Positions 1 through 64,000 of a stretch of DNA of 64,000 nucleotides are shown here, one piece after another. The stretch lies in the NCBI GenBank assembly GCA_964023275.1, contig OZ029914.1, positions 16,080,049 through 16,144,048 of the forward strand, given 5' to 3'. The stretch comes from Norana najaformis. Lineage: Eukaryota > Annelida > Clitellata > Crassiclitellata > Hormogastridae. Both the position numbers and the translations under genes were made by a program. Within the stretch, counting starts at the first letter, position 1. Each line of letters opens with the position of its first letter. The notes under the pieces are model-generated. The model was not told the DNA's origin and made no database searches. It saw only the letters and a program-made list of their open reading frames with translations.

Positions 1-541
1 CTGCGGTCAGCATAGATAAGCTGCAGCTGATCGGACACGTGAACAACAGACAGCCAAGAGCTAACACCTACGAGTTACCTTCGACCTGACACATCAGTTC
101 AGCAACCGCCGAAAACCATACATAGGTATAAAGATAATAGAGAATCCCTGAGTAATGTATAACGTCGATTCATTTGTAAAACCAGAAGATTTGCCCATTC
201 GAAGACGTGAGTGGCAGGCAAAACTATGAAAAATGAAGATGCAATTACGTTAAATGAAAAGAACTATTGTTAGTTAATAATTCGTTCGCCCCTGACATTG
301 TTAAAACTGAGCAAATCTGAGTAAACTGGATATCATGAGCTAATAATATTAACTACACCGGTCATGACTGGCACCTTATGAGATCAGCAGGACCTGGTTA
401 CCCTAAATGAACGCCCGCTTTACAGAATTCATAACAATTATCTTTTGTTATGGATTTTATGTATTTCTGGAGTATACATATGTGTGTTAGACCGGATTCT
501 TTTATTTTATCAATTACATATTTTACACATTCTTTCTTTAC

Positions 542-778
542 ATGTTAATCGTAATCGTAAACTGGAGAATTCTACAGCGCCCAACGAAAGCTAAGTCGCG
601 GAACCAGCTTATTCACAGGCGCTCAGTCAAAACAAAATTGATAGGTAGGAAGTGTCAGAATCAGTTCCAGGTCAAGATCGAAGAGTCAGGCAGGCAGGCA
701 GATGGCTACGGTGGATGGCGTTTGGATTTGGACCGGAAAGAGAGATAAGGGGTAGAGGAAGAATCAGGATAGAATTTG
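542..778 (-). repeat. dispersed repeat, family D, copy 1
   Basis: About 235 bp related to copies near 21785, 25595 and 32235. On the minus strand the repeat ends in a GCGCTGTAGAAT-like module followed by ATTACGATTACG-type units, seen on + as cgtaatcgtaaa at its left edge. An internal run of CAGG units varies in length between copies. It could be a SINE or a LINE 3' untranslated region; no coding potential is seen. Confidence 0.75.
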
Positions 779-1084
779 TGGAAGAATAGTGTTTTCAGTT
801 TTGAGCGAAAGACCTGCACGGAGATACCAAAGGTTGAAATGTTTGCGAGTTCGTATTATGGGTAAGATAAATGTCATTATTTCGCTTTAGTTTCATATGT
901 TGCGCCATTCAAATTAGGACAGACAGAAGACACAAAATAATTCAATCACAAAATTAATGTTACATCAACTCAGACGCTCTACTGAAAGAAATGTCTGTGC
1001 TACGCACATATCCCAATAATGTGGCAGCGTCATCCAGCGGGCTCGCGTGGCACTATCTAGTACTGCTGTTGGCAAAGATTCAAT

Positions 1085-1092
1085 TATAAATA
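1085..1092 (+). promoter_or_regulatory. TATA box candidate of the MDR gene
   Basis: TATAAATA followed by a GC-rich stretch, 132 bp upstream of the chosen ATG at 1224. That leaves room for a 5' untranslated region of about 100 nt. Position and match are good but nothing else confirms the transcription start. Confidence 0.5.
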
Positions 1093-1223
1093 CGGCGCAG
1101 TGACTAAGAGCTGAACATTTACTGGTGTGGATTGTCTGGAGGTTATTTGCTAACCTGTTGTGCGTTTAGAATAAGAGCTTGCAAGGAACGTTCTTTTGTT
1201 GGGTAGAAGATCGAAAGGAGAGA

Positions 1224-4200
1224 ATGCCTCACACAAAACCGATGAAGTCTGTTAAAAGGCAAAGCATTTCGGAGGACTTCCAGTACCACTGCTGCGATCC
1301 GATACCTGACGTTCCCACTGGAGGAGCACGTGTTAAGGTGATGGTGCTATATAAATTTGTAATTGCAGTCTTAAATTTATAAAGAGAATCTACAATCGCC
1401 TTCCCAAGGTAAACTTTCGGAGGCGTTAATGCAAATGTGCCATTATCGTAGTCGAAATTTAAACATTATCCTAAGCAATTGCGCCCTTTTTTACTTTGAT
1501 ATTCGTGCTAACTTATCACTTAGCATCACACTTCACTGTGCTCAATACTACAGTCCAAGTTTATAGGATCCAACTTCGTTGCTGTTACTTATAGCTATAT
1601 ATGAGTTTATGATACGCAATTACAACGGCACACATCATCATCTTGTCGCTGGCTTCGTCGTCATCATCATCATCATCATCACCATCACCACCACCATCAT
1701 CATCATAATCATCACCACTAATGTCATCATCATCATCATCATCATCATTGTCGATCCCGCCCCCTTTGCAGAGTTAAGGGCAGCGTTGTGTCAACCTCGG
1801 GTCATCTACTGTTTCAGTTTATTCATATGTTCTCACGTGTGTGTCTTTCGGGTCTCCTGTCCAAAACAGCATCATATTTAGACCCTCGGAACTAGGTCAG
1901 GTATTAGTTGTGGAAAAGGATCGGCTATGATACTTCAGCTGACTGTGTATAAGAATAGCAGACCATAATAGCAGGATAGATCTTTCTTGCCTAACCTAAA
2001 TAGACCTCTGCTATATGTACAAATGTTTTATTTATAATGTTATGTATATCTGTATGTAAGTATCTATGTATGTACATGTATGTATGTATGTATGTACATG
2101 TATGTATGTATGTATGCACGGATGTATGTGTATATCTATCTGCATGCGTATGTATGTATGTGATTGTATGGATACATGTATCTGTGTATGTGTATGTTTT
2201 GCCCCATTTGATTTCCCATGCAGTAGTTAACCAGATTGATTTCGTGGCTTATGTTGAATGACTGGCAATTATGTAAATAAATCATTTGTTATCAATGGCG
2301 TCTCCTGTTTCCCCCTACGTATGATAACCATACATCCAATTTCGCATGCTTCATATATGAGTTCGGCCAGGGAAATGTTAGGGACGCAGGTGTATGAACG
2401 CTATCGTGTCCCTCCTAAGTTATTATCAACTGTAAACTCAATATTATTTCACTCTGGCTTGGAACATTTAATCTAATTTGCTCTCAGTTTAGTTTGCTTT
2501 CGAACTGGCTTTATGTTGCCTACAGCTTCCTACTGACCTTATGACTTGGCTTTATGTTTGCCTAGAGTTACCTTCTAACCTAAACTCTTCTCGGCTGCTG
2601 TAAATATAGCTACTGTAACAAGTGCTAAAACGGAGCTCTGACCGACCAGAACAGAATTATTCTTGTGCTATGTTTTGTAAACATCTCTGTGCGCAGGAAT
2701 CCTGTTTTCCAATTATAACTATGGCTAATGTCTCGTTTCATAGTGTTTTCTATAGCTGCGATATTTCAGGGAGTTTTCTTTTCTCTCTCACTTTTATCAC
2801 TTTCTCCCATTAGGCCTAAGTTCTTTGGCTGACTGGTTGACTGGGTATCTCAAGCTGTTTAAGTGTTCAAACTGGGCTATTCTTGGCATAAGTCCTTGTT
2901 CGTTGTTCTCTGGGAAGACCCCGTTGGTACACTGGTCTTAAGCCAACGGGTCAGGCCTCGAGTCAGTAGGTCATTTAATATAGGGCAGGCCACTTTCTTG
3001 AGCTTAGGCAGTTGAAATGATTTCACGCCATCCCGGACAGAAACAGGTTTTAGGGCAAGACATGTGTGAAGCTGACATTAAACAGTTCTCATTCAGATTA
3101 ACGGGTGTTCTGGGAGTTATATCTGAAAACCCTGTTACCTCTCACAGTAGAACTACTTACTCTGTACGTCCTTTGTGCTATTGCCGACTTACGTGTAGCT
3201 GAAGGTATTTACCCCGTTGGGCCCAGTGTTCCTGTGCGCTGGGGCAAGGATCCCTAGTTATCTAGGTCTCCTTGGCATGGGCAGCATAACTGATGAATGT
3301 GTTGAAGAACCGTTTGATGTGGTAAGGGATGGTTACGATTAGCTGGATCTAGGGAGGGTTTTCGTGCAGTCTACCTACGACGGGTAATTCAAATTCAAAT
3401 TAATGACGAGGTTTATCTGCTAAGCCATGGGATCCTACCCCATGCTGCACACACACGTAAGGACAGTGTTGGACAACGTTGGGACAACATTGACCCAACA
3501 TGTGTGTGCAGGCTGGACAGACGGATGGATAAGGTCGAAGATATCACTCAGAGTTGTCGTTAGGTGCAAGCGAGGTGTAAGTGCAACTACATTAACAACT
3601 AGCAGGCAGATAAATAAACTATAAAAATTCGTGCATTATATTCATTTATTCGTTTACTCAGTAAACCAGTCAGTGAACCAATCAATAAACCAATAAGTGA
3701 CCCAGTCATTGAACCAGCCAAAGAATCAATTGGTTAATAAAATAATCGGGCAATTAATAACAGATTGAATCTTTGATAGGGCCTGAGCTTAGGTTTTGTT
3801 TTGCTTTGCATGACAGGTTTACTATGCAGGTGCGTGCTACACGGATCACCAGGTGGTGAAAAGTGGCCAGCGAAGACCCAGGATGCCCGGAGTTCAAGAC
3901 ACCTCGCTTTTTCCAGGTGAACATAACTAGTCAGCATCACATCACAACTTTTTCTAAAAAATATATGTAGACGAGGTGAGGTAATGGCACTCCTAGTAGC
4001 AGGGGCGCTATCTGAGGGTTGAAAAACCTGTTGGTTGGGTGAATCAAACAGCTGGGTGAAACGGATTACTGTAGACTTGCGAGACGTGTGTACAGAATTT
4101 TTAGCTGATGCTGCTTTTTATAATAATATAATTTATACTGACGATGTTTGTGTTGGTGATTTCAGTCTTGGTGGTGGTGGTGGTAGTGGTAGTGATGATG

Positions 4201-7200
4201 ATGATGATGATGACGATGACGATTATGATGATGAAACCGACTTCGCCAAAATCAAAACCACAGATAGTGACATATTTCATGCAAATGTATACGGCTCTTA
4301 ACTGCATAGTGTTAAATTTTACCGGGCCAATTAAAGTCGAATAAAAACAGCTGAATTCAGTCTAGAGATATTCCTGTGCTTAGGTTACGAGGTGTCAGGT
4401 GTCATTGACGAACTGTGTCCAACGGTGACAGCGGGATTGAATCTGTCGGTTGGTGACCGTGTTGTCGTTTACCCCACCTGCGAGGAAGAAGAAACGGGTG
4501 ATGGGTGAGTTCAGATACCTTAAATCTCATCTGACTCAAAGTAACCCATTTCCCACAAGTAAGACGCAGCTATGTGCTCATTTCCTTTTCTTAGACCCTT
4601 GAGCCCGCAGTGGACGAATCCCAAGGTCCTGGACATGGGGTCAGTACATCGCAGGACTTGCCGTTTACTTTCCAGCTTACATGGGTACCAAATAATACTG
4701 CTTGGTGACAGAGACACATTATGAGTAAACAACTTGCCCAGAGTCGTTACACGAAGTCGAACCCGCAACCGCATGATCATTGACCAAACGCGTTACCGAT
4801 AGACCACCATGCCGCAATTCTGACTCGAAACTTAATAAGATACTTGGAATTAGTGCCTTAGCAGGAAATTTAGGGGCCCTGCCCAGCTGTGTATCCCTTC
4901 GAAACCTCCCTGTAATAACCCTGCAGAGGCCTGATTCTTCAATGCTGGCAAAGGGTATGCAATGGTCTAGTGATTAGTGTACTGGACTATCAACCGCAAT
5001 GTCGAGGGTTCACATTCCTGCAAAGGTGAACTCGGCTGTAGTGAGTACACTAACTGTGCGCTGTCGGTGGAAGATAAGGCGGCGAGGGAGCGGAATGGCC
5101 ACCCGTCCTCATGTGTTTATAGGCTAAAAATCATGTTGCTAACATTTCATATCCTTGGCTGCCTCTCGTGTTAGCTTACGGAACTATTCTTCTTAAATGC
5201 TAACAAAAATAATTCTCTGCACCGGGCTGGATGGAGCTCTAAGTAGGGAAACACGGTTCATTGACCTGCTTGAACTGCTATCACCGTTATATGTCCACAG
5301 TTAATTATTCCGTTGCATTTTAACGCAGGTGCATTTGTTCTATATTACCATTTGCTAGCATCATCGTAAACTCTGAATTTCTTTAGCTAACTCGTCGGAC
5401 CCGACTTATTCAAAAGCATATCGGTGAGGCAGGTATAGTCAGGTTCGGTTCAGAATAAAAATTCAACGTTCATGCAAGCACGATCATGCTTCGAAAAGGC
5501 TCTACATAAAATATCCAAAAGCATGCATATATCGGCCTACATATTCACAAGACCCAAATTGTGACTTTGCCTTCGACATGGCTATGTTATGACGACATGC
5601 TGAAACTCTGCTGTCGGTCATGCATTAACTGTTATACGAATTCACAAAAATTAAGTTCGGTTAATTACAAAAGGACCATTGTACGATTGCCTCGCATGTG
5701 CTGGTCCTTATCTAACCGACCTTGTACGAAACGAAATAAACAATTCACCGAGTTGAAGCCTCTTAAATCGTTAACCTCTGCTTTACGAGAACGTTTGGCT
5801 TGCGTATGATCCAGAGCGTGCTTATTGCCAGGCGAGCACGTGAATCAGAGACCTTTGATCGGAGTGAGAGAGTGGGCTTGTGTTACTCAATTTTCACTGT
5901 TCTGTACCGCTCGACAAGTTCAGTGTCCTTGTTTACGGAATTTGATATCGGGCCTAGCTCGAGTAGGGCCTTGGAAATCGTCGTACCTGGGCTATTTGTA
6001 CACTCATTATTGAGACGGCATTAGAAAGCCTTATTTTGTCATGTACTGTACAACAGCTTCAAAGTTGGTCTCGTTTTAGGCGTCCTGTATTTAGGAGGGG
6101 CCTTGCTTTCTTGTGTACACTAAAATACGTTACTCTGCTAACCCAGTTTTGCGACTGCCATATTCAGAGCCTCTCAGTAGGTGCTTATTATACATAAATT
6201 ATGTTAATGGCACTGTTTACTGCTGTGCGTTGCGTTTCGGCCTTAATCGTGATACCTGGCTAATTGAAGTTTGAAAACTACTTCTGTCAGAACATCCAGC
6301 CGGGGTTTAAATATACAACTATTTATAGCTGTTCTTGAAAAAGATACACTTTATTTTAAAATTACTATGTATTTAGTCCAGGCTTAATTTACAACAAAGC
6401 AAACGGATATGCTTTATGGTTATCGGTTCACGAAATCTAGACTAAGAGATGATTTGTTAGTAGTAAGTTGTTTTGTTAAGACCAAAGCTTGCAGATGTAA
6501 ATACACAGAAATCCGGGAATGCATGCTACCCACTACACGGATGGTCATGTTTTGTCTCTATGCGTCACTGATCAAAACCTATCGGCTCTCATAAGCCGGG
6601 GCTAAAAAATAGTGGCTCACACTTCATACCCATTGGGTATAGCCTAAAGGGACTAAACCTCTGCTGCCAAAATGTTGTAGTCTGCGCCGACCTATGCCGT
6701 ATTTATATCTCATGTCAATATGCTATATAGGCCCCATAAGATCATAAGACCAGAATGGAAAGTCTGTCGGGTAACTCAGTGACTGATGCATGTCTGCGGA
6801 AGGAATAAACATTATTATATTTCGGCCTACTATTCCGACAGACTGTAAACAGGTTAACTTTTGACATGTGCGCTCATAACTGAGGCAGTGGCGGTTCCAG
6901 GATTGCTCGCTTGGGGGGCAAGAGCATTTTCAGAGGGCGCCACATTCTGTTAGTCACCATGCACAGGTCTGGTATGAGGGGCGCCGGCATATAACCAAGG
7001 GGACGAACCGCATAACGTTCTAGCAGTATTTTAAAATATCATAAGAATTCAAGCTTTAGAAAAACTTTAGCTAATTAACAATAAACAAGTGTTGTTTTTA
7101 TGGAAAGTTCGTATTACTTGCGCTTTTAAAAGTTTTAATTTACGCAGTTGTTTCATTTGCTTTAACTTGTTTGTCCAAAGTGCAGATAATGTCCTTGAAG

Positions 7201-10200
7201 AAAACTTATGACGCTGCTAGATACATTTGTATTAGATGCATAAGTACCAGGTACATTTGTACCAGATACATTTGTACCAGATACATTTGTTCCAGGTACA
7301 TTTATACCAGATACATTTGTACCAGATACATTTGTACGAGGTATAATTGTACCAGATACATTTGTGCTAGATACATTTCTTCCAGGTACATTTGTATCGA
7401 GTCTAATAAATAAGTATAGGCCTAATTTATAAAGCCTGCGATATTGCTAAATTTATAGATGGTGTGAATATAAGCACGTTCAAAAGGACAAGCTTTGATT
7501 TGTTAATGTTTGAGAGGTTGAAATGGACTGTTGAAATGCTAAGTTATCTAGTGTTGTCCAGCTTGTCCTCGTAGCCAGAAATCTCTAATGAGAGTCTGAC
7601 TCATCTTGTTTGCGATCGAATAGTAGCCTAAAGATTTCCGTGTGCATCCTTCACGATAAAGTCTCCTGCGTCCTGTTCAACAGCTGACTTGATGACTTTC
7701 CTCCCACTTGGATCAGCTGCACGCCGAAAAACGCAGGCTACGAGGTCGCTATATTGTTGACCCGTTGCTATGTGGAGATTATGCTGACTCTCGTGTATTG
7801 GACCGTCCCTTCGGAACAAACTTCCTCTGGAAGTTCGAAATCTTTCGCCTCTAACGGCTCAAGAAACATTCTCAGCCTATCTCAAGACACCTTTTTAGAA
7901 CTGTTAGATAGTCATGATGCAGGGTCTTTGTGAGGGTCTTAAAACGCGCTATATAAGTCTTCGGATACATACATACATAATTAAAGCTAGTTCTAATCTT
8001 GGTCAAGTAGACAAGGTCTAAATAGGGTCCACGACAGGGGTAACGAGTATACCACCAGAGCCGAGATCTCGCATAGAGCCATGTGTAATTATGCAGCTGG
8101 GGTACAGAGAGGTCTATGTGCCCGGTCAGGAGTCAGATGTCGCCATTAGTCTTTCCAGCCATGGAGAACTAAATAGGGGGTCCGTGTTCCAGCGCATGGC
8201 TATACGCCATCTAGAGGTGTGGGGAAAGCTCTATTCAACCAAGTAATACTCCCTTATTGACTTAAGTGGACTCTGGTTATTGTTGAGAAAGCAAGTTGAT
8301 GGTCACACCTCCGGAACTTGCGCTGCATGGCAAGAGCCTATCACATCAAAGCTTAACGAGATTACCTCTTTACCCTACCTCTTTAACTTACTGGTTTTGC
8401 AAATAGGACCTACTTGACAACTTAAAATATTTTCGAGCTTTAATATGCTGTGTTTTTATGTCTATGTATGTACCAAGACACTTAATATAGCGCCTCTTGA
8501 GTACCTCACAGATGCGTTGCACAAAATTCTTCATTCCGTCTAAGGCTAAAACTATGTATGGTGGTTGTTTCGAGTCATTTTGGTGCTATATGGTATGGAA
8601 AACCACTAAGGAATTTCTTTGTAGTGGCGCTACATTAATGGAAGCATTGAGAGCCATAAACAGACTGAAAACTTACCTTTGTTAGTCTGTTTATGGCTTT
8701 TAATGTTTCCTGTTTCCCGGTTCAATGTGCTCTTCTGAACTTTTTAAGGAGGTTATTATTAAATTATAGTTGTATTTTATTATATCACCGCTAAGGATCT
8801 TCTTCGGAGTGGCGCTATTTTAATGCTCCATTTTATTACATTACATTTAAGCACACTACATAACGTAAAGTTTAAGTGGACCATGCTTTACGGACTCGTG
8901 ATAATCTTTTTGGCAACGAAAAAGTCAGCATAAACGTCTATAGATTCGACTGCCGGACTAAGTAGTTTATAACGGGTCATAAACTTTGACCTGAAGCTCT
9001 TAAAAACTTTATGCATGTGATGTACTGGTGTGTAGTCTATGAAGTGCAAGTAAAAACACCATCCGTGACATGTTTTATGGGTTTTATTTATATATATTGG
9101 TCGATGAGATAGAGACCATCGGATGCAGAATGAGCTCTACACAGACACTTCTCTTCACCAAAACTACTCAGATTTGATTTGTTAATATTGACTACAGTAC
9201 TTCAAAAGCTGTGGTCTATAAATGTGTGTGTATATATATATATTATATATATATAATGAAGCTCAGCGGACCAGGCAGATTAATGCGATTATTCGAACAA
9301 TTTACGAATCTTCTGTTGCACTGCACTTAGTCTTCGCATTGACATCCGTTCGGTTCTGATTACTGCGGACAGCAGTCCATTCCACAGAAATTACGATTAT
9401 TTGGTATTTAAAGCAATATGATTCTAACCATTTGTCCATGTTTTCATGTTGAATAAGTGACTAGTAAGAGATTAACGTGCCAGGCATAAAAAACTTGAAT
9501 CCGAGGCACGGTCAGTTGGGGAGACATCCAGTAGCAAAGGACTAAAAACTAGCTGATAGGTGAGTTAACAAAATTAAAGTTTTATATTGCCGCTTGAAGG
9601 ATGAGATTGATGGAGCAGACCTGATTGATAAAGGAATGTTGTTCTAAATGATGGACGAGGCCGAACTAACAGCAAGTTATTGTGTCTTTGCAGGTATTCG
9701 GAGTACATAGTGGTCAAGGACCTGTCGCAGTTGGTCAAGATCCCAGACTCACTGGACCTGGACGTGGCGGCCATGTTGCCATGTGGTGGACTCATGGCTT
9801 ATTCAGCCATCGAAAGAGCTAAACCCTTCGTTACCGAAAGACTCGAACAGTCTCCTGATGGTAGCTATAGAATTCAAATTAATCTATCGCCAAATGCAGT
9901 TTTTAGTACTTAGGCTGACTTTTGACTTTGTAAAGCACCCTAGAATTAGCCTGCTACTTAGTATAAATTGTCGTCATTACAATTACAATTACAGTATCTA
10001 TCTATGTATGGACTGATTTTTTTAATGCTAAGGTTTCATTGGCCCTAAACAGGAGACCCAATAGAAACGAACCTTTGGCGGAAACTAGGTCCCTTTGTAC
10101 ATAAACAGTATGCAGGATGAAAAAAGGTCAGGGTGATGGCGAAAATTATGCAAGGCATGACAAGAATGGGTTGACCTTGCTGAAAATGGAGAAGAATGGT

Positions 10201-13200
10201 GCCAGACAAATTTCCACAACTTCTTGACTCTGGCACCAGCAGACAGAAGAGTGTCGAAGAAAATGCAATACCTACAAGCCCAAGGACATCAGAGGTGGTG
10301 GTGGTGGTTTTGGTGGTCGTAGTTGTGACATTGATGAAGAAGACGACAGCGACGACGACGATGATGGTGAGGTGATGATGATGATGGCGATACTAGCCAA
10401 TGACGAAGCTATTTCTTCTGCAATGTTTTCCTAATTCAGCAATGCGGGCCATGCGATGATCCAGCATAAAACTTGCGCTAATCAGTTGTCTGTTGATTTT
10501 TCTGTAGAAATAGTCAATGTGTTGATTGTTGGCGCTGGTGGCCTTAGCCTTTGGACCCTGAAATTGGCCGAACATTACATCGGCGAAAACAGTCCAAGAG
10601 TCCGGATTGTTATGGCGGACACTAGCGTAAGTCTCTTCCACATTTGCAAGCCAAGCGATTTAAACGTAACAAACTATCATAAAGTACGATATGCTGTAAT
10701 ATGATGCAGTGTTTTTAAGTGTACATTTTTGTAGCACCTTTCATAGGTCACGAAATACGGCATCATGTGATGTAGTGTATTTTCCTATAGTGCTCTGCAC
10801 AGTATAATGAAGTACAATGCAAAGAATTTTGGCTGCCTTATTTGATCCAAATTTCTTTGCATAACCGACACCAAGCTATTACCAACGGGGTCTGACTATG
10901 TGCTTCTACAAGATGGTAGAAAGTTTCGTTATTTAACAACTTTCTGCTAAGTTTTTTCCACGTCTGATGGCATTTTTCATTCCAGATTGAAAAGTTGCAC
11001 ATTGCCAAGGAAGAAGGATGTTTTGATGTAATCGAGTGGAAAGAAGACCGTGAGTATTCTTCTGCTCACTCATGCAGACTCTTGCTCATCTTTGTCTTTG
11101 GTATTGAATGAAATTCAGGCTGTCTATTTTTGAGATATTCACAGAATGTTTAGTTTGTTTCAGAGTTAAAACATTAGATGCTTTAATTAGGAATATCTCC
11201 CTTTAGCTCAAGCGTATGCAGTACTTTTTCATTGACACAAACATAAAGAGTACGGTTCCCATGTTTCTTGTTTTATGAGGGGCTCATTTCTTGGTCTTCA
11301 GCCGCTGAGCCGACAGTGGACCAATTCCAAATTCCTGGTCATGGGGCCATTGTGTTGGAGGACTTCCCCTTTACTTCCCCCAGCCGATATCAAATTATTA
11401 TACCGCTTGATGACAGAAGCACATGCTCGCAAACCATTTGTCCAAGGTCGTCACACGATCTCGGCAGGATTGAACCCGCAGTTTTATTAAAGGTTAAGTA
11501 ATCTATTATATTGACTATATGGGTATAAGTTAGGTCTGCTGGTAACGGCACTCGCGAGTCCTTCAGGCATATCCTATATTTCATGTTTAGCCTGGGTTGT
11601 GTACAGAGTCCTTATTGCTGTAGACTGCAGTAGGCCTATGTTGCAAGACTGTATTCGCGTCGTATACAACGTTTCCAATTATCCTCTCTGGTCGGACAGT
11701 TTAGGTTGCATGTCTTTCATTGAGGTCATTTACCTGGCTCGGTGAACATTATCTTATAAATGTTTCGCTGCTTTACGTCGTATGTGTGCCGTATACATGT
11801 ACGGTATGTTCTTATCTATTGTCATCAACGGTCCGACTGTTTATGTTGTAAACTGTCCTACTCCAATACTCACTCAACTGAAATCGCAATATATACAACA
11901 CAACTGAATTGCAGAAGTGCACACTGAAGCCGGAGAATATGAAACATTAAGAACCAGAACAGAGGCAAAGTTCCAGTGTAGAGCGAATTATAGTCTCAGC
12001 GTGAAAGACTACTTGAACAGGAGGAAGTGAAGACTTCCAAATTGTGAGACCAGTAACTGTGAATGAGCATCAGCCAAAGACAAGACGTGTTTGAGGAATA
12101 ACACATAGTTCTGATCGTGCATGTAACTTGTTTGTTTTTTAGTTCACGAGGAATATATCGCCATGAGGATTCGAAACGTGTGCAAGGGAGGCGTTGATGT
12201 AGTCATCGACTTCGTCAGCTCGGCTCGAACGGTCGGCAGAGCACTTAATGTTCTCAAAGAGGTAATTTCGTCTCTAGAAATCCCGTTATTTATTGCATCC
12301 GAATTGAAATTGGTGATTTATTTAAAGCAGTAGGTGGCTTATACTGCTCAAGATTGCTTAGTAAGCTACTCCAGTGCCATATACTGCAACATTTTAACAG
12401 TTTTATTAACTTTAGCTGGCCTGGTTAGGTATTATGTTTAAAGGTTCCTCTATGCGTGAGGATGCCGGTTTGCATACCGATAGTGGCTTATTTCAGATAT
12501 TTAAATCTCTGGGTAGTTCGATCCGTGGCCTACGCGGGGACCTTAAATGGCGTGTCGCCCATTCAAACGGGCAGTGGTGGTGAAGGATCTCACCCGTTCA
12601 ATTAATTGAAAATGAGCAGGGTAGAAGCCTTACGGTCGCCATACAATAACATGTAAATTTACATTTACTTTAGCAGTTTTGGAGTTTTTCAAATTGTTTA
12701 GATTTGTTATAAACATCAGCGTGTTGAGCTGTATGTTTTGTCGTGTGCTGTAGCGTTTGTATGTGTCTACTAGTTAAGTAGCCATTTTAGTTTTAAAGTA
12801 GGTTGACTATTTCTATGTACCAGTGTACTGACTACTTTGTTTTTGTTGATCGTAGAATGGGGTGCTGATCGTTGGAGGCAATTCCAAATACGAGGTCCCC
12901 ATTAATCTCCACTCCTTGGCCATGAAGGCTCAGAGCGTTCTCGGAGTCCATCGAGGAACTCGCCAACAACTCGCGGAACTGGTTCAGCTTGTAGCCAATG
13001 GACAGGTCAGTAGCAAACTCAGACCAGCTTCACTTAATGTTGCTTAAGACCCGTAAGAGATGAATGAAGTACTGAATAACTAATGAATAACTAAAGTAGA
13101 TCATATAACTGAAGTGGGGGATTGAAAACATTATAAACAATCACACTGTTCGTGTTACTTTTCTAGAACAGCATTTATTATTCAGTAATATTTGTAGTTT

Positions 13201-14097
13201 ACATGTACATGTGTATCTGAATATTTACATGTTCCATTTTGAGAACCTTATAAAGAATCTCTCAGACTTTTAACAATGTTCTAAAGGACATTCTATTCTA
13301 TTCATTCCATTCATTACATACCAAGAATTAAGCATTATGTTCTCATGTCTTCAAGGATATCTCTGGCGAGAACATTGGCCTCCAGTAGCCTTGATTACTG
13401 GAACTCGCTTCCTACTGGTATTACAAAATAGAACATGCAGAACTCTAAAGAGTTCCGAACCTTTTTGCAAGAGCAATAACTGATACGTTCAAATATAAGC
13501 ATATAATATCTGTACTTAAATCTTTGCTTTGGCTTCCTGTTCAGCAAAGGCTTAAGTTAATTCAGTTCTTAATCGTGAAATAATTAGGCTATTGTTGAAG
13601 TTCATTGTTGCATTTGTGTTTTTGTAAATTACTCGAAACCAGTTTCAGAACTTTTTTACCCGAGGTATAAACGATCCTCCAGATTTAAATAATTCCCTGG
13701 GGAATGGAAAATTCTGGAACGGCTAGAAAAGTTATCAAGTTTCATAAGTCACACTTTAAATAATTCGCTGCTTATAGACAGATTTTCGTCTTTAATCTGA
13801 TAGATCAAGCCTCCGAGGTTCCGTACTTTTCCGATAGACGATGCGAACAAAGTCTTCCTGAAGTTGAGCCAGAGCAAGCTGATCGGCCGCGCTGTGTTCC
13901 GCGTCTTCGGCGAAGGAGAAGATTCTGTGTTTTTCCGCGACAACGTCAACGCAAACAGCTCATTCTTCGATCTGGAGAACGGCTACTGTAGCAGTCCCGA
14001 CTGCGCAGTCAGACGCCAGTCCCTCTTTGCGACCCAGTTCTCTGCAGCGTCTCAAGGCAGAGAGAGTGCGGTCGATCCACCTGTATTCACCCTCTAA
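1224..14097 (+). CDS. Zinc-alcohol-dehydrogenase-like MDR oxidoreductase, 9 exons
   Basis: Exons: 1224-1337, 3817-3916, 4384-4504, 9694-9860, 10514-10626, 10986-11049, 12143-12261, 12856-13005 and 13804-14097. All introns are GT-AG and all phases join, giving 413 residues. The protein looks like a medium-chain dehydrogenase/reductase. A GroES-like half carries YYAGACYTD, where the Cys sits at the usual catalytic-zinc position, then LFPGYEVSGVIDEL and VGDRVVVYP. A Rossmann half carries VNVLIVGAGGLSLWTLKLAE and then IVMAD, the acidic end of strand 2. The third Gly of the nucleotide motif is Ser, and the four-Cys structural zinc cluster is absent. NAD(P)-linked oxidation or reduction is expected from the family; the substrate is unknown. 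The last exon adds about 50 residues past the usual domain end. The nearest AATAAA lies at 15054. Exon 1 and the start are the least certain parts. Confidence 0.92.
1655..1750. repeat. (TCA)n microsatellite
   Basis: Imperfect run of tca/cac triplets in intron 1 of the MDR gene. The open frame across it is a by-product of the repeat. Confidence 0.95.
2037..2200. repeat. (TATG)n degenerate microsatellite
   Basis: Tetranucleotide tatg/tgta runs with interruptions in intron 1 of the MDR gene. Translated frames are Met-Tyr-Val-Cys rich and are not coding. The rest of intron 1 (2200-3816) shows no recognisable feature. Confidence 0.9.
4160..4236. repeat. (GGT)n-(GAT)n compound microsatellite
   Basis: A GGT run grades into GAT/GAC triplets in intron 2 of the MDR gene. 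Poly-Gly and poly-Asp frames here are artefacts. Confidence 0.95.
4545..4815 (-). mobile_element. tRNA-derived SINE, family A, copy 1
   Basis: Read on minus, the element opens with a tRNA-like head: a GGCATGGTGGTCTATCGGT box A region and a GCGGGTTCGACTTCGTGTA box B. It continues with CTGGGCAAGTTG, GGAAGTAAACGGCAAGTCC-like and GGACCTTGGGATTCGTCCA modules. The same order occurs at 20030-20290 (+), 11271-11487 (-) and, in part, 47645-47815 (-). It sits in intron 3 of the MDR gene, opposite to the gene. Confidence 0.85.
4955..5110 (+). mobile_element. tRNA-like SINE fragment, second type
   Basis: The head has TGGTCTAGTGATTAG (box A like) and GAGGGTTCACATTCC (box B like) at tRNA spacing, followed by about 80 bp unlike family A. 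One copy only was seen, so the family is unproven. It lies in intron 3 of the MDR gene. Confidence 0.45.
5111..6885. other. Intron 3 of the MDR gene, no further feature seen
   Basis: Only short random open frames without family resemblance. No repeats recognised. Confidence 0.6.
6886..7014 (+). mobile_element. hAT-like MITE, copy 1, right end lost
   Basis: Starts CAGTGGCGG, a common hAT-type terminus, and continues CCAGGATTGCTCGC and GAGGGGCGCCGGCATAT. The same order recurs at 42952-43111, which keeps the opposite terminus (CCGCCACTG). It lies in intron 3 of the MDR gene. Too short to encode a protein. Confidence 0.7.
7218..7403. repeat. 15-bp minisatellite, about 12 units
   Basis: Units of the form ACCAGATACATTTGT with point variants. 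Because the period is a multiple of three, an open frame of Arg-Tyr-Ile-Cys-Thr repeats results at 7171-7413. No start context or homology supports it as a gene. It lies in intron 3 of the MDR gene. Confidence 0.9.
7800..7992 (+). mobile_element. LINE 3' end fragment
   Basis: A broken frame resembles the C-terminus of LINE reverse transcriptases: LEVRNLSPLTAQETFSAYLK-like, then a Leu-rich end. It is followed by the GCGCTATATAAGT module and a short (ATAC)n tail. It is in the sense orientation within intron 3 of the MDR gene. Sequence from 7600 to 7800 may belong to the same element. Confidence 0.55.
8652..8698. repeat. Inverted repeat, 15-bp perfect arms
   Basis: AGCCATAAACAGACT at 8652-8666 pairs with its exact complement at 8684-8698 across a 17-nt loop. 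Outside the arms the match continues imperfectly (cattgag against tttaatg). A related direct repeat, GTGGCGCTA with flanks, occurs at 8601-8642 and 8787-8828. It lies in intron 3 of the MDR gene. Confidence 0.8.
9226..9256. repeat. (TA)n microsatellite
   Basis: Alternating TA with one phase break, self-complementary, in intron 3 of the MDR gene. Confidence 0.95.
10288..10390. repeat. (GGT)n/(GAC)n/(GAT)n triplet repeats
   Basis: Imperfect triplet runs in intron 4 of the MDR gene, upstream of the exon at 10514. Just before, near 9975-9998, are ATTACAATTACA units that resemble a degraded LINE tail. Confidence 0.85.
11271..11487 (-). mobile_element. tRNA-derived SINE, family A, copy 2 (diverged)
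   Basis: Same module order as the copy at 4545-4815: TGGGTTCAATCC-like box B, GACCTTGGACAAATGG-like and CCAGGAATTTGGAATTGG-like segments on minus. It is more diverged. It lies in intron 6 of the MDR gene, antisense to the gene. Confidence 0.7.
13385..13595 (+). mobile_element. LINE reverse transcriptase C-terminal fragment
   Basis: Broken frames read SSLDYWNSLPTGI, then ITDTFKYKHIISVLKSLLWL, then PVQQRLKLIQF. This matches the order of the conserved C-terminal blocks of CR1/L2-type LINE proteins. Several stops show it is dead. It is sense-oriented in intron 8 of the MDR gene. Confidence 0.7.
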
Positions 14098-16960
14098 GAA
14101 GCATCGAGAGTGACCGGTATACTGTGGTTGGTTGAGGAGAAATAATCTCACAGCTGACTAAAAACAGAGAGAGGGAGCGCATTCGTAGTTCAACGCAAGT
14201 CACCGAATGATTGGATGAATGCATACATGAATCAATTCACATTGTTTTAGGCGTAGATTATCGTGAGCCGCCTCAAAATCTATGTAACCGAGAGCTGATA
14301 TCTGTGCATAGTGCGTCCAAAGCCTCGCGAGAAATCTGGTTTTCTGTTGAAATTGTCTTCCGCTAGGAGCGCTGTGGTAGATTGCATGTTCAGTTATCAC
14401 TGGCTATGACTGACTGACTGACAGAAAGAAGCGCCATCGCGTGATTCTAAAAAATGCGAGCAAGCATTCCGAGAGCAAATATTTTGTAAGAATGGCATTC
14501 TATATTCGGAAGACTTTGTGTAGAAATGCCATGAATTTTCAGCCAAATGCGATGTGAATTTAATGTTTATAACAGTTGCACATTGATGCCAGGAAAACAG
14601 CTGCATTAGCTTCACTGTTGGTACAAAGCAAAACTCTAAGTGTTAAAGTCTTGAAATGCGTGTTTATGGCTAAAATCCGTACGTTAAAGTCTTGGAACTG
14701 TTTTGATACACTGTAAGATCGGACTCAGAATGTGAAGGCTTAGTGATCTTCAGGTCATGTGCCTCCTGGTAAGTTTGTATAAAACATTGGAGATGGAATT
14801 CATATTATAATTTGTATCGTAATTTCTTCAGAACAACTTTAGTAAACCCAGTCGAGGAGCTTTCTAAATTCGTATTTTATAAGAACGCGGAGTTGAGTCG
14901 TTGTTATTGACAGAATATTAGCTATCACTAGTCCAGTTGACTTCCGGATGTGATATTTACAAAAGTAGAGATAAAAGTCTATTTTCAATGGAAGTCTTTC
15001 GATGCTTTGGTTTTTAAGCCGGCTAGTGAATGTATGATATTCGTGCTAGTCTAAATAAAAATTGCCAATACAGTAAAACCAAGCTTACATCAGTTTATTT
15101 TCAGCTGAGCCTTCTTATGCTCAGAACTGAGTATTGATATCAAGGCTTCCTATTATCTATTTATTTTGTCTGCTAAAGGTTTGAGGTATATGTTATGGAA
15201 TTTGAAATAATAGCTTACAGTTATTCATGTTATCAATTCTTGTTTGTAAAATCGTAACTTCGATTTAAAGTACACATTGCGCCTCTGCCTATGCCAGATA
15301 TGATAACTAAAAATATGATAAGTTTAATATTGTATTATGTTACTTGGGTGATTATGAAACATGTGTTGGTCAATATCAATATCATTGATAGCCTCAAGTG
15401 TTAGGCAATATCATAAAGAGGCTTAATATCGCCACTTATTTCCTTATTACTGATTGCAGTTCCCTCAAATGTTTTATCAGTTGAATACTTGCCGAATTGT
15501 GTTGCATCCAATGGCGTGTCATTAGAATCTTTTAAATTGGTTTGGCGTTGATTTTGATTTGCACAAAATGCAGCAGAAGAACTTCAGAGCTCCATAGGTG
15601 CCTTGGTAATAACAGGTGCCTTTTGGTTTGTTGCCGTGAGTTGCAGTTCTTGACCATTTTCATTAATGTGGCGCTATATCAGTATGGAAGCTACACTACG
15701 TTGTAACAGCGTCGTTTTCAATTTCTTGTGAACACGTTTTATCTGTCGGTTTCTGATCATCAACTTTGCAATAATCTTACTTCCGCAATATGGGATTTCC
15801 AGTCCTTCGCGCACAATCGCTCAGCGCCGTTTCGTGGTCCTGTTTGCACTACTGAGTTTTGGAAGAAGGGCAGTATCAAGCCCAGTCGTATTTATACTTG
15901 TATCTTATAAGACGTAGATTGGTACTCAGTTGAGGAATATGCAATTCAGTTCTTCATTTCATGTTATTAGATCGCACTTAATGGAACCCCAGGTTTTGTA
16001 TAATTATGTTTATGCGTTTTTGGTTGCTTTGCCATCGATTACAATCTATTGAGATGACTAAAGTTGTATTCACTGTTGTTCATCAATGTCCTTTTCATGA
16101 GTCCCTGTATCTGAGCTAAAGGTGCATTTGCTTGTAGGTCGAGCCTGTTGCTTTCTGTTATTCCGAATACAAGTAATATTTGTGGATTGCTATAGCCCGG
16201 ACTTTTAACATGTGAATGTATACAGTATTGGATTAATTATCTACAGTAGGGTTATACAGTGTATGACCCTACCTAGGGTTCATTTGCGTTATAACAGGAA
16301 CATACTGTTTTTGTCGGCTTTAAATTTTGTGAACAAACAATACGTTTGAATATGCATGCACTGCATTAATTGCCAGTTGCAGTTTACAAAGCCTGTTTCT
16401 GAACTATGCTGCTTCTAGGTTAGTACAATTCGCCTAGTAAGTGTTTCAAATGGCATTATAGGGCCTATTTGTCTTAGAATTGAGGACCACTTTTTCAAAT
16501 CTCACTCAATTTAGTTTAGGCCGATTTGGAGCTATCACTACCGCGCTATTATAATTTAATGGAATTATCACTACCGTGCTTATTGGTTATATTACTTATA
16601 ATTACTTATAATGCAAATCTGCATTGTAGGTTATCAGACATTATGAAACAGTGCCAAAAGATATTTTTCTATTGCATGTAACGCGCACCACTGGGTTTTA
16701 TGACGAGAACTAAGTCTTCTGCGATATTTCTATTTTTGCTAAGGACCTTGTGACTTTCTTCGACATACGTTTTGAACAAATTTTCTTATGTCGTAGTTTT
16801 GCATGATTTCTTCAGACATTGCAATTATGATATGTATATAACTATGTCGTTTCATTTCAGATTAGATTATATTGTACACCTATTAGTTTTTATGTTTTGC
16901 ATAGATCTTTTACAGAGATCAAATTAGAATAAGTTTTAATTAATTTGATAAGATTATATC
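14098..16960. other. AT-rich intergenic region
   Basis: Downstream of the MDR stop codon. Includes an AATAAA at 15054 that could be a poly(A) signal. No coding, RNA or repeat feature recognised. Confidence 0.6.
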
Positions 16961-16962
16961 AT

Positions 16963-17178
16963 GGGACGTGGTGGTGTAATGGTATGTTCGATGCATCGTA
17001 ACCGGAGGGTCGCGGGTTCGAATCTACCTCATGCCACTGGGTTGCGACCTTGGACAAGTTCCTCACCCACAATTGTCTGTGAGGAAGGCAATGGGAAACC
17101 ACCTCACTCATCTCATCCCCGGGTGGCATAAAGCCAATGGACCTGCCTTCGGGCAGAAAACTCATCATCATCATATCA
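16963..17178 (+). mobile_element. tRNA-derived SINE, family B
   Basis: The head has GTGGTGGTGTAATGGTATG (box A) and CGCGGGTTCGAATCTACC (box B). It is followed by CACTGGGTTGCGACCTTGG, GGCAATGGGAAACCACC and CCTGCCTTCGGGCAGAAAA, and ends in (ATC)n. The box spacing is tRNA-like, but no seven-base acceptor stem forms, so this is a SINE and not a working tRNA gene. Confidence 0.75.
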
Positions 17179-17800
17179 TTTTAGTAAAATAAATTAGAAT
17201 AGAATGGTTTAGTTTGACCTCAAAGAGATTGTAATAAGCTGATAAGTAAAAGGCTTCCAATGTTTTCCGCGAAGTTAAGTATGGCCTTGCTATGCGTGAC
17301 AATCTTACAACCTTACCATATGAATGGTCGTCTGATAATACAATACAATATGTGTCAAAACGCATAACTGTAATTTCAGCTTAAATGTTTTGACATTTTG
17401 AGCCTAACGCATCGTCTATAGTCCCTGTTATGGCCATACTTTCTTTTATAACACTGGATCACACGAAATATTTTTTCGCCTGCTACTAGGCATATGCTAT
17501 GTGTACTACACTAAATCGAATCTGCTGATTCCAAATCTGAAGTCAGATTTTGTGTAGCACGTCAGGATCTTAAGATATGCAGCATACATGCTAATAATTA
17601 TGCAAACTCTTTACAGAACTAGTATTTCCTTATAACTGTGTAATTATGCAAACTCAGAGTATTCATAACAAGAAACAAAATGTTATTCTTTTATAACTTG
17701 AAATTAAAATATGTTTTAAAATGTAATATAAATATATGTATGTTACTCAGATGAAAGCATACATTTCGAAATTTTGTCTCTAGCTTAACTCTATACGAGT

Positions 17801-19457
17801 TCAAAAGTGCTTTAGACACTTGCTCTTGCGCGTGTGAGTGGCCGCTGTTGCCCGCTGCAGAAACCAGCAGTAATCGCCCATCATGTTGGAATTGCAGTGG
17901 CCCTGATATCTTGCTTCAAAGGTGGAGATGTCTTGATGGAATCTCTCTCCATGCTCATCGCTTACATGACCCAAGTTTGGTGGAAAAAAATCCAGATGGG
18001 AATGTAAGAAATGTATTTTTAGTGACATCCGGCAGCCGAGTTGCTTATATGCTGTTAGCATGTTGCTAACGAGTTCAGCATAGTTCTCAGCTTGGTGATT
18101 CCCAAGGAAGTTTTGCACCACCAACGTACATGCATCCCAAGCGGCAAATTCCAGTGGGTTGAGCTTGGATCTAAATACAGTATCACGCATTAGTTCGCGG
18201 ATTTCTGGCCCAATAAAAATTCCAGCCTTCAGCTTAGCATCAGTTTTGACGGCTCCAAATTTATCTCTCAGATACTGGAAGCCTTGTCCAGTACGATCCA
18301 TTTCCACTACGAAATTCCTCATGAGGCCCAGTTTAATGTGAAGTGGTGGTAAGTACACTTTCAATGGATCAACCAATGGTTCGTGTTGCACGTTGTGCCG
18401 ACCGACAATGTGTTCAGATCTAGGAGGCCACAGTTTCACTTTGTAATGGTTGCTGTCCACAAAAAACACATATGTTTTGTGTACCCCAGCTGTAGGCCTA
18501 GAATAAGTGCTACGACTTTGAGGTCCGCACAGATGTTCCATTTGTGGTCTGAGTAGTTGATCACTTTCAAAATGAGTTTCATTGAATCATATATCTCTTT
18601 GAGGCCTACAGTGTGGGCTATAGGAACAGACGGCTTTTCGTTACCATTGTGCACCAACACAGCTTTCAAGCTCGCTTGGCTGGAATCTATGAGCAGTCTC
18701 CACTGATCAGGAACGTATTCGCAACCTAAATTCAGCATGAGACCGTTCACGTCAGTACAGAAACAGATATCATTTTCCAGTGGCTGTAATATGTAGCTAA
18801 CTGTTTGTGACGATAACGGAAGTGTGATGTTGTGGTACCTTTTTGAAGCAAGTTCCACTCCCCTAGTCTGGAGGCTAACAGTTCAGATTTCTCCTTTGAC
18901 AAAGATAGGTCCCTCACCAGATCATCTAACTCACCTTGCCTTATCAAATGCGGCCTACCCTCTTCCAAATCTTGATCACTAGATTCGTAAACAGTAACGT
19001 CATCTTCTGCATTACCATCAGAACTGTCCGTTTCATCAGCACCCGCAGCAGGCGGAAATGGTACTGGATTCTCTTCATCATGCGGCACTGGCTTTAGAGC
19101 GGACTCGCAATCAGGATAAACGATTTTAGACTTATTTTTCTTTGAAAATCCAGCAACTTTAGTAATGCAGAAATAACAGTCTGCATGATGATTTCTTGGC
19201 TCGCGCCACACCATAGGCACAGCAAACGGCATTGAATTCCTTTTGCCATTCAGCCACTGTGTAACCCCAGAGTAGCACACGGTGCAGCAGACATGAGGTG
19301 CCCAACTTTTATCCTGGTCTCCGATTTGACATCCAAAATAATACTTGTAAGCAATCATCACTCTCCTAGTTAACTTCTTGCGCTGGTCACAAAGAGTATA
19401 TTTACCACAAACATAGCAAAAATTGTCTGGATGGTTAACACAGCCTCGCCTATTCAT
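17801..19457 (-). pseudogene. Broken transposase-like gene of copy 1
   Basis: Homologous along its length to the intact 567-residue protein at 43849-45552. The start is chosen at MNRRGCVNHPDNFCYVCG, because this aligns with the starts of the other two copies. The Cys/His region is intact: FCYVC, APHVCCTVC, HHADCYFC. The reading frame shifts near 18790, just before the ENDICFC segment. It shifts again near 18461 in the CFLC-WDS motif, where about five bases are missing. The C-terminal part keeps LPPLHIKLGLMRNF, IHFLHSHLDFFP and SDEHGERFHQD. The shifts make this copy unable to encode a full protein. Confidence 0.85.
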
Positions 19458-19528
19458 TTCAAAATTAAATCTCACACACTAGCTACAGCTATAAAAGAAA
19501 ACTTAACCTTTGTTCTACTCAATCTCGC

Positions 19529-19536
19529 CTTATATA
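19529..19536 (-). promoter_or_regulatory. TATA box of transposon copy 1
   Basis: TATATAAG on minus, 72 bp before the chosen ATG and inside the element. The other two copies have TATATAAA and TATATAAAG at a similar place (43685 and 60899), which supports a promoter carried by the element. Confidence 0.55.
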
Positions 19537-20029
19537 CTGGTATTGATGCTGATGTCAGATCGCTGACATGCCCAATCATGTCTACATGTAGCGGCTGCCG
19601 CAGGCTTGCTGTTAGGAATATTTCAGGCGGCACTTGCAGGCATGCACGTATCACTGGCAGCAATCGTGGAGACACATACAACAGAATGTACAGACATAAC
19701 CGAAAACGAGTCCTTGCGTCATTACTTGAATGCATGCATAACTTAAAATCTAGACGTGCTGGGCAGATTCTGACTTCATATTTGGATACAGCACATTTGA
19801 ATCAATATAAGGCACATGCATTACTTTCAGTAGCAAAATCGTTGTGATCCAGTGTAATTTAGGAGATATCGCGTCCAATGTCTGCGCGTAGAAGAGCACC
19901 AGGTGATCAAATTAAATACATTTTCTAATTAACTAAGCACCTTAGTGACTCGGGATTGGACGAATTACTTTATGTGCGTAATTTATTAGCTTTTGGGGAC
20001 TTTTGTCGTTTGTTAACCGGCTCTGCGGC

Positions 20030-20290
20030 ACGGTGATCTATCGGTGACGCATTTGTCAATGATCATGCGTTTGTGGGTTTGACTCAGTGTAACAAGTCTG
20101 GGCAAGTTGATTGTGCACACCGTTCCTCTGTCACCAAGCAGTAGAAGTTGGTACCGGCGTAAGCTGGGAAATAAACGGCAAGTCCTGTGATGCGCTGGCC
20201 GCGTGTCCAGGACCTTGGGATTCGTCCATTGCCGGCTCAGGGGTCTAAGAAAAAGAAATGAGCGCCTCTCCTACGTCTCACTGGTGGGAT
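20030..20290 (+). mobile_element. tRNA-derived SINE, family A, copy 3
   Basis: GCGGCACGGTGATCTATCGG and TGTGGGTTTGACTCAGTG form the tRNA-like head. They are followed by TCTGGGCAAGTTG, GTCACCAAGCAGTAG, AAACGGCAAGTCCTGTGATG, and AGGACCTTGGGATTCGTCCA. This is the best-preserved + strand copy. Confidence 0.85.
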
Positions 20291-21784
20291 ACTGGATTCT
20301 TTGAGTCATAAGAGATTTAAGGTTTCAATTTTCAGCCGGCACTTTTGGCACCCAGCTCACAAGAGGACTGTTCTCCTTGATACCATCCACAAATCTCTTT
20401 TGAAAGAGTGCTTTGATGTCCTCGGTCGAGCCACTACAATAATTATCAATTTCTCATTGCATGACGGATCCTTCCCGACTACCTTTTGCTGATGTCATAG
20501 ATCATCCTATAGGCTACTGAAGTCTCCTTCTTTCGACCGTGGTGACTTGTCCATTACAGACCCATCCTCACGTTTGAATTTTGGATCGAAAATTCTTGAA
20601 CGGGCAGTGAATCCTTTTCTATTCCTTCATTTGTTCTTTTGCTTCTTCTTCCTTCTTCCTTGCTTCCTTATTTTCTAATTTTCATACTCCATTCTCTCTT
20701 TCTTCAGCAATTTTACTGGCAGGTGCTAAATTAGGCATAACTATGCGTTTCCATTTTGGCAACAATTAGGCCTGCTATTTTTATACTAAGTAAACTAAAC
20801 GATGGATTCGAGTAAAACAGCGGCCAACGTACAAGCATCCAGAAAGCTTGATTTATAGCATCGGAAGTACATCGCTATGTAGCAGCGAATTGATGAGATA
20901 ATGAATGATCCATCAACAATTTTAGAGGAGACTTTTTTGACAGGCGCAGTCTAGGCAGTAGGACAATAACTCCGCATTAGAGACTGCTTAGGTTCACTTC
21001 AAGATTCATTGTAGATTCGACTTATCGAATCGGTTGCTCCAGTTTGATGGACATTAATCCTATTGACAATCTTGATAATTCGTTTATAGTTCCGCTCCTA
21101 CGTCAAAATGCGAACTGCGCCACCTGCCGGCAGAAATGTAGCGCCTCATGGTGCTATCAGTTTCTTCATCTATCAGTGCACGCCTCCAATTGTAATTCCC
21201 CTGCCGAGCCAAATCCGCCTTTTCCAAGGGCACATTTGCAATGTAATAATCTTTTCAACATAAACAAAAGCTTTTTGAAGAGTTGACGAACCTTAAAATA
21301 GTCGTTCGTTATTGAGCCAGAAGAACATATGAGCAAACGAAACCTCTTGATTGAGATCCTCTGCTGCAGTAACCAAACCTTCAGGTGCATCTTTAAGATC
21401 AAACCATCGGCAAAAGGTGTACAAAAACAGTTACATCGAAACAGCCATACCTTGAAAAGTAGCTATATTAAGTGCCTTTGTTGGGTTTTAAAGGTTTAAC
21501 ATGCGTTATATCAATAACCATATACACACGTATCATTTAATGAAAGTCGGGATTTAGTATTGCTCTAGAACCGGATAAAGTAAGTGACAGCGGGCGAGTT
21601 ATTGCTTTTGTCTCTTATAAAATGACCGAAATTCGGTGATCGACCTTCTTACAAAGAAGACTTTTTTGTTTGTCATTAGATGCGAATTGACTGTTCGATC
21701 AGTTATATCACAGATTCCATGTTTCCTTTGATGTTGGCGTGTTCCGCTGAATTGTCATATCAGGTTATCATCGTTGGAATCTAT
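20291..21784. other. Intergenic region, no gene recognised
   Basis: Random-looking short frames only. A pyrimidine-rich stretch lies near 20620-20705. Confidence 0.5.
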
Positions 21785-22032
21785 GTCTCGCTTTAGAAGC
21801 TCCTGTAGATGTTCCTCTTCTTCCCCTTATCTGTCCTGTAGATCCAATTCCAAGCACCACCCATCTTAGCTGTCTGATTACCTGTATGCTTCACTCTTAG
21901 ATCTTGACCTGGAATTGAACCCTTCTTGCCTATCGATTTTATTTTGACTGCGAATAAGCTGGCTGCCGCGATTTAGCTTTCATTGGGCACTGTAGAAATC
22001 TCGGGTTTACGACTACGATTACGATTACGTGC
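21785..22032 (+). repeat. dispersed repeat, family D, copy 2
   Basis: Carries AGATCTTGACCTGGAATTGA, a TTTTATTTTGACTGCGAATA module, and CATTGGGCACTGTAGAAATC. It ends in ACGATTACGATTACG. Same order as the copies at 542 (-), 25595 (+) and 32235 (-). Confidence 0.8.
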
Positions 22033-23450
22033 CTGTACTGAAAGAAATGTTTTTGCTTGTGGGTCCTGCGATGCGATGGATCGCTGGTGAACACAAGTCT
22101 CCTTTCAGGATATGGTGGCGAGCGGTGCTATTGATATGGCTTTATCTTCGGGGGACTTTAGGCCTTTAACAGCACGCGGGTTCGTGAATGGATCAGTCCG
22201 ACCGTACAGAGACAACACCGATTCTTTCTTTCGCACGTATATTACACGTATTTACACCGTATTTACAACAAATTCAGCAAACTCAGAGTCTATGATTCGC
22301 ATCGGCCTATTTAGTCTAGCGAGGTCCGTTTAAGAGATACAGGTTTATTATCTTTCTTCTGTTCTCCGGAACCTAACGCCTCTTTCGACCGTTGTTTAGC
22401 GAATGCCCTCTTCGCTTCGCACCCTTCCTTAACTTTCCCCTTCATCTGTCAATCACCCAAATTCTCCCTTTCGCCATCCGATCAGCATCCCTCTGCTCCG
22501 CCTTTCTCTCTCTCTCTCATTCTCTCACTCTCCCTCTCTCTCGTTTACTTCTACCTGTCAACTACGGGCGTCCTATCCGCCTCTCGTTAATTACATCCCA
22601 CTGTTCCCCAGTGTTCCGTGCAAATTAATTACATAAACACAATAGCTAAATTGTCGGACGTAATACAATCTACAATATGCAAAACCCTAAAATCCTCATT
22701 GTTTTTACAACTTTTCACTACAGTGCCCCTTTACAGCTAATCTACGAGTGAGAAGGAAGGCTCAAGGGAAAGACATAGGCAGACAGGTAGGCAGCCTTGC
22801 ATAAACAGACAGGCAAGTAGACACAAAACCAAGTAGATGATAAAGAAAGAAATATATTCAAAGAAAGTAGATGCTTAGATTGTTAGACTATTTTCGACTT
22901 TATTTTGGAACTCAATCATTTAGTTAATTGCGGACCCAGTTTCAGCGCAATATAAGTTAAGAAATGAAAATTTGAGACCAGAACCAAATGGGTGCAAACA
23001 CAGTTAAATTTGCTTCTGCTTATCATGTAAATAATTTAATTCAAATTTCATGATTTGAAGAAGCGAAACTGTAAAACACGTCTTCACATTTCAACACGCG
23101 GTTCGCTATGAACAAGAGCTGAAATTCAAGCATAGGTCTGGATAGACGCAATAGAAGCATTATTAGCCAAAAATGTGGTTCTCTGTTCATGGTGACTGTA
23201 AGTGAAGCTATATTTCCTGTAAAACCTGGCACCAAGAATACTCCTGCGAAAAGTTTCAATCGATCTAAGTTAGGCTTCAGATTAAGTGCACAGGCTAAAG
23301 TGAATATCGTTAGACCGCGGAGGTGTCCAGTTTATAGAATATAGTGTAAAGAATCCAGTGCATAGAATGGTCAGACTCGGCAGGAACTGAACATGTTTTA
23401 TGTTCAACAACGGCGGCCTATTATTGGCTCTGCAATCCAAATGGTGCCTC
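22033..23450. other. Intergenic region downstream of the neuropeptide gene
   Basis: Contains a CT-rich low-complexity stretch at about 22500-22550. AATAAA on minus (tttatt near 22900) might serve the neuropeptide transcript but is far from the stop. No gene recognised. Confidence 0.5.
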
Positions 23451-23454
23451 AGAA

Positions 23455-25395
23455 TTACTTGCTGTGGAAAGTGCCTTGGACAGGATCATTCAAGTCCGGA
23501 TAACTCTGTTCTTCGTCGTTCACTGGAATATAGAGAATTCGGTTGACCTTTCGATTTGACAACAAAGGAGTGACTCGCACATTTTGGTCTAGAACTGATT
23601 CAACAGCTGGCCTTGGGATTCGAAGTAACTTTCGTTTGTTCAGATCGCCTTCAGCTGGAAAAGGTTTCCGGAGGCCCAAATACGTGTTGTATCGTTTGCT
23701 TTGGTTATGTCCTTTCATCTGAAATTCATCAAATTCCGGCTCTAACGTACCTCCGGTTCTAACAGTAATGGAGCTTGTTTGTTTTCCTTTCTCATCAACT
23801 GGAGGTTTTCCAATTCTCCTGAATAAACTGTGAGCACTGCCTTTATCAGCAAAGGAGGGTTGCTTTCCGATTTCTGCAAAAGACGTACTTTCATTTTCCT
23901 CGTCGAAAGATGATTTGCCGATTCTAACGAAAGAGCTGGCTCGTTTTTCTTCTTCATCTATGGGTGATTTTCCAATTCTAACAAAAGAACTGGCTCGTTT
24001 CTCTTCCTCATCTATTGGTGATTTTCCAATTCTAACGAAGGAGCTGGCTCGTTTTTCTTCCTCATCTATTGGTGATTTTCCAATTCTAACAAAAGAACTG
24101 GCTCGTTTTTCTTCTTCGTCTAGTAGTGATTTTCCAATTCTAACGAAAGAGCTGGCTCGTTTCTCTTTTTCATCTATTGGTGATTTTCCAATTCTAACAA
24201 AAGAACTGGCTCGTTTTTCTTCTTCGTCTAGTGGTGATTTTCCTATTCTAACAAAAGAACTGGCTCGTTTTTCGTCTTCATCTAATGAGGATTTTCCTAT
24301 CCTAACGAAAGAACTTGCTCGTTTTTCTTCTTCGTCTAGTGGTGATTTTCCAATTCTAACGAAAGAGCTGGCTCGTTTTTCTTCTTCGTTTAGTGGTGAT
24401 TTTCCTATCCTAATGAAAGAACTTGCTCGTTTTTCTTCTTCGTCTAACGGTGATTTTCCAATTCTAACGAAAGAGCTGGCTCGTTTTTCTTCTTCGTCTA
24501 ACGGTGATTTTCCAACTCTCACGAAAGAACTGTCAGCAACCCTTTTTTCATCATTGTATTTGCGTGGCTTTGCCAGTTCTGCGAAAGGAATACTTCCATT
24601 TTCTTCATCTACTGGTGACTTTCCAATTCTAACAAAAGAACTAGCTCGTTTTGTTGTTCTTGTTCTTTTGACTTCTTGCTGATTTTGCGACGTCCCAATT
24701 CGAATGAACGAATTCGCTCTGTTGTTGTCCTTTTCTGACAGAGATTTCCTAACTCTAATTGTAGAACTCGGCATATATTCCAATTCCAGAGTCGGATCAC
24801 TGCTCGTCTCGTCTTCCTCGATTGCTTTTCTTAATCGGAAAAATGGTCCAGCCTGCCCAACGTTCGTGCGAAATGGCGTCCTCCCGATTCGGACAAATGA
24901 GCTAGCACGCTTTTGCACTTCATTTCTTGGTGACTTTCCTACCCCAAAAAGAAGATTGGGCCTTCCGATTTTCACGAAGGACAGTCCCTGACCAGTTGGA
25001 TCGTTTTCGGTCGCCTTTTTCCAGATACCCGGACTTGACCGCTTCGATAATGTACCAGATGGTGGCCAGGCTTCGTAATCATCGCCTTGGTCTCGATTTT
25101 CTTCGATGGGATCGTAATAGTCAACAGTTTTGCAGTCTGAACCATGTTCTTGCGTCACGTCTTCGTCATTTTGAAAGTAGTTCGGGATTTCGCTAGGGTA
25201 AAAATAGCCAACGTCATCCGCTGTGTCTTCATTGACTGAAGCTTCGCTGCAGGCGATGACACAATGACGGTAGTTGACGTCATCTCTCATGTAACTGCGA
25301 CATATGTTGGCACAAGCAGGATGGGAAAATCTCGTGGCTGTGCATGGACATGCGCAAACCAGTAGGACCACGAATAGTGCGGACTGCTTCGCCAT
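23455..25395 (-). CDS. FVRIamide-type neuropeptide precursor
   Basis: A 646-residue secreted precursor. Residues 1-20 form a signal peptide (hydrophobic ALFVVLLVCACPCTA). Next comes a short Cys domain (C28, C32, C45, C49) and an acidic spacer. From residue 119 there are peptides set between convertase sites. ASSFVRI followed by Gly-Lys or Gly-Arg occurs twelve times. Single variants are ASSFIRI, VADSSFVRV and GLSFVKI, and possibly SLFRRI. Gly before the basic residue predicts C-terminal amidation. From 306 to 503, eleven 18-residue units of the form ASSFVRIGKSPLDEEEKR follow head to tail. The family, FxRI/FVRIamides, is known from annelids and molluscs; action on a G-protein-coupled receptor is inferred. 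The coding part is one exon. A possible splice acceptor 17 bp before the ATG (AG at 25412-25413 on minus) suggests a 5' untranslated exon further right. Confidence 0.94.
   Translation of the reverse strand: MAKQSALFVVLLVCACPCTATRFSHPACANICRSYMRDDVNYRHCVIACSEASVNEDTADDVGYFYPSEIPNYFQNDEDVTQEHGSDCKTVDYYDPIEENRDQGDDYEAWPPSGTLSKRSSPGIWKKATENDPTGQGLSFVKIGRPNLLFGVGKSPRNEVQKRASSFVRIGRTPFRTNVGQAGPFFRLRKAIEEDETSSDPTLELEYMPSSTIRVRKSLSEKDNNRANSFIRIGTSQNQQEVKRTRTTKRASSFVRIGKSPVDEENGSIPFAELAKPRKYNDEKRVADSSFVRVGKSPLDEEEKRASSFVRIGKSPLDEEEKRASSFIRIGKSPLNEEEKRASSFVRIGKSPLDEEEKRASSFVRIGKSSLDEDEKRASSFVRIGKSPLDEEEKRASSFVRIGKSPIDEKEKRASSFVRIGKSLLDEEEKRASSFVRIGKSPIDEEEKRASSFVRIGKSPIDEEEKRASSFVRIGKSPIDEEEKRASSFVRIGKSSFDEENESTSFAEIGKQPSFADKGSAHSLFRRIGKPPVDEKGKQTSSITVRTGGTLEPEFDEFQMKGHNQSKRYNTYLGLRKPFPAEGDLNKRKLLRIPRPAVESVLDQNVRVTPLLSNRKVNRILYIPVNDEEQSYPDLNDPVQGTFHSK
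23887..24480 (-). repeat. 54-bp tandem repeat coding 11 peptide units
   Basis: Eleven in-frame 54-bp units within the neuropeptide gene. Peptide codons (ASSFVRIGK) are nearly constant between units, while the spacer codons vary (SPLDEEE, SPIDEEE, SSLDEDE, SPIDEKE, SLLDEEE). The minus-strand frame is real; the 255-residue open frame on + across the same DNA is its shadow. Confidence 0.95.
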
Positions 25396-25594
25396 TTAGC
25401 GAGTCTTTGGCCTGAAAATCATAACAGGTATTTTAATCAGTCACAAGTAAAGGCTTGAAGCAACGGCACGAATTCTTATTTGCAAGAATAGCCTGCAATT
25501 CGAGACAAAAAAATGAAATTAACATACTTGCCATGAAAACAGATTCCATTATCTAATTTTAATTATGACAATGCCTCCATTATGTCAGATCCTA

Positions 25595-25667
25595 TTCTGA
25601 TTCCTCTTCTTTCCATTATCTAGCCTATGAATCCAAATCCAAACATCACCCACCATAGCCGCCTGCA

Positions 25668-25698
<31 letters not shown>

Positions 25699-25835
25699 TG
25701 TATCTTGGCCTGGAACAGAACCCTACTTGCTTCCCGATTTTGTTTTGACTGAGCGCCTGTGAATAAGCTAGTTTCCGCGAATTAGATCTCGTTGGGCGCT
25801 GTAGAAATCTCGACTTTACTAATACGAACTGTCAG
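25595..25835 (+). repeat. dispersed repeat, family D, copy 3
   Basis: Includes a (GTCT)n run at about 25668-25697. Then come TATCTTGGCCTGGAACAGAA, TTTTGTTTTGACTGAGCGCC, and GTTGGGCGCTGTAGAAATCT. Same layout as the other family D copies. It lies about 200 bp upstream of the neuropeptide ATG. Confidence 0.8.
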
Positions 25836-26202
25836 CGGGTCTTCTAGCATCTTTCCAATGGGAATAATACTGGCAAAATTGTTACTACCCTTTTCAAAAT
25901 ATTGTCTGCTAGACTTGGTACACTAACTACGCTCATACAAATCTTCCGGTAATAGATGATTTATAACCAAATTAGTAAATACTTAATCTGAGCGTTATTA
26001 ATGCTTTTAATTTGTTCTTAATTCTGCTATGTCTCTAACCGACAATGTAAATGGTATTTCAAAGTCGTCATACTTAACTATCTCTGGTCACTGCGCAGTC
26101 TAGCAATAGGTCTGTTAGTATGGAGGAGTCCCGTTGTCTATTCTTCGCTCTTTGTAGATACTCCTATCCGTGCGTCCTTGAATCTTTTTTGTTTGTTGAC
26201 TT

Positions 26203-26445
26203 TAAGTCAGTCAATCAGTCATTCAGTCAGTCAGTCATTCAGTCAGTCAGTCATTCAGTCAGTCAGTCATTCAGTCAGTCAGTCATTCAGTCAGTCAGTC
26301 AGTCAGTCATTCAGTCAGTCAGTCAGTCAGTCAGTATGTATGTATGTATGTATGTATGTATGTACGTACGTTTGTATGTATGTATGTATGTATGTATGTA
26401 TTCTGTTAGTCAGTCAGTCAGTCAGTCAGTCAATCAATCAGTCGA
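26203..26445. repeat. (CAGT)n-(TATG)n-(CAGT)n compound microsatellite
   Basis: CAGT/CATT runs, then TATG/TACG runs, then CAGT again. Ser-Val-Ser-Gln and Met-Tyr-Val-Cys frames over 140 residues long here are artefacts. Flanks from 25840 to 27190 hold no recognised gene. Confidence 0.95.
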
Positions 26446-27189
26446 TCTGTCTATCTGTCTGTTGGTATGGCTATTTGTTTCTCCATCATTTCGTCTGTAT
26501 ATCTCTCTGTCTTCATACACTTGTGAAAATGCAAAGAAATTGTATTTTGAAAGTTAGGCAGGGTCTCTTACAGATAAATGCTCAGAGGGGTCTCTTCAAT
26601 ACGGTGTCATAAACTCACACATATTCACACATACATGTACATCCACGAACCTATGCTAATTGAACCAGGCTGGGTCGTTACTGCTAAAGCACAAACTAGA
26701 TTATTCATTGGTTAGTTCTCGTTGTTTAATTCTATTATTGTCTTGTGGATTCCGTGATGATGCTGGCTAACAAGATTCTATCACAAAATGGCATGCTATG
26801 ATGAAATTAGGACAGGGCAAACGATCGAATATAAATCCTAATGCAGTTGGCAGGCCATAACATCTGCGCATGAACACGCACACCGTGGGCCCCCCTAAGG
26901 AACAAAACCTTACACACTCAGACCATATGCTGCGGTGTTCTTCATTGGGAAAGTCACTTTTGAATAAGCGCAGACGGTCTCTTCAAAGTTCAGCTCTGCT
27001 ATCCGCTATAGGTTTCAAAGGGACTTTGTTGCATAAAGTGACAAAGTAGGCCTAACATCACACGTTTCTCCCATGTGGAAACTTATATGAGCTAAGTAGC
27101 TTAAGTATGGGATAGTACAACAGAATCATGGCAGAGCAATGCTAATCTGACCTAGTCACATTTCAGGCGATAGCATCAGCGGCATTCAT

Positions 27190-27375
27190 TCATTCTTTCA
27201 TTCATTCAGAGCATTTATATAACGCCCTTTCAAGTTATATACACATAGGCCATCCCAGCCCCGGCGAAAGAGAACAGTTTTCAACTGTTGGTGAAAGGCG
27301 GATCCTTCGCCAGCAGGACACGTAGGTTAAAAGGGATGCCACTCCACGTCGAGGGCCTGACCACTAAAGATATAT
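27190..27375 (-). mobile_element. LINE 3' end
   Basis: On minus, broken frames resemble the SGP..W..LP / LKT.LF end of LINE reverse transcriptases. They are followed by AAAGGGCGTTATATAAATGC and a (GAAT)n tail, seen on + as CATTCATTC. The 5' part is missing, as expected of a truncated insertion. Confidence 0.6.
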
Positions 27376-27989
27376 TAGCTTATCTTTCATGGGCTAAGTG
27401 ACTTACAGTCGAGGGAATATTTCAATGAGCGCCTGTTATTAATTCGCAAATACCGACAACTAATTGGTATTTCTCACGTAGTAATTAGCACACTGAAACA
27501 AAACAAACTTAATTACGTCGTAATGCATCATATGCAATTATTTAGGCAAACGCACTTAAATGTTGATTATGAGCAGCTCGTGCTGTGGATACCGCGCTGA
27601 CAAGTACAGGAAATTCAGGCAGTTAGTTCTTCTACAAATTACTATCAGCGATCTGTAAAATAACAGAACTAGACCATCTCGTAATCGGCATCCGAATACT
27701 GATGCATCCTGAGAACTGAAAAAGGTGTTCCACTGTTGAGTTGTTGTTATCGTGTTTTCATTTCAAGATTCTTTTAAAAAGGCACTGAAGGAGTTATTGA
27801 ATGAAGTCAGATGTTAATGCATGGCTAAATAGATCAGTCGTTTGATTGGAAGGCGATCAACGCCAGCTTTAGCTCGTTGCTTTATTTAAATATTGTAAAA
27901 GTCGTTCTTGGAACGGCATACATTGGACTCCATAAGCATTGGTCTCAGTTCATGCAACATAGTTATAACTACAACCATTTTATTCATCA

Positions 27990-28350
27990 TATTCGTCGAA
28001 ATCATCATCATCATAGTGATACTAATCATAATGATCTTCATAATCACCATCATCATCGTCGTCGTCATCGCGTTCATTGATACCATCATCGTTACAACCA
28101 TTAACACCAGACAACAAATAATGGCATATATGATCGGTTGTCTATACAACAGTTTGTCAAATAGTTACAGCTATGTACAACCATCACCACCTCCATATTC
28201 GTCATCGTCGTCGTCATCATCATCATCATCTTCTTCTTCTTGAAAGTCAAATTAACAAATTTATAAATATTATTATCATCAAATTCATAATTATCACCAT
28301 CATCATCACTACCACCAACACCACTACCGCCATTATCATCGTCGTCATTC
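27990..28350. repeat. CAT/CGT trinucleotide-rich region
   Basis: Imperfect cat, cgt and cac triplets in several blocks. His-rich and Ile-rich open frames here are artefacts. Confidence 0.9.
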
Positions 28351-28454
28351 CATCTCTCGAACTTACGCAGCTGTCTGGGGCGTCAAAGGCTGGCAGTTCA
28401 CACTTCGCTGCTCTCATAGGGGAAATTTGCTATCATAAAAATTATTTCAGGTAG

Positions 28455-29059
28455 TCGAAAGAGTGATAAATCTCTGCTCTCCGTCATTGATGAGCAAAGA
28501 AAATATTATGACCGTAAACACACGAAACTGGCATCGACGTCTCATGTCTGGACAATCTTTAGTGCCTAAGCAATGCCGACACCTTCAGTAGCACGGTAAT
28601 TACGTATTCGCTAACGTCCAGCACTGGGAGCACATGTACAATTAATTAAAGAGTACTCAGAATACGATTGCCCCTTCTCGAGGCTTCATCAACGCAACAC
28701 CTGGGGCGGCCAGCGATTAAGTGTTGACTGCTTGGCAGTTGAAGACCACGGCCAATGATTATTCCTTAGCACCGGCGTCCAATCGCTCGACAAATTCCTT
28801 TACGTTCCATAAAATCTGGACCTTCTTGAAAGCGTCGTTTCGGGCGACTCTAGCTATCCTTTACAATAGTGTAGGGAATTTTTAACGGCGGCTATATTTT
28901 CTCGTCGCCTAGCATAGTTTAACGTAGAAGCGACGAGCTTTTCTTCAGTTTAATAATGAGTATCGTCAAATACTTTCCCAGATCAGCAACGTGACTAAGC
29001 ACTAAGCAGTTTCACGTCTTTGTTAGAAGGGAAGACTACAGCTGGTGTGGTTCTCTAAT
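28455..29059. other. Intergenic region, no feature recognised
   Basis: No repeat or gene recognised upstream of the LINE fragment that follows. Confidence 0.4.
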
Positions 29060-29602
29060 GATTGAATACAACGCTTTACCGGCCTATCGCTTGCCAACAC
29101 TGCTAAGCTACAATCTGTGCTCAACTCTGCTGCTCGTCTCATAGGGGCATTCCAAAGTATGGCCACATCTCGTCTTATATTCGTGACACTCTTCACTGGC
29201 TCCTCATCCAGCAGCGTGTCCACTTTAAGATCCTCTCCCTCATGCGCAATTGTGTTCTTGGCTCTGCTCCCCTTTACCTCATTGACTTCTGCACTTTGGT
29301 CTCCTCGTTGCCGGGCCGTAGCAACCTTCGCTCGGCCACTTAAGATCTCCTGTTTGTCCCTCGCATGCGTACCGCTGCAGCCGAGTCCAGAAGCTTTGCC
29401 TACGTTGGTCCCACTTGCTGGAATCGTCTCCCTCAAGAATTGCGACTTAAGCTCCTTTCTCTCCCCCTCTCAGTGTTCCGCAGGCGCCTGAAGACTGTAC
29501 TGTTCAACAGTGATTTTACTTTTTCGGGTCGGAAGCACCTCTGTTGAGTTTATCCTCTAAGAGGCGCTTTATAAATCTCAAATTACAATTACAATTACAA
29601 CG
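29060..29602 (+). mobile_element. LINE 3' end, CR1/L2-like, 5' truncated
   Basis: Frames joined across a frame break follow the C-terminal order of CR1/L2-type reverse transcriptases: LNSAARLIGAF, HISSYIRDTLHWLLIQQRVH, FKILSLMRNCVLGSAPLYLI, then RSFAYVGPTCWNRLPQELR and FRRRLKTVLF. The 3' region has GAGGCGCTTTATAAATCTC and an (ATTACA)n tail at 29583-29602. Much of the protein end is readable, but frame breaks show it is inactive. Confidence 0.85.
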
Positions 29603-32200
29603 CTTTAAACGAAACTCCATAAAAATTCGCCACATGCAAACGCATATGTGGTCTTGCAATAGACTTCCTGCGAGATATTGACAAGCAGTTTGCTGTATTC
29701 CAGACATAATAATTTATGACTGACTTAAACTACTGTATACTAGAAATCTTGACGAATATTACAGAAAATAAAACCTCCCTGATATATATATAAACAAAAA
29801 TTAGGCAGAAATATTATTAACTCTATTGAACAACCTGAGATGATCAGGTCACATTTTATTGTTAAGTAAATCAAAGCAGGATTGCAAGAATTTCATCTAT
29901 ACTCTAAGCGCTGAATATCCATATGTATGACCTCTATATCCAAAGAATCACCTTACTATAATTAATTTTGAATTTTGAGAAAAATCGACAATGAAATACG
30001 ATGCTTTCTGTAGCAAACTTTGTGTTCGTTATGCATAAATTATAGTTTACATATATGTGTGTATTTGGCTGTGTTTTTAATGTGAAAAACGGTCAAAAGT
30101 AAGTATATTAAGTTCGATGTCAATGACAGCCTTAAGATGTCGCTAAACATCGCCGAACACTATAAAATAACTTTTTCTTTTCAATTGTTTTCAATTGTAA
30201 AGTTTTATAAAACAAATTAAGATTTTATTTCCTAGCTTACCTATGCAACAGAAGGTTTTGTAGTTGCGTAAATATGCCCATGTTCACAAGATAATCTTGT
30301 ATATGCAAGAATTGAGGCCTAAGATGATGTCGTTATGTTCAAAGGCATTGTAACAGAATTTTCGAGTATTTTAGTGTAAATCTGACAAAGCTTTTTGTCG
30401 TTTATGCGAGTAAAACGCCCTGAATTTCAAGACTCGAACCCACTAAGCCAAATAGTTTCCTTCCAATGAGCAAAAATATATAACAGAGCTAAACAAGTTA
30501 ACATCGTATTTGCCTTTCACTTGCTTTCCACCTTATCTCTAATATAGACCGACTGCTTGTTGACATTCCGATAGAAAGTCAACAGTGCATTTATCACTAT
30601 TACACGTGCCAGAGAGACGAGATGAAGGAATCTTATGAAGCACGGGAAGCATGATGAAAACGAAAACAGAGATTATTTGACCGTTTCCATGTTAGCCGCA
30701 CTTGCCTACGAGGTATGTCAATGATGTTTACGCGACGTAATTAAGCGAAATTTAACCATCTTTTAGACGCAACCATATTTCTAAGGTTCTCTTGTATGCT
30801 GATTCTCCCTGCTTTCTATTCCGCTGTTGTCACTTTATTCACAGCACCGCGGACATTGAGCGGTTTCCAGCTGAAATCGTTGACTGTATTAAATGACCGT
30901 CAGTTTAGACTGACCTATTAGTATTACTGATAGTATTCGTATATTGACTGAATGCTATTTCACAAGTAATGAAAAGTTTTCCAAGTAAAAATTTCACGTG
31001 GAGATGTTACTAATAGGCATAAAAGTATGAAACATATATTTTATTACACTTTGCCACCTTTTTGTAAGTGTCGTGAACACCTCTGGATGGAACTGCGTTG
31101 GTAGGTTCTACGTGTGTGTGAGAGCCCGCCATATTTAACTTTTCCACTTATTTGAGTATTATACCCTTAAAGCTCAACATGCTGCTCTTACTGAACTCTA
31201 GCATCATTAGACTTTAGAGCAGCACTTTCGAAAGGTACTTATAAAGGGCTATATAATTTGCAGTCACGGTACATTCTGTTACATTTTGATATAGTGCAAC
31301 TGATCCATGATCAAATGTGAGACGTCAGGTCAAGACCTGACCTACATTAGTACTGTACTGTCTGCCCGTTGGGAAGACTTTGTGAAGTAACTAGGAGTGA
31401 CCAATAATTAATTAATTCTGTCTTCATAATTTTGAAGGTAGCTTAATATTGTTAGACATAAGTGATCATCGAAAAAGAATTACTTATTCTCTTGAAATAA
31501 GCCTACTGCTCGAAATTGCAGACACTAGTCAAGCTTGGCTGCTCATAGACAGAAATTGTCTGATAATAATAGATTCCCAATGTAATCTATAACTAGAAGG
31601 TAATGTGATCTTTTGACCTAATAAGACAAAATTGCCTGGAGGAAGACTATACCGAATATTACGAATTAGGCCTAACTGCGAATTTTAACGCGTGAAATTC
31701 AACCAAAACCAAACTGCCCTGGATAATCTCTTCTGAATAAAAAGATTCTTCCTGGACGAAAATCATACCAGGTTAAGATGTCTCTGCAATGTCCAAGAAA
31801 TTTCTCCTGGACGCAAAAAAGGCGAAGGCAAAGGCTTTTTCATTGATACTTGTCCTAGTAGCATCTGCTCATCATATTTTTACTGTATGTGTCGTAAATA
31901 ATCTTTGAGACAGTATGATGAACAGCTACTGATCGGTTGTTTGCCTTCTGCTGACGCGATCCACTCAGAACTGTTAATATGCTTGTATATGTAACACACA
32001 CACACACACACACACTGTTTTTCAGCTCCCACCAGTAGCGTTTTAACTCTAGAAAATAAGCCTTGGCTTACGTCGCAAATTCTTGGATTCATTTTTTCAA
32101 CTGAAACGAACACCTTTGCTAAGCTAAACAACATCTTTCTTGATGCTTGAACATCCAATCGGGCCTGTTACGTGTAGCCTATGGAATTATCCTGTCAAGT
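29603..32200. other. AT-rich intergenic region
   Basis: No gene recognised. Holds a (CA)n run at about 31994-32015 and a (TA)n run at 32203-32222. Confidence 0.5.
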
Positions 32201-32234
32201 GTATATATATATATATATATATAGTTCATGTAAA

Positions 32235-32460
32235 TTGTAAGCTCGAGATTTCAAAAATGCCCAACGAAAGCTAAGTCGCGGAAACCAGCATATTCACACG
32301 CGCTTAGTCAAAATAAAATCGATAGATAGTAAGGGTTTGGTTCCAGGTCAAGATCCAAGAGTCAGGCAGGCAGGCAGGCAGTCAGACTGCTGTGGTAGAT
32401 GGTGTTTGGAATTGAACCGGATAGTGAGACATGGGAAAGAGGAAGAATAGGCATAGACAT
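32235..32460 (-). repeat. dispersed repeat, family D, copy 4
   Basis: Shares GCCCAACGAAAGCTAAGTCG with the copy at 542, as well as TTCCAGGTCAAGATC, a (CAGG)n run and a GGAATTGAACCGGA module. It abuts a (TA)n run at its left. A more decayed relative may lie at 32725-32850. Confidence 0.8.
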
Positions 32461-32849
32461 TTAAGCTAATAGCTCTGAATAAAAAGAACTATTTTTCGCA
32501 TAAAATAATTTCACAGCACTTAAAAGTATGCGAATTTCAGATTGCTAAATTCTTCAAAAATTTGTAGTTAAAAATGAGACATTCGATAAATAAATCTCTG
32601 AATATGGATAAAGATTCAGCAAATTAACTGAAGGCGTACACAAACGTAGCCTTAAAACTTCCTTTACCTATAACGTGCAAATGACGGACCGCTGGTTAAT
32701 TGAGTAGTTAAGTCGTAAATCGCAAACTCGAGAATCTCTAAAGCGCTCCTTAAAAGCTAAGCTCAGGGCGCCAGCTCATTTATGAGCTCTGCTTCAAGTC
32801 AGAAGGGTTATTCTAAGCTACCTTATGAAGAACAGAATCTGGTCGCTAG

Positions 32850-34200
32850 AAGACCAGAGAGCGAAGAAAGACATTTATTTCATTATTTTATCTTGCAGAA
32901 TAAATCAGAAGTTATTGCGGTCATAATCATGATCGAAATTCTTCGTTTCAACATAACGTAAGCCGTGAATCCTCAAAGAAATGTATTTCAACTCATTTTG
33001 CATTCTTATACATGTATGTTTTCTACCCCACTGATGTTTCAACTGCCTACGAATTCATGACAAACTTAAAGAAATGCCATTCTGTGTTAGAAGCCTCAAA
33101 AAGTCTGTTTAACAATCTTAGTATATCAATTTTATCGGGATGTATGTGCTGCCAAATTTGTGGAATATATTTTAGCTGACAAATGACTAGTCTCCTAAGC
33201 AGATGTATAGCACCTCAAAACGTTAAAGGTGGCGCAATATCTAGCATCAAACACATCTTTTTATACGCCACTTGTATTTTTGAATTGTGTTTGGAACTAT
33301 TTCAACATGCATAAAAGATGCGTGTAAGATAAGGTAGAAAGGTCGATGTCAACCGTTCTGGCAGCAATAAGATTTCGGTAAACATTGGATCTAGTGCTTC
33401 AAGTAGCATCTGTTGATTTGATTTGAATAACAAACAAGCAAATGTTAAGCAGTAAATGCGCAAGTTCTGGAAGGGTACAGTATATGCTTTCAAAAGTTAG
33501 GCTACCCAGCTACGTAAGTCCACTGCAGTGCCGGAAAAAACAGACACCCTCTGGAATGTTTGACACCAGCGCATGAGGGATTGATGAGAGGTGAGTGGAA
33601 AACCAGTCTTTCTCTTTGCAAATCCTACCCTGCTGATAGGCATATACTCTTACAGTCATTCCATGGTGGTGTTTTTAGTGTGCAAGGTAACGAGTTAGTC
33701 TTTTAGCAGTGTGCCAGGGTTTTAAATCCAAGTGTATCGTATGAAACTGACATGGGGGTGTAGTTTATTGAGCAATTATATTCATATCTTACATTGTGCA
33801 TCTAAATACATCGCAGCCAATGCCACTGATGTCTGCGTTGAAGAGAAAAAATAGTTTTCAACTGGTGTTATGTGACAGCCATATGTCAACAAACGTAGGT
33901 CTGTTTCGTTTTACAGGAAATCAAGCGCAAGTGGACAGTAATGTGCCTCGTGGTTCTGAGTGTTTCTAAATGATTCCAATTTTCTAACATAAACTTAAAG
34001 AATTGCTAATTTTTTTTAATGAATTCAAAGCACTTTTAAATCCGAGTTTGTAGTATAGGCTAAAAGAATTGCTCAAAAAGTTTAATGAAATCAAAACACT
34101 TTTAAATCTTACAATGATCACAGCGTGGAAACAATGAGCCTACAATTCGTCACCACTCGTTGTATTCGACAGGACTTGCATTTAATTCGTTATAAACAAG
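32850..34200. other. Intergenic region, no feature recognised
   Basis: Open frames are short and random in composition. Confidence 0.4.
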
Positions 34201-34205
34201 AAAAT

Positions 34206-34358
34206 GAGTCTAGTATTGTAAACGTCTGATTGATTAGCAATTACCATGAATGGAACAAGTCTAATGTTGTAAACGTCTGACTGATTAGCAATTACCATGA
34301 ATGGAACGAGTCTAATGTTGTAAACGTCTGACTGATTAGCAATTACTATGAATGGATC
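34206..34358. repeat. 51-bp tandem repeat, 3 units
   Basis: Units begin at 34206, 34257 and 34308, each with GTAAACGTCTGACTGATTAG or a one-base variant and a GCAATTACCATGAATGGA part. Few differences between units suggest a young duplication. Confidence 0.92.
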
Positions 34359-35559
34359 GACACGAATTGGTCGTCTCGGTTATATGTTAATCATACAGAG
34401 TGTAATTATCGTACACAGAGGAAATCCCAAGTCGAATAGATACAGAAATTATATTGACATTCTGGGCGTGTTTTATTTGTCAGCGGAATTGAGTAACTCA
34501 GTGTGTTTGTTGGAGCTGTTTAAGGCACCCTATCATTTTCTATTTTTGTGCATAAAAGCCAAAGTTCTGTCATTTAATCACAAAGTTCTTTGTTTTGTTG
34601 CCATGGAATTATCGAGGATTCTTCAATTTCTCAATGTTTGAGCAATTAGATATTCATAGCTACTATGTAACAGCCTGGATAATAGTTAACGACCCGCTAA
34701 AGTACACAAGTGCGTGGGTGCTATCGTTCTGTATATTCAATGAGTGTATGTTGCCATACACGTGAGTAATGCAGTACATTCAACTCAATAACTGTCATAG
34801 ACAGAAGGCTGATGAGCTCATTTTTGCAGCAAAGTAAAGACCAGCACTTTTAAAAATGCTCCCATTCTTGTTGAATTGCGGTTGCTCTATAGAAACGTAG
34901 CCGAAGCTTCAGAGCTGTACGTTTTGTTAACTTCTGTTGAAAAATAGTATGAAGTATCTAAGTCGCCCGTGTGTATTTTCGAAGCATCGGAGATAGTCAA
35001 ACAATTCAGGACTTTACAAGCCAAATACAGAAATGTCATGTAAAACATTCGTGATTTCTTGGTTTGCAAATTACCTATATTCAGATGCTGGTTGTATAGG
35101 CATAGCAGTCCAGAAAAACCTCTAAAAGTGAAGCTACAAAAGAGCCATTGTTCTCCCGTTCCACCTGAGCTTGTTCACCTAATAAATGGTCATACCGGAA
35201 CCACATGCCGCCGCAGTCAACTAAAGGGTCTTCTTTGGTTGAAGACGAGCACAGACTTTCGAATTGCTAGAGAGGAAATAATACAACCGAGTCGAAATTG
35301 ACTTAGTCTGCTAATGAAATAAAGTCGGATCAATCTTTGTATCCCATAACCCGATTATGCGCGAAGAACGTTTGATCTGAAATTAAATTCATTACTACAA
35401 GAAAGAGGCGAGCTCTCATAACTGCATTTGCACAAGGTTCGGTCCTTCTACCGTCTTCTGACTAAATAAAAGATCTAAGCTGTCCTTAGTGGCGATGTAA
35501 TGTTCGCGCGTATGCACACGAGTAGTTTTACTGTCAGTTTATGTATGTCAGATTCTTAC

Positions 35560-36090
35560 TCTCTCTGCCTGGCTTTATCTCTCTTCCCTCCCTCCATTGT
35601 CTGTTTCGTTGACACTGTCCTTATCTGTATCGCTGTCTATATGTCTCCATTTTACGGTATCTACAAGGCGTCTCTCTTTCCTCTCTGTCTCTCTGTATGT
35701 TGCATGTATATCTGCCTGTCTGTTCTTCTGTTCGCCCATTCATTCTTCCGTCCGTCCGTCCGTCAGTTCGTGCGTCTGTCTTTCCGTCTGTCTGTCTGTC
35801 TGTCTGTACCATTCTCAAATGAAGAGAATGTTCTCATTCTCATATCTGGCCTTGTATATCGACTCTTGCTCATTACTGTTTGTTGCCTAACTTGTATGCC
35901 TAACTTTCTGCCTGTCTATCTGTCAGTTTATCTGTCCGTCCGTATTTCTGTCTGTTGTCTTCTGTCTGTCAGACAGACATTCATACATACAGACACATGA
36001 GCGGATAAATAGACAGACATTCTATCTATCTGCTTATTTGTCTGAATGTCTGCCTCTTTTTTCTTTTCTTGTTCGTCTGTATGTCTGCCT
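35560..36090. repeat. CTGT/TCTC-rich low-complexity region
   Basis: Long stretches of imperfect (CTGT)n, (CCGT)n and (TCTC)n. Open frames of 166 and 128 residues on opposite strands are composition artefacts. Confidence 0.85.
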
Positions 36091-37359
36091 GTACCACTCT
36101 CGCGTGTTCTCAATCTCAGAGCTGGCCTTGTGAATCGAAAGCCATAACTCACTAATTGTCTATGAATAATTACGACCGGATTACGATGCCTTGTGCTGTG
36201 AAGAACCGATTCAGACGGGAGATTAGCGTCCTCTCGTACTCTCCAACTTTCCCTACATCCCGCGTTTAAATAATTCTTGCCAAGATGTGCATATGATACA
36301 AACATCTTACACAATGATACATATTATCTGCCCAAATTCAAGAAAACAGATAAATCTTCAGATATCTCTTGCAGATCTTTGCCATTCGCTGCTGTCTTGA
36401 TGATTCAGTCTCGTAGATCCTACAAATATGTCTTTCTGTCTTCTCTACTCATTTGTTCGTTTCCGTGTCCTTTCATCTCTCTGGGTCTTTGTACCCCGAA
36501 ATAATAGTCTCTTTATCTACAAATTTCTGTCTGGGTTTGACATTTGGAAGTTCTTCTGTACATAGTTCGTAGGATGTTTTTCAGCCTATATTTTATCCGT
36601 AAGCTCTGCTGTAATCTGCGTCACAAAAACACTCAAAGCACTCAAGTTCTGCCAGCACGGAGGAAATCATTGAGATCTTTGCATTACTTTATTGACGAGA
36701 CAGTCTGTCTGAAAATTACAAATGCTATCACTTGCTATCAAAATGTTTGCAAGATGTGTATTTAATGGCAAAAGTACAAGATACTCAATTATATTTCCGA
36801 ATGTTGAGGTTCATAATTTTGAATTCAGAATGTTTTCTTAAGGTTCTGGTTATAACGTAGTTTTAACAGAATCTGTTTCGAACATGCTTCACATATTCAC
36901 GATTGACCATGAGCCATTTCAAGTCTTTTATGCCATTCTCTATACCTACTTTTTAATGCCTTGCCTATCTTGCAAATTATTATGGGCTATACAAAGTAAA
37001 GTTAAATTCTCTATGTTTAAAAGCAATATACAGTATAGAGATGTCTTATCCTACTACATATTTTCTTCATCTTAGTGTGCTTTGCATTAGCTACAACAGG
37101 CCTAGTCTTAAACATGTACCCTACAAACATAGCTTGTCATTGTCGCCAACAAGATACACTTTTTCTGGCTCTCGGCGAGATGGCTGTGAATCTCAAGACT
37201 CTCAGATGATTTTCCTGCTGTTTACTTCCGTTTAGCAAATGTTTGTTCAGAAATCTTTCTGAATGTTTGCATTCAGAATTGTTTCTGGACCAGATGACCT
37301 GGGCAAATGACTCAAAAGCTTCGCTAAATGAACTCTACCCACGGCTTCAGGGTTCCTCT
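36091..37359. other. Intergenic region, no gene recognised
   Basis: No repeat family or protein similarity recognised. Confidence 0.4.
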
Positions 37360-37446
37360 TAAAGAGGCCGTACATCAAACCAATCAGATCTGATTGGCCA
37401 GTCCAATCTGGTCGGTGCGGACCAGTTCGGTGTACGGCCGCCTTTA
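37360..37446. mobile_element. 87-bp palindromic MITE-like element
   Basis: Ends TAAAGAGGCCGTACA and TGTACGGCCGCCTTTA are inverted copies with one or two differences. Inside are a perfect 18-bp palindrome (CCAATCAGATCTGATTGG, 37380-37397) and a CTGGTC/GACCAG stem. No coding capacity. Called MITE-like from structure alone, since only one copy is visible. Confidence 0.6.
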
Positions 37447-37651
37447 GACACTTATTTGCAGTATGCAGGGTGTCATTTGAAGAGGAATGGGCGAAACTCC
37501 TCCCCAACTGGGTTGGGCTATCTATCCCCATTTAAAGATGCATTTTTCCCTATGTTTCGCTCTTCGCAGTCTCTCCCCACTGCCGTAATCACAATTGCAG
37601 ACTTCTAACATCTTATATAGATGCATACATATATATATGAACACATATCAG

Positions 37652-37866
37652 CTACGATCCTCATCGAGGAATCAACTGCATGTCCCGCGTTCTTCCACGA
37701 AGTTCGGCGAACGTTCCTTCACCGTCGCCGGACCCACTGCGTGGAACAGACTTCCTGAGAATGTGACTAATGCCCCATCCCTGGACACATTCAAGTCACG
37801 ACTCAAGACACATCTTTTTAGGATATCTTATGACTGCAGTTATAGATGCATATATATATATATACC
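37652..37866 (+). mobile_element. LINE 3' end, second type
   Basis: One clean frame reads GERSFTVAGPTAWNRLPENV, then APSLDTFKSRLKTHLF. That is the usual C-terminal end of CR1/L2-like reverse transcriptases. It ends in a (TA)n run instead of ATTACA units, so it differs from the element at 29060. It is 5' truncated. Confidence 0.8.
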
Positions 37867-37869
37867 TCC

Positions 37870-39700
37870 TTAATACACCATGCATATTAATTTTTATAGG
37901 TGAGCGCTCGACATACCGGTAGATACCATCCCGCTGTCCCTTTTCGTCACGCTTCGTTAGGTTGAGATTGCACCTAACCAAGCGATTTTCAGTTGATCTT
38001 GCCTTAAAAGGTTAAGCTAGTATAGTACATATTGCTATTTCTAGTAGCTACCATTTCGGTTGATATTTAATAGTTATCGTGGTCTACAACAAGACATTGA
38101 TGTGATCTATTAACAGCAACTAGTAGCATGTGCATAGCTAAAGGCAACACTGACTGCATCCCAATACCTGAGCGTAAAACAAAGCGGAACTAAGACATAC
38201 TGAGCGGGGCTCAATGCATCTCATGTATTTGTCTATACAGATTTAATTTTTAAGGGTGTGTTCTACGCGAAAAGTATCAATCGTCCGGCAGCCATATTGT
38301 TTCCCACTTCTCATCGATACTGGTATCAGATCAATCTCTACTCAAACAAAAGGCTTGAAATCGTAACACTACATAAGCAGTGGTTCGTGACGTTTCTATA
38401 CAATGCAAAGACATGCATACATGCATAACCTATATAGAGATATACATATGCCTGTGTGTTGCACTTAAACTCTAATGTAATATCAAAATCAAATAAAATA
38501 CATATCATATAGTGCGCAAAGCGATCTGCGCATTCAATAAGATCTAAAATCCCATAAATAAAATGCCAAGATACATATCCACCTCTAGCAGTAATATGAC
38601 ATTTTCCTGCTTATCTTTTCCTGCTCTTATATAATTCTATTGTCTAAAATATGTCGTGTCTCAGAGAAGGCGATAATAGTCTAGGGCTCATGTTGGCCTA
38701 ATCGTGTTATAGTTTATACGGAGGTGGGATCATTTAGACAGAAGCTTTTGCAATTCATTTCTACTCCGTTCTTGTCCAGTGCAACTCCCTTTCTGTAGCA
38801 CATAGTTTACTGCGGTTTTGCAGTCGGTTGCACGTTTTAAGGATTCTACAATTCGAAGGTCCCTTCCTATTCAGTGTTATAGCCTACAATGATGATGTCC
38901 TCTTAAGAGTAATGTCTGATAAAAGCAGACATATCGCAGATAGAACATCCAAACAGAAATTGGATGTTAAATCATAATTAATAGGCCGCAGTGATCTGCA
39001 TTTTTCGTTTTCAGATACGCCATATACATCATACGCATTAGATATTCAATTATTGTCTTTATTAGTCTCTCCAAGGCGGCCACGTATGTCCACATTATTG
39101 CGCAAAGGTTAAGAGACTCGTTGTACTCAACTAAATGATATCATCTGATTCAGTAGATCCCGATATGGGATCGGATCCCGGTCCATTATTAACAAACACA
39201 GATATTTATCAATGGGCTGAAAATGCCCCTATCCTAGGCCTATATGGACAGACCACGCGACGTCCATGTGGACTACACGGTGAGAAATGAGAAGAAAACG
39301 GAAGACTTATACCTGTGTATGTACAAGTTTGCCCATGGCAGCCGTGTGGTCTAGAAACCCGGCTCAGTTTTCAATGAATTTATCGGGTGAAATTCTGCAT
39401 CACCATTACCCGTTTCAATGGGAGCCACGCCATTTTAGGTTTCCATGCAAGGACCGTTCTAGCCCCAACTGTATGAAATATAGTAACGTTAGTTGGATGG
39501 TTAAAGCACACATTGTAAAAAGCAATTAGCAGTGCAAGTATTTCTTCGGCCGTCATTCATGTTAGTTCTTTATTTGATTTTCTTAACAAAGGTAAATATT
39601 CGCTATATTTTCTATGCCTAGTTTGCTGTCTGTCGGTAATTCTATTCTGATGTATTCTGTTAATATGTTATGTGTTATTTTATGTTATAAAAATTATGCT
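37870..39700. other. Intergenic region, no gene recognised
   Basis: No family recognised. Short open frames only. Confidence 0.4.
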
Positions 39701-39870
39701 ATGTTATGTGCTGCTGGTTACCGTGGGTAACACCGGTGCATTAGAAATGCCATGTGATATTATGTTGTGTGCACATTAGCTGCGCTATATAAATGACGAA
39801 TAAAAATAATAAGACAATTTATATAACGCCATAGCACAGCCGAGGCCGAAGAAAAGGGCGCTGTGCATGG
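39700..39870. mobile_element. Two LINE tails in opposite orientation
   Basis: On +, GCTGCGCTATATAAATGACG is followed by an (AATAAA)-like tail near 39790-39812. Directly after comes ATTTATATAACGCC with GCCGAGGCCGAAG, which reads as the same kind of tail on minus. No protein part is left. Confidence 0.45.
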
Positions 39871-39884
39871 GTTATGTGTCAAAA

Positions 39885-40250
39885 TGCATACATACACACA
39901 AACATACATGCATACGTACACACAATTGCATACATACGTGCATACATACATGAAACCACAAACATGCATAAATGCACGTATACATACTGTACATATATTC
40001 ACACATACATACAAACATATTACATGAATTCATACATACACATATATACTCATGCATACATGCACACATACGTACGCACATACACACATACACGCATACA
40101 TTCATACATACATACATCCATACACGCATACATGCATACAAACATACATATATATACATATAAACGCATGCATACATACACACATACATACATGCATACA
40201 TTCATCCGCACTTACATGCATCCATACGTATACACATACTTACGTGGTTT
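39885..40250. repeat. (CATA)n-rich microsatellite
   Basis: Imperfect ACATACATGCATACA-type units over 360 bp. Open frames above 100 residues on both strands are artefacts. Confidence 0.95.
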
Positions 40251-40259
40251 CGGAAACTA

Positions 40260-41755
40260 AATAATACAGCGTGATGATAAATCAGTAGACAGCCGAAGTC
40301 TCTTACCGTTCAAGGGTGTCACTTAATTCCGTTGATCTTATTTGATGGCTGTAAATATCTGCCTCGCTGTCGGTCAGCTACGATTAATCTTGGCTGGAGA
40401 AGAGTTGCTTCCTTTCCCGGCTGCCTTGGGATAACCTGAGCAAGAACTGTCCCTTCAGTCCACAGGACAACCGACCTTTATTCACCTGTCAGCCTCAGTA
40501 GAGCCCCACTACTCAGACGAAACATCTCCACTTATATAGCGCACGGTACAAAGGCGTGTCCATCCTGCCTGCTCAGCTGCAGCAGCCCGTATCGAGAAGC
40601 TTCACGAGTGGGAAGATGCTGAAGCTGGAACGCAGTAAAGCCCCCGCCCCGTCCGATAGTTAACGGGTGGGTGAGAACGACTTTGAAAGCGCCACGCAGT
40701 GTCCTAGCCAGATGAGCAAATATTGTCCCTCTTCATTTTCAGTCCGTTTGACTGATAATAAGTGCGCTATATAAATATGGGAGGAAACGGCAGCGGAATA
40801 CGGGCGGAAGCTGAAGGCTGCATTTCCTGCAGCGCCGTCGGTGACGACAAAGTGCGGTCGATGAAGCGCTTAACGTCGTGTATTGTTATCGGAAGTTTGA
40901 ATAGCAGACCGTGAATTCCTTCATCCATTATTAGGTCTCTTGTGCGCTGAGTTTTAGTTTACACGAAACGTTGGATTTTGAGAAACATGATAAGATCCCT
41001 AAAGAACACGACGACTTACTGAGTCATTAATTATTACTGTTTGGCAAACTAACTAACTTAAAGAAATTCCCGCAAACTTTTCCGGTTGCTTTGCCAACTT
41101 AGTAATTACATAAACAACAATCGCTTCAGTATGTTACACTTCCAACTTACCTAAGTCCTTTATGCCACCTAGACTCGAACATATGTGTTATTACATTTCG
41201 TATTTGAGTCGAATTGAGTCGTTAATCGGATAACCAAAAATTGTTGAAATAACCCTATTATTATTGCATTATACTACAGAGAAATTTGAGTACAGGCAAC
41301 AATATTAAGTTGTAGTAAGTTAAGTCTCAATTACATAGTTACATTTACTACTGTTATTAAATTGCAATTGTTATTAGCTGTAATTATAATTAAGTTACAT
41401 TTGTTATTAGCTAGAATCAGAAGTTACAATTATGAGTTAAATAAAAAAATAAGTTTTAAAAAGTTATAATTATAAGTTAATTTATAATATACTGCTCAGC
41501 AACGAAACAATTAAATGCTTACGTAATAGCTTGAGATCAAGATGTTATTATTTGGGTGTCAATGAGAAACCCCAAGGGAACTGTAGACAAACAGTGATGG
41601 TGATGGTGCTACGGTTTGTCGTTTTGGATCAAAGTTTATGTATCATATTCGCATAATTATGACAATTATTGTGCTCAATAGCAATTGAGTGGCACACTGA
41701 AATGATCGAAGTCATTTAAATGGTAACAATTCATTTCTACTATGCAACTGTCTTA
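40260..41755. other. Intergenic region with possible LINE tail remnants
   Basis: CACTTATATAGCGCAC near 40530 (minus) and GTGCGCTATATAAATATGG near 40765 (plus) look like the LINE 3' module. The remainder is AT-rich with no gene recognised. Confidence 0.4.
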
Positions 41756-41759
41756 CTGG

Positions 41760-42092
41760 ATGCGCCTCACTGTACCTATGGAAGCTTTGTGTTCTGACCT
41801 CCTCTGTCCCCCGCCGCAGAGTGCTCCGTTCGGCGGTTCAGGGTGACTTGCTTGTCCCGTTGGCTCAAACAGCCACGGCTCAACGTAAGTCTTGATGTAG
41901 CTGGCCCTAGTCTTGGAGCTCTTTGCCTGGTGACTTGCGGCATGAACTTCTCAGCCTTTCTCCCCTTTCTTCCGCAAGCGCTTTAAGACCTATTTTTGCC
42001 CCAGTGGTTCTGGGTCGTCGGGCCGGGAGCGCCTCTGATGAGTATACCTTGAAGTGACGCTTTATAAATGTTTGATTACGATTACGATTGGC
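41760..42092 (+). mobile_element. LINE 3' end with ATTACG tail
   Basis: A broken frame contains DVAGPSL and related end-of-reverse-transcriptase blocks. The end has GGGAGCGCCTCTGATGAGT, TGACGCTTTATAAATGTTTG and ATTACGATTACGATT. The 3' module matches those at 29540 and 63625. A 31-bp segment (41822-41852) recurs unchanged at 42119-42149, just after the tail. Confidence 0.75.
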
Positions 42093-42754
42093 TTATAGAT
42101 TCGTCAGTAGAATTAGACTGCTCCGTTCGGCGGTTCAGGGTGACTTGCTGGTATACACGTCAGCCCATGTATTCTTCATATGTCGGATTGATACACACTC
42201 AAACTGTACAAGGTGAAAGTTGGTTCTGCTATCCACATAGACGAAAACCAGCCAATCCAGAGTTCTAGTCTGCGCCATAAAAGTTCAAGCTTGAATATAA
42301 ATTTATACGGATGAATGTTGCAAAATGCAAATCGCCGCAATATCAGTTTTGCAGCTACAGCTTCATATTTCTTTATTTATTTATTTACTTAAAACTCTGA
42401 TTACGCGTGCAAAGTCAATGAATTTCAATCTGATGCAAATGAATATACAGTTAAAAACCGAAATTTATATTTTTTCAAAATTTCTTTGGTTTTTATAACC
42501 TTTTCAGTAGCTGAACAGAAATTTCCGCCGTTGCGCATAGTTTTTAATTGCTTATTTTAGCTATCAAATTATTTTCGAGACTACATATAAGTGCCCACGT
42601 TTCGTCATTTCGCTTTTAATCAAGTGCAGAAGGCTGCTTCTAGAAACCTATGTGTCCAGCTTTGAAAAGCAATTAAGGAGCAAGGCAGAAATTAATCATC
42701 AAAAGCTTTTGAACGGTCCTAACAGGCGCTTTTTAGACACTCAGATGGAAACAT

Positions 42755-42930
42755 ACATACAGTACATACAGTACATACATACATACATACATACATACAT
42801 ACATACATACATACATACATACATACATACATACATACATACATACATACATACATACATACATAAATACATAAATACATACCTACATACATACATACAT
42901 ACATACATATATACATACATACATACATGT
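42755..42930. repeat. (CATA)n microsatellite
   Basis: Nearly pure CATA repeats for about 150 bp, with slight decay at the right end. Met-Tyr-Val-Cys and Tyr-Ile-His-Thr frames are artefacts. Confidence 0.98.
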
Positions 42931-42951
42931 GTTCGACTCCTTTCATAATAC

Positions 42952-43111
42952 TGAGGTCCCAGGATTGCTTGCGTGGGGGTTCAAGGAGATTTCCAGAGGG
43001 GTGTCCGTTCTGGCAGCCTACCACGCACGGGTATGGTCTGAGGGGCGCCGGCATATGGCCAAGACAGGAGCGGGGGAACCGCCCCCAAGCCTATAGCTAA
43101 ATCCGCCACTG
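42952..43111 (+). mobile_element. hAT-like MITE, copy 2, left end lost
   Basis: Parallels the copy at 6886: CCCAGGATTGCTTGCGTGGG, CCACGCACGGGTATGG, TGAGGGGCGCCGGCATATGG. It ends in CCGCCACTG, the inverse of CAGTGGCGG. Each copy lacks the end that the other keeps. Confidence 0.7.
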
Positions 43112-43223
43112 TGAGGCCCTTGGTATCGCTTAATCGCTTAATACAACTGTGTAACTATGTACTGCTGCTCTTTTCACTGTCTAAACAGCCAGTGTTTGCT
43201 GATTAGGCTGTCGGCAAGCATTC

Positions 43224-43243
43224 TCGATCAGGTTGATAAATCA
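43224..43243. repeat. 20-bp direct repeat flanking transposon copy 2, left
   Basis: Identical to 45795-45814 over 20 bp. It lies directly outside the CACTGG end of copy 2. It may be a long target-site duplication or filler DNA from repair. Confidence 0.9.
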
Positions 43244-43684
43244 CACTGGCCAACAGAAAATTTTTTTTTTCTTGTTGCCTTCGGTTTTAGACCTGTTCTT
43301 GGGGTAATTTTGGGCGCTGATTCAGAAAATGTCATTGGATTGAGTGCATCAGGTCTAGTTTCTGAGATATCGTCGATTTTGTAAAGAAAACCCAGTCCAC
43401 TCTTTAAACGATGTCTTTGGCAAAACTAAAATGTCATAATAAGCTTTATTTATGGCTAATTATAATTCTTGCTGATTCATATAATGCCTACATCCTTATA
43501 ATGTAAAATCAGCATATCTTGCCGCGTGCTGAGATATTGCTGATTCAACGAAATAACTATTCCGTAGCCTACAGCTTACTCAGCACTAAATTCATGACCT
43601 CATTTAGAATTTATTTGTGCTTATACAGCGTTTCAGAGTTTCGAACTATGTAAATAGATTATGCTGAAGTCAGCATTTATAGCC

Positions 43685-43692
43685 TATATAAA
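43685..43692 (+). promoter_or_regulatory. TATA box of transposon copy 2
   Basis: TATATAAA, 157 bp upstream of the ATG and within the element. Matches in kind the TATA boxes of copies 1 and 3. Confidence 0.55.
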
Positions 43693-43848
43693 CCGCCTCC
43701 TGAAAGCTAGAGCAGCCGCAGTCGTCTTAGGGCATATTAAGAGTTGGTCGCAAGAACAATCTGTGAATGTGAGCATTAAATAACTACATGTTCTTACTAT
43801 TTTTTAGGTTAGTCATTTCATTCCTCCGATGCGAACATCCTTAAGGTT

Positions 43849-45552
43849 ATGGCTACTTCCAGACGGAGCTGCATTAACCATCCAGACATATTCTGCTACA
43901 TTTGTGGGGAATACACACTAAAAGCAAACAGAAAACCGATTTCTGAGTTTGTAAAAAGAGCATATGTAGGTTATTTTGGTGTCAAACTTGGAGATCAAGA
44001 TAAGCAATGGGCTCCTCATACAGTATGCAAAACTTGTATTGAACAATTGCGCCACTGGACAATTGGAAATAGAAGCTGCCTGAAATTTGGTGTACCGATG
44101 GTTTGGAGGGAACAGATAAACCACTTGGACGACTGTTACTTTTGTATGGTTAATATCATAGGCATCAATCGAAATAATCGTCACAAGTTGTCTTACCCTG
44201 ATATACCTTCAGCCAGGAGACCTGTTCCGCATTCGGATATTGTACCAGTTCCACCTTTTCGCGAACTACCTCAGCTCTCAGACGATGACACTTGCATGTC
44301 CAATATCGGACAAGATGACGAAAGTGAAGAAAGTGGGGGCAGTGACAGTGATTTCCAATCAACTTCACACAGTGAACGTTTTGACCAAAAAGAGTTGAGT
44401 GATCTGATCAGGGACTTAAATCTTTCCAAAGAGTCCTCTGAATTGCTTGCGTCCAGACTAAAGGAAAAGAATGCACTTCAGCCTGGAACGAAAATTACAA
44501 TTTATAGAAACAGAGAAAAGGATTTGCTGCCATTCTTTACCGAAGACAACAACCTAGTATTCTGTAATGACATCAGCAACTTATTGAAGAAAATTGGTCT
44601 GTCGGATTACAGCCCAGATGAGTGGCGTCTTTTTATCGACAGTTCAAAACGTAGTCTGAAATGTGTGCTTTTAAATAACGGCAACAAATTTGGTTCTATT
44701 CCAATCGGTCACTCCACCAGGATGAAAGAAGAGTACAATGCCATCTCTTTAGTACTGGAAAAGATAAAATACAAAGAACATCAATGGGTAATTTGTGTAG
44801 ACTTGAAGATGGTAAATTTCCTCCTTCGTCAACAAAGTGGCTACACAAAGCATCCCTGCTTTTTGTGTCTTTGGGACAGTAGAGCCAAGCGTGAACATTG
44901 GACAAGAAAAGATTGGCCTTCGAGGAAAGACATGGTGGTTGGAGCTCAAAATGTAATCAAGGAATCTTTGGTGGCACGAGATAGGATCATACTGCCACCA
45001 CTACATATAAAGCTAGGCCTGATGAAACAATTTGTCAGGGCTTTGAATAAAGAAGGTTCATGCTTCGAATACATAGTACACAAGTTATCAGGAATTACAA
45101 TGGAAAAATTGAAGGCTGGAATCTTCGATGGTCCACAGATCAGGCAACTTATGAATGACCCACTTTTCATACCATCAATGAATGAAATCGAATCTTGTGC
45201 CTGGTCTTCCTTTGTTCTTGTAACTAAAAATTTTCTTGGCAACAAGAAGGCAGACAATTATGCACAACTAGTAGAGGATATGCTTCTTCATTTCAACAAG
45301 CTTGGCTGCAACATGAGCATTAAAGTCCATTATCTCCACAGTCACTTAGGTCGCTTTCCAGAGAATCTTGGTGACTTCAGCGAAGAGCAAGGTGAAAGAT
45401 TTCACCAAGACATCAAAACAATGGAAAATCGATATCAAGGAAGATGGGATGCACACATGATGGCAGACTATTGCTGGAATATTATGCGCGATTGTTCCGG
45501 CAGATGCCACACTCGGAAATCGTACAAAAGGAGCTTCTTCGGTGTCGAATGA
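43849..45552 (+). CDS. Putative transposase of unrecognised superfamily, 567 aa
   Basis: Intronless, and homologous over its length to the genes at 17801-19457 and 61021-62475. Residues 1-100 hold a Cys/His pattern (C8, C16, C19, H57, C60, C63, H92, C96, C99), probably a zinc-binding, DNA-contacting module. Residues 140-180 form an acidic Ser-rich linker. The core, from 257, has LFIDSSKRSLKCVLLNNG (D264), ICVDLKMVNFLL (D318), CFLCLWDSR (C337, C340) and LPPLHIKLGLMK (H386). It ends with VHYLHSHL and SEEQGERFHQD (E513, E516). The order of conserved acidic residues and the inserted Cys/His motif resemble RNase-H-like DDE transposases; that is inference. It sits inside an element with inverted ends, which supports a transposition role. 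A domesticated host role cannot be excluded. The sequence also resembles uncharacterised multi-copy proteins of many invertebrates, from memory. Confidence 0.8.
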   Translation: MATSRRSCINHPDIFCYICGEYTLKANRKPISEFVKRAYVGYFGVKLGDQDKQWAPHTVCKTCIEQLRHWTIGNRSCLKFGVPMVWREQINHLDDCYFCMVNIIGINRNNRHKLSYPDIPSARRPVPHSDIVPVPPFRELPQLSDDDTCMSNIGQDDESEESGGSDSDFQSTSHSERFDQKELSDLIRDLNLSKESSELLASRLKEKNALQPGTKITIYRNREKDLLPFFTEDNNLVFCNDISNLLKKIGLSDYSPDEWRLFIDSSKRSLKCVLLNNGNKFGSIPIGHSTRMKEEYNAISLVLEKIKYKEHQWVICVDLKMVNFLLRQQSGYTKHPCFLCLWDSRAKREHWTRKDWPSRKDMVVGAQNVIKESLVARDRIILPPLHIKLGLMKQFVRALNKEGSCFEYIVHKLSGITMEKLKAGIFDGPQIRQLMNDPLFIPSMNEIESCAWSSFVLVTKNFLGNKKADNYAQLVEDMLLHFNKLGCNMSIKVHYLHSHLGRFPENLGDFSEEQGERFHQDIKTMENRYQGRWDAHMMADYCWNIMRDCSGRCHTRKSYKRSFFGVE

Positions 45553-45794
45553 CTTGAAATTTTTATAACAAACTTGTTCTGTTTGGTATCATATAAGTAC
45601 AGTTTCAGGTACTACCATTTTCTTTTAAGTATTTGTATTATTATGTTTATTTAGTGTATCACATAATAAATTGAGCACTACATAATTATAGCTATAGCCT
45701 TATGTTTTATGGGCGAGCAGAGGCAAGGACTGGTATATGGCATAATGTTCTATATCTCGAAAACTAGACCTGCTGGGAGAAAACTGGTGCCTTT

Positions 45795-45814
45795 TCGATC
45801 AGGTTGATAAATCA
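45795..45814. repeat. 20-bp direct repeat flanking transposon copy 2, right
   Basis: Partner of 43224-43243. Its first bases (TCGATCAG) also fit the inner inverted repeat of the element, so the true junction may lie inside this repeat. Confidence 0.9.
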
Positions 45815-45924
45815 TCATTTAAACTGGTTGAGGATCTCACAGTCATCTTGCCTGTCGATGACATTACAAAGTAAAACATACCCAATCAATGAAGGAACAA
45901 AACTGTGGTTAACATATCAATAAA

Positions 45925-46083
45925 GTCACAAACCCATTGACGTAAAGCAAATCAGTCACAATGGCCTCAGTGACGTAAAACAACTCAGTTACAAGCATCA
46001 ATGACGTAGAACAAATAAGTCACAAGCCTCAGTGACGACAAGCAAAATAAGTTACAAGCCTCAATGACGTAACACATATATTT
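45925..46083. repeat. About 32-bp tandem repeat with TGACGTA cores, 5 units
   Basis: Units of the form CACAAGCCTCAGTGACGTAA plus AACAAATAAGTT, with variants. Most units carry TGACGTA, a cAMP-response-element half-site type. No neighbouring gene ties it to regulation. Confidence 0.8.
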
Positions 46084-46545
46084 GCATTCATCGGAATATA
46101 AACTGGCGGAAGATGACGTTAGACCGGATATGGAAATGGGGACTACTTTATACGAGATGTGTCGATGCGTTCAATCGGGCGACCACTTCATGACGTTACA
46201 GCGACAATCTTAATGCGACGAAATATTCGCAAGCGGCGCAAATTGCACAGCGCAGCTGCCAGCTGACACCGCCCCTTTCCCCGCTTGAACCCCACATCTG
46301 AGCCTGTTTCTTTTAAGAGACGGTCTAATAATCTCCAGTTGACGTCAATGTCCACCTGCCTAGATTCTGCGTCTGACCAGAAGGCGAGTAATTTGTAAAG
46401 TTATAATAATAATTCGGTGTCGCTAAAGAGAATTAAAGTCATCAGCGTCAGACGGAGCCTGATGAGATGGTCTATTGAATTAAGTAATCATCCGAGATTA
46501 TGCGTGACTAAACGGAACGAGATCTCGGGCGTTACATCCGACGAC

Positions 46546-46902
46546 GCATGCGCACCAATCAGACACAGCGGCTCCGGAAATGGCACTTTTCAAAGCCCAG
46601 TTCCGCCAACGTCGCGGCTGATCCGTATGGAGTGGCAAACTAGCCGCTACTAGGGTAATTAGAAAGAGCTGGAGGTGCACGGGATGAATCATATTCGCCG
46701 TCAAGAACAGTGTGAACGTAACATGAGGGCAGACAGGCTGATATTAGCAGTAATTATTGCTGGAACGTTTATTACGTGGGCGCAGCTTATGTTGTTGAGA
46801 GTCAGAGGGTTTTGGGAAAACCTACGACTGCGCATTTGAGGAGGGCTGGTCAGAACCAGTTTGTACTGGTCAGCTGTATTGGCAGGAAGGGACCTATATA
46901 AG
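46546..46902 (+). promoter_or_regulatory. Promoter-like region
   Basis: GCATGCGC (NRF1-like, 46546-46553), CCAAT (46555-46559) and TATATAAG (46895-46902) lie in locally GC-rich DNA. TATA is followed by GCGGACATAAGAG. No exon could be recognised downstream, so this may serve an untranslated first exon, a non-coding RNA, or nothing. Confidence 0.3.
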
Positions 46903-47039
46903 CGGACATAAGAGTTTTGGCAGGAGAGCGCGATAGCACTGGTGTGCTGTGTGCTAAGTTGAAAGTTTGGGTTGCAAATGTCGTTGGTAAATTCATACAT
47001 TTAGAAACTGCGACGATTCAAGTACTGTTGTCATTCAGC

Positions 47040-47480
47040 TGTTCGATTAGTTATAATTTTAAAAAATAGAATGACTTGATGAAAAGATGGTGAAGTGAAG
47101 AAATTGTTTAGATGGCAGAATGATAGAATGACGAGATGACAGAATGACGAAACCGTATAATGAAAGAACGACGCAGTGGTAATAATGAAATGACAGTGAT
47201 AAAATGGTAGAACAATAGAATGACGAAATTACATTGAGAACGACGAAAGTAATGTACCAAAATGTTTATATAGCGCCTTTTAGGCACCTCTCAAAGCGCT
47301 GCAAGACAAAATGACAAAATGACGAAATAGCTGAATTATACGAAGAAGAAATCATAGAATGTTGTAGTAGGCCTAACTAAATGAAAGAATAAAGAGTTTA
47401 CAGAATAACGAAATGACAATGGAATCCGAAGAAATGATTGAATGTGTTGTAGAGTGCATGAAAACGAATGAACGAATGAA
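47040..47480. repeat. Degenerate (GAATGA)-type repeats
   Basis: AGAATGACGAAATGACA-like phrases recur irregularly. A 35-bp phrase with TTTATATAGCGCCTTTTAGG at about 47263-47301 recurs at about 47813-47852. It looks like an inverted LINE tail. Confidence 0.6.
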
Positions 47481-47644
47481 TGGCATTAAGAACCAGTTAA
47501 GCTACCCAGATACTCAACTACACACCCACGCATCGCTTACTGATAGAGCTATTATATTAGACGAAGATGTCTAGGAATAATCTCTCTCGTTTGAAGAACT
47601 AGGCAAATATCCTTCATTCGTTTGATTAGAAATCTTTCGCAGAT

Positions 47645-47815
47645 AAAAGTAAGTAAAGTATCCCATAATCCCACAAGTGAGACGTAGGGGAGACGATCAT
47701 TTCCATTTTTCTGCAGGCCCTTGAGCCGGCATTGGACGCATACCTATGTCTTGGACACGGGCCAGTGCATCGCAGGACTTACCGTTGACTTCCCAGCTTA
47801 AGCCGGTAACAAAAT
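47645..47815 (-). mobile_element. tRNA-derived SINE, family A, copy 4 (tail part)
   Basis: On minus it carries GGGAAGTCAACGGTAAGTCC, TGCGATGCACTGGCCCGTGT and CCCACAAGTGAGACG-like segments matching the family A body. The tRNA-like head is missing. Confidence 0.7.
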
Positions 47816-47865
47816 GTTTATATAGCGCCTTTTAGGTACCTCTCAAAGCGCTTCTACTCTTCTCC

Positions 47866-48008
47866 CTCTCCCTCCTCCTTCTCACCCTCTGAGGTTTTAA
47901 ATCCTCCTCTCTCTTTCTATCACTCTTCCTCCTCATCCCCTTCCAATTCTCCTCTTGTTCCTCCACCTTGTCTTTCTCCTCTATCTGCCTCCCTCCCTCC
48001 CAGGATTT
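47866..48008. repeat. CT-rich low-complexity tract
   Basis: Almost entirely pyrimidine on + (ctccctcc, tcttcctc). It follows the inverted LINE-tail phrase. Confidence 0.9.
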
Positions 48009-49424
48009 ATTTTGCTCCCGATCTGCAATTACTAATATTACTAATATGAATTTATTTAACGACTTTTCTCCGCTGCCGAAGACGATGCGCTTTCCTCACA
48101 TCACTGTCGTCGATGCTTACTATTAGTTTATGGTGCATCTATGTGGTATATATATGGCTGGTTTTAAGTGCAATTCGAATTCGAATCTAACTAAGTGCAT
48201 AATAAAATGTGTACTTGTTGCAGCGCTATATAATCCGGAAACTCGTCAGAGGTGCTCCCAATTGGGCCCAATGAAACTACGATTGAAGAGAATGATTTTA
48301 AAACCTTAACGGTATAAAGAAAGTCAGTTCAGTCAGTTTACAGTCATTGAGCCCATAGGTGGCCCGCGTTGTGCAAGTGGTGGCAACTGGATGTCAGCTG
48401 TAGACCCATGGAGGCTCAGCTACCTTAGTTGTCAGGAAACGTACAGGAAGCTCGAAGAAACGACCAAATTGTTAGTTAATAACAACGCAGAATCAACACT
48501 GATTTCTAGCACCTTCTTTAAGCTTAAATCTCACGTGGACCGTTAACATTACGATGAACTGTCCTTAAATGTACCGGTGCTTTAGAAAACACTCACGAAT
48601 GGGCAAAGTGAATTTGCGAGAAATGCACTCAGAAGGAATGTACTGTATGTATCAAATTGGTCCAAATGAATTCTTGACATGTTTATATTCGTTATTGTGT
48701 TTGCTATTAAACTAAAACTCCCTGTGTAGAGAGTCACCGTCTAAGTAATTTTTTGTTTCAATTTTATTATGATGGCCTGCAACAAAAGCTTAATTAAACA
48801 CGTCCTCTTGGTTCCCAAATTTGAAGTCATATACATCGATTATCATGCAAATGTTCAAGATTGGTAAATACTTTTCCTAACCAGGTTTTATGGAGATTCC
48901 ACAGACTTATATATACACTCCAATTTACTATTCTCATAAATATTCATGACCCCTAAGCACAGCGACTTAGGTCGAGGCACAGTTATGGTAAGCTTTAACT
49001 CGCGATTCTCAAAAGTAACCGCAAAGACACTGCCATCTTTGATAATTGTATATTTTTACTATTTGTGACAGAGACATGCGGCTTTCACCAAACTATTTAG
49101 CAATTCAAGCCCAATCCAGTGCCTTTTCACACTCAGTTTTTATTTTTGCCGATTTGTGAGGGTTTTCTCATGCACGGGTCATAAATACCAAAGCACAAAT
49201 GAGTCAGTTTTGCTGAATGTTGCTAGATCTGTTTCACAATTGAAATAAAATTCTCCACGCTGAGACTCACACGTACGACAGGCTACTTGGATTAGTCCGA
49301 GCACCTTAGCTTGGCTTTGAACAAATAGTTTCTTTAAATGAAATAACCTTCAATTACAACAAAATATTCAAACTGTGTATTGATAATATTGAGTGTTCGC
49401 TGGGATACATACAAGGAATTCTAC
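48009..49424. other. Intergenic region, LINE tail remnant at 48220
   Basis: CAGCGCTATATAATCCGG with CTCGTCAGAGGTGCTCCC at about 48223-48262 is the inverse of the LINE 3' module seen at 42028. No gene recognised elsewhere. Confidence 0.45.
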
Positions 49425-49487
49425 ACACATATGCATACATACATACTTATATGAATACATACATGCATGAATACATACATACATACA

Positions 49488-49522
<35 letters not shown>

Positions 49523-49615
49523 GCATGCATACATACATACATACATACATTTATACATACATACATACATACATACATACATACATACATGCATGCATAC
49601 GTACATACATACGAC
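49425..49615. repeat. (CATA)n microsatellite
   Basis: CATA repeats with ATGCATGC interruptions. Open frames on both strands are artefacts. Confidence 0.97.
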
Positions 49616-50445
49616 TAAGATGTCTGTGAAACGATGTGATCCACTATTTCGTATGACCTCGTCTCTTTTTCGACACAGAAACACAGGCACGGTTAGACGA
49701 TCAAGAAAAGTAGATTCATATCCTTGGAAAGCTACCCCTACCTACAGAACTCCACAATAATAGAACTGGTTTCGCCAGATGTCTCTAGATGATGCGAGGC
49801 CGACGATCAAGTCAACCTCTTGCGCCACCTTGGGAATAGCTTGGTTCACGCAATAAGTTTTCAAGCCCCGCCAAATTGCTGCTAAAAAGAACTTAACTAA
49901 AGGATAAGATTTCTTCTTGTTATATTTACATGTCGATTGATGTTCTGGGCAATATTTCAGTGGCGCTATAGTAGTTCCCAGATTGGATAAGACTATAGAA
50001 TGGAACCCGAGGCATAATTAAGTGAGTATACCGATACTTCAGACGTCTCCAGAAAGATTTAGATTGGATGATACTAGATTAGATTGGACTATGAATATGA
50101 TAAGATTAGATTAATATGTGTGCAGAGTAGATTAAACTACACTTTGATCTGTATACAAAAGTGTTCGACATTTCGAGTATCACCCTTCAACTTTAGTAAC
50201 AAAAGAAGAATTTTTCAGTGGATTGAAAAAGTATCGCCCGATCTTGAACAAACTCTAAATGAACTCGACGATCATATATTGCATTTCCAAAGCAATGCCT
50301 AATTTTTGTATAGGACGCCATATCAATGTTCAAATACAATAACGAAATAAGTAGGACCCAATATCTTAAGCTACACCTTAGCCCCAGTCTCAATGAGCTT
50401 GAATAGAAGCTACAGAAGGACACTATTTGGCAAATTCGAGAGACC
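49616..50445. other. Intergenic region, no gene recognised
   Basis: GTGGCGCTATAGTAGTTCCC near 49960 with (AGATT)n-like units to about 50115 looks like another LINE tail. Confidence 0.4.
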
Positions 50446-50525
50446 TTTAAAAGATGTTCCATACATTCACTGAAAGATGCATTTAAAAGATATTGCATAC
50501 ATTTTAAAAGATGTTGCATACATGC
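50446..50525. repeat. About 21-bp tandem repeat, 3 units
   Basis: TTTAAAAGATGTTGCATACA-like units, imperfect. Confidence 0.65.
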
Positions 50526-50910
50526 CTACATTTGTAAGCTTTACACTTTCACAGTTAAATGCCTCAGATTTATTGACCTGTTTGACCTATGCTATATCTG
50601 AATATTTATGTATGGTCTTTTAACCTCTCAAGAGCGCGGAACCTCATGAGTGTGCGCCTTTAAAACAGGATGAGCCTCGAACCTTGTCACATAACAATCA
50701 TCTTAACCAGACATTGTTGCCAGGCATGACATAACTTAACATAGCACAACATGACTATGGTTTTAAGTGGTTCAGAAGACATGTGTATTCTGTGCTAGAA
50801 CCACTGCAAATTAACCAGGAATGCTTAATGGCCGATCCTTCTAAGCTTCTTCTTAAAGGCTGTGACAATGAGACAGTACTATCATCCAAAAACATTTCAC
50901 ATGTCTTGCA

Positions 50911-51252
50911 CTAAAAGCTCTGCCTTAATGTTCCTTTAGGTTTCTTAAATAATTTATACCTGCGTCCTCGAGATGCCTTCTTTGGTGCTGATTCAGAGAA
51001 TTTCCCCCACTGCACTGCCTTCTTTCCAGTGATAATCTTATAAGCTTCAATTAAGTCTCCTCTGCTCCTCCTTCTCTCTAATGTTGTTAGACCACACCTT
51101 GTCAACCATTCTTCATAACCCACCTTTGTAACCACAAATCGGTTTGACAACTCTCCTTTCACTTTCTCCAATTGTTGCATAGCATGTTTGAGATCTGGAT
51201 TGCATATCGGGTTACAATATTCCAGCTGTGGCCTCACTAATGATTTGCACAA
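50911..51252 (-). mobile_element. LINE reverse transcriptase C-terminal fragment
   Basis: A 113-residue open frame reads SLVRPQLEYCNPICNPDL, then QQLEKVKGELSNRFV, YEEWLTRCGLTTLERRRSRG and DLIEAYKIITGKK. This is the conserved thumb-side segment of CR1-type LINE proteins. No catalytic YADD box remains. Both ends are truncated. Confidence 0.85.
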
Positions 51253-51384
51253 CCTCAGTATTATATCCTTGTCTCTGCTAACTATTGCCCTCTTGAATCT
51301 TGATCAAACCTAAGGCAGAGTTAGAATTTTTTATGCTTCAGCACGTTGCCTTGAAGGTTTTGCATTCTTTTGTATAATCACGCC

Positions 51385-51680
51385 AAAGTTCCTTTCTTTC
51401 TCTGGCCCTAGACTCTGGAACTTTCTTCCGGCAAATGCTCGCTCTGCAAAGTCTGGTTTGGCTTTCAGATCTGGACTAAAAATTTATCTCTTCCTGGAGT
51501 CATTTCCTCCGTATGTTGTGTCTTCCCGGATCTCCTTCTTGGCTTTCCGACTGGACAAAACCTGGAGTTTGGCTTGCACAACTGCTTTGCTTTGTAGTGA
51601 CCATCGACTGATCCTTTGAGCATTATACATTACACAGTGACGCTATAGAAGTTCTCAGATGATGATGATGATGATGCTTA
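51385..51680 (+). mobile_element. LINE 3' end with (GAT)n tail
   Basis: The frame LAPRLWNFLPANARSAKSGL, then AFRSGLKIYLFLE, is the end of a CR1/L2-like reverse transcriptase. It is followed by CAGTGACGCTATAGAAGTTC and (GAT)n at 51659-51675. It points away from the fragment at 50911, so the two are separate insertions. Confidence 0.8.
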
Positions 51681-51689
51681 TTATTATTA

Positions 51690-52015
51690 GTAGTAGTAGT
51701 TTGTAGTGGTAGTAGTAGTAGTAGCGGTAGAGGGAGTAGTAGTAGTGGAATTAGTAGTAGTAATTTTCGGTTTCTGGTTTTGCGCCTTACGTATAAACAA
51801 CGAACTGCTGTAGTGAATTGAAGAATTATATCGGATTTTGGCGATTTAGCGGCGCGTGAACAAGTTCCTCAATAAGCTTTCCAAAAAACTATAACTTGGT
51901 TGTCTCGAAGAGAAACCTTTATTCTTTTTCTTTTAAACTTGTGGAGCTTTGGTTGAAAATATTTAATCGGAGCTGAATGCTGTCGCTCAGCATCCAGGCA
52001 CTCCTCCTCGGTATT
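51690..52015 (+). repeat. dispersed repeat, family E, copy 1
   Basis: Begins with (AGT)n, then TTTCTGGTTTTGCGCCTTAC, GTTCCTCAATAAGCTTTCC, CGAAGAGAAACCTTTATTC and AATATTTAATCGGAGCTGAA. The same order occurs at 59960-60262 at high similarity. Confidence 0.9.
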
Positions 52016-52696
52016 CAAAGCCTGCATTCAATATACAGCCGATTTTAATTTGACTGTGACTATTCATCATTCTCTTATCAACCACGTACCCAGAACCCGC
52101 ATCGGGTTCGCATTATTCCAGAGTTGGAAACTGATGGTTTCGCTACGGGACTCATGCGGAAGCATAATTTGAAGTCCTTGTTTTCATTTAGCAACCTTGT
52201 GGTCTTATAGTTATGTCAACAACGCTGATATTGGGGCCTGGATTTAAGCTGAATCGTGGAGAGGTACAATAGTTATATCTAAAAATGAAGGAAGAGCTGC
52301 GGACTAGATAGATTAAGCAAATACAGCATCGGAGTTTATGACTGGGTGTTACTCATGAGCCAATTGGGCGAAATTAAACTCATGCAAGGCATCCACTCAT
52401 ATATTATAAACTGACTTGCCTGAATCATGTGTTTTGCAAGAACAAATCCAATTGTTACGCTGTGATGATTTTTCAACATCCACTTGGCTTTATTGCTTAT
52501 ATCATGGCCATAAGCTATTGATTTTATTCAGATGACTCTTTCTTAAGTGCGTGTATTTCATTTCCATAAGTGTTATGAGCTAAAATAGACTGGATTTTCA
52601 ACTTGCTCTTTATGCTTAATGCCTCGGAACTCTAACGACCCAGACTTCGTTGCCTGACGGACGCCGAGAATTCAAACGTCTTCTTTGCACAGAAAA

Positions 52697-55324
52697 ATGA
52701 CATCATGCAAAATGTTCGCCTGTATTTTGATTTTGTGGGGCTTCGTTGGTAAGCAACATAATTTCATTATAACATTTGGGTAAACGATCAGCCGAGCTCA
52801 TACTTAGACGTTTATCTAAATCTTAGAACATTCGAATATTCAAGATCAATTTTATCTTCTATAATAAAAATCTCTTTCGCACTGTCTGTTTCCGTCTTTT
52901 TCTTTTTGTGTAGTTGGTAGTAGACTATTAGGTCTAGTAGGTAAGCATTTTCTGTCTGTTTGTGTAGTTGATGACAGATAATGTCTAGTAGGTCGGTTTT
53001 AAAATGATACTAGAAAGACGCAGTAGCCACAGCAGATCTCTTGCTCTTATAACGCCGAAATAGGGTGGCAATAGATCATTTCATTGGCAGTCATTAAACA
53101 CAATAGTGTAAGCATGGTTTGCTCCGGCAAGGCTACCCTACGAAGCGAAAACAATGTTGATTAACATTTCACGGAGAGAAACTGAACAAGAATCATCGAG
53201 CAAATACTACGTGAAATCACCGATTTGCAAACAGTAACACCGTGGATATTTCTGCAGCCAACACGGCCGCACACAAACACAATTTTTTATTTGCAACAAC
53301 CAATGACTTCATGATGGCGCTTATTGCCAATTAAAAATGTAACGCATAAATAGGAAATTAACGAAAGTATAAATTAAAAGCCCCTTCCATTTACAACAGA
53401 AGCACGTGATTTGTTTTTTCTTCAATTTTGCAGCTTACGCAGTCGGAAATATATCAGAGAACTGTCTAAGTTGCATCTGTCAGGTATGCTAGTAAGACAT
53501 GTAGAACATAAAACATAACCTTTCTAAAGTTTGATAGATAATTTACCTTCCACCCCTCCCGTCGCTCACCCACCACCATCTGCCTCAAGCCCCTCTACCT
53601 AATGCTCCCTCCGGCCTTTAGTTCAAAAGTAAATCGCACCTTTTTGAAGAAATATTACCGTGATCCATCCATTCCGCTGCCTCCCATTTATTTCAACCTA
53701 AACACAACCCACCGTAACAGCTCTGCTTTCCCTCCCTCCCCTTTGTCTCTCTCTTTCGCTCTTTCTCTTTCTCTCTGTCTCTCTGTCTCTCTCTGCCTCT
53801 CTGTCTGTCTGTCTCTCTCTCTAATCATCTGGCAACCGAACTTTGCTCTTCCCCTGGTATATTTGGACAACCCCATTGCTTCTGAATAAGCTTGTGCCGT
53901 GCGCTTAGCTTTTGAGTAGCGCTTTAGGATTCTCAAGATTACGATTACGAGTCGCCAAATTATAGCATAACGCTAAACAGTTGGTAACGTCAATTGTTCG
54001 TTGCTTAATCAAATCTAATCTAATCTAAAGACTTCTATAGCGCTAATATCATAATGCCCAAGGCATCAAGCTAAATGAAAGTTAATTGCAAGTTAATATA
54101 TGAGTTGACAGCCCCTCTACCTATTGCTCCTTTTTGAAGTCCATTATACAGTGACGATCATTAATTCAGTCTTAATAGACACTGTTTTAAGTGAGCTTGG
54201 AACTATCGTAAATAAAAGAATTTGGCAAGAGCACAACATAAAACAGTGAGCTTCACACAGCGGGTCCTTTCACCAGAATTTAAAATCTCTTTGTGTTAGT
54301 GAGTGGAATTTCTCGATTTCAGGTGGCCCAGGCACTATTCTGAGCTATTAACGAAGAAAACTGGTCAAAAATTTTTACTGCGGACTGGTCTTATCTGTAA
54401 CTCATCTGAAAATTTTCACAACATTTACAGAATTTTCACATTTTGCAAATATTACTAAGATCTCCATAAATGTGAAAAGTAGACACACTTTTTAAATTTA
54501 GACTATACCTTTTTTGCTCCGAATGTTTTCTGAACTGAATTTACCTCCTGCAGATCTGTATTGATTTTGTACCATTGATTTTGTAGACAGTATATAATTT
54601 CCATTATGTTCCTATAAGCTAGGCGGACGAACCGTAAATGAGCACGAAATTCACCTTCAGTTTATATTTGCAGGTGGAAGGATGTAAAACCGGAAATTGC
54701 AACATGGACAAAGGGCCACTGAGCTGTGGGCCATTTCAAATAAAGAAACCATACTGGATTGACTGCGGAAAACTGGCTGGAGGTAAAGAATGGTGAATTT
54801 GGCGGATAGATCCCGGCTTAACTAATCTTAAGTAACTATTACAAAGTCCGAGCCATCACCATGGTAGCGATTCGCGACATTATCAGAAATATGTTCAAAA
54901 TATTGTTTCAGAGAGACATTTCCAATGTAGACTGAAACGCCTAAATATCGCAGAAACGAGAGAAACTGCTGGCAAAGAAAATGTGTACAATCAGGTATAC
55001 CACTGTACATAATAGGATATTCGCTTTTGTTTACCTAGGAACTATAGCCTGATGCTTGAATCATACAATGATTTAGCTATTTAATTTATATTTTGATATT
55101 CTGAAGATTGGCAGACGTGTACAAAGCAGATGTCATGTTCACAAACCTGCGTAAGAGGCTACATGCAACGTTACGCTAGCCGATGCACTGGTGTTCGAAC
55201 TCCCACTTGCCAAGACTATGCTAGGATCCACAACGGAGGACCAAAAGGTTGCCAGAAATCCTCCACGCTCGGCTACTGGAATAAAGTGCAGCGCTGCTGT
55301 GCCTCAAAGTCAGGCGGCTGTTGA
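52697..55324 (+). CDS. Invertebrate-type (i-type) lysozyme, 4 exons
   Basis: Exons 52697-52748, 53434-53483, 54674-54782 and 55107-55324, all GT-AG and in phase, encode 142 residues. Exon 1 is a signal peptide (MTSCKMFACILILWGFV, cleavage probably after A20). The mature protein is a destabilase/i-type lysozyme domain: NCLSCICQVEGC, CNMDKGPLSCGPFQIKKPYW, then CSQTCVRGYMQRYASRC, ARIHNGGPKGC and STLGYWNKVQRC. E36 and D46 match the catalytic Glu and Asp of the family (muramidase, hydrolysing peptidoglycan). Many Cys suggest a disulfide-rich secreted enzyme for defence or for digesting bacteria. The Glu-Asp interval seems one residue shorter than in bivalve enzymes I remember. No stop or frame break is seen; it looks functional. 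Confidence 0.96.
53740..53960 (+). repeat. CT-rich tract and LINE/SINE-like tail in lysozyme intron 2
   Basis: (TC)n and (CTGT)n runs at about 53745-53822 are followed by a decayed family D-like end: TTGAGTAGCGCTTTAGGATT, then TCAAGATTACGATTACGAG. Confidence 0.6.
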
Positions 55325-56229
55325 GCTAAGGAAGGAATTTCGTCGAAGAAAATGGTCTTGAATCACGACATGGAAGAGATCAGACGATGCTTTGCTTTTG
55401 GCCATTTCAACTTTAAAAGATTGCTTTTGCTTCATTTAGCATCTTTATTAGTATTAATCTTCATTTTAAAGTAGCGGTTCAATCGTTCAAAGTAGTCGGT
55501 TCAACCGAACCAAACTAATCGATATATTGATTATCTATATTATATAAGACATTTTGCTATTGTGATTAAACTGTAATGTACTTAATTTACTCACATTACA
55601 TAGAGTAGTGACATATGATGATCATGTTCATTGTGACTGCATTAGTAATCGTAACCAACCTAACAATAGTCGAACATGTCTTTCGCAACGGACGATGACT
55701 CGACGGAATGCTGAAGGATCAGCGTTTCCTCAATATGCCTTCATAAATATTGCCGGTTATTCTTACAACATTCTCATCTAATACAAATCCAGTCATTGCA
55801 TGGCTGTCTCAGTCATTACCCTCTGTATCTGTGCAACTGTCTCTTTTTATGCCTGTGTCTGTTCACTCCATCCCACCCTATCTGTCTGTCTACATTGCTG
55901 TCTATCTCTACAACTACTGATGATGTCTGATAAAACCGGATAATATAGTGGAAAGCAAATAACTTCCCCAAATTAGTGGGTCACAGCTATTCGTCTACTT
56001 CCTTTATGCCAGAATTTCCATCGCATTTAGAGATACACAGTCATGCATGAGAACCAGCAGATCGTCTTCCCTTTATCGCTGATTTGCTTCGTTTTATCTT
56101 AAGTCTACGACCGATGGCTTACTCTAACATTTACCGATTCAGAAGACTTCAGACAACCACGTCCATTGTGCCCAGACGGGTCCGTATCATATCAATGGAG
56201 GCCAGATATGGGCTTAATTACTGCACAAC
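55325..56229. other. Intergenic region downstream of lysozyme
   Basis: No gene recognised. Contains a short CTGT-rich stretch near 55840-55905. Confidence 0.4.
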
Positions 56230-56245
56230 GTACTTGGTATTCACC

Positions 56246-57263
56246 TCACCTTGTGCTGTCAGCTCTTTGAGCTCTAGCGACCGTCATGATCAATCCTCTC
56301 CATTTCTTTCTTTCCAATGTCGCGTCCCTTAGCTGTGCCAAGTTCATTCCAGTTGCTTCGTGTATCTTGTCCATCCATTTTGTCCTTGGCCTCCCTTGTT
56401 TTCTCTTTCCCTCTCCACAAGCCAGCATCATTTCCTTTTCCAATCCATCTGATCTCATAATATGACCAAAGAACCTCAGCTTTGATTTTAGCATTGTTTG
56501 TTGTAACGTTTCATCTTGCTCAATTCCGATCGTCATGCGTACCCATTCATTTGTCCTTTTCTCCGTCCATGATGTTCTCAGCATCTTCCTCCATATCCAC
56601 ATTTCACAAGCATTGATTTTTTTTCTCCATTTTCTTGGTCATTGTCCACGTCTCACTGCCGTATGTTACTGTTGGTATGATCAAGGCCCTCACCAATCTT
56701 TTTTTCGTGTCTGTGCTCACATGTTTGTCTTTCCATATTTTTTCTAGTCCATTCATTGCGGCTTTTCCAATCGCCACCCTGCGGTTTATTTCCATATCGC
56801 ACTTTCCTTCTCTTTCTACTACTGATCCCAAGAATGTAAAGCTTGTTACCGTCTCTAGTTCCTCTCCATCCACCGTAAAACTGCCTTTCTCAGCTGTTGT
56901 CATGATCTTCGTTTTCTTTACATTGAAGTATAGTCCTGCTTTCTCGCTCTCTCTCTTCAGCCTTCTTATCAGTTCTGCCAGGTCTGTTTTTTTGCCTGCT
57001 AATAGTGTTGTGTCGTCTGCGTATCTCAGATTATTCAGTGTTCTTCCCGCTATCTTTACTCCCTCTTTTGCTCCATCCATTTCCGCCATCCTCATTATCC
57101 TCTCTGCATATAGGTTAAATAGGAATGGGGACAGAATGCATCCCTGCCTCACTCCTTTCTTTATTTTGATTCTTTCGGTATCTCCAAATTCAGTTCTTGG
57201 TATTACCGACCGTAAACAGGACATTTTCGATGACGCCGTTTGGGCGCCGGGAGTACAACCCAT
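56246..57263 (-). pseudogene. RTE-like LINE reverse transcriptase, 5' truncated
   Basis: Two open frames on minus (57263-56604 and 56602-56246) together form the second half of a LINE reverse transcriptase. Motifs are IKKGVRQGCILSPFLFNLYA, NNLRYADDTTLLA (catalytic Asp pair), VTSFTFLGSVV and TVTYGSETWT. The second frame gives the C-terminal MLKSKLRFFGHIMRSD and KRKQGRPRTKWMDKI blocks. The frames part at a run of eight T on + (56617-56624), one base longer than continuity needs. The endonuclease and the N-terminal reverse transcriptase part are absent. The clade, RTE or a relative, is judged from motif wording only. Confidence 0.88.
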
Positions 57264-58744
57264 GCTTAATAAGTATAAGTATGCTATCGAGTACTTGCAA
57301 GTTATTATGCATTTCAGTAATTTGAAGTCATGAAATCTTTTGGAAGCAAGTCGTGAAATATTTGGCCCAGAAACGTTGGTTTTCAGTTGAAATAAATAAA
57401 ATTCTCTTTGAAACTCGCAATATTATTTAAATACTTTAGCTTGGCAACTTTTAAATTACATCAAACATAGTACAAGATAGTTTCATTGTATTTTGTAACC
57501 AGTGGACAAGCACCAGCAAAAGCCTGGTTATATAAACCCTTGCTAACTAGTCCACAGAAATACTTGTGTTTTCCTCGTTAATGTTATTTATAAATTTATT
57601 TTCGACTATGCCACATTGGGTTTATTTTTAATTAGACAGAAGTTGATATATCACTTTTCCTGGAACTTTAGAAGAAAATGTAAGATTGAAATTGGTTAGT
57701 AATTACTGGGTACAATATCTGGCCTATTATGTTCGTTCGTTCGTTATGCTCGTCAGTCTCTTGTTTTATTTGGTTACCAACTTAAGATTTACCTTTTCAG
57801 GTTTTTCCGCTGTAGGTTGCCTCTCTGTTTCTGTGGACTGACTTTCTGGATATTGACCTGACTGCAGCTTGAATTTGATACTCCATTGGTTGATGCCTTG
57901 TGTAGTACGCTATAGAATTTTCTAATTAATTGAAATGAAACTAAGAAACTTATCAAATATAGGAGACTTAACTGAATAATAAAAGTATATTAGATACACA
58001 AGCTTATACTGGATAATTTGGTCATGTTGATTTAATTACATTCGTGTATTTTAAGCGCAGCACCGAAGAAGAAACTTCAAGGTTCAGTTCGCTAAAGCAT
58101 AAACATAAACCACCACTTCAGTGTCACACTGATTAACCATTTCCTGCCGTTGTCATATTCTTCAGGATGTCTTTTGTAGCACTTTGCCATTATTCCATAA
58201 TGCTGTTGCAACTAAGTCTAAATTTGGGTTTATAAGCTAAACTGTCATACATACATATATGCATATATACACTTACATACATAGGCCTAAAAATAGCAAT
58301 AATTATTTACGGACACAAGAGATAATGAGAGATAATCTTTAATATACATCATAGATGTTAAAATTCATTACGCCTATCATTTATATTAATATTCAAGTTA
58401 GAGATGACATGCCATAGATGGTGTCATGATGTCACATAGTATTGTCATACCCTAATGCCCTTATTTATGAATTACAAAATATGGAGACCTACGTGATAAT
58501 GGAGAGACACTTAGCCTACAATCTAATTTTACATAACTCGCCAAACAATTTTGTGGTTAAAAATAACAGAAAATATTACCGTAAGCGACAAACAACATAA
58601 GAATGATTTAAACTACAATACAATACTGATGAAATATGTAAAGAACCAATACTAAGCGACTACACTTTCGAAATCTTGTTGCCCGGACAGATGATCTGTT
58701 TTATGCCTGTGCCACTTAAATTCAATTGCCGATAACACTCTTTT
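57264..58744. other. AT-rich intergenic region
   Basis: No gene recognised. A short (CATA)-like run lies near 58245-58280. Confidence 0.5.
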
Positions 58745-59603
58745 CTAAGTACGTATTATTTCTACATTATGCACATTTTTGCGGTAGCTATGAGAAAAAA
58801 ATACTGGTTTAGATGGATTTTTTCCAAATGCTAACTCAACTTCTAACAGAAATATGGTATTTATTTCATCTGTCGTACTGCTGAGTGCATCTGTTTCTTC
58901 GTCCATTATCAGGAAAATATATTTGAAGGATTGCGTAGTCCTACATTCAGACAACTCCAAACCGGGCCAAATATTGTTAATATAAGAAAGCAAACAGTCT
59001 ATGTAACTTGGAATACCTGAGAAGCGTGTGAAATTAACCTGATTGATAATCTGGCCATGAGTGCTCACAAGACTAAGGGTTATTGACACTATCTCTCTAA
59101 CATTGAACCGATGAAAAATTACGAATTGTCCATTGTGCTTCGAAATTGCTTTGAATGGGTGATAACTGTCACTCGGCAATAAAATTCTACGAATAAGAAC
59201 GGCATCTGATTCATGGATATCTATCTCAGAATGCATTTCACCACGTAGCAGTACCAGCACTTTACCATCACTGAAAACCGTCAAAGAAAAGTCGTACCCA
59301 AGTCGGATAACCATTTCGTAACTTGATGGCTATGTATTGCAATCTTCCAGACCCATGCAGCCTCTAAATCTGTAACGTAGAGACAATTTGATGTGGTACT
59401 GGATTCAAGATCAGTGGCATCACGAATCTCTTCGATCATGATTAGCATTTGTAGATCAAACGGACTCGTACTATGGTACACTCGGATCGAATGTATGGAA
59501 TTACGATCTCCTTGACAAAGAATATAGATGTGATCCTCTAGTTGAGTCACGCTAAGCAGGAAGCAACATGGAGCATCTAAAGTCTTGAAGAAATTCACGT
59601 AGA
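58745..59603 (-). CDS. Last exon of a probable beta-propeller (NHL-like) protein, one frame break
   Basis: On minus a splice acceptor (TTATTTGCAG) precedes 59603, so upstream exons are expected but were not found. The text alternates short strands with LEDHIYILCQGD, CLYVTDLEAAWVWKI and VTKWLSDLG, then FSLTVFSDGKVLVLLRG and NGQFVIFHRF. This is the cadence of blade repeats in large invertebrate NHL/WD-like propeller families. Near 59300 the frame moves by one base between SDLG and YDFSL. That is either a sequence error or a pseudogene. The tail is not clearly a propeller blade. I do not recognise the specific protein; function and partners are unknown. Confidence 0.5.
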
Positions 59604-59904
59604 CTGCAAATAAGCAAAATTCGTAATTTTAACCAGATTTAAATGACAGTAATTGGACAGTTGGATATGTTGACGTATGCTAAGTTATAATAAAATATTT
59701 AGCATTTATTCATTGATATCAACTTCTATGGCGCCGGTGTGTAATGCAGAAAGCATCAACCGATGGCGCACCAAATTCAAGCCGCAGTCGAAAGTCAGTC
59801 AATAGACACAGAAGGGAATCTTATTGTATACACTAGCTGGTGCTTTTCACTCCATTGATTTATTTCCTTTAAAATACTTTACAGAGTTCAACGTATGCTG
59901 AATA

Positions 59905-60010
59905 ATAATAATAAAAACAACATCGACACCAACACTAATAATAATAATAATAGTTGTAGTACTGGTTGTTGTGGTAGTAGTAGAAGTTGTAGTAGTGGAA
60001 TTAATAGTAG
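59905..60010. repeat. (AAT)n-(AGT)n compound microsatellite
   Basis: Triplet runs leading into the family E repeat. Confidence 0.95.
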
Positions 60011-60262
60011 TAATTGTCAGTTTCTGGTTTTGCGCCTTACGTATGAAGAACTATTTTAAGCGAGTGGCTGAAATACATCACATTTTGGCGATTTAGTGGC
60101 GCGTAAACAAGTTCCTCAATAAGCTTTCCCAAGAAAAAACTATGACTTGGTCGTCTCGAAGAGAAACCTTTATTCTTGTTCTTTTGTGGAGCTTTGGCTG
60201 AAAATATTTAATCGGAGCTGAATGCTAGAGCTAAGCAACCAGACACTCCTCTTCGGAATTCG
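59960..60262 (+). repeat. dispersed repeat, family E, copy 2
   Basis: Matches 51690-52015 in order and wording. It lies just upstream of a LINE endonuclease reading frame at 60313, so it may be a LINE 5' untranslated region. The copy at 51690 lacks that frame. Confidence 0.88.
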
Positions 60263-60312
60263 TACAACTCGTTACACATAAGAACATTCAATTGTCCAGT
60301 GATTAGTACGCA

Positions 60313-60571
60313 GTGATTAGTACGCAAGAGAAATTGACTGGCGGCTACGGACGTAATCTACGTCTAGCAATGTGGAACAAATTCCTGGTCGTTTCCGACA
60401 CCATGATTTCAAACCACCTGGACGTCCTCGTTCTCACCGAATCATCCTCAGCGGATGTTCCAGTGCGCAGAGCTGCACTAGTAGAAAGCTTGCACTGTGA
60501 TCAAATTCGCGCTTCGATTCCGGGATATATCGCGAAGCAGTTCAAAGCCATGACGCTATCGTCATCTATTA
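60313..60571 (+). mobile_element. LINE endonuclease, N-terminal part (interrupted)
   Basis: Frame: NLRLAMWNKFLVVSDTMISN, then HLDVLVLTES, RRAALVESLHCDQIRASIPG and KAMTLSSS. This is the start of the AP-endonuclease domain of CR1/L2/Rex-type LINEs, with some internal loss. Transposon copy 3 begins at 60572. The LINE resumes at about 62475. Confidence 0.75.
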
Positions 60572-62475
60572 CACTGGTCAACATAGAAATCGTTACTGAC
60601 TGGAAAAGGCCCTAATGTGTAGCATCTTGGTGTGCTGAACACGAATATAACCATAAAAATTTTTTATTGGCTCTCGTTTTGAAAATGTTTCATATAGTTC
60701 ATTTTTTATGTTTCACCATGTAAATTTATGCAGTAGGACTGCGACAATATCCTAAATAAGTCTAGAATGATGTAATATTCCACCTCATTGCATAATCCCA
60801 TCATGGACACATCATGCACAGTTGATTACTTCATTTTCTGATATAATGTAAAACTACAGCCAGTCGGCTGCTGACGTAAGATGACGTCAGCAGTGTACTA
60901 TATAAAGCGAGTCGGAACGGTTGAGCATTTACAATATTACAGACTTTGTGCGAGACAGTTTAAGTTACTGTTTTATAAAACTATTATTACTTTATCCATT
61001 AGATACAATACAGAACAGTAATGCCTCGGAAGTGCGTAAATACTGTGGACAACTTTTGTTACATTTGTGGGGAAGTGACATTTGCCAACCAGAAGAAAAG
61101 TATCACTTATCAAGTCAAGAAGGCATATCATGCTTACTTCGAATGCAAGGTTGGTGACCAAGACAAGCCATGGGCCCCGCATATATGCTGTGCTACATAT
61201 ACAACACAGCTTTCACAGTGGTTGAATGGCAAAAGACCATCAATGCCGTTTGCAGTTCCCATGGTGTGGAGAGAGCAAAGCAACCACGTAGATGACTGTT
61301 ACTTCTGCTTGGTTCCTCCTCTTTCCGGTGGAATAACGAAGCAAAAGAAGTCGACAATAGTCTACCCAAACATTCCGTCAGCATTGAGACCAGTTCCATA
61401 TGGTGATGGACTTCCTATTCCAGAACCTCCAGCAGAATATATTTTCCTTGATTCATCTGATGAGGACAAGGGTGAGCCGACATGTTCTTCTCCTGGTCCG
61501 TCAGCGTGCAGTGATCCCGATTTTCACTGTGGTGCATCATCAACCCCACACAGAATGACACAGGAAGAACTAAATGACCTTGTTTGTGATTTGGACTTAT
61601 CCAAAAACAAGGCAGAATTGCTAGGATCAAGACTCCAACAATGGAATCTTCTAGAAGAAGATGTCACAATTACTTCATGTAGAAAGCGCCATCAGCAGTT
61701 GGAACCTTTCTTTATGAAGGAAGGTAATCTGGTATTCTGTTCCAATATTGACGACCTCATGAATGCCTTACAGATCACTCATGACCCACAAGAATGGAGA
61801 CTCTTTGTAGACTCTTCAACACTGAGTCTTAAGGCTGTGCTTTTGCACAATGGAAACCGTCTTCCATCTATTCCATTAGCGCATGCTGTCCACATGAAAG
61901 AGACATACGATAACCTAAAACAGCTACTGCATTCCATTGACTATAACAGGTACAAATGGCACCTGTGTGGTGATTTGAAGGTAGTTGCCATTTTAATGGG
62001 ACTGCAGCAAGGATATACAAAATATATGTGTTTCTTGTGTGAGTGGGATAGCCGAGCAAGAGAGTTGCACTACGTGCGGAAGGAATGGACTCCCAGACAA
62101 AACATGGCAGTTGGACAGAAGAATATCCAGCACCCAGCTCTGGTCGAGGCTCACAAAATCCTACTACCACCCCTTCACATCAAACTAGGTTTGGTGAAGA
62201 ACTTCGTGAAAGCCATGGACCGCACTTCGCCAGCTTTCCGATACCTGCATGAAAAATTCCCTCGACTCAGCGAAGCAAAGATTAAAGAGGGAGTTTTTGT
62301 GGGTCCTCAGATTAGAGAACTCTTCAAAGATGACCGCTTCAACAACTTGCTGGAGGGTGATGCGAAACAAGCATGGAATGCTTTTCGTCTAGTGTCTACA
62401 GACTTTCTGGGGAATGTTAGGGCAGAAAACTACAAGGAACTAGTAGAAGACATGCTCAAGCAGTACCAGAAATTT
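60572..62475 (+). mobile_element. CACTGG-end DNA transposon, copy 3, 3' part lost, nested in a LINE
   Basis: The left end CACTGGTCAACATAGAAAT matches the other copies. Further in, GGTGTGCTGAACACGAATAT corresponds to the GCTGATTCC part of the inverted repeat. The match to the other copies stops inside the gene at about 62475, where LINE sequence resumes. The right inverted repeat is absent. Confidence 0.82.
60868..60907 (+). promoter_or_regulatory. CRE-containing inverted repeat and TATA box of copy 3
   Basis: CTGCTGACGT (60868-60877) and ACGTCAGCAG (60884-60893) are exact inverted arms. The right one completes TGACGTCA, a consensus cAMP response element. TATATAAAG follows at 60899. The ATG is 114 bp past the TATA box. 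Confidence 0.55.
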
Positions 62476-62598
62476 CGCATCATCATTGGCCCGAGAATCT
62501 TGAGATTCGATAGGAAAAAGAAGGCTTATCGCCTCCTAAACCGCCCTCTTTTCTCCGAGTTTAGGTCTATCTTGGAGGTCTTTGCAGTTGTCAAATGA
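61021..62598 (+). pseudogene. Transposase-like gene of copy 3, fused to LINE sequence
   Basis: A 525-residue open frame. Residues 1 to about 485 align with the 567-residue protein of copy 2: FCYICG, PMVWREQSNHVDDCYFC, WRLFVDSSTLSLKAVLLHNG, CGDLKVVAILMG, CFLCEWDSRAR and LPPLHIKLGLVKNF. The last 40 residues (FRIIIGPRI to FAVVK) are LINE endonuclease sequence read in the same frame by chance. The C-terminal LHSHL and SEE.GERFHQD region, with the proposed catalytic Glu, is gone. One Cys of the N-terminal zinc pattern is Tyr (residue 60, APHICCATY). So it is open but probably inactive as an enzyme. It keeps its own TATA box. It could act as a DNA-binding remnant, though nothing shows that. Confidence 0.82.
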
Positions 62599-62665
62599 TT
62601 ATTACTTGCGACTTGAATATTCACCTCGAGGATGGCTCCTCGCTGGATATAGTCCAACTCCTGGT
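62475..62665 (+). mobile_element. LINE endonuclease, continuation after the insertion
   Basis: Reads FRIIIGPRI, then LFSEFRSILEVFAVVK, and after a stop IITCDLNIHLEDGSSLDIVQ, the GDxNIH-type endonuclease block. It fits directly onto the frame ending at 60571. The LINE then breaks off. 62665-63000 shows no clear feature. Confidence 0.72.
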
Positions 62666-63039
62666 GAGAAAATGCTCAAAAGCATGAAAAAATCTAAGCT
62701 ATTTACAAAATGAGCAGGAAGACAAGATAATTTATTTGCCCAAAAATTTTTACAAATTTGAGACATCGATAATTTTATTAAAACTTTTAATAGAATGTTA
62801 TTAACTCAATGCTTTAAATAAGTGGTTAGACTGCTATTCGAATTTTAGGCTTTGTTACTCAGAAAAGCGTTTTGCGACAGAAAATAAGAATATACATTTT
62901 GAGAAAAGCAAATTTTTGGCAGAATGCAAGAATTCTGTACAAAAGAAACAAAGGACAAACCAAAATAGCAGAAATGCAGCAGCAGCTTTCGTACCTCGCA
63001 TCTTTTCGCTCAGAGACTGAAGAGTTTCTGAAGACTGTT

Positions 63040-63240
63040 CTAGATCCATTCGAGTACGACAGTGGCGGAGCTTTGGTCGTTGGTATTCTTCGGTTTTGTC
63101 TGATACCCGGCCTCTTGCGGAATGAACTGCACTGGTTACCGATGGAAGGGCATCGAGTTTCAAATTTTGATGCTTATGCGTAATTATTTTGCAGCCGGAG
63201 GCGCTAGGTAAATATGTGATTAGAATTACAATTACATTTA
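63040..63240 (+). mobile_element. LINE C-terminal fragment with ATTACA tail
   Basis: LHWLPMEGHRVSNFDAYA is close to the LHWLPV...RI.FKI block of LINE proteins. It is followed by GAGGCGCTAGGTAAATATG and AATTACAATTACA. The middle of the reverse transcriptase is missing. It may be the 3' end of the LINE interrupted at 60572. Confidence 0.6.
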
Positions 63241-63429
63241 ACTAGATAATGGTTTTAACTCTTGTATCTCATGAAGAATTATCAAGACGAATGAGTTTGG
63301 CTGCGTTTTCGTTCGTAGGCCTACTTAATTCGATAGCTTACACAATATTGTCTACTAGCCGGTGCCATCTTATCACAGGAAGTTATTTGACTATGTCTCA
63401 TCCATTCATAGCCGTGGATCCTTTCATTC

Positions 63430-63692
63430 GGCTGTTAGGATGATCTGATCTGGCATCGTGGCAGTTCAGGCCCACCGCACTTAAGCTTCGCTGTTTTTGG
63501 TCCAAATCTGTGAAATTAATTTGTTTTCCTAGCACCCAAAGGCATGACCTCCTTGACATTTCTTTACCCCTATGCCGTAAGCGCTTGAAAAACATTTTGT
63601 TTGATCGTCGTTTTGTATTGTCAGCTCTAAAGAGCCTCTGATGAGTCTCTGTTGAAGATGCGCTATATAAATCTGTGATTACAATTACAACT
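63430..63692 (+). mobile_element. LINE 3' end module
   Basis: Ends AGAGCCTCTGATGAGTCTC, GATGCGCTATATAAATCTGT, GATTACAATTACAACTG. The protein part is too decayed to read with confidence. Confidence 0.6.
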
Positions 63693-63932
63693 GCAATAAA
63701 ATACGCGGTGGTTCGAACTCTTGTGCCTCATGAAAAATTGTCGAAGTGATTCAGTTTGAATGCGTTTTTGTTCATACTTAACTCTATACATTTTGTTTTA
63801 CTAATTCCCACGATCAGCGAACTTACAAAAAAAGCAAACTTATAAAACTACACGTCGTACAAATGCCCAAGCCTTTCTTTGGAATTGCGATAAGTGGGCC
63901 TAGTTAGTTACAGCAATTTTCTCTTTAATATT

Positions 63933-64000
63933 CACTGGCCAACACATAATTTGTTGCCTCAAATGTTAGAGCTGTTTCTGGGTATATTTGACCTGCTGAT
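63933..64000 (+). mobile_element. Left end of a fourth CACTGG transposon, cut by the window
   Basis: CACTGGCCAACACATAATTT, then TTAGAGCTGTTTCTGGGTAT and GACCTGCTGAT. It follows the left end of copy 2 position by position (CACTGGCCAACAG, TTAGACCTGTTCTTGGGGTA, GGCGCTGAT). The rest lies beyond 64000. Confidence 0.75.

Follow-up and report, generated by a model that had tools for sequence, protein, structure and literature searches.

Chapaev3 elements form a group within the CMC/RAG1-related transposons. The termini of EnSpm/CACTA elements, by comparison, read CACTA, and Transib elements and RAG1 have a target duplication of 5 bp. The sections used here of the published Chapaev3 account (PMC4079192) give as hallmarks the ends CAC..GTG, a TWA target duplication between A and T (present in all of the Chapaev3 elements examined in that study) and the transposase motifs C(2)C, LH and H(4)H, and they describe most Chapaev3 transposases as single-exon. 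Among the elements in these sections are Merrow (2,451–2,455 bp; combined exons, 562 aa) and Garfield (2,289 bp; combined exons, 556 aa). As the species in the legend of its Fig. 1 include Helobdella and Aplysia, the same part of the account also makes the presence of Chapaev in lophotrochozoans already known. A zinc domain, Chapa, is reported for both Chapaev and Chapaev3 in the relevant part of PMC4411706, and the part of PMC12730594 used here describes a CMCT clade with CA..TG ends and the C(2)C and H(3-4)H motifs, and the motifs that this clade has in common with RAG1.

We compared these descriptions with elements in a 64-kb window, that is, the whole stretch of DNA that was analysed, and with their relatives in the same genome. 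Three homologous transposase genes lie in the window in both orientations, each within an element that starts with CACTGG (see table), as the first-pass annotation had proposed. That annotation took them for copies of one diverged family, four in all; they are instead three families with 48–55% protein identity. The 557-aa and 563-aa proteins are 48–50% identical to the 567-aa protein and their mutual identity is about 55%, and in each family the transposase is a single open frame (567 aa, 563 aa and 557 aa). Full copies are 2,341 bp in length in the E3 family (L079) and about 2.4 kb in the E1 family (L082 and L083, which encode 557-aa proteins), and the inverted ends can be aligned in one full copy from each of the three families. 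The flanks of these copies are ATAA/TAAT in both L079 and L082 and ATTA/TTAT in L083; those of E1 itself, in element orientation, are A-TTA on the left and TTA-T on the right, and its sub-terminal inverted repeat is identical at 77 of 103 positions. E3 can be aligned with L079 over 1,912 bp (98.5% identity), up to 62478. From 62478 to 63932, after the break in E3, other sequence follows, of which a stretch at about 63560–63700 recurs elsewhere in the window and in the fetched loci. The fourth end, which had been noticed at the edge of the window, is the tip of a full reverse-oriented copy of the E2 family; fetched from the genome, this copy (L031) has both ends and is 99.4% identical to L004 over 2,626 aligned bp.

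Coordinates of transposon features and neighbouring features in the 64-kb window
Feature	Position	Strand	Details
Element E1, 557-aa family	17452–19854	-	Both ends present (CACTGGATCACA..TGTGATCCAGTG), gene broken; CACTGG left end at 19854, right end at 17452 matches the left end
E1 transposase gene, broken	17804–19472	-	Matched by tblastn in three pieces, three frames: 19454–18783, 18777–18439, 18481–17822
646-aa open frame	23455–25395	-	11 repeated KRASSFVRIGKS units
TCA, putative left-hand duplicate of the 3-bp target site	43241–43243	+	A precedes it
Element E2, 567-aa family	43244–45796	+	CACTGG left end intact (CACTGGCCAAC at 43244), right-most part missing
E2 transposase gene	43849–45552	+	567 aa, one open frame
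Left-flank repeat replacing the right terminus of E2	45797–45817	+	18 bp (= 43226–43243), then a second TCA
Reverse transcriptase fragment	56604–57263	-	Pfam RVT_1, E 1.9e-18
Element E3, 563-aa family	60572–62478	+	Left end A-TTA followed by CACTGG at 60572; right side truncated
E3 transposase gene	61021–62475	+	C-terminal part missing, cut on the 3' side; L079 carries a full-length relative (563 aa)
Element E4, right end of a full-length E2-family copy	63933–64000	-	Continues beyond the window

To define the ends of the 567-aa family, we searched the genome (608 Mb in 17 contigs) and collected 78 loci: the 77 that scored best against the window protein among 6,399 candidates, and L031, a full copy that the list of 77 had missed. 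Both ends are present in 59 loci, the left end only in 8 and the right end only in 11, and flank counts refer to the 59 two-ended copies, with the 19 one-ended loci excluded. The left end is CAC in 59/59 of these copies (CACTGG in 58, CACTGT in 1), the right end is GTG in 56/59 and the length is exactly 2,625 bp in 29/59. The 3 bp on either side are identical in 45 and not identical in 14; ATWA stands on the left of 41 copies and TWAT on the right of 37. Across the genome, ATWA precedes 892 of the 1,299 exact right ends and is absent at 407 (reversed control, 0); this count leaves out right ends altered within the pattern. When the joined flanks of the 59 copies were searched against the window and the loci retrieved, 3 had matches elsewhere that span the junction; those of L022 (78%) and L057 (69%) align unbroken to diverged empty repeats (2/59), and the match of L010 was discounted as simple repeat only. 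The two-ended copies bear out the proposal of a DNA transposon whose ends are consistently CACTGG and which duplicates its target; they give the ends as CAC/GTG and the duplication as 3 bp. In a few copies (L021, L027 and L031) one additional A separates the terminal GTG from the flank, perhaps brought from an earlier site.

The transposases share a set of residues that is invariant in all four aligned proteins: D264, D318, C337, C340, L385-H386, H494, H499, E513 and E516. These include a C(2)C motif (C337-x2-C340), an LH motif (L385-H386) and an H(4)H motif (H494-x4-H499), and D264, D318, E513 and E516 are candidate DDE residues. The string D-x18-C-x2-C..LH..H-x4-H..E, with a D-to-C spacing that was fixed in advance from RAG1, was recovered in none of 20,000 column shuffles, 110 of which contained the first part of the string by itself, and the same string is found in the mouse RAG1 core. 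Towards the N terminus, C16, C19, H57, C60, C63, H92, C96 and C99 are also invariant in the four proteins, a pattern that would fit a Chapa zinc domain and that may resemble the 'Chapa' domain of RAG1.

The first-pass annotation had assigned the 567-aa protein to no superfamily, and a sequence-level search matches it to no established transposase in Pfam or the PDB. The Pfam profile search returned sub-threshold matches only, to zf-AD (E = 0.006, residues 16–70), DZR_2 (0.03), PRKCSH-like (0.04) and Retrotrans_gag (0.11), and the PDB search nothing save a spurious match to RNA polymerase. Relatives of the protein were sought in viral contigs and prokaryote genomes and none was confirmed. A profile relation to RAG1 was also tried and was not demonstrated: hhalign against the mouse RAG1 core gave a probability of 2.8% and aligned other regions instead of the catalytic residues. 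The score was 15.3, the highest among 100 shuffles was 9.6 and the reversed sequence scored 2.4; the comparison has little power because the profile is shallow (Neff = 1.6).

Set beside the published descriptions, the ends, the TWA duplication between A and T, the C(2)C, LH and H(4)H motifs and the single exon make it very probable that three families of the Chapaev3 group are represented here and that they are autonomous DNA transposons of the cut-and-paste type. In common with Merrow and Garfield, as given in the sections of PMC4079192 used here, they have CAC..GTG ends, the TWA duplication, the motifs and a transposase of about 560 aa, and their size of 2.3–2.6 kb is shared with Chapaev3 elements described there. 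The same sections give Merrow and Garfield two exons, whereas the genes here have a single exon, as in most other Chapaev3 elements. EnSpm/CACTA and Mirage, in the relevant part of PMC12730594, likewise have CA..TG ends and the C(2)C and H(3-4)H motifs, but the elements here differ from EnSpm/CACTA in their CACTGG ends and TWA duplication, and the protein has no match to the Pfam CACTA transposase. They share the motif string with RAG1 and differ from Transib and RAG1 in the 3-bp duplication and in the lack of a significant profile match. The claim that the protein belongs to no known superfamily fails, because its motif set, ends and target preference are those published for Chapaev3; the elements would be new families of an already known kind, and the claim of a new superfamily does not stand.

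An alternative is that the elements represent a CMC-type lineage sister to Chapaev3, with the same chemistry and ends on a separate, superfamily-level branch. The protein rises above the threshold in neither of the libraries searched (Pfam and PDB) and membership was judged from hallmarks rather than from a tree, both of which this alternative would accommodate; however, every Chapaev3 hallmark decided here matches, including TWA between A and T as described in the sections of PMC4079192 used here. We therefore consider a sister lineage improbable and retain the assignment to Chapaev3.

The right side of E2 calls for a separate account. An intact right terminus had been placed near 45800, but the element sequence stops at 45796, beyond which full copies run on as TGGAATCAGC...GGCCAGTG. 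In its place, the left flank is repeated: 43218–43243 and 45789–45814 are identical at 24 of 26 positions (blastn). One explanation is that this direct repeat of 18–26 bp is a true target duplication and that the family makes long duplications. Although 24 of 26 bases match on both sides of the copy at 43244, that copy is without the right end that other copies have, and in the 59 two-ended copies, with 10 bases compared per side, the two flanks mostly have about 3 bases in common, right beside the element. Long duplication at 43244, absent beside the other two-ended copies, was rejected as very unlikely. The repeat at 45797–45817 looks like an excision scar or the product of faulty gap repair, and the simplest reading of this one case is that an occupied copy has been joined to an excised site that retains both TCA trinucleotides. 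TCA flanks the copy at 43244, whereas TWA is the commoner form genome-wide.

The remaining alternative, that these are host multicopy genes spread by segmental duplication and that CACTGG is coincidental, draws on the just moderate enrichment of CACTGG alone in the window (38 sites; shuffle mean, 22.2; maximum, 31; 100 shuffles), but we reject it as extremely improbable: homology ends at CACTGG/CCAGTG, and two-ended copies with unrelated flanks and 3-bp duplications occur by the dozen on many contigs. CACTGG by itself is a modest signal; the extended ATWACACTGG occurs 3 times in the window, all at element ends, and 100 first-order simulations average 0.24 occurrences.

The 567-aa Chapaev3-type family is a recent burst in an animal genome, with many near-identical, apparently intact copies. 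One internal 30-mer of this family has 1,393 exact matches in the 608-Mb genome, and one internal 30-mer of the E3 family has 941, counts that skip every copy altered within the pattern. Contig 1 was sampled for its first 40 right ends (right rather than left ends): 32 have the internal 30-mer at a distance of 839–854 bases, as in full copies, and 8 are without it; most of the sampled right ends therefore belong to copies that retain this part of the gene and not to short derivatives. Within the same stretch of contig 1, 15 of 47 matches to the internal 30-mer are without an exact right end. All 78 gene copies of the E2 family are 1,701 bases in length and align ungapped, with a median pairwise difference of 6; these copies, chosen by similarity, depart from the commonest base at a mean of 3.19 of the 1,701 positions. 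Internal stops occur in 2 of the 78 and the other 76 have none. Because the loci were picked by their similarity to the window protein, the sample is biased towards young and intact copies, in divergence as well as in the proportion of open frames. At a neutral rate of 1–5 × 10−9 per site per year, a divergence of 0.19% would correspond to roughly 0.4–2 million years for the 567-aa family, again for a sample that leans young.

For the E3 family, 88 scored places, the best of several thousand candidates, are 98–100% identical in protein. In the E1 family, 150 scored places (also the best of several thousand candidates) are 94–100% identical over 201 aa, and those other than the window copy are 94–98% identical, which suggests that this family is older or has been active for longer. 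The first-pass annotation had described long activity rather than one burst. For the main element this is wrong, because three families were taken as one, and the 3.19 differences per 1,701 bases fit a recent burst of the 567-aa family; it may hold for the family with a gene at 17.8–19.5 kb. The 1,393 and 941 internal matches, together with the low divergence, indicate that two diverged families amplified very recently. We regard as evenly balanced the broader proposition that at least two, and perhaps three, roughly half-identical Chapaev3 families have been amplifying near-simultaneously as autonomous copies and that the 567-aa family retains its mobility.

What stands out is how many and how young the autonomous-looking copies are, and that diverged families occur together. 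No title on a Chapaev3 burst of comparable size was found among the titles searched; a paper on Octopus repeats reportedly contains the word Chapaev. The largest copy numbers in Table 1 of PMC4079192, within the parts examined, are 281 (for the non-autonomous ConanN2_AC) and more than 254 (Merrow_PM), compared with 1,393 exact internal matches for one family here.

The transposase is predicted to bind the element ends, probably through its Cys/His-rich N-terminal part, and to have a C-terminal DDE core that contains the putative zinc motifs C(2)C and H(4)H. It would excise the element at CAC/GTG, and insertion at ATWAT would generate the 3-bp TWA duplication. The near-identical open copies with clean ends make excision and insertion directly testable. 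If the families are indeed amplifying and the 567-aa family is mobile, an active transposase from a RAG1-related branch would be naturally available in this genome. Why related transposons expand together within a single host is a question to which the near-simultaneous spread of diverged families is also relevant.

Two further features lie near the elements in the window. The 646-aa open frame at 23455–25395 is one that we take to be, probably, a precursor of FVRIamide-type neuropeptides; it suggests a lophotrochozoan host, and papers found for this peptide deal with molluscs and annelids. The reverse transcriptase fragment at 56604–57263 probably belongs to a LINE.
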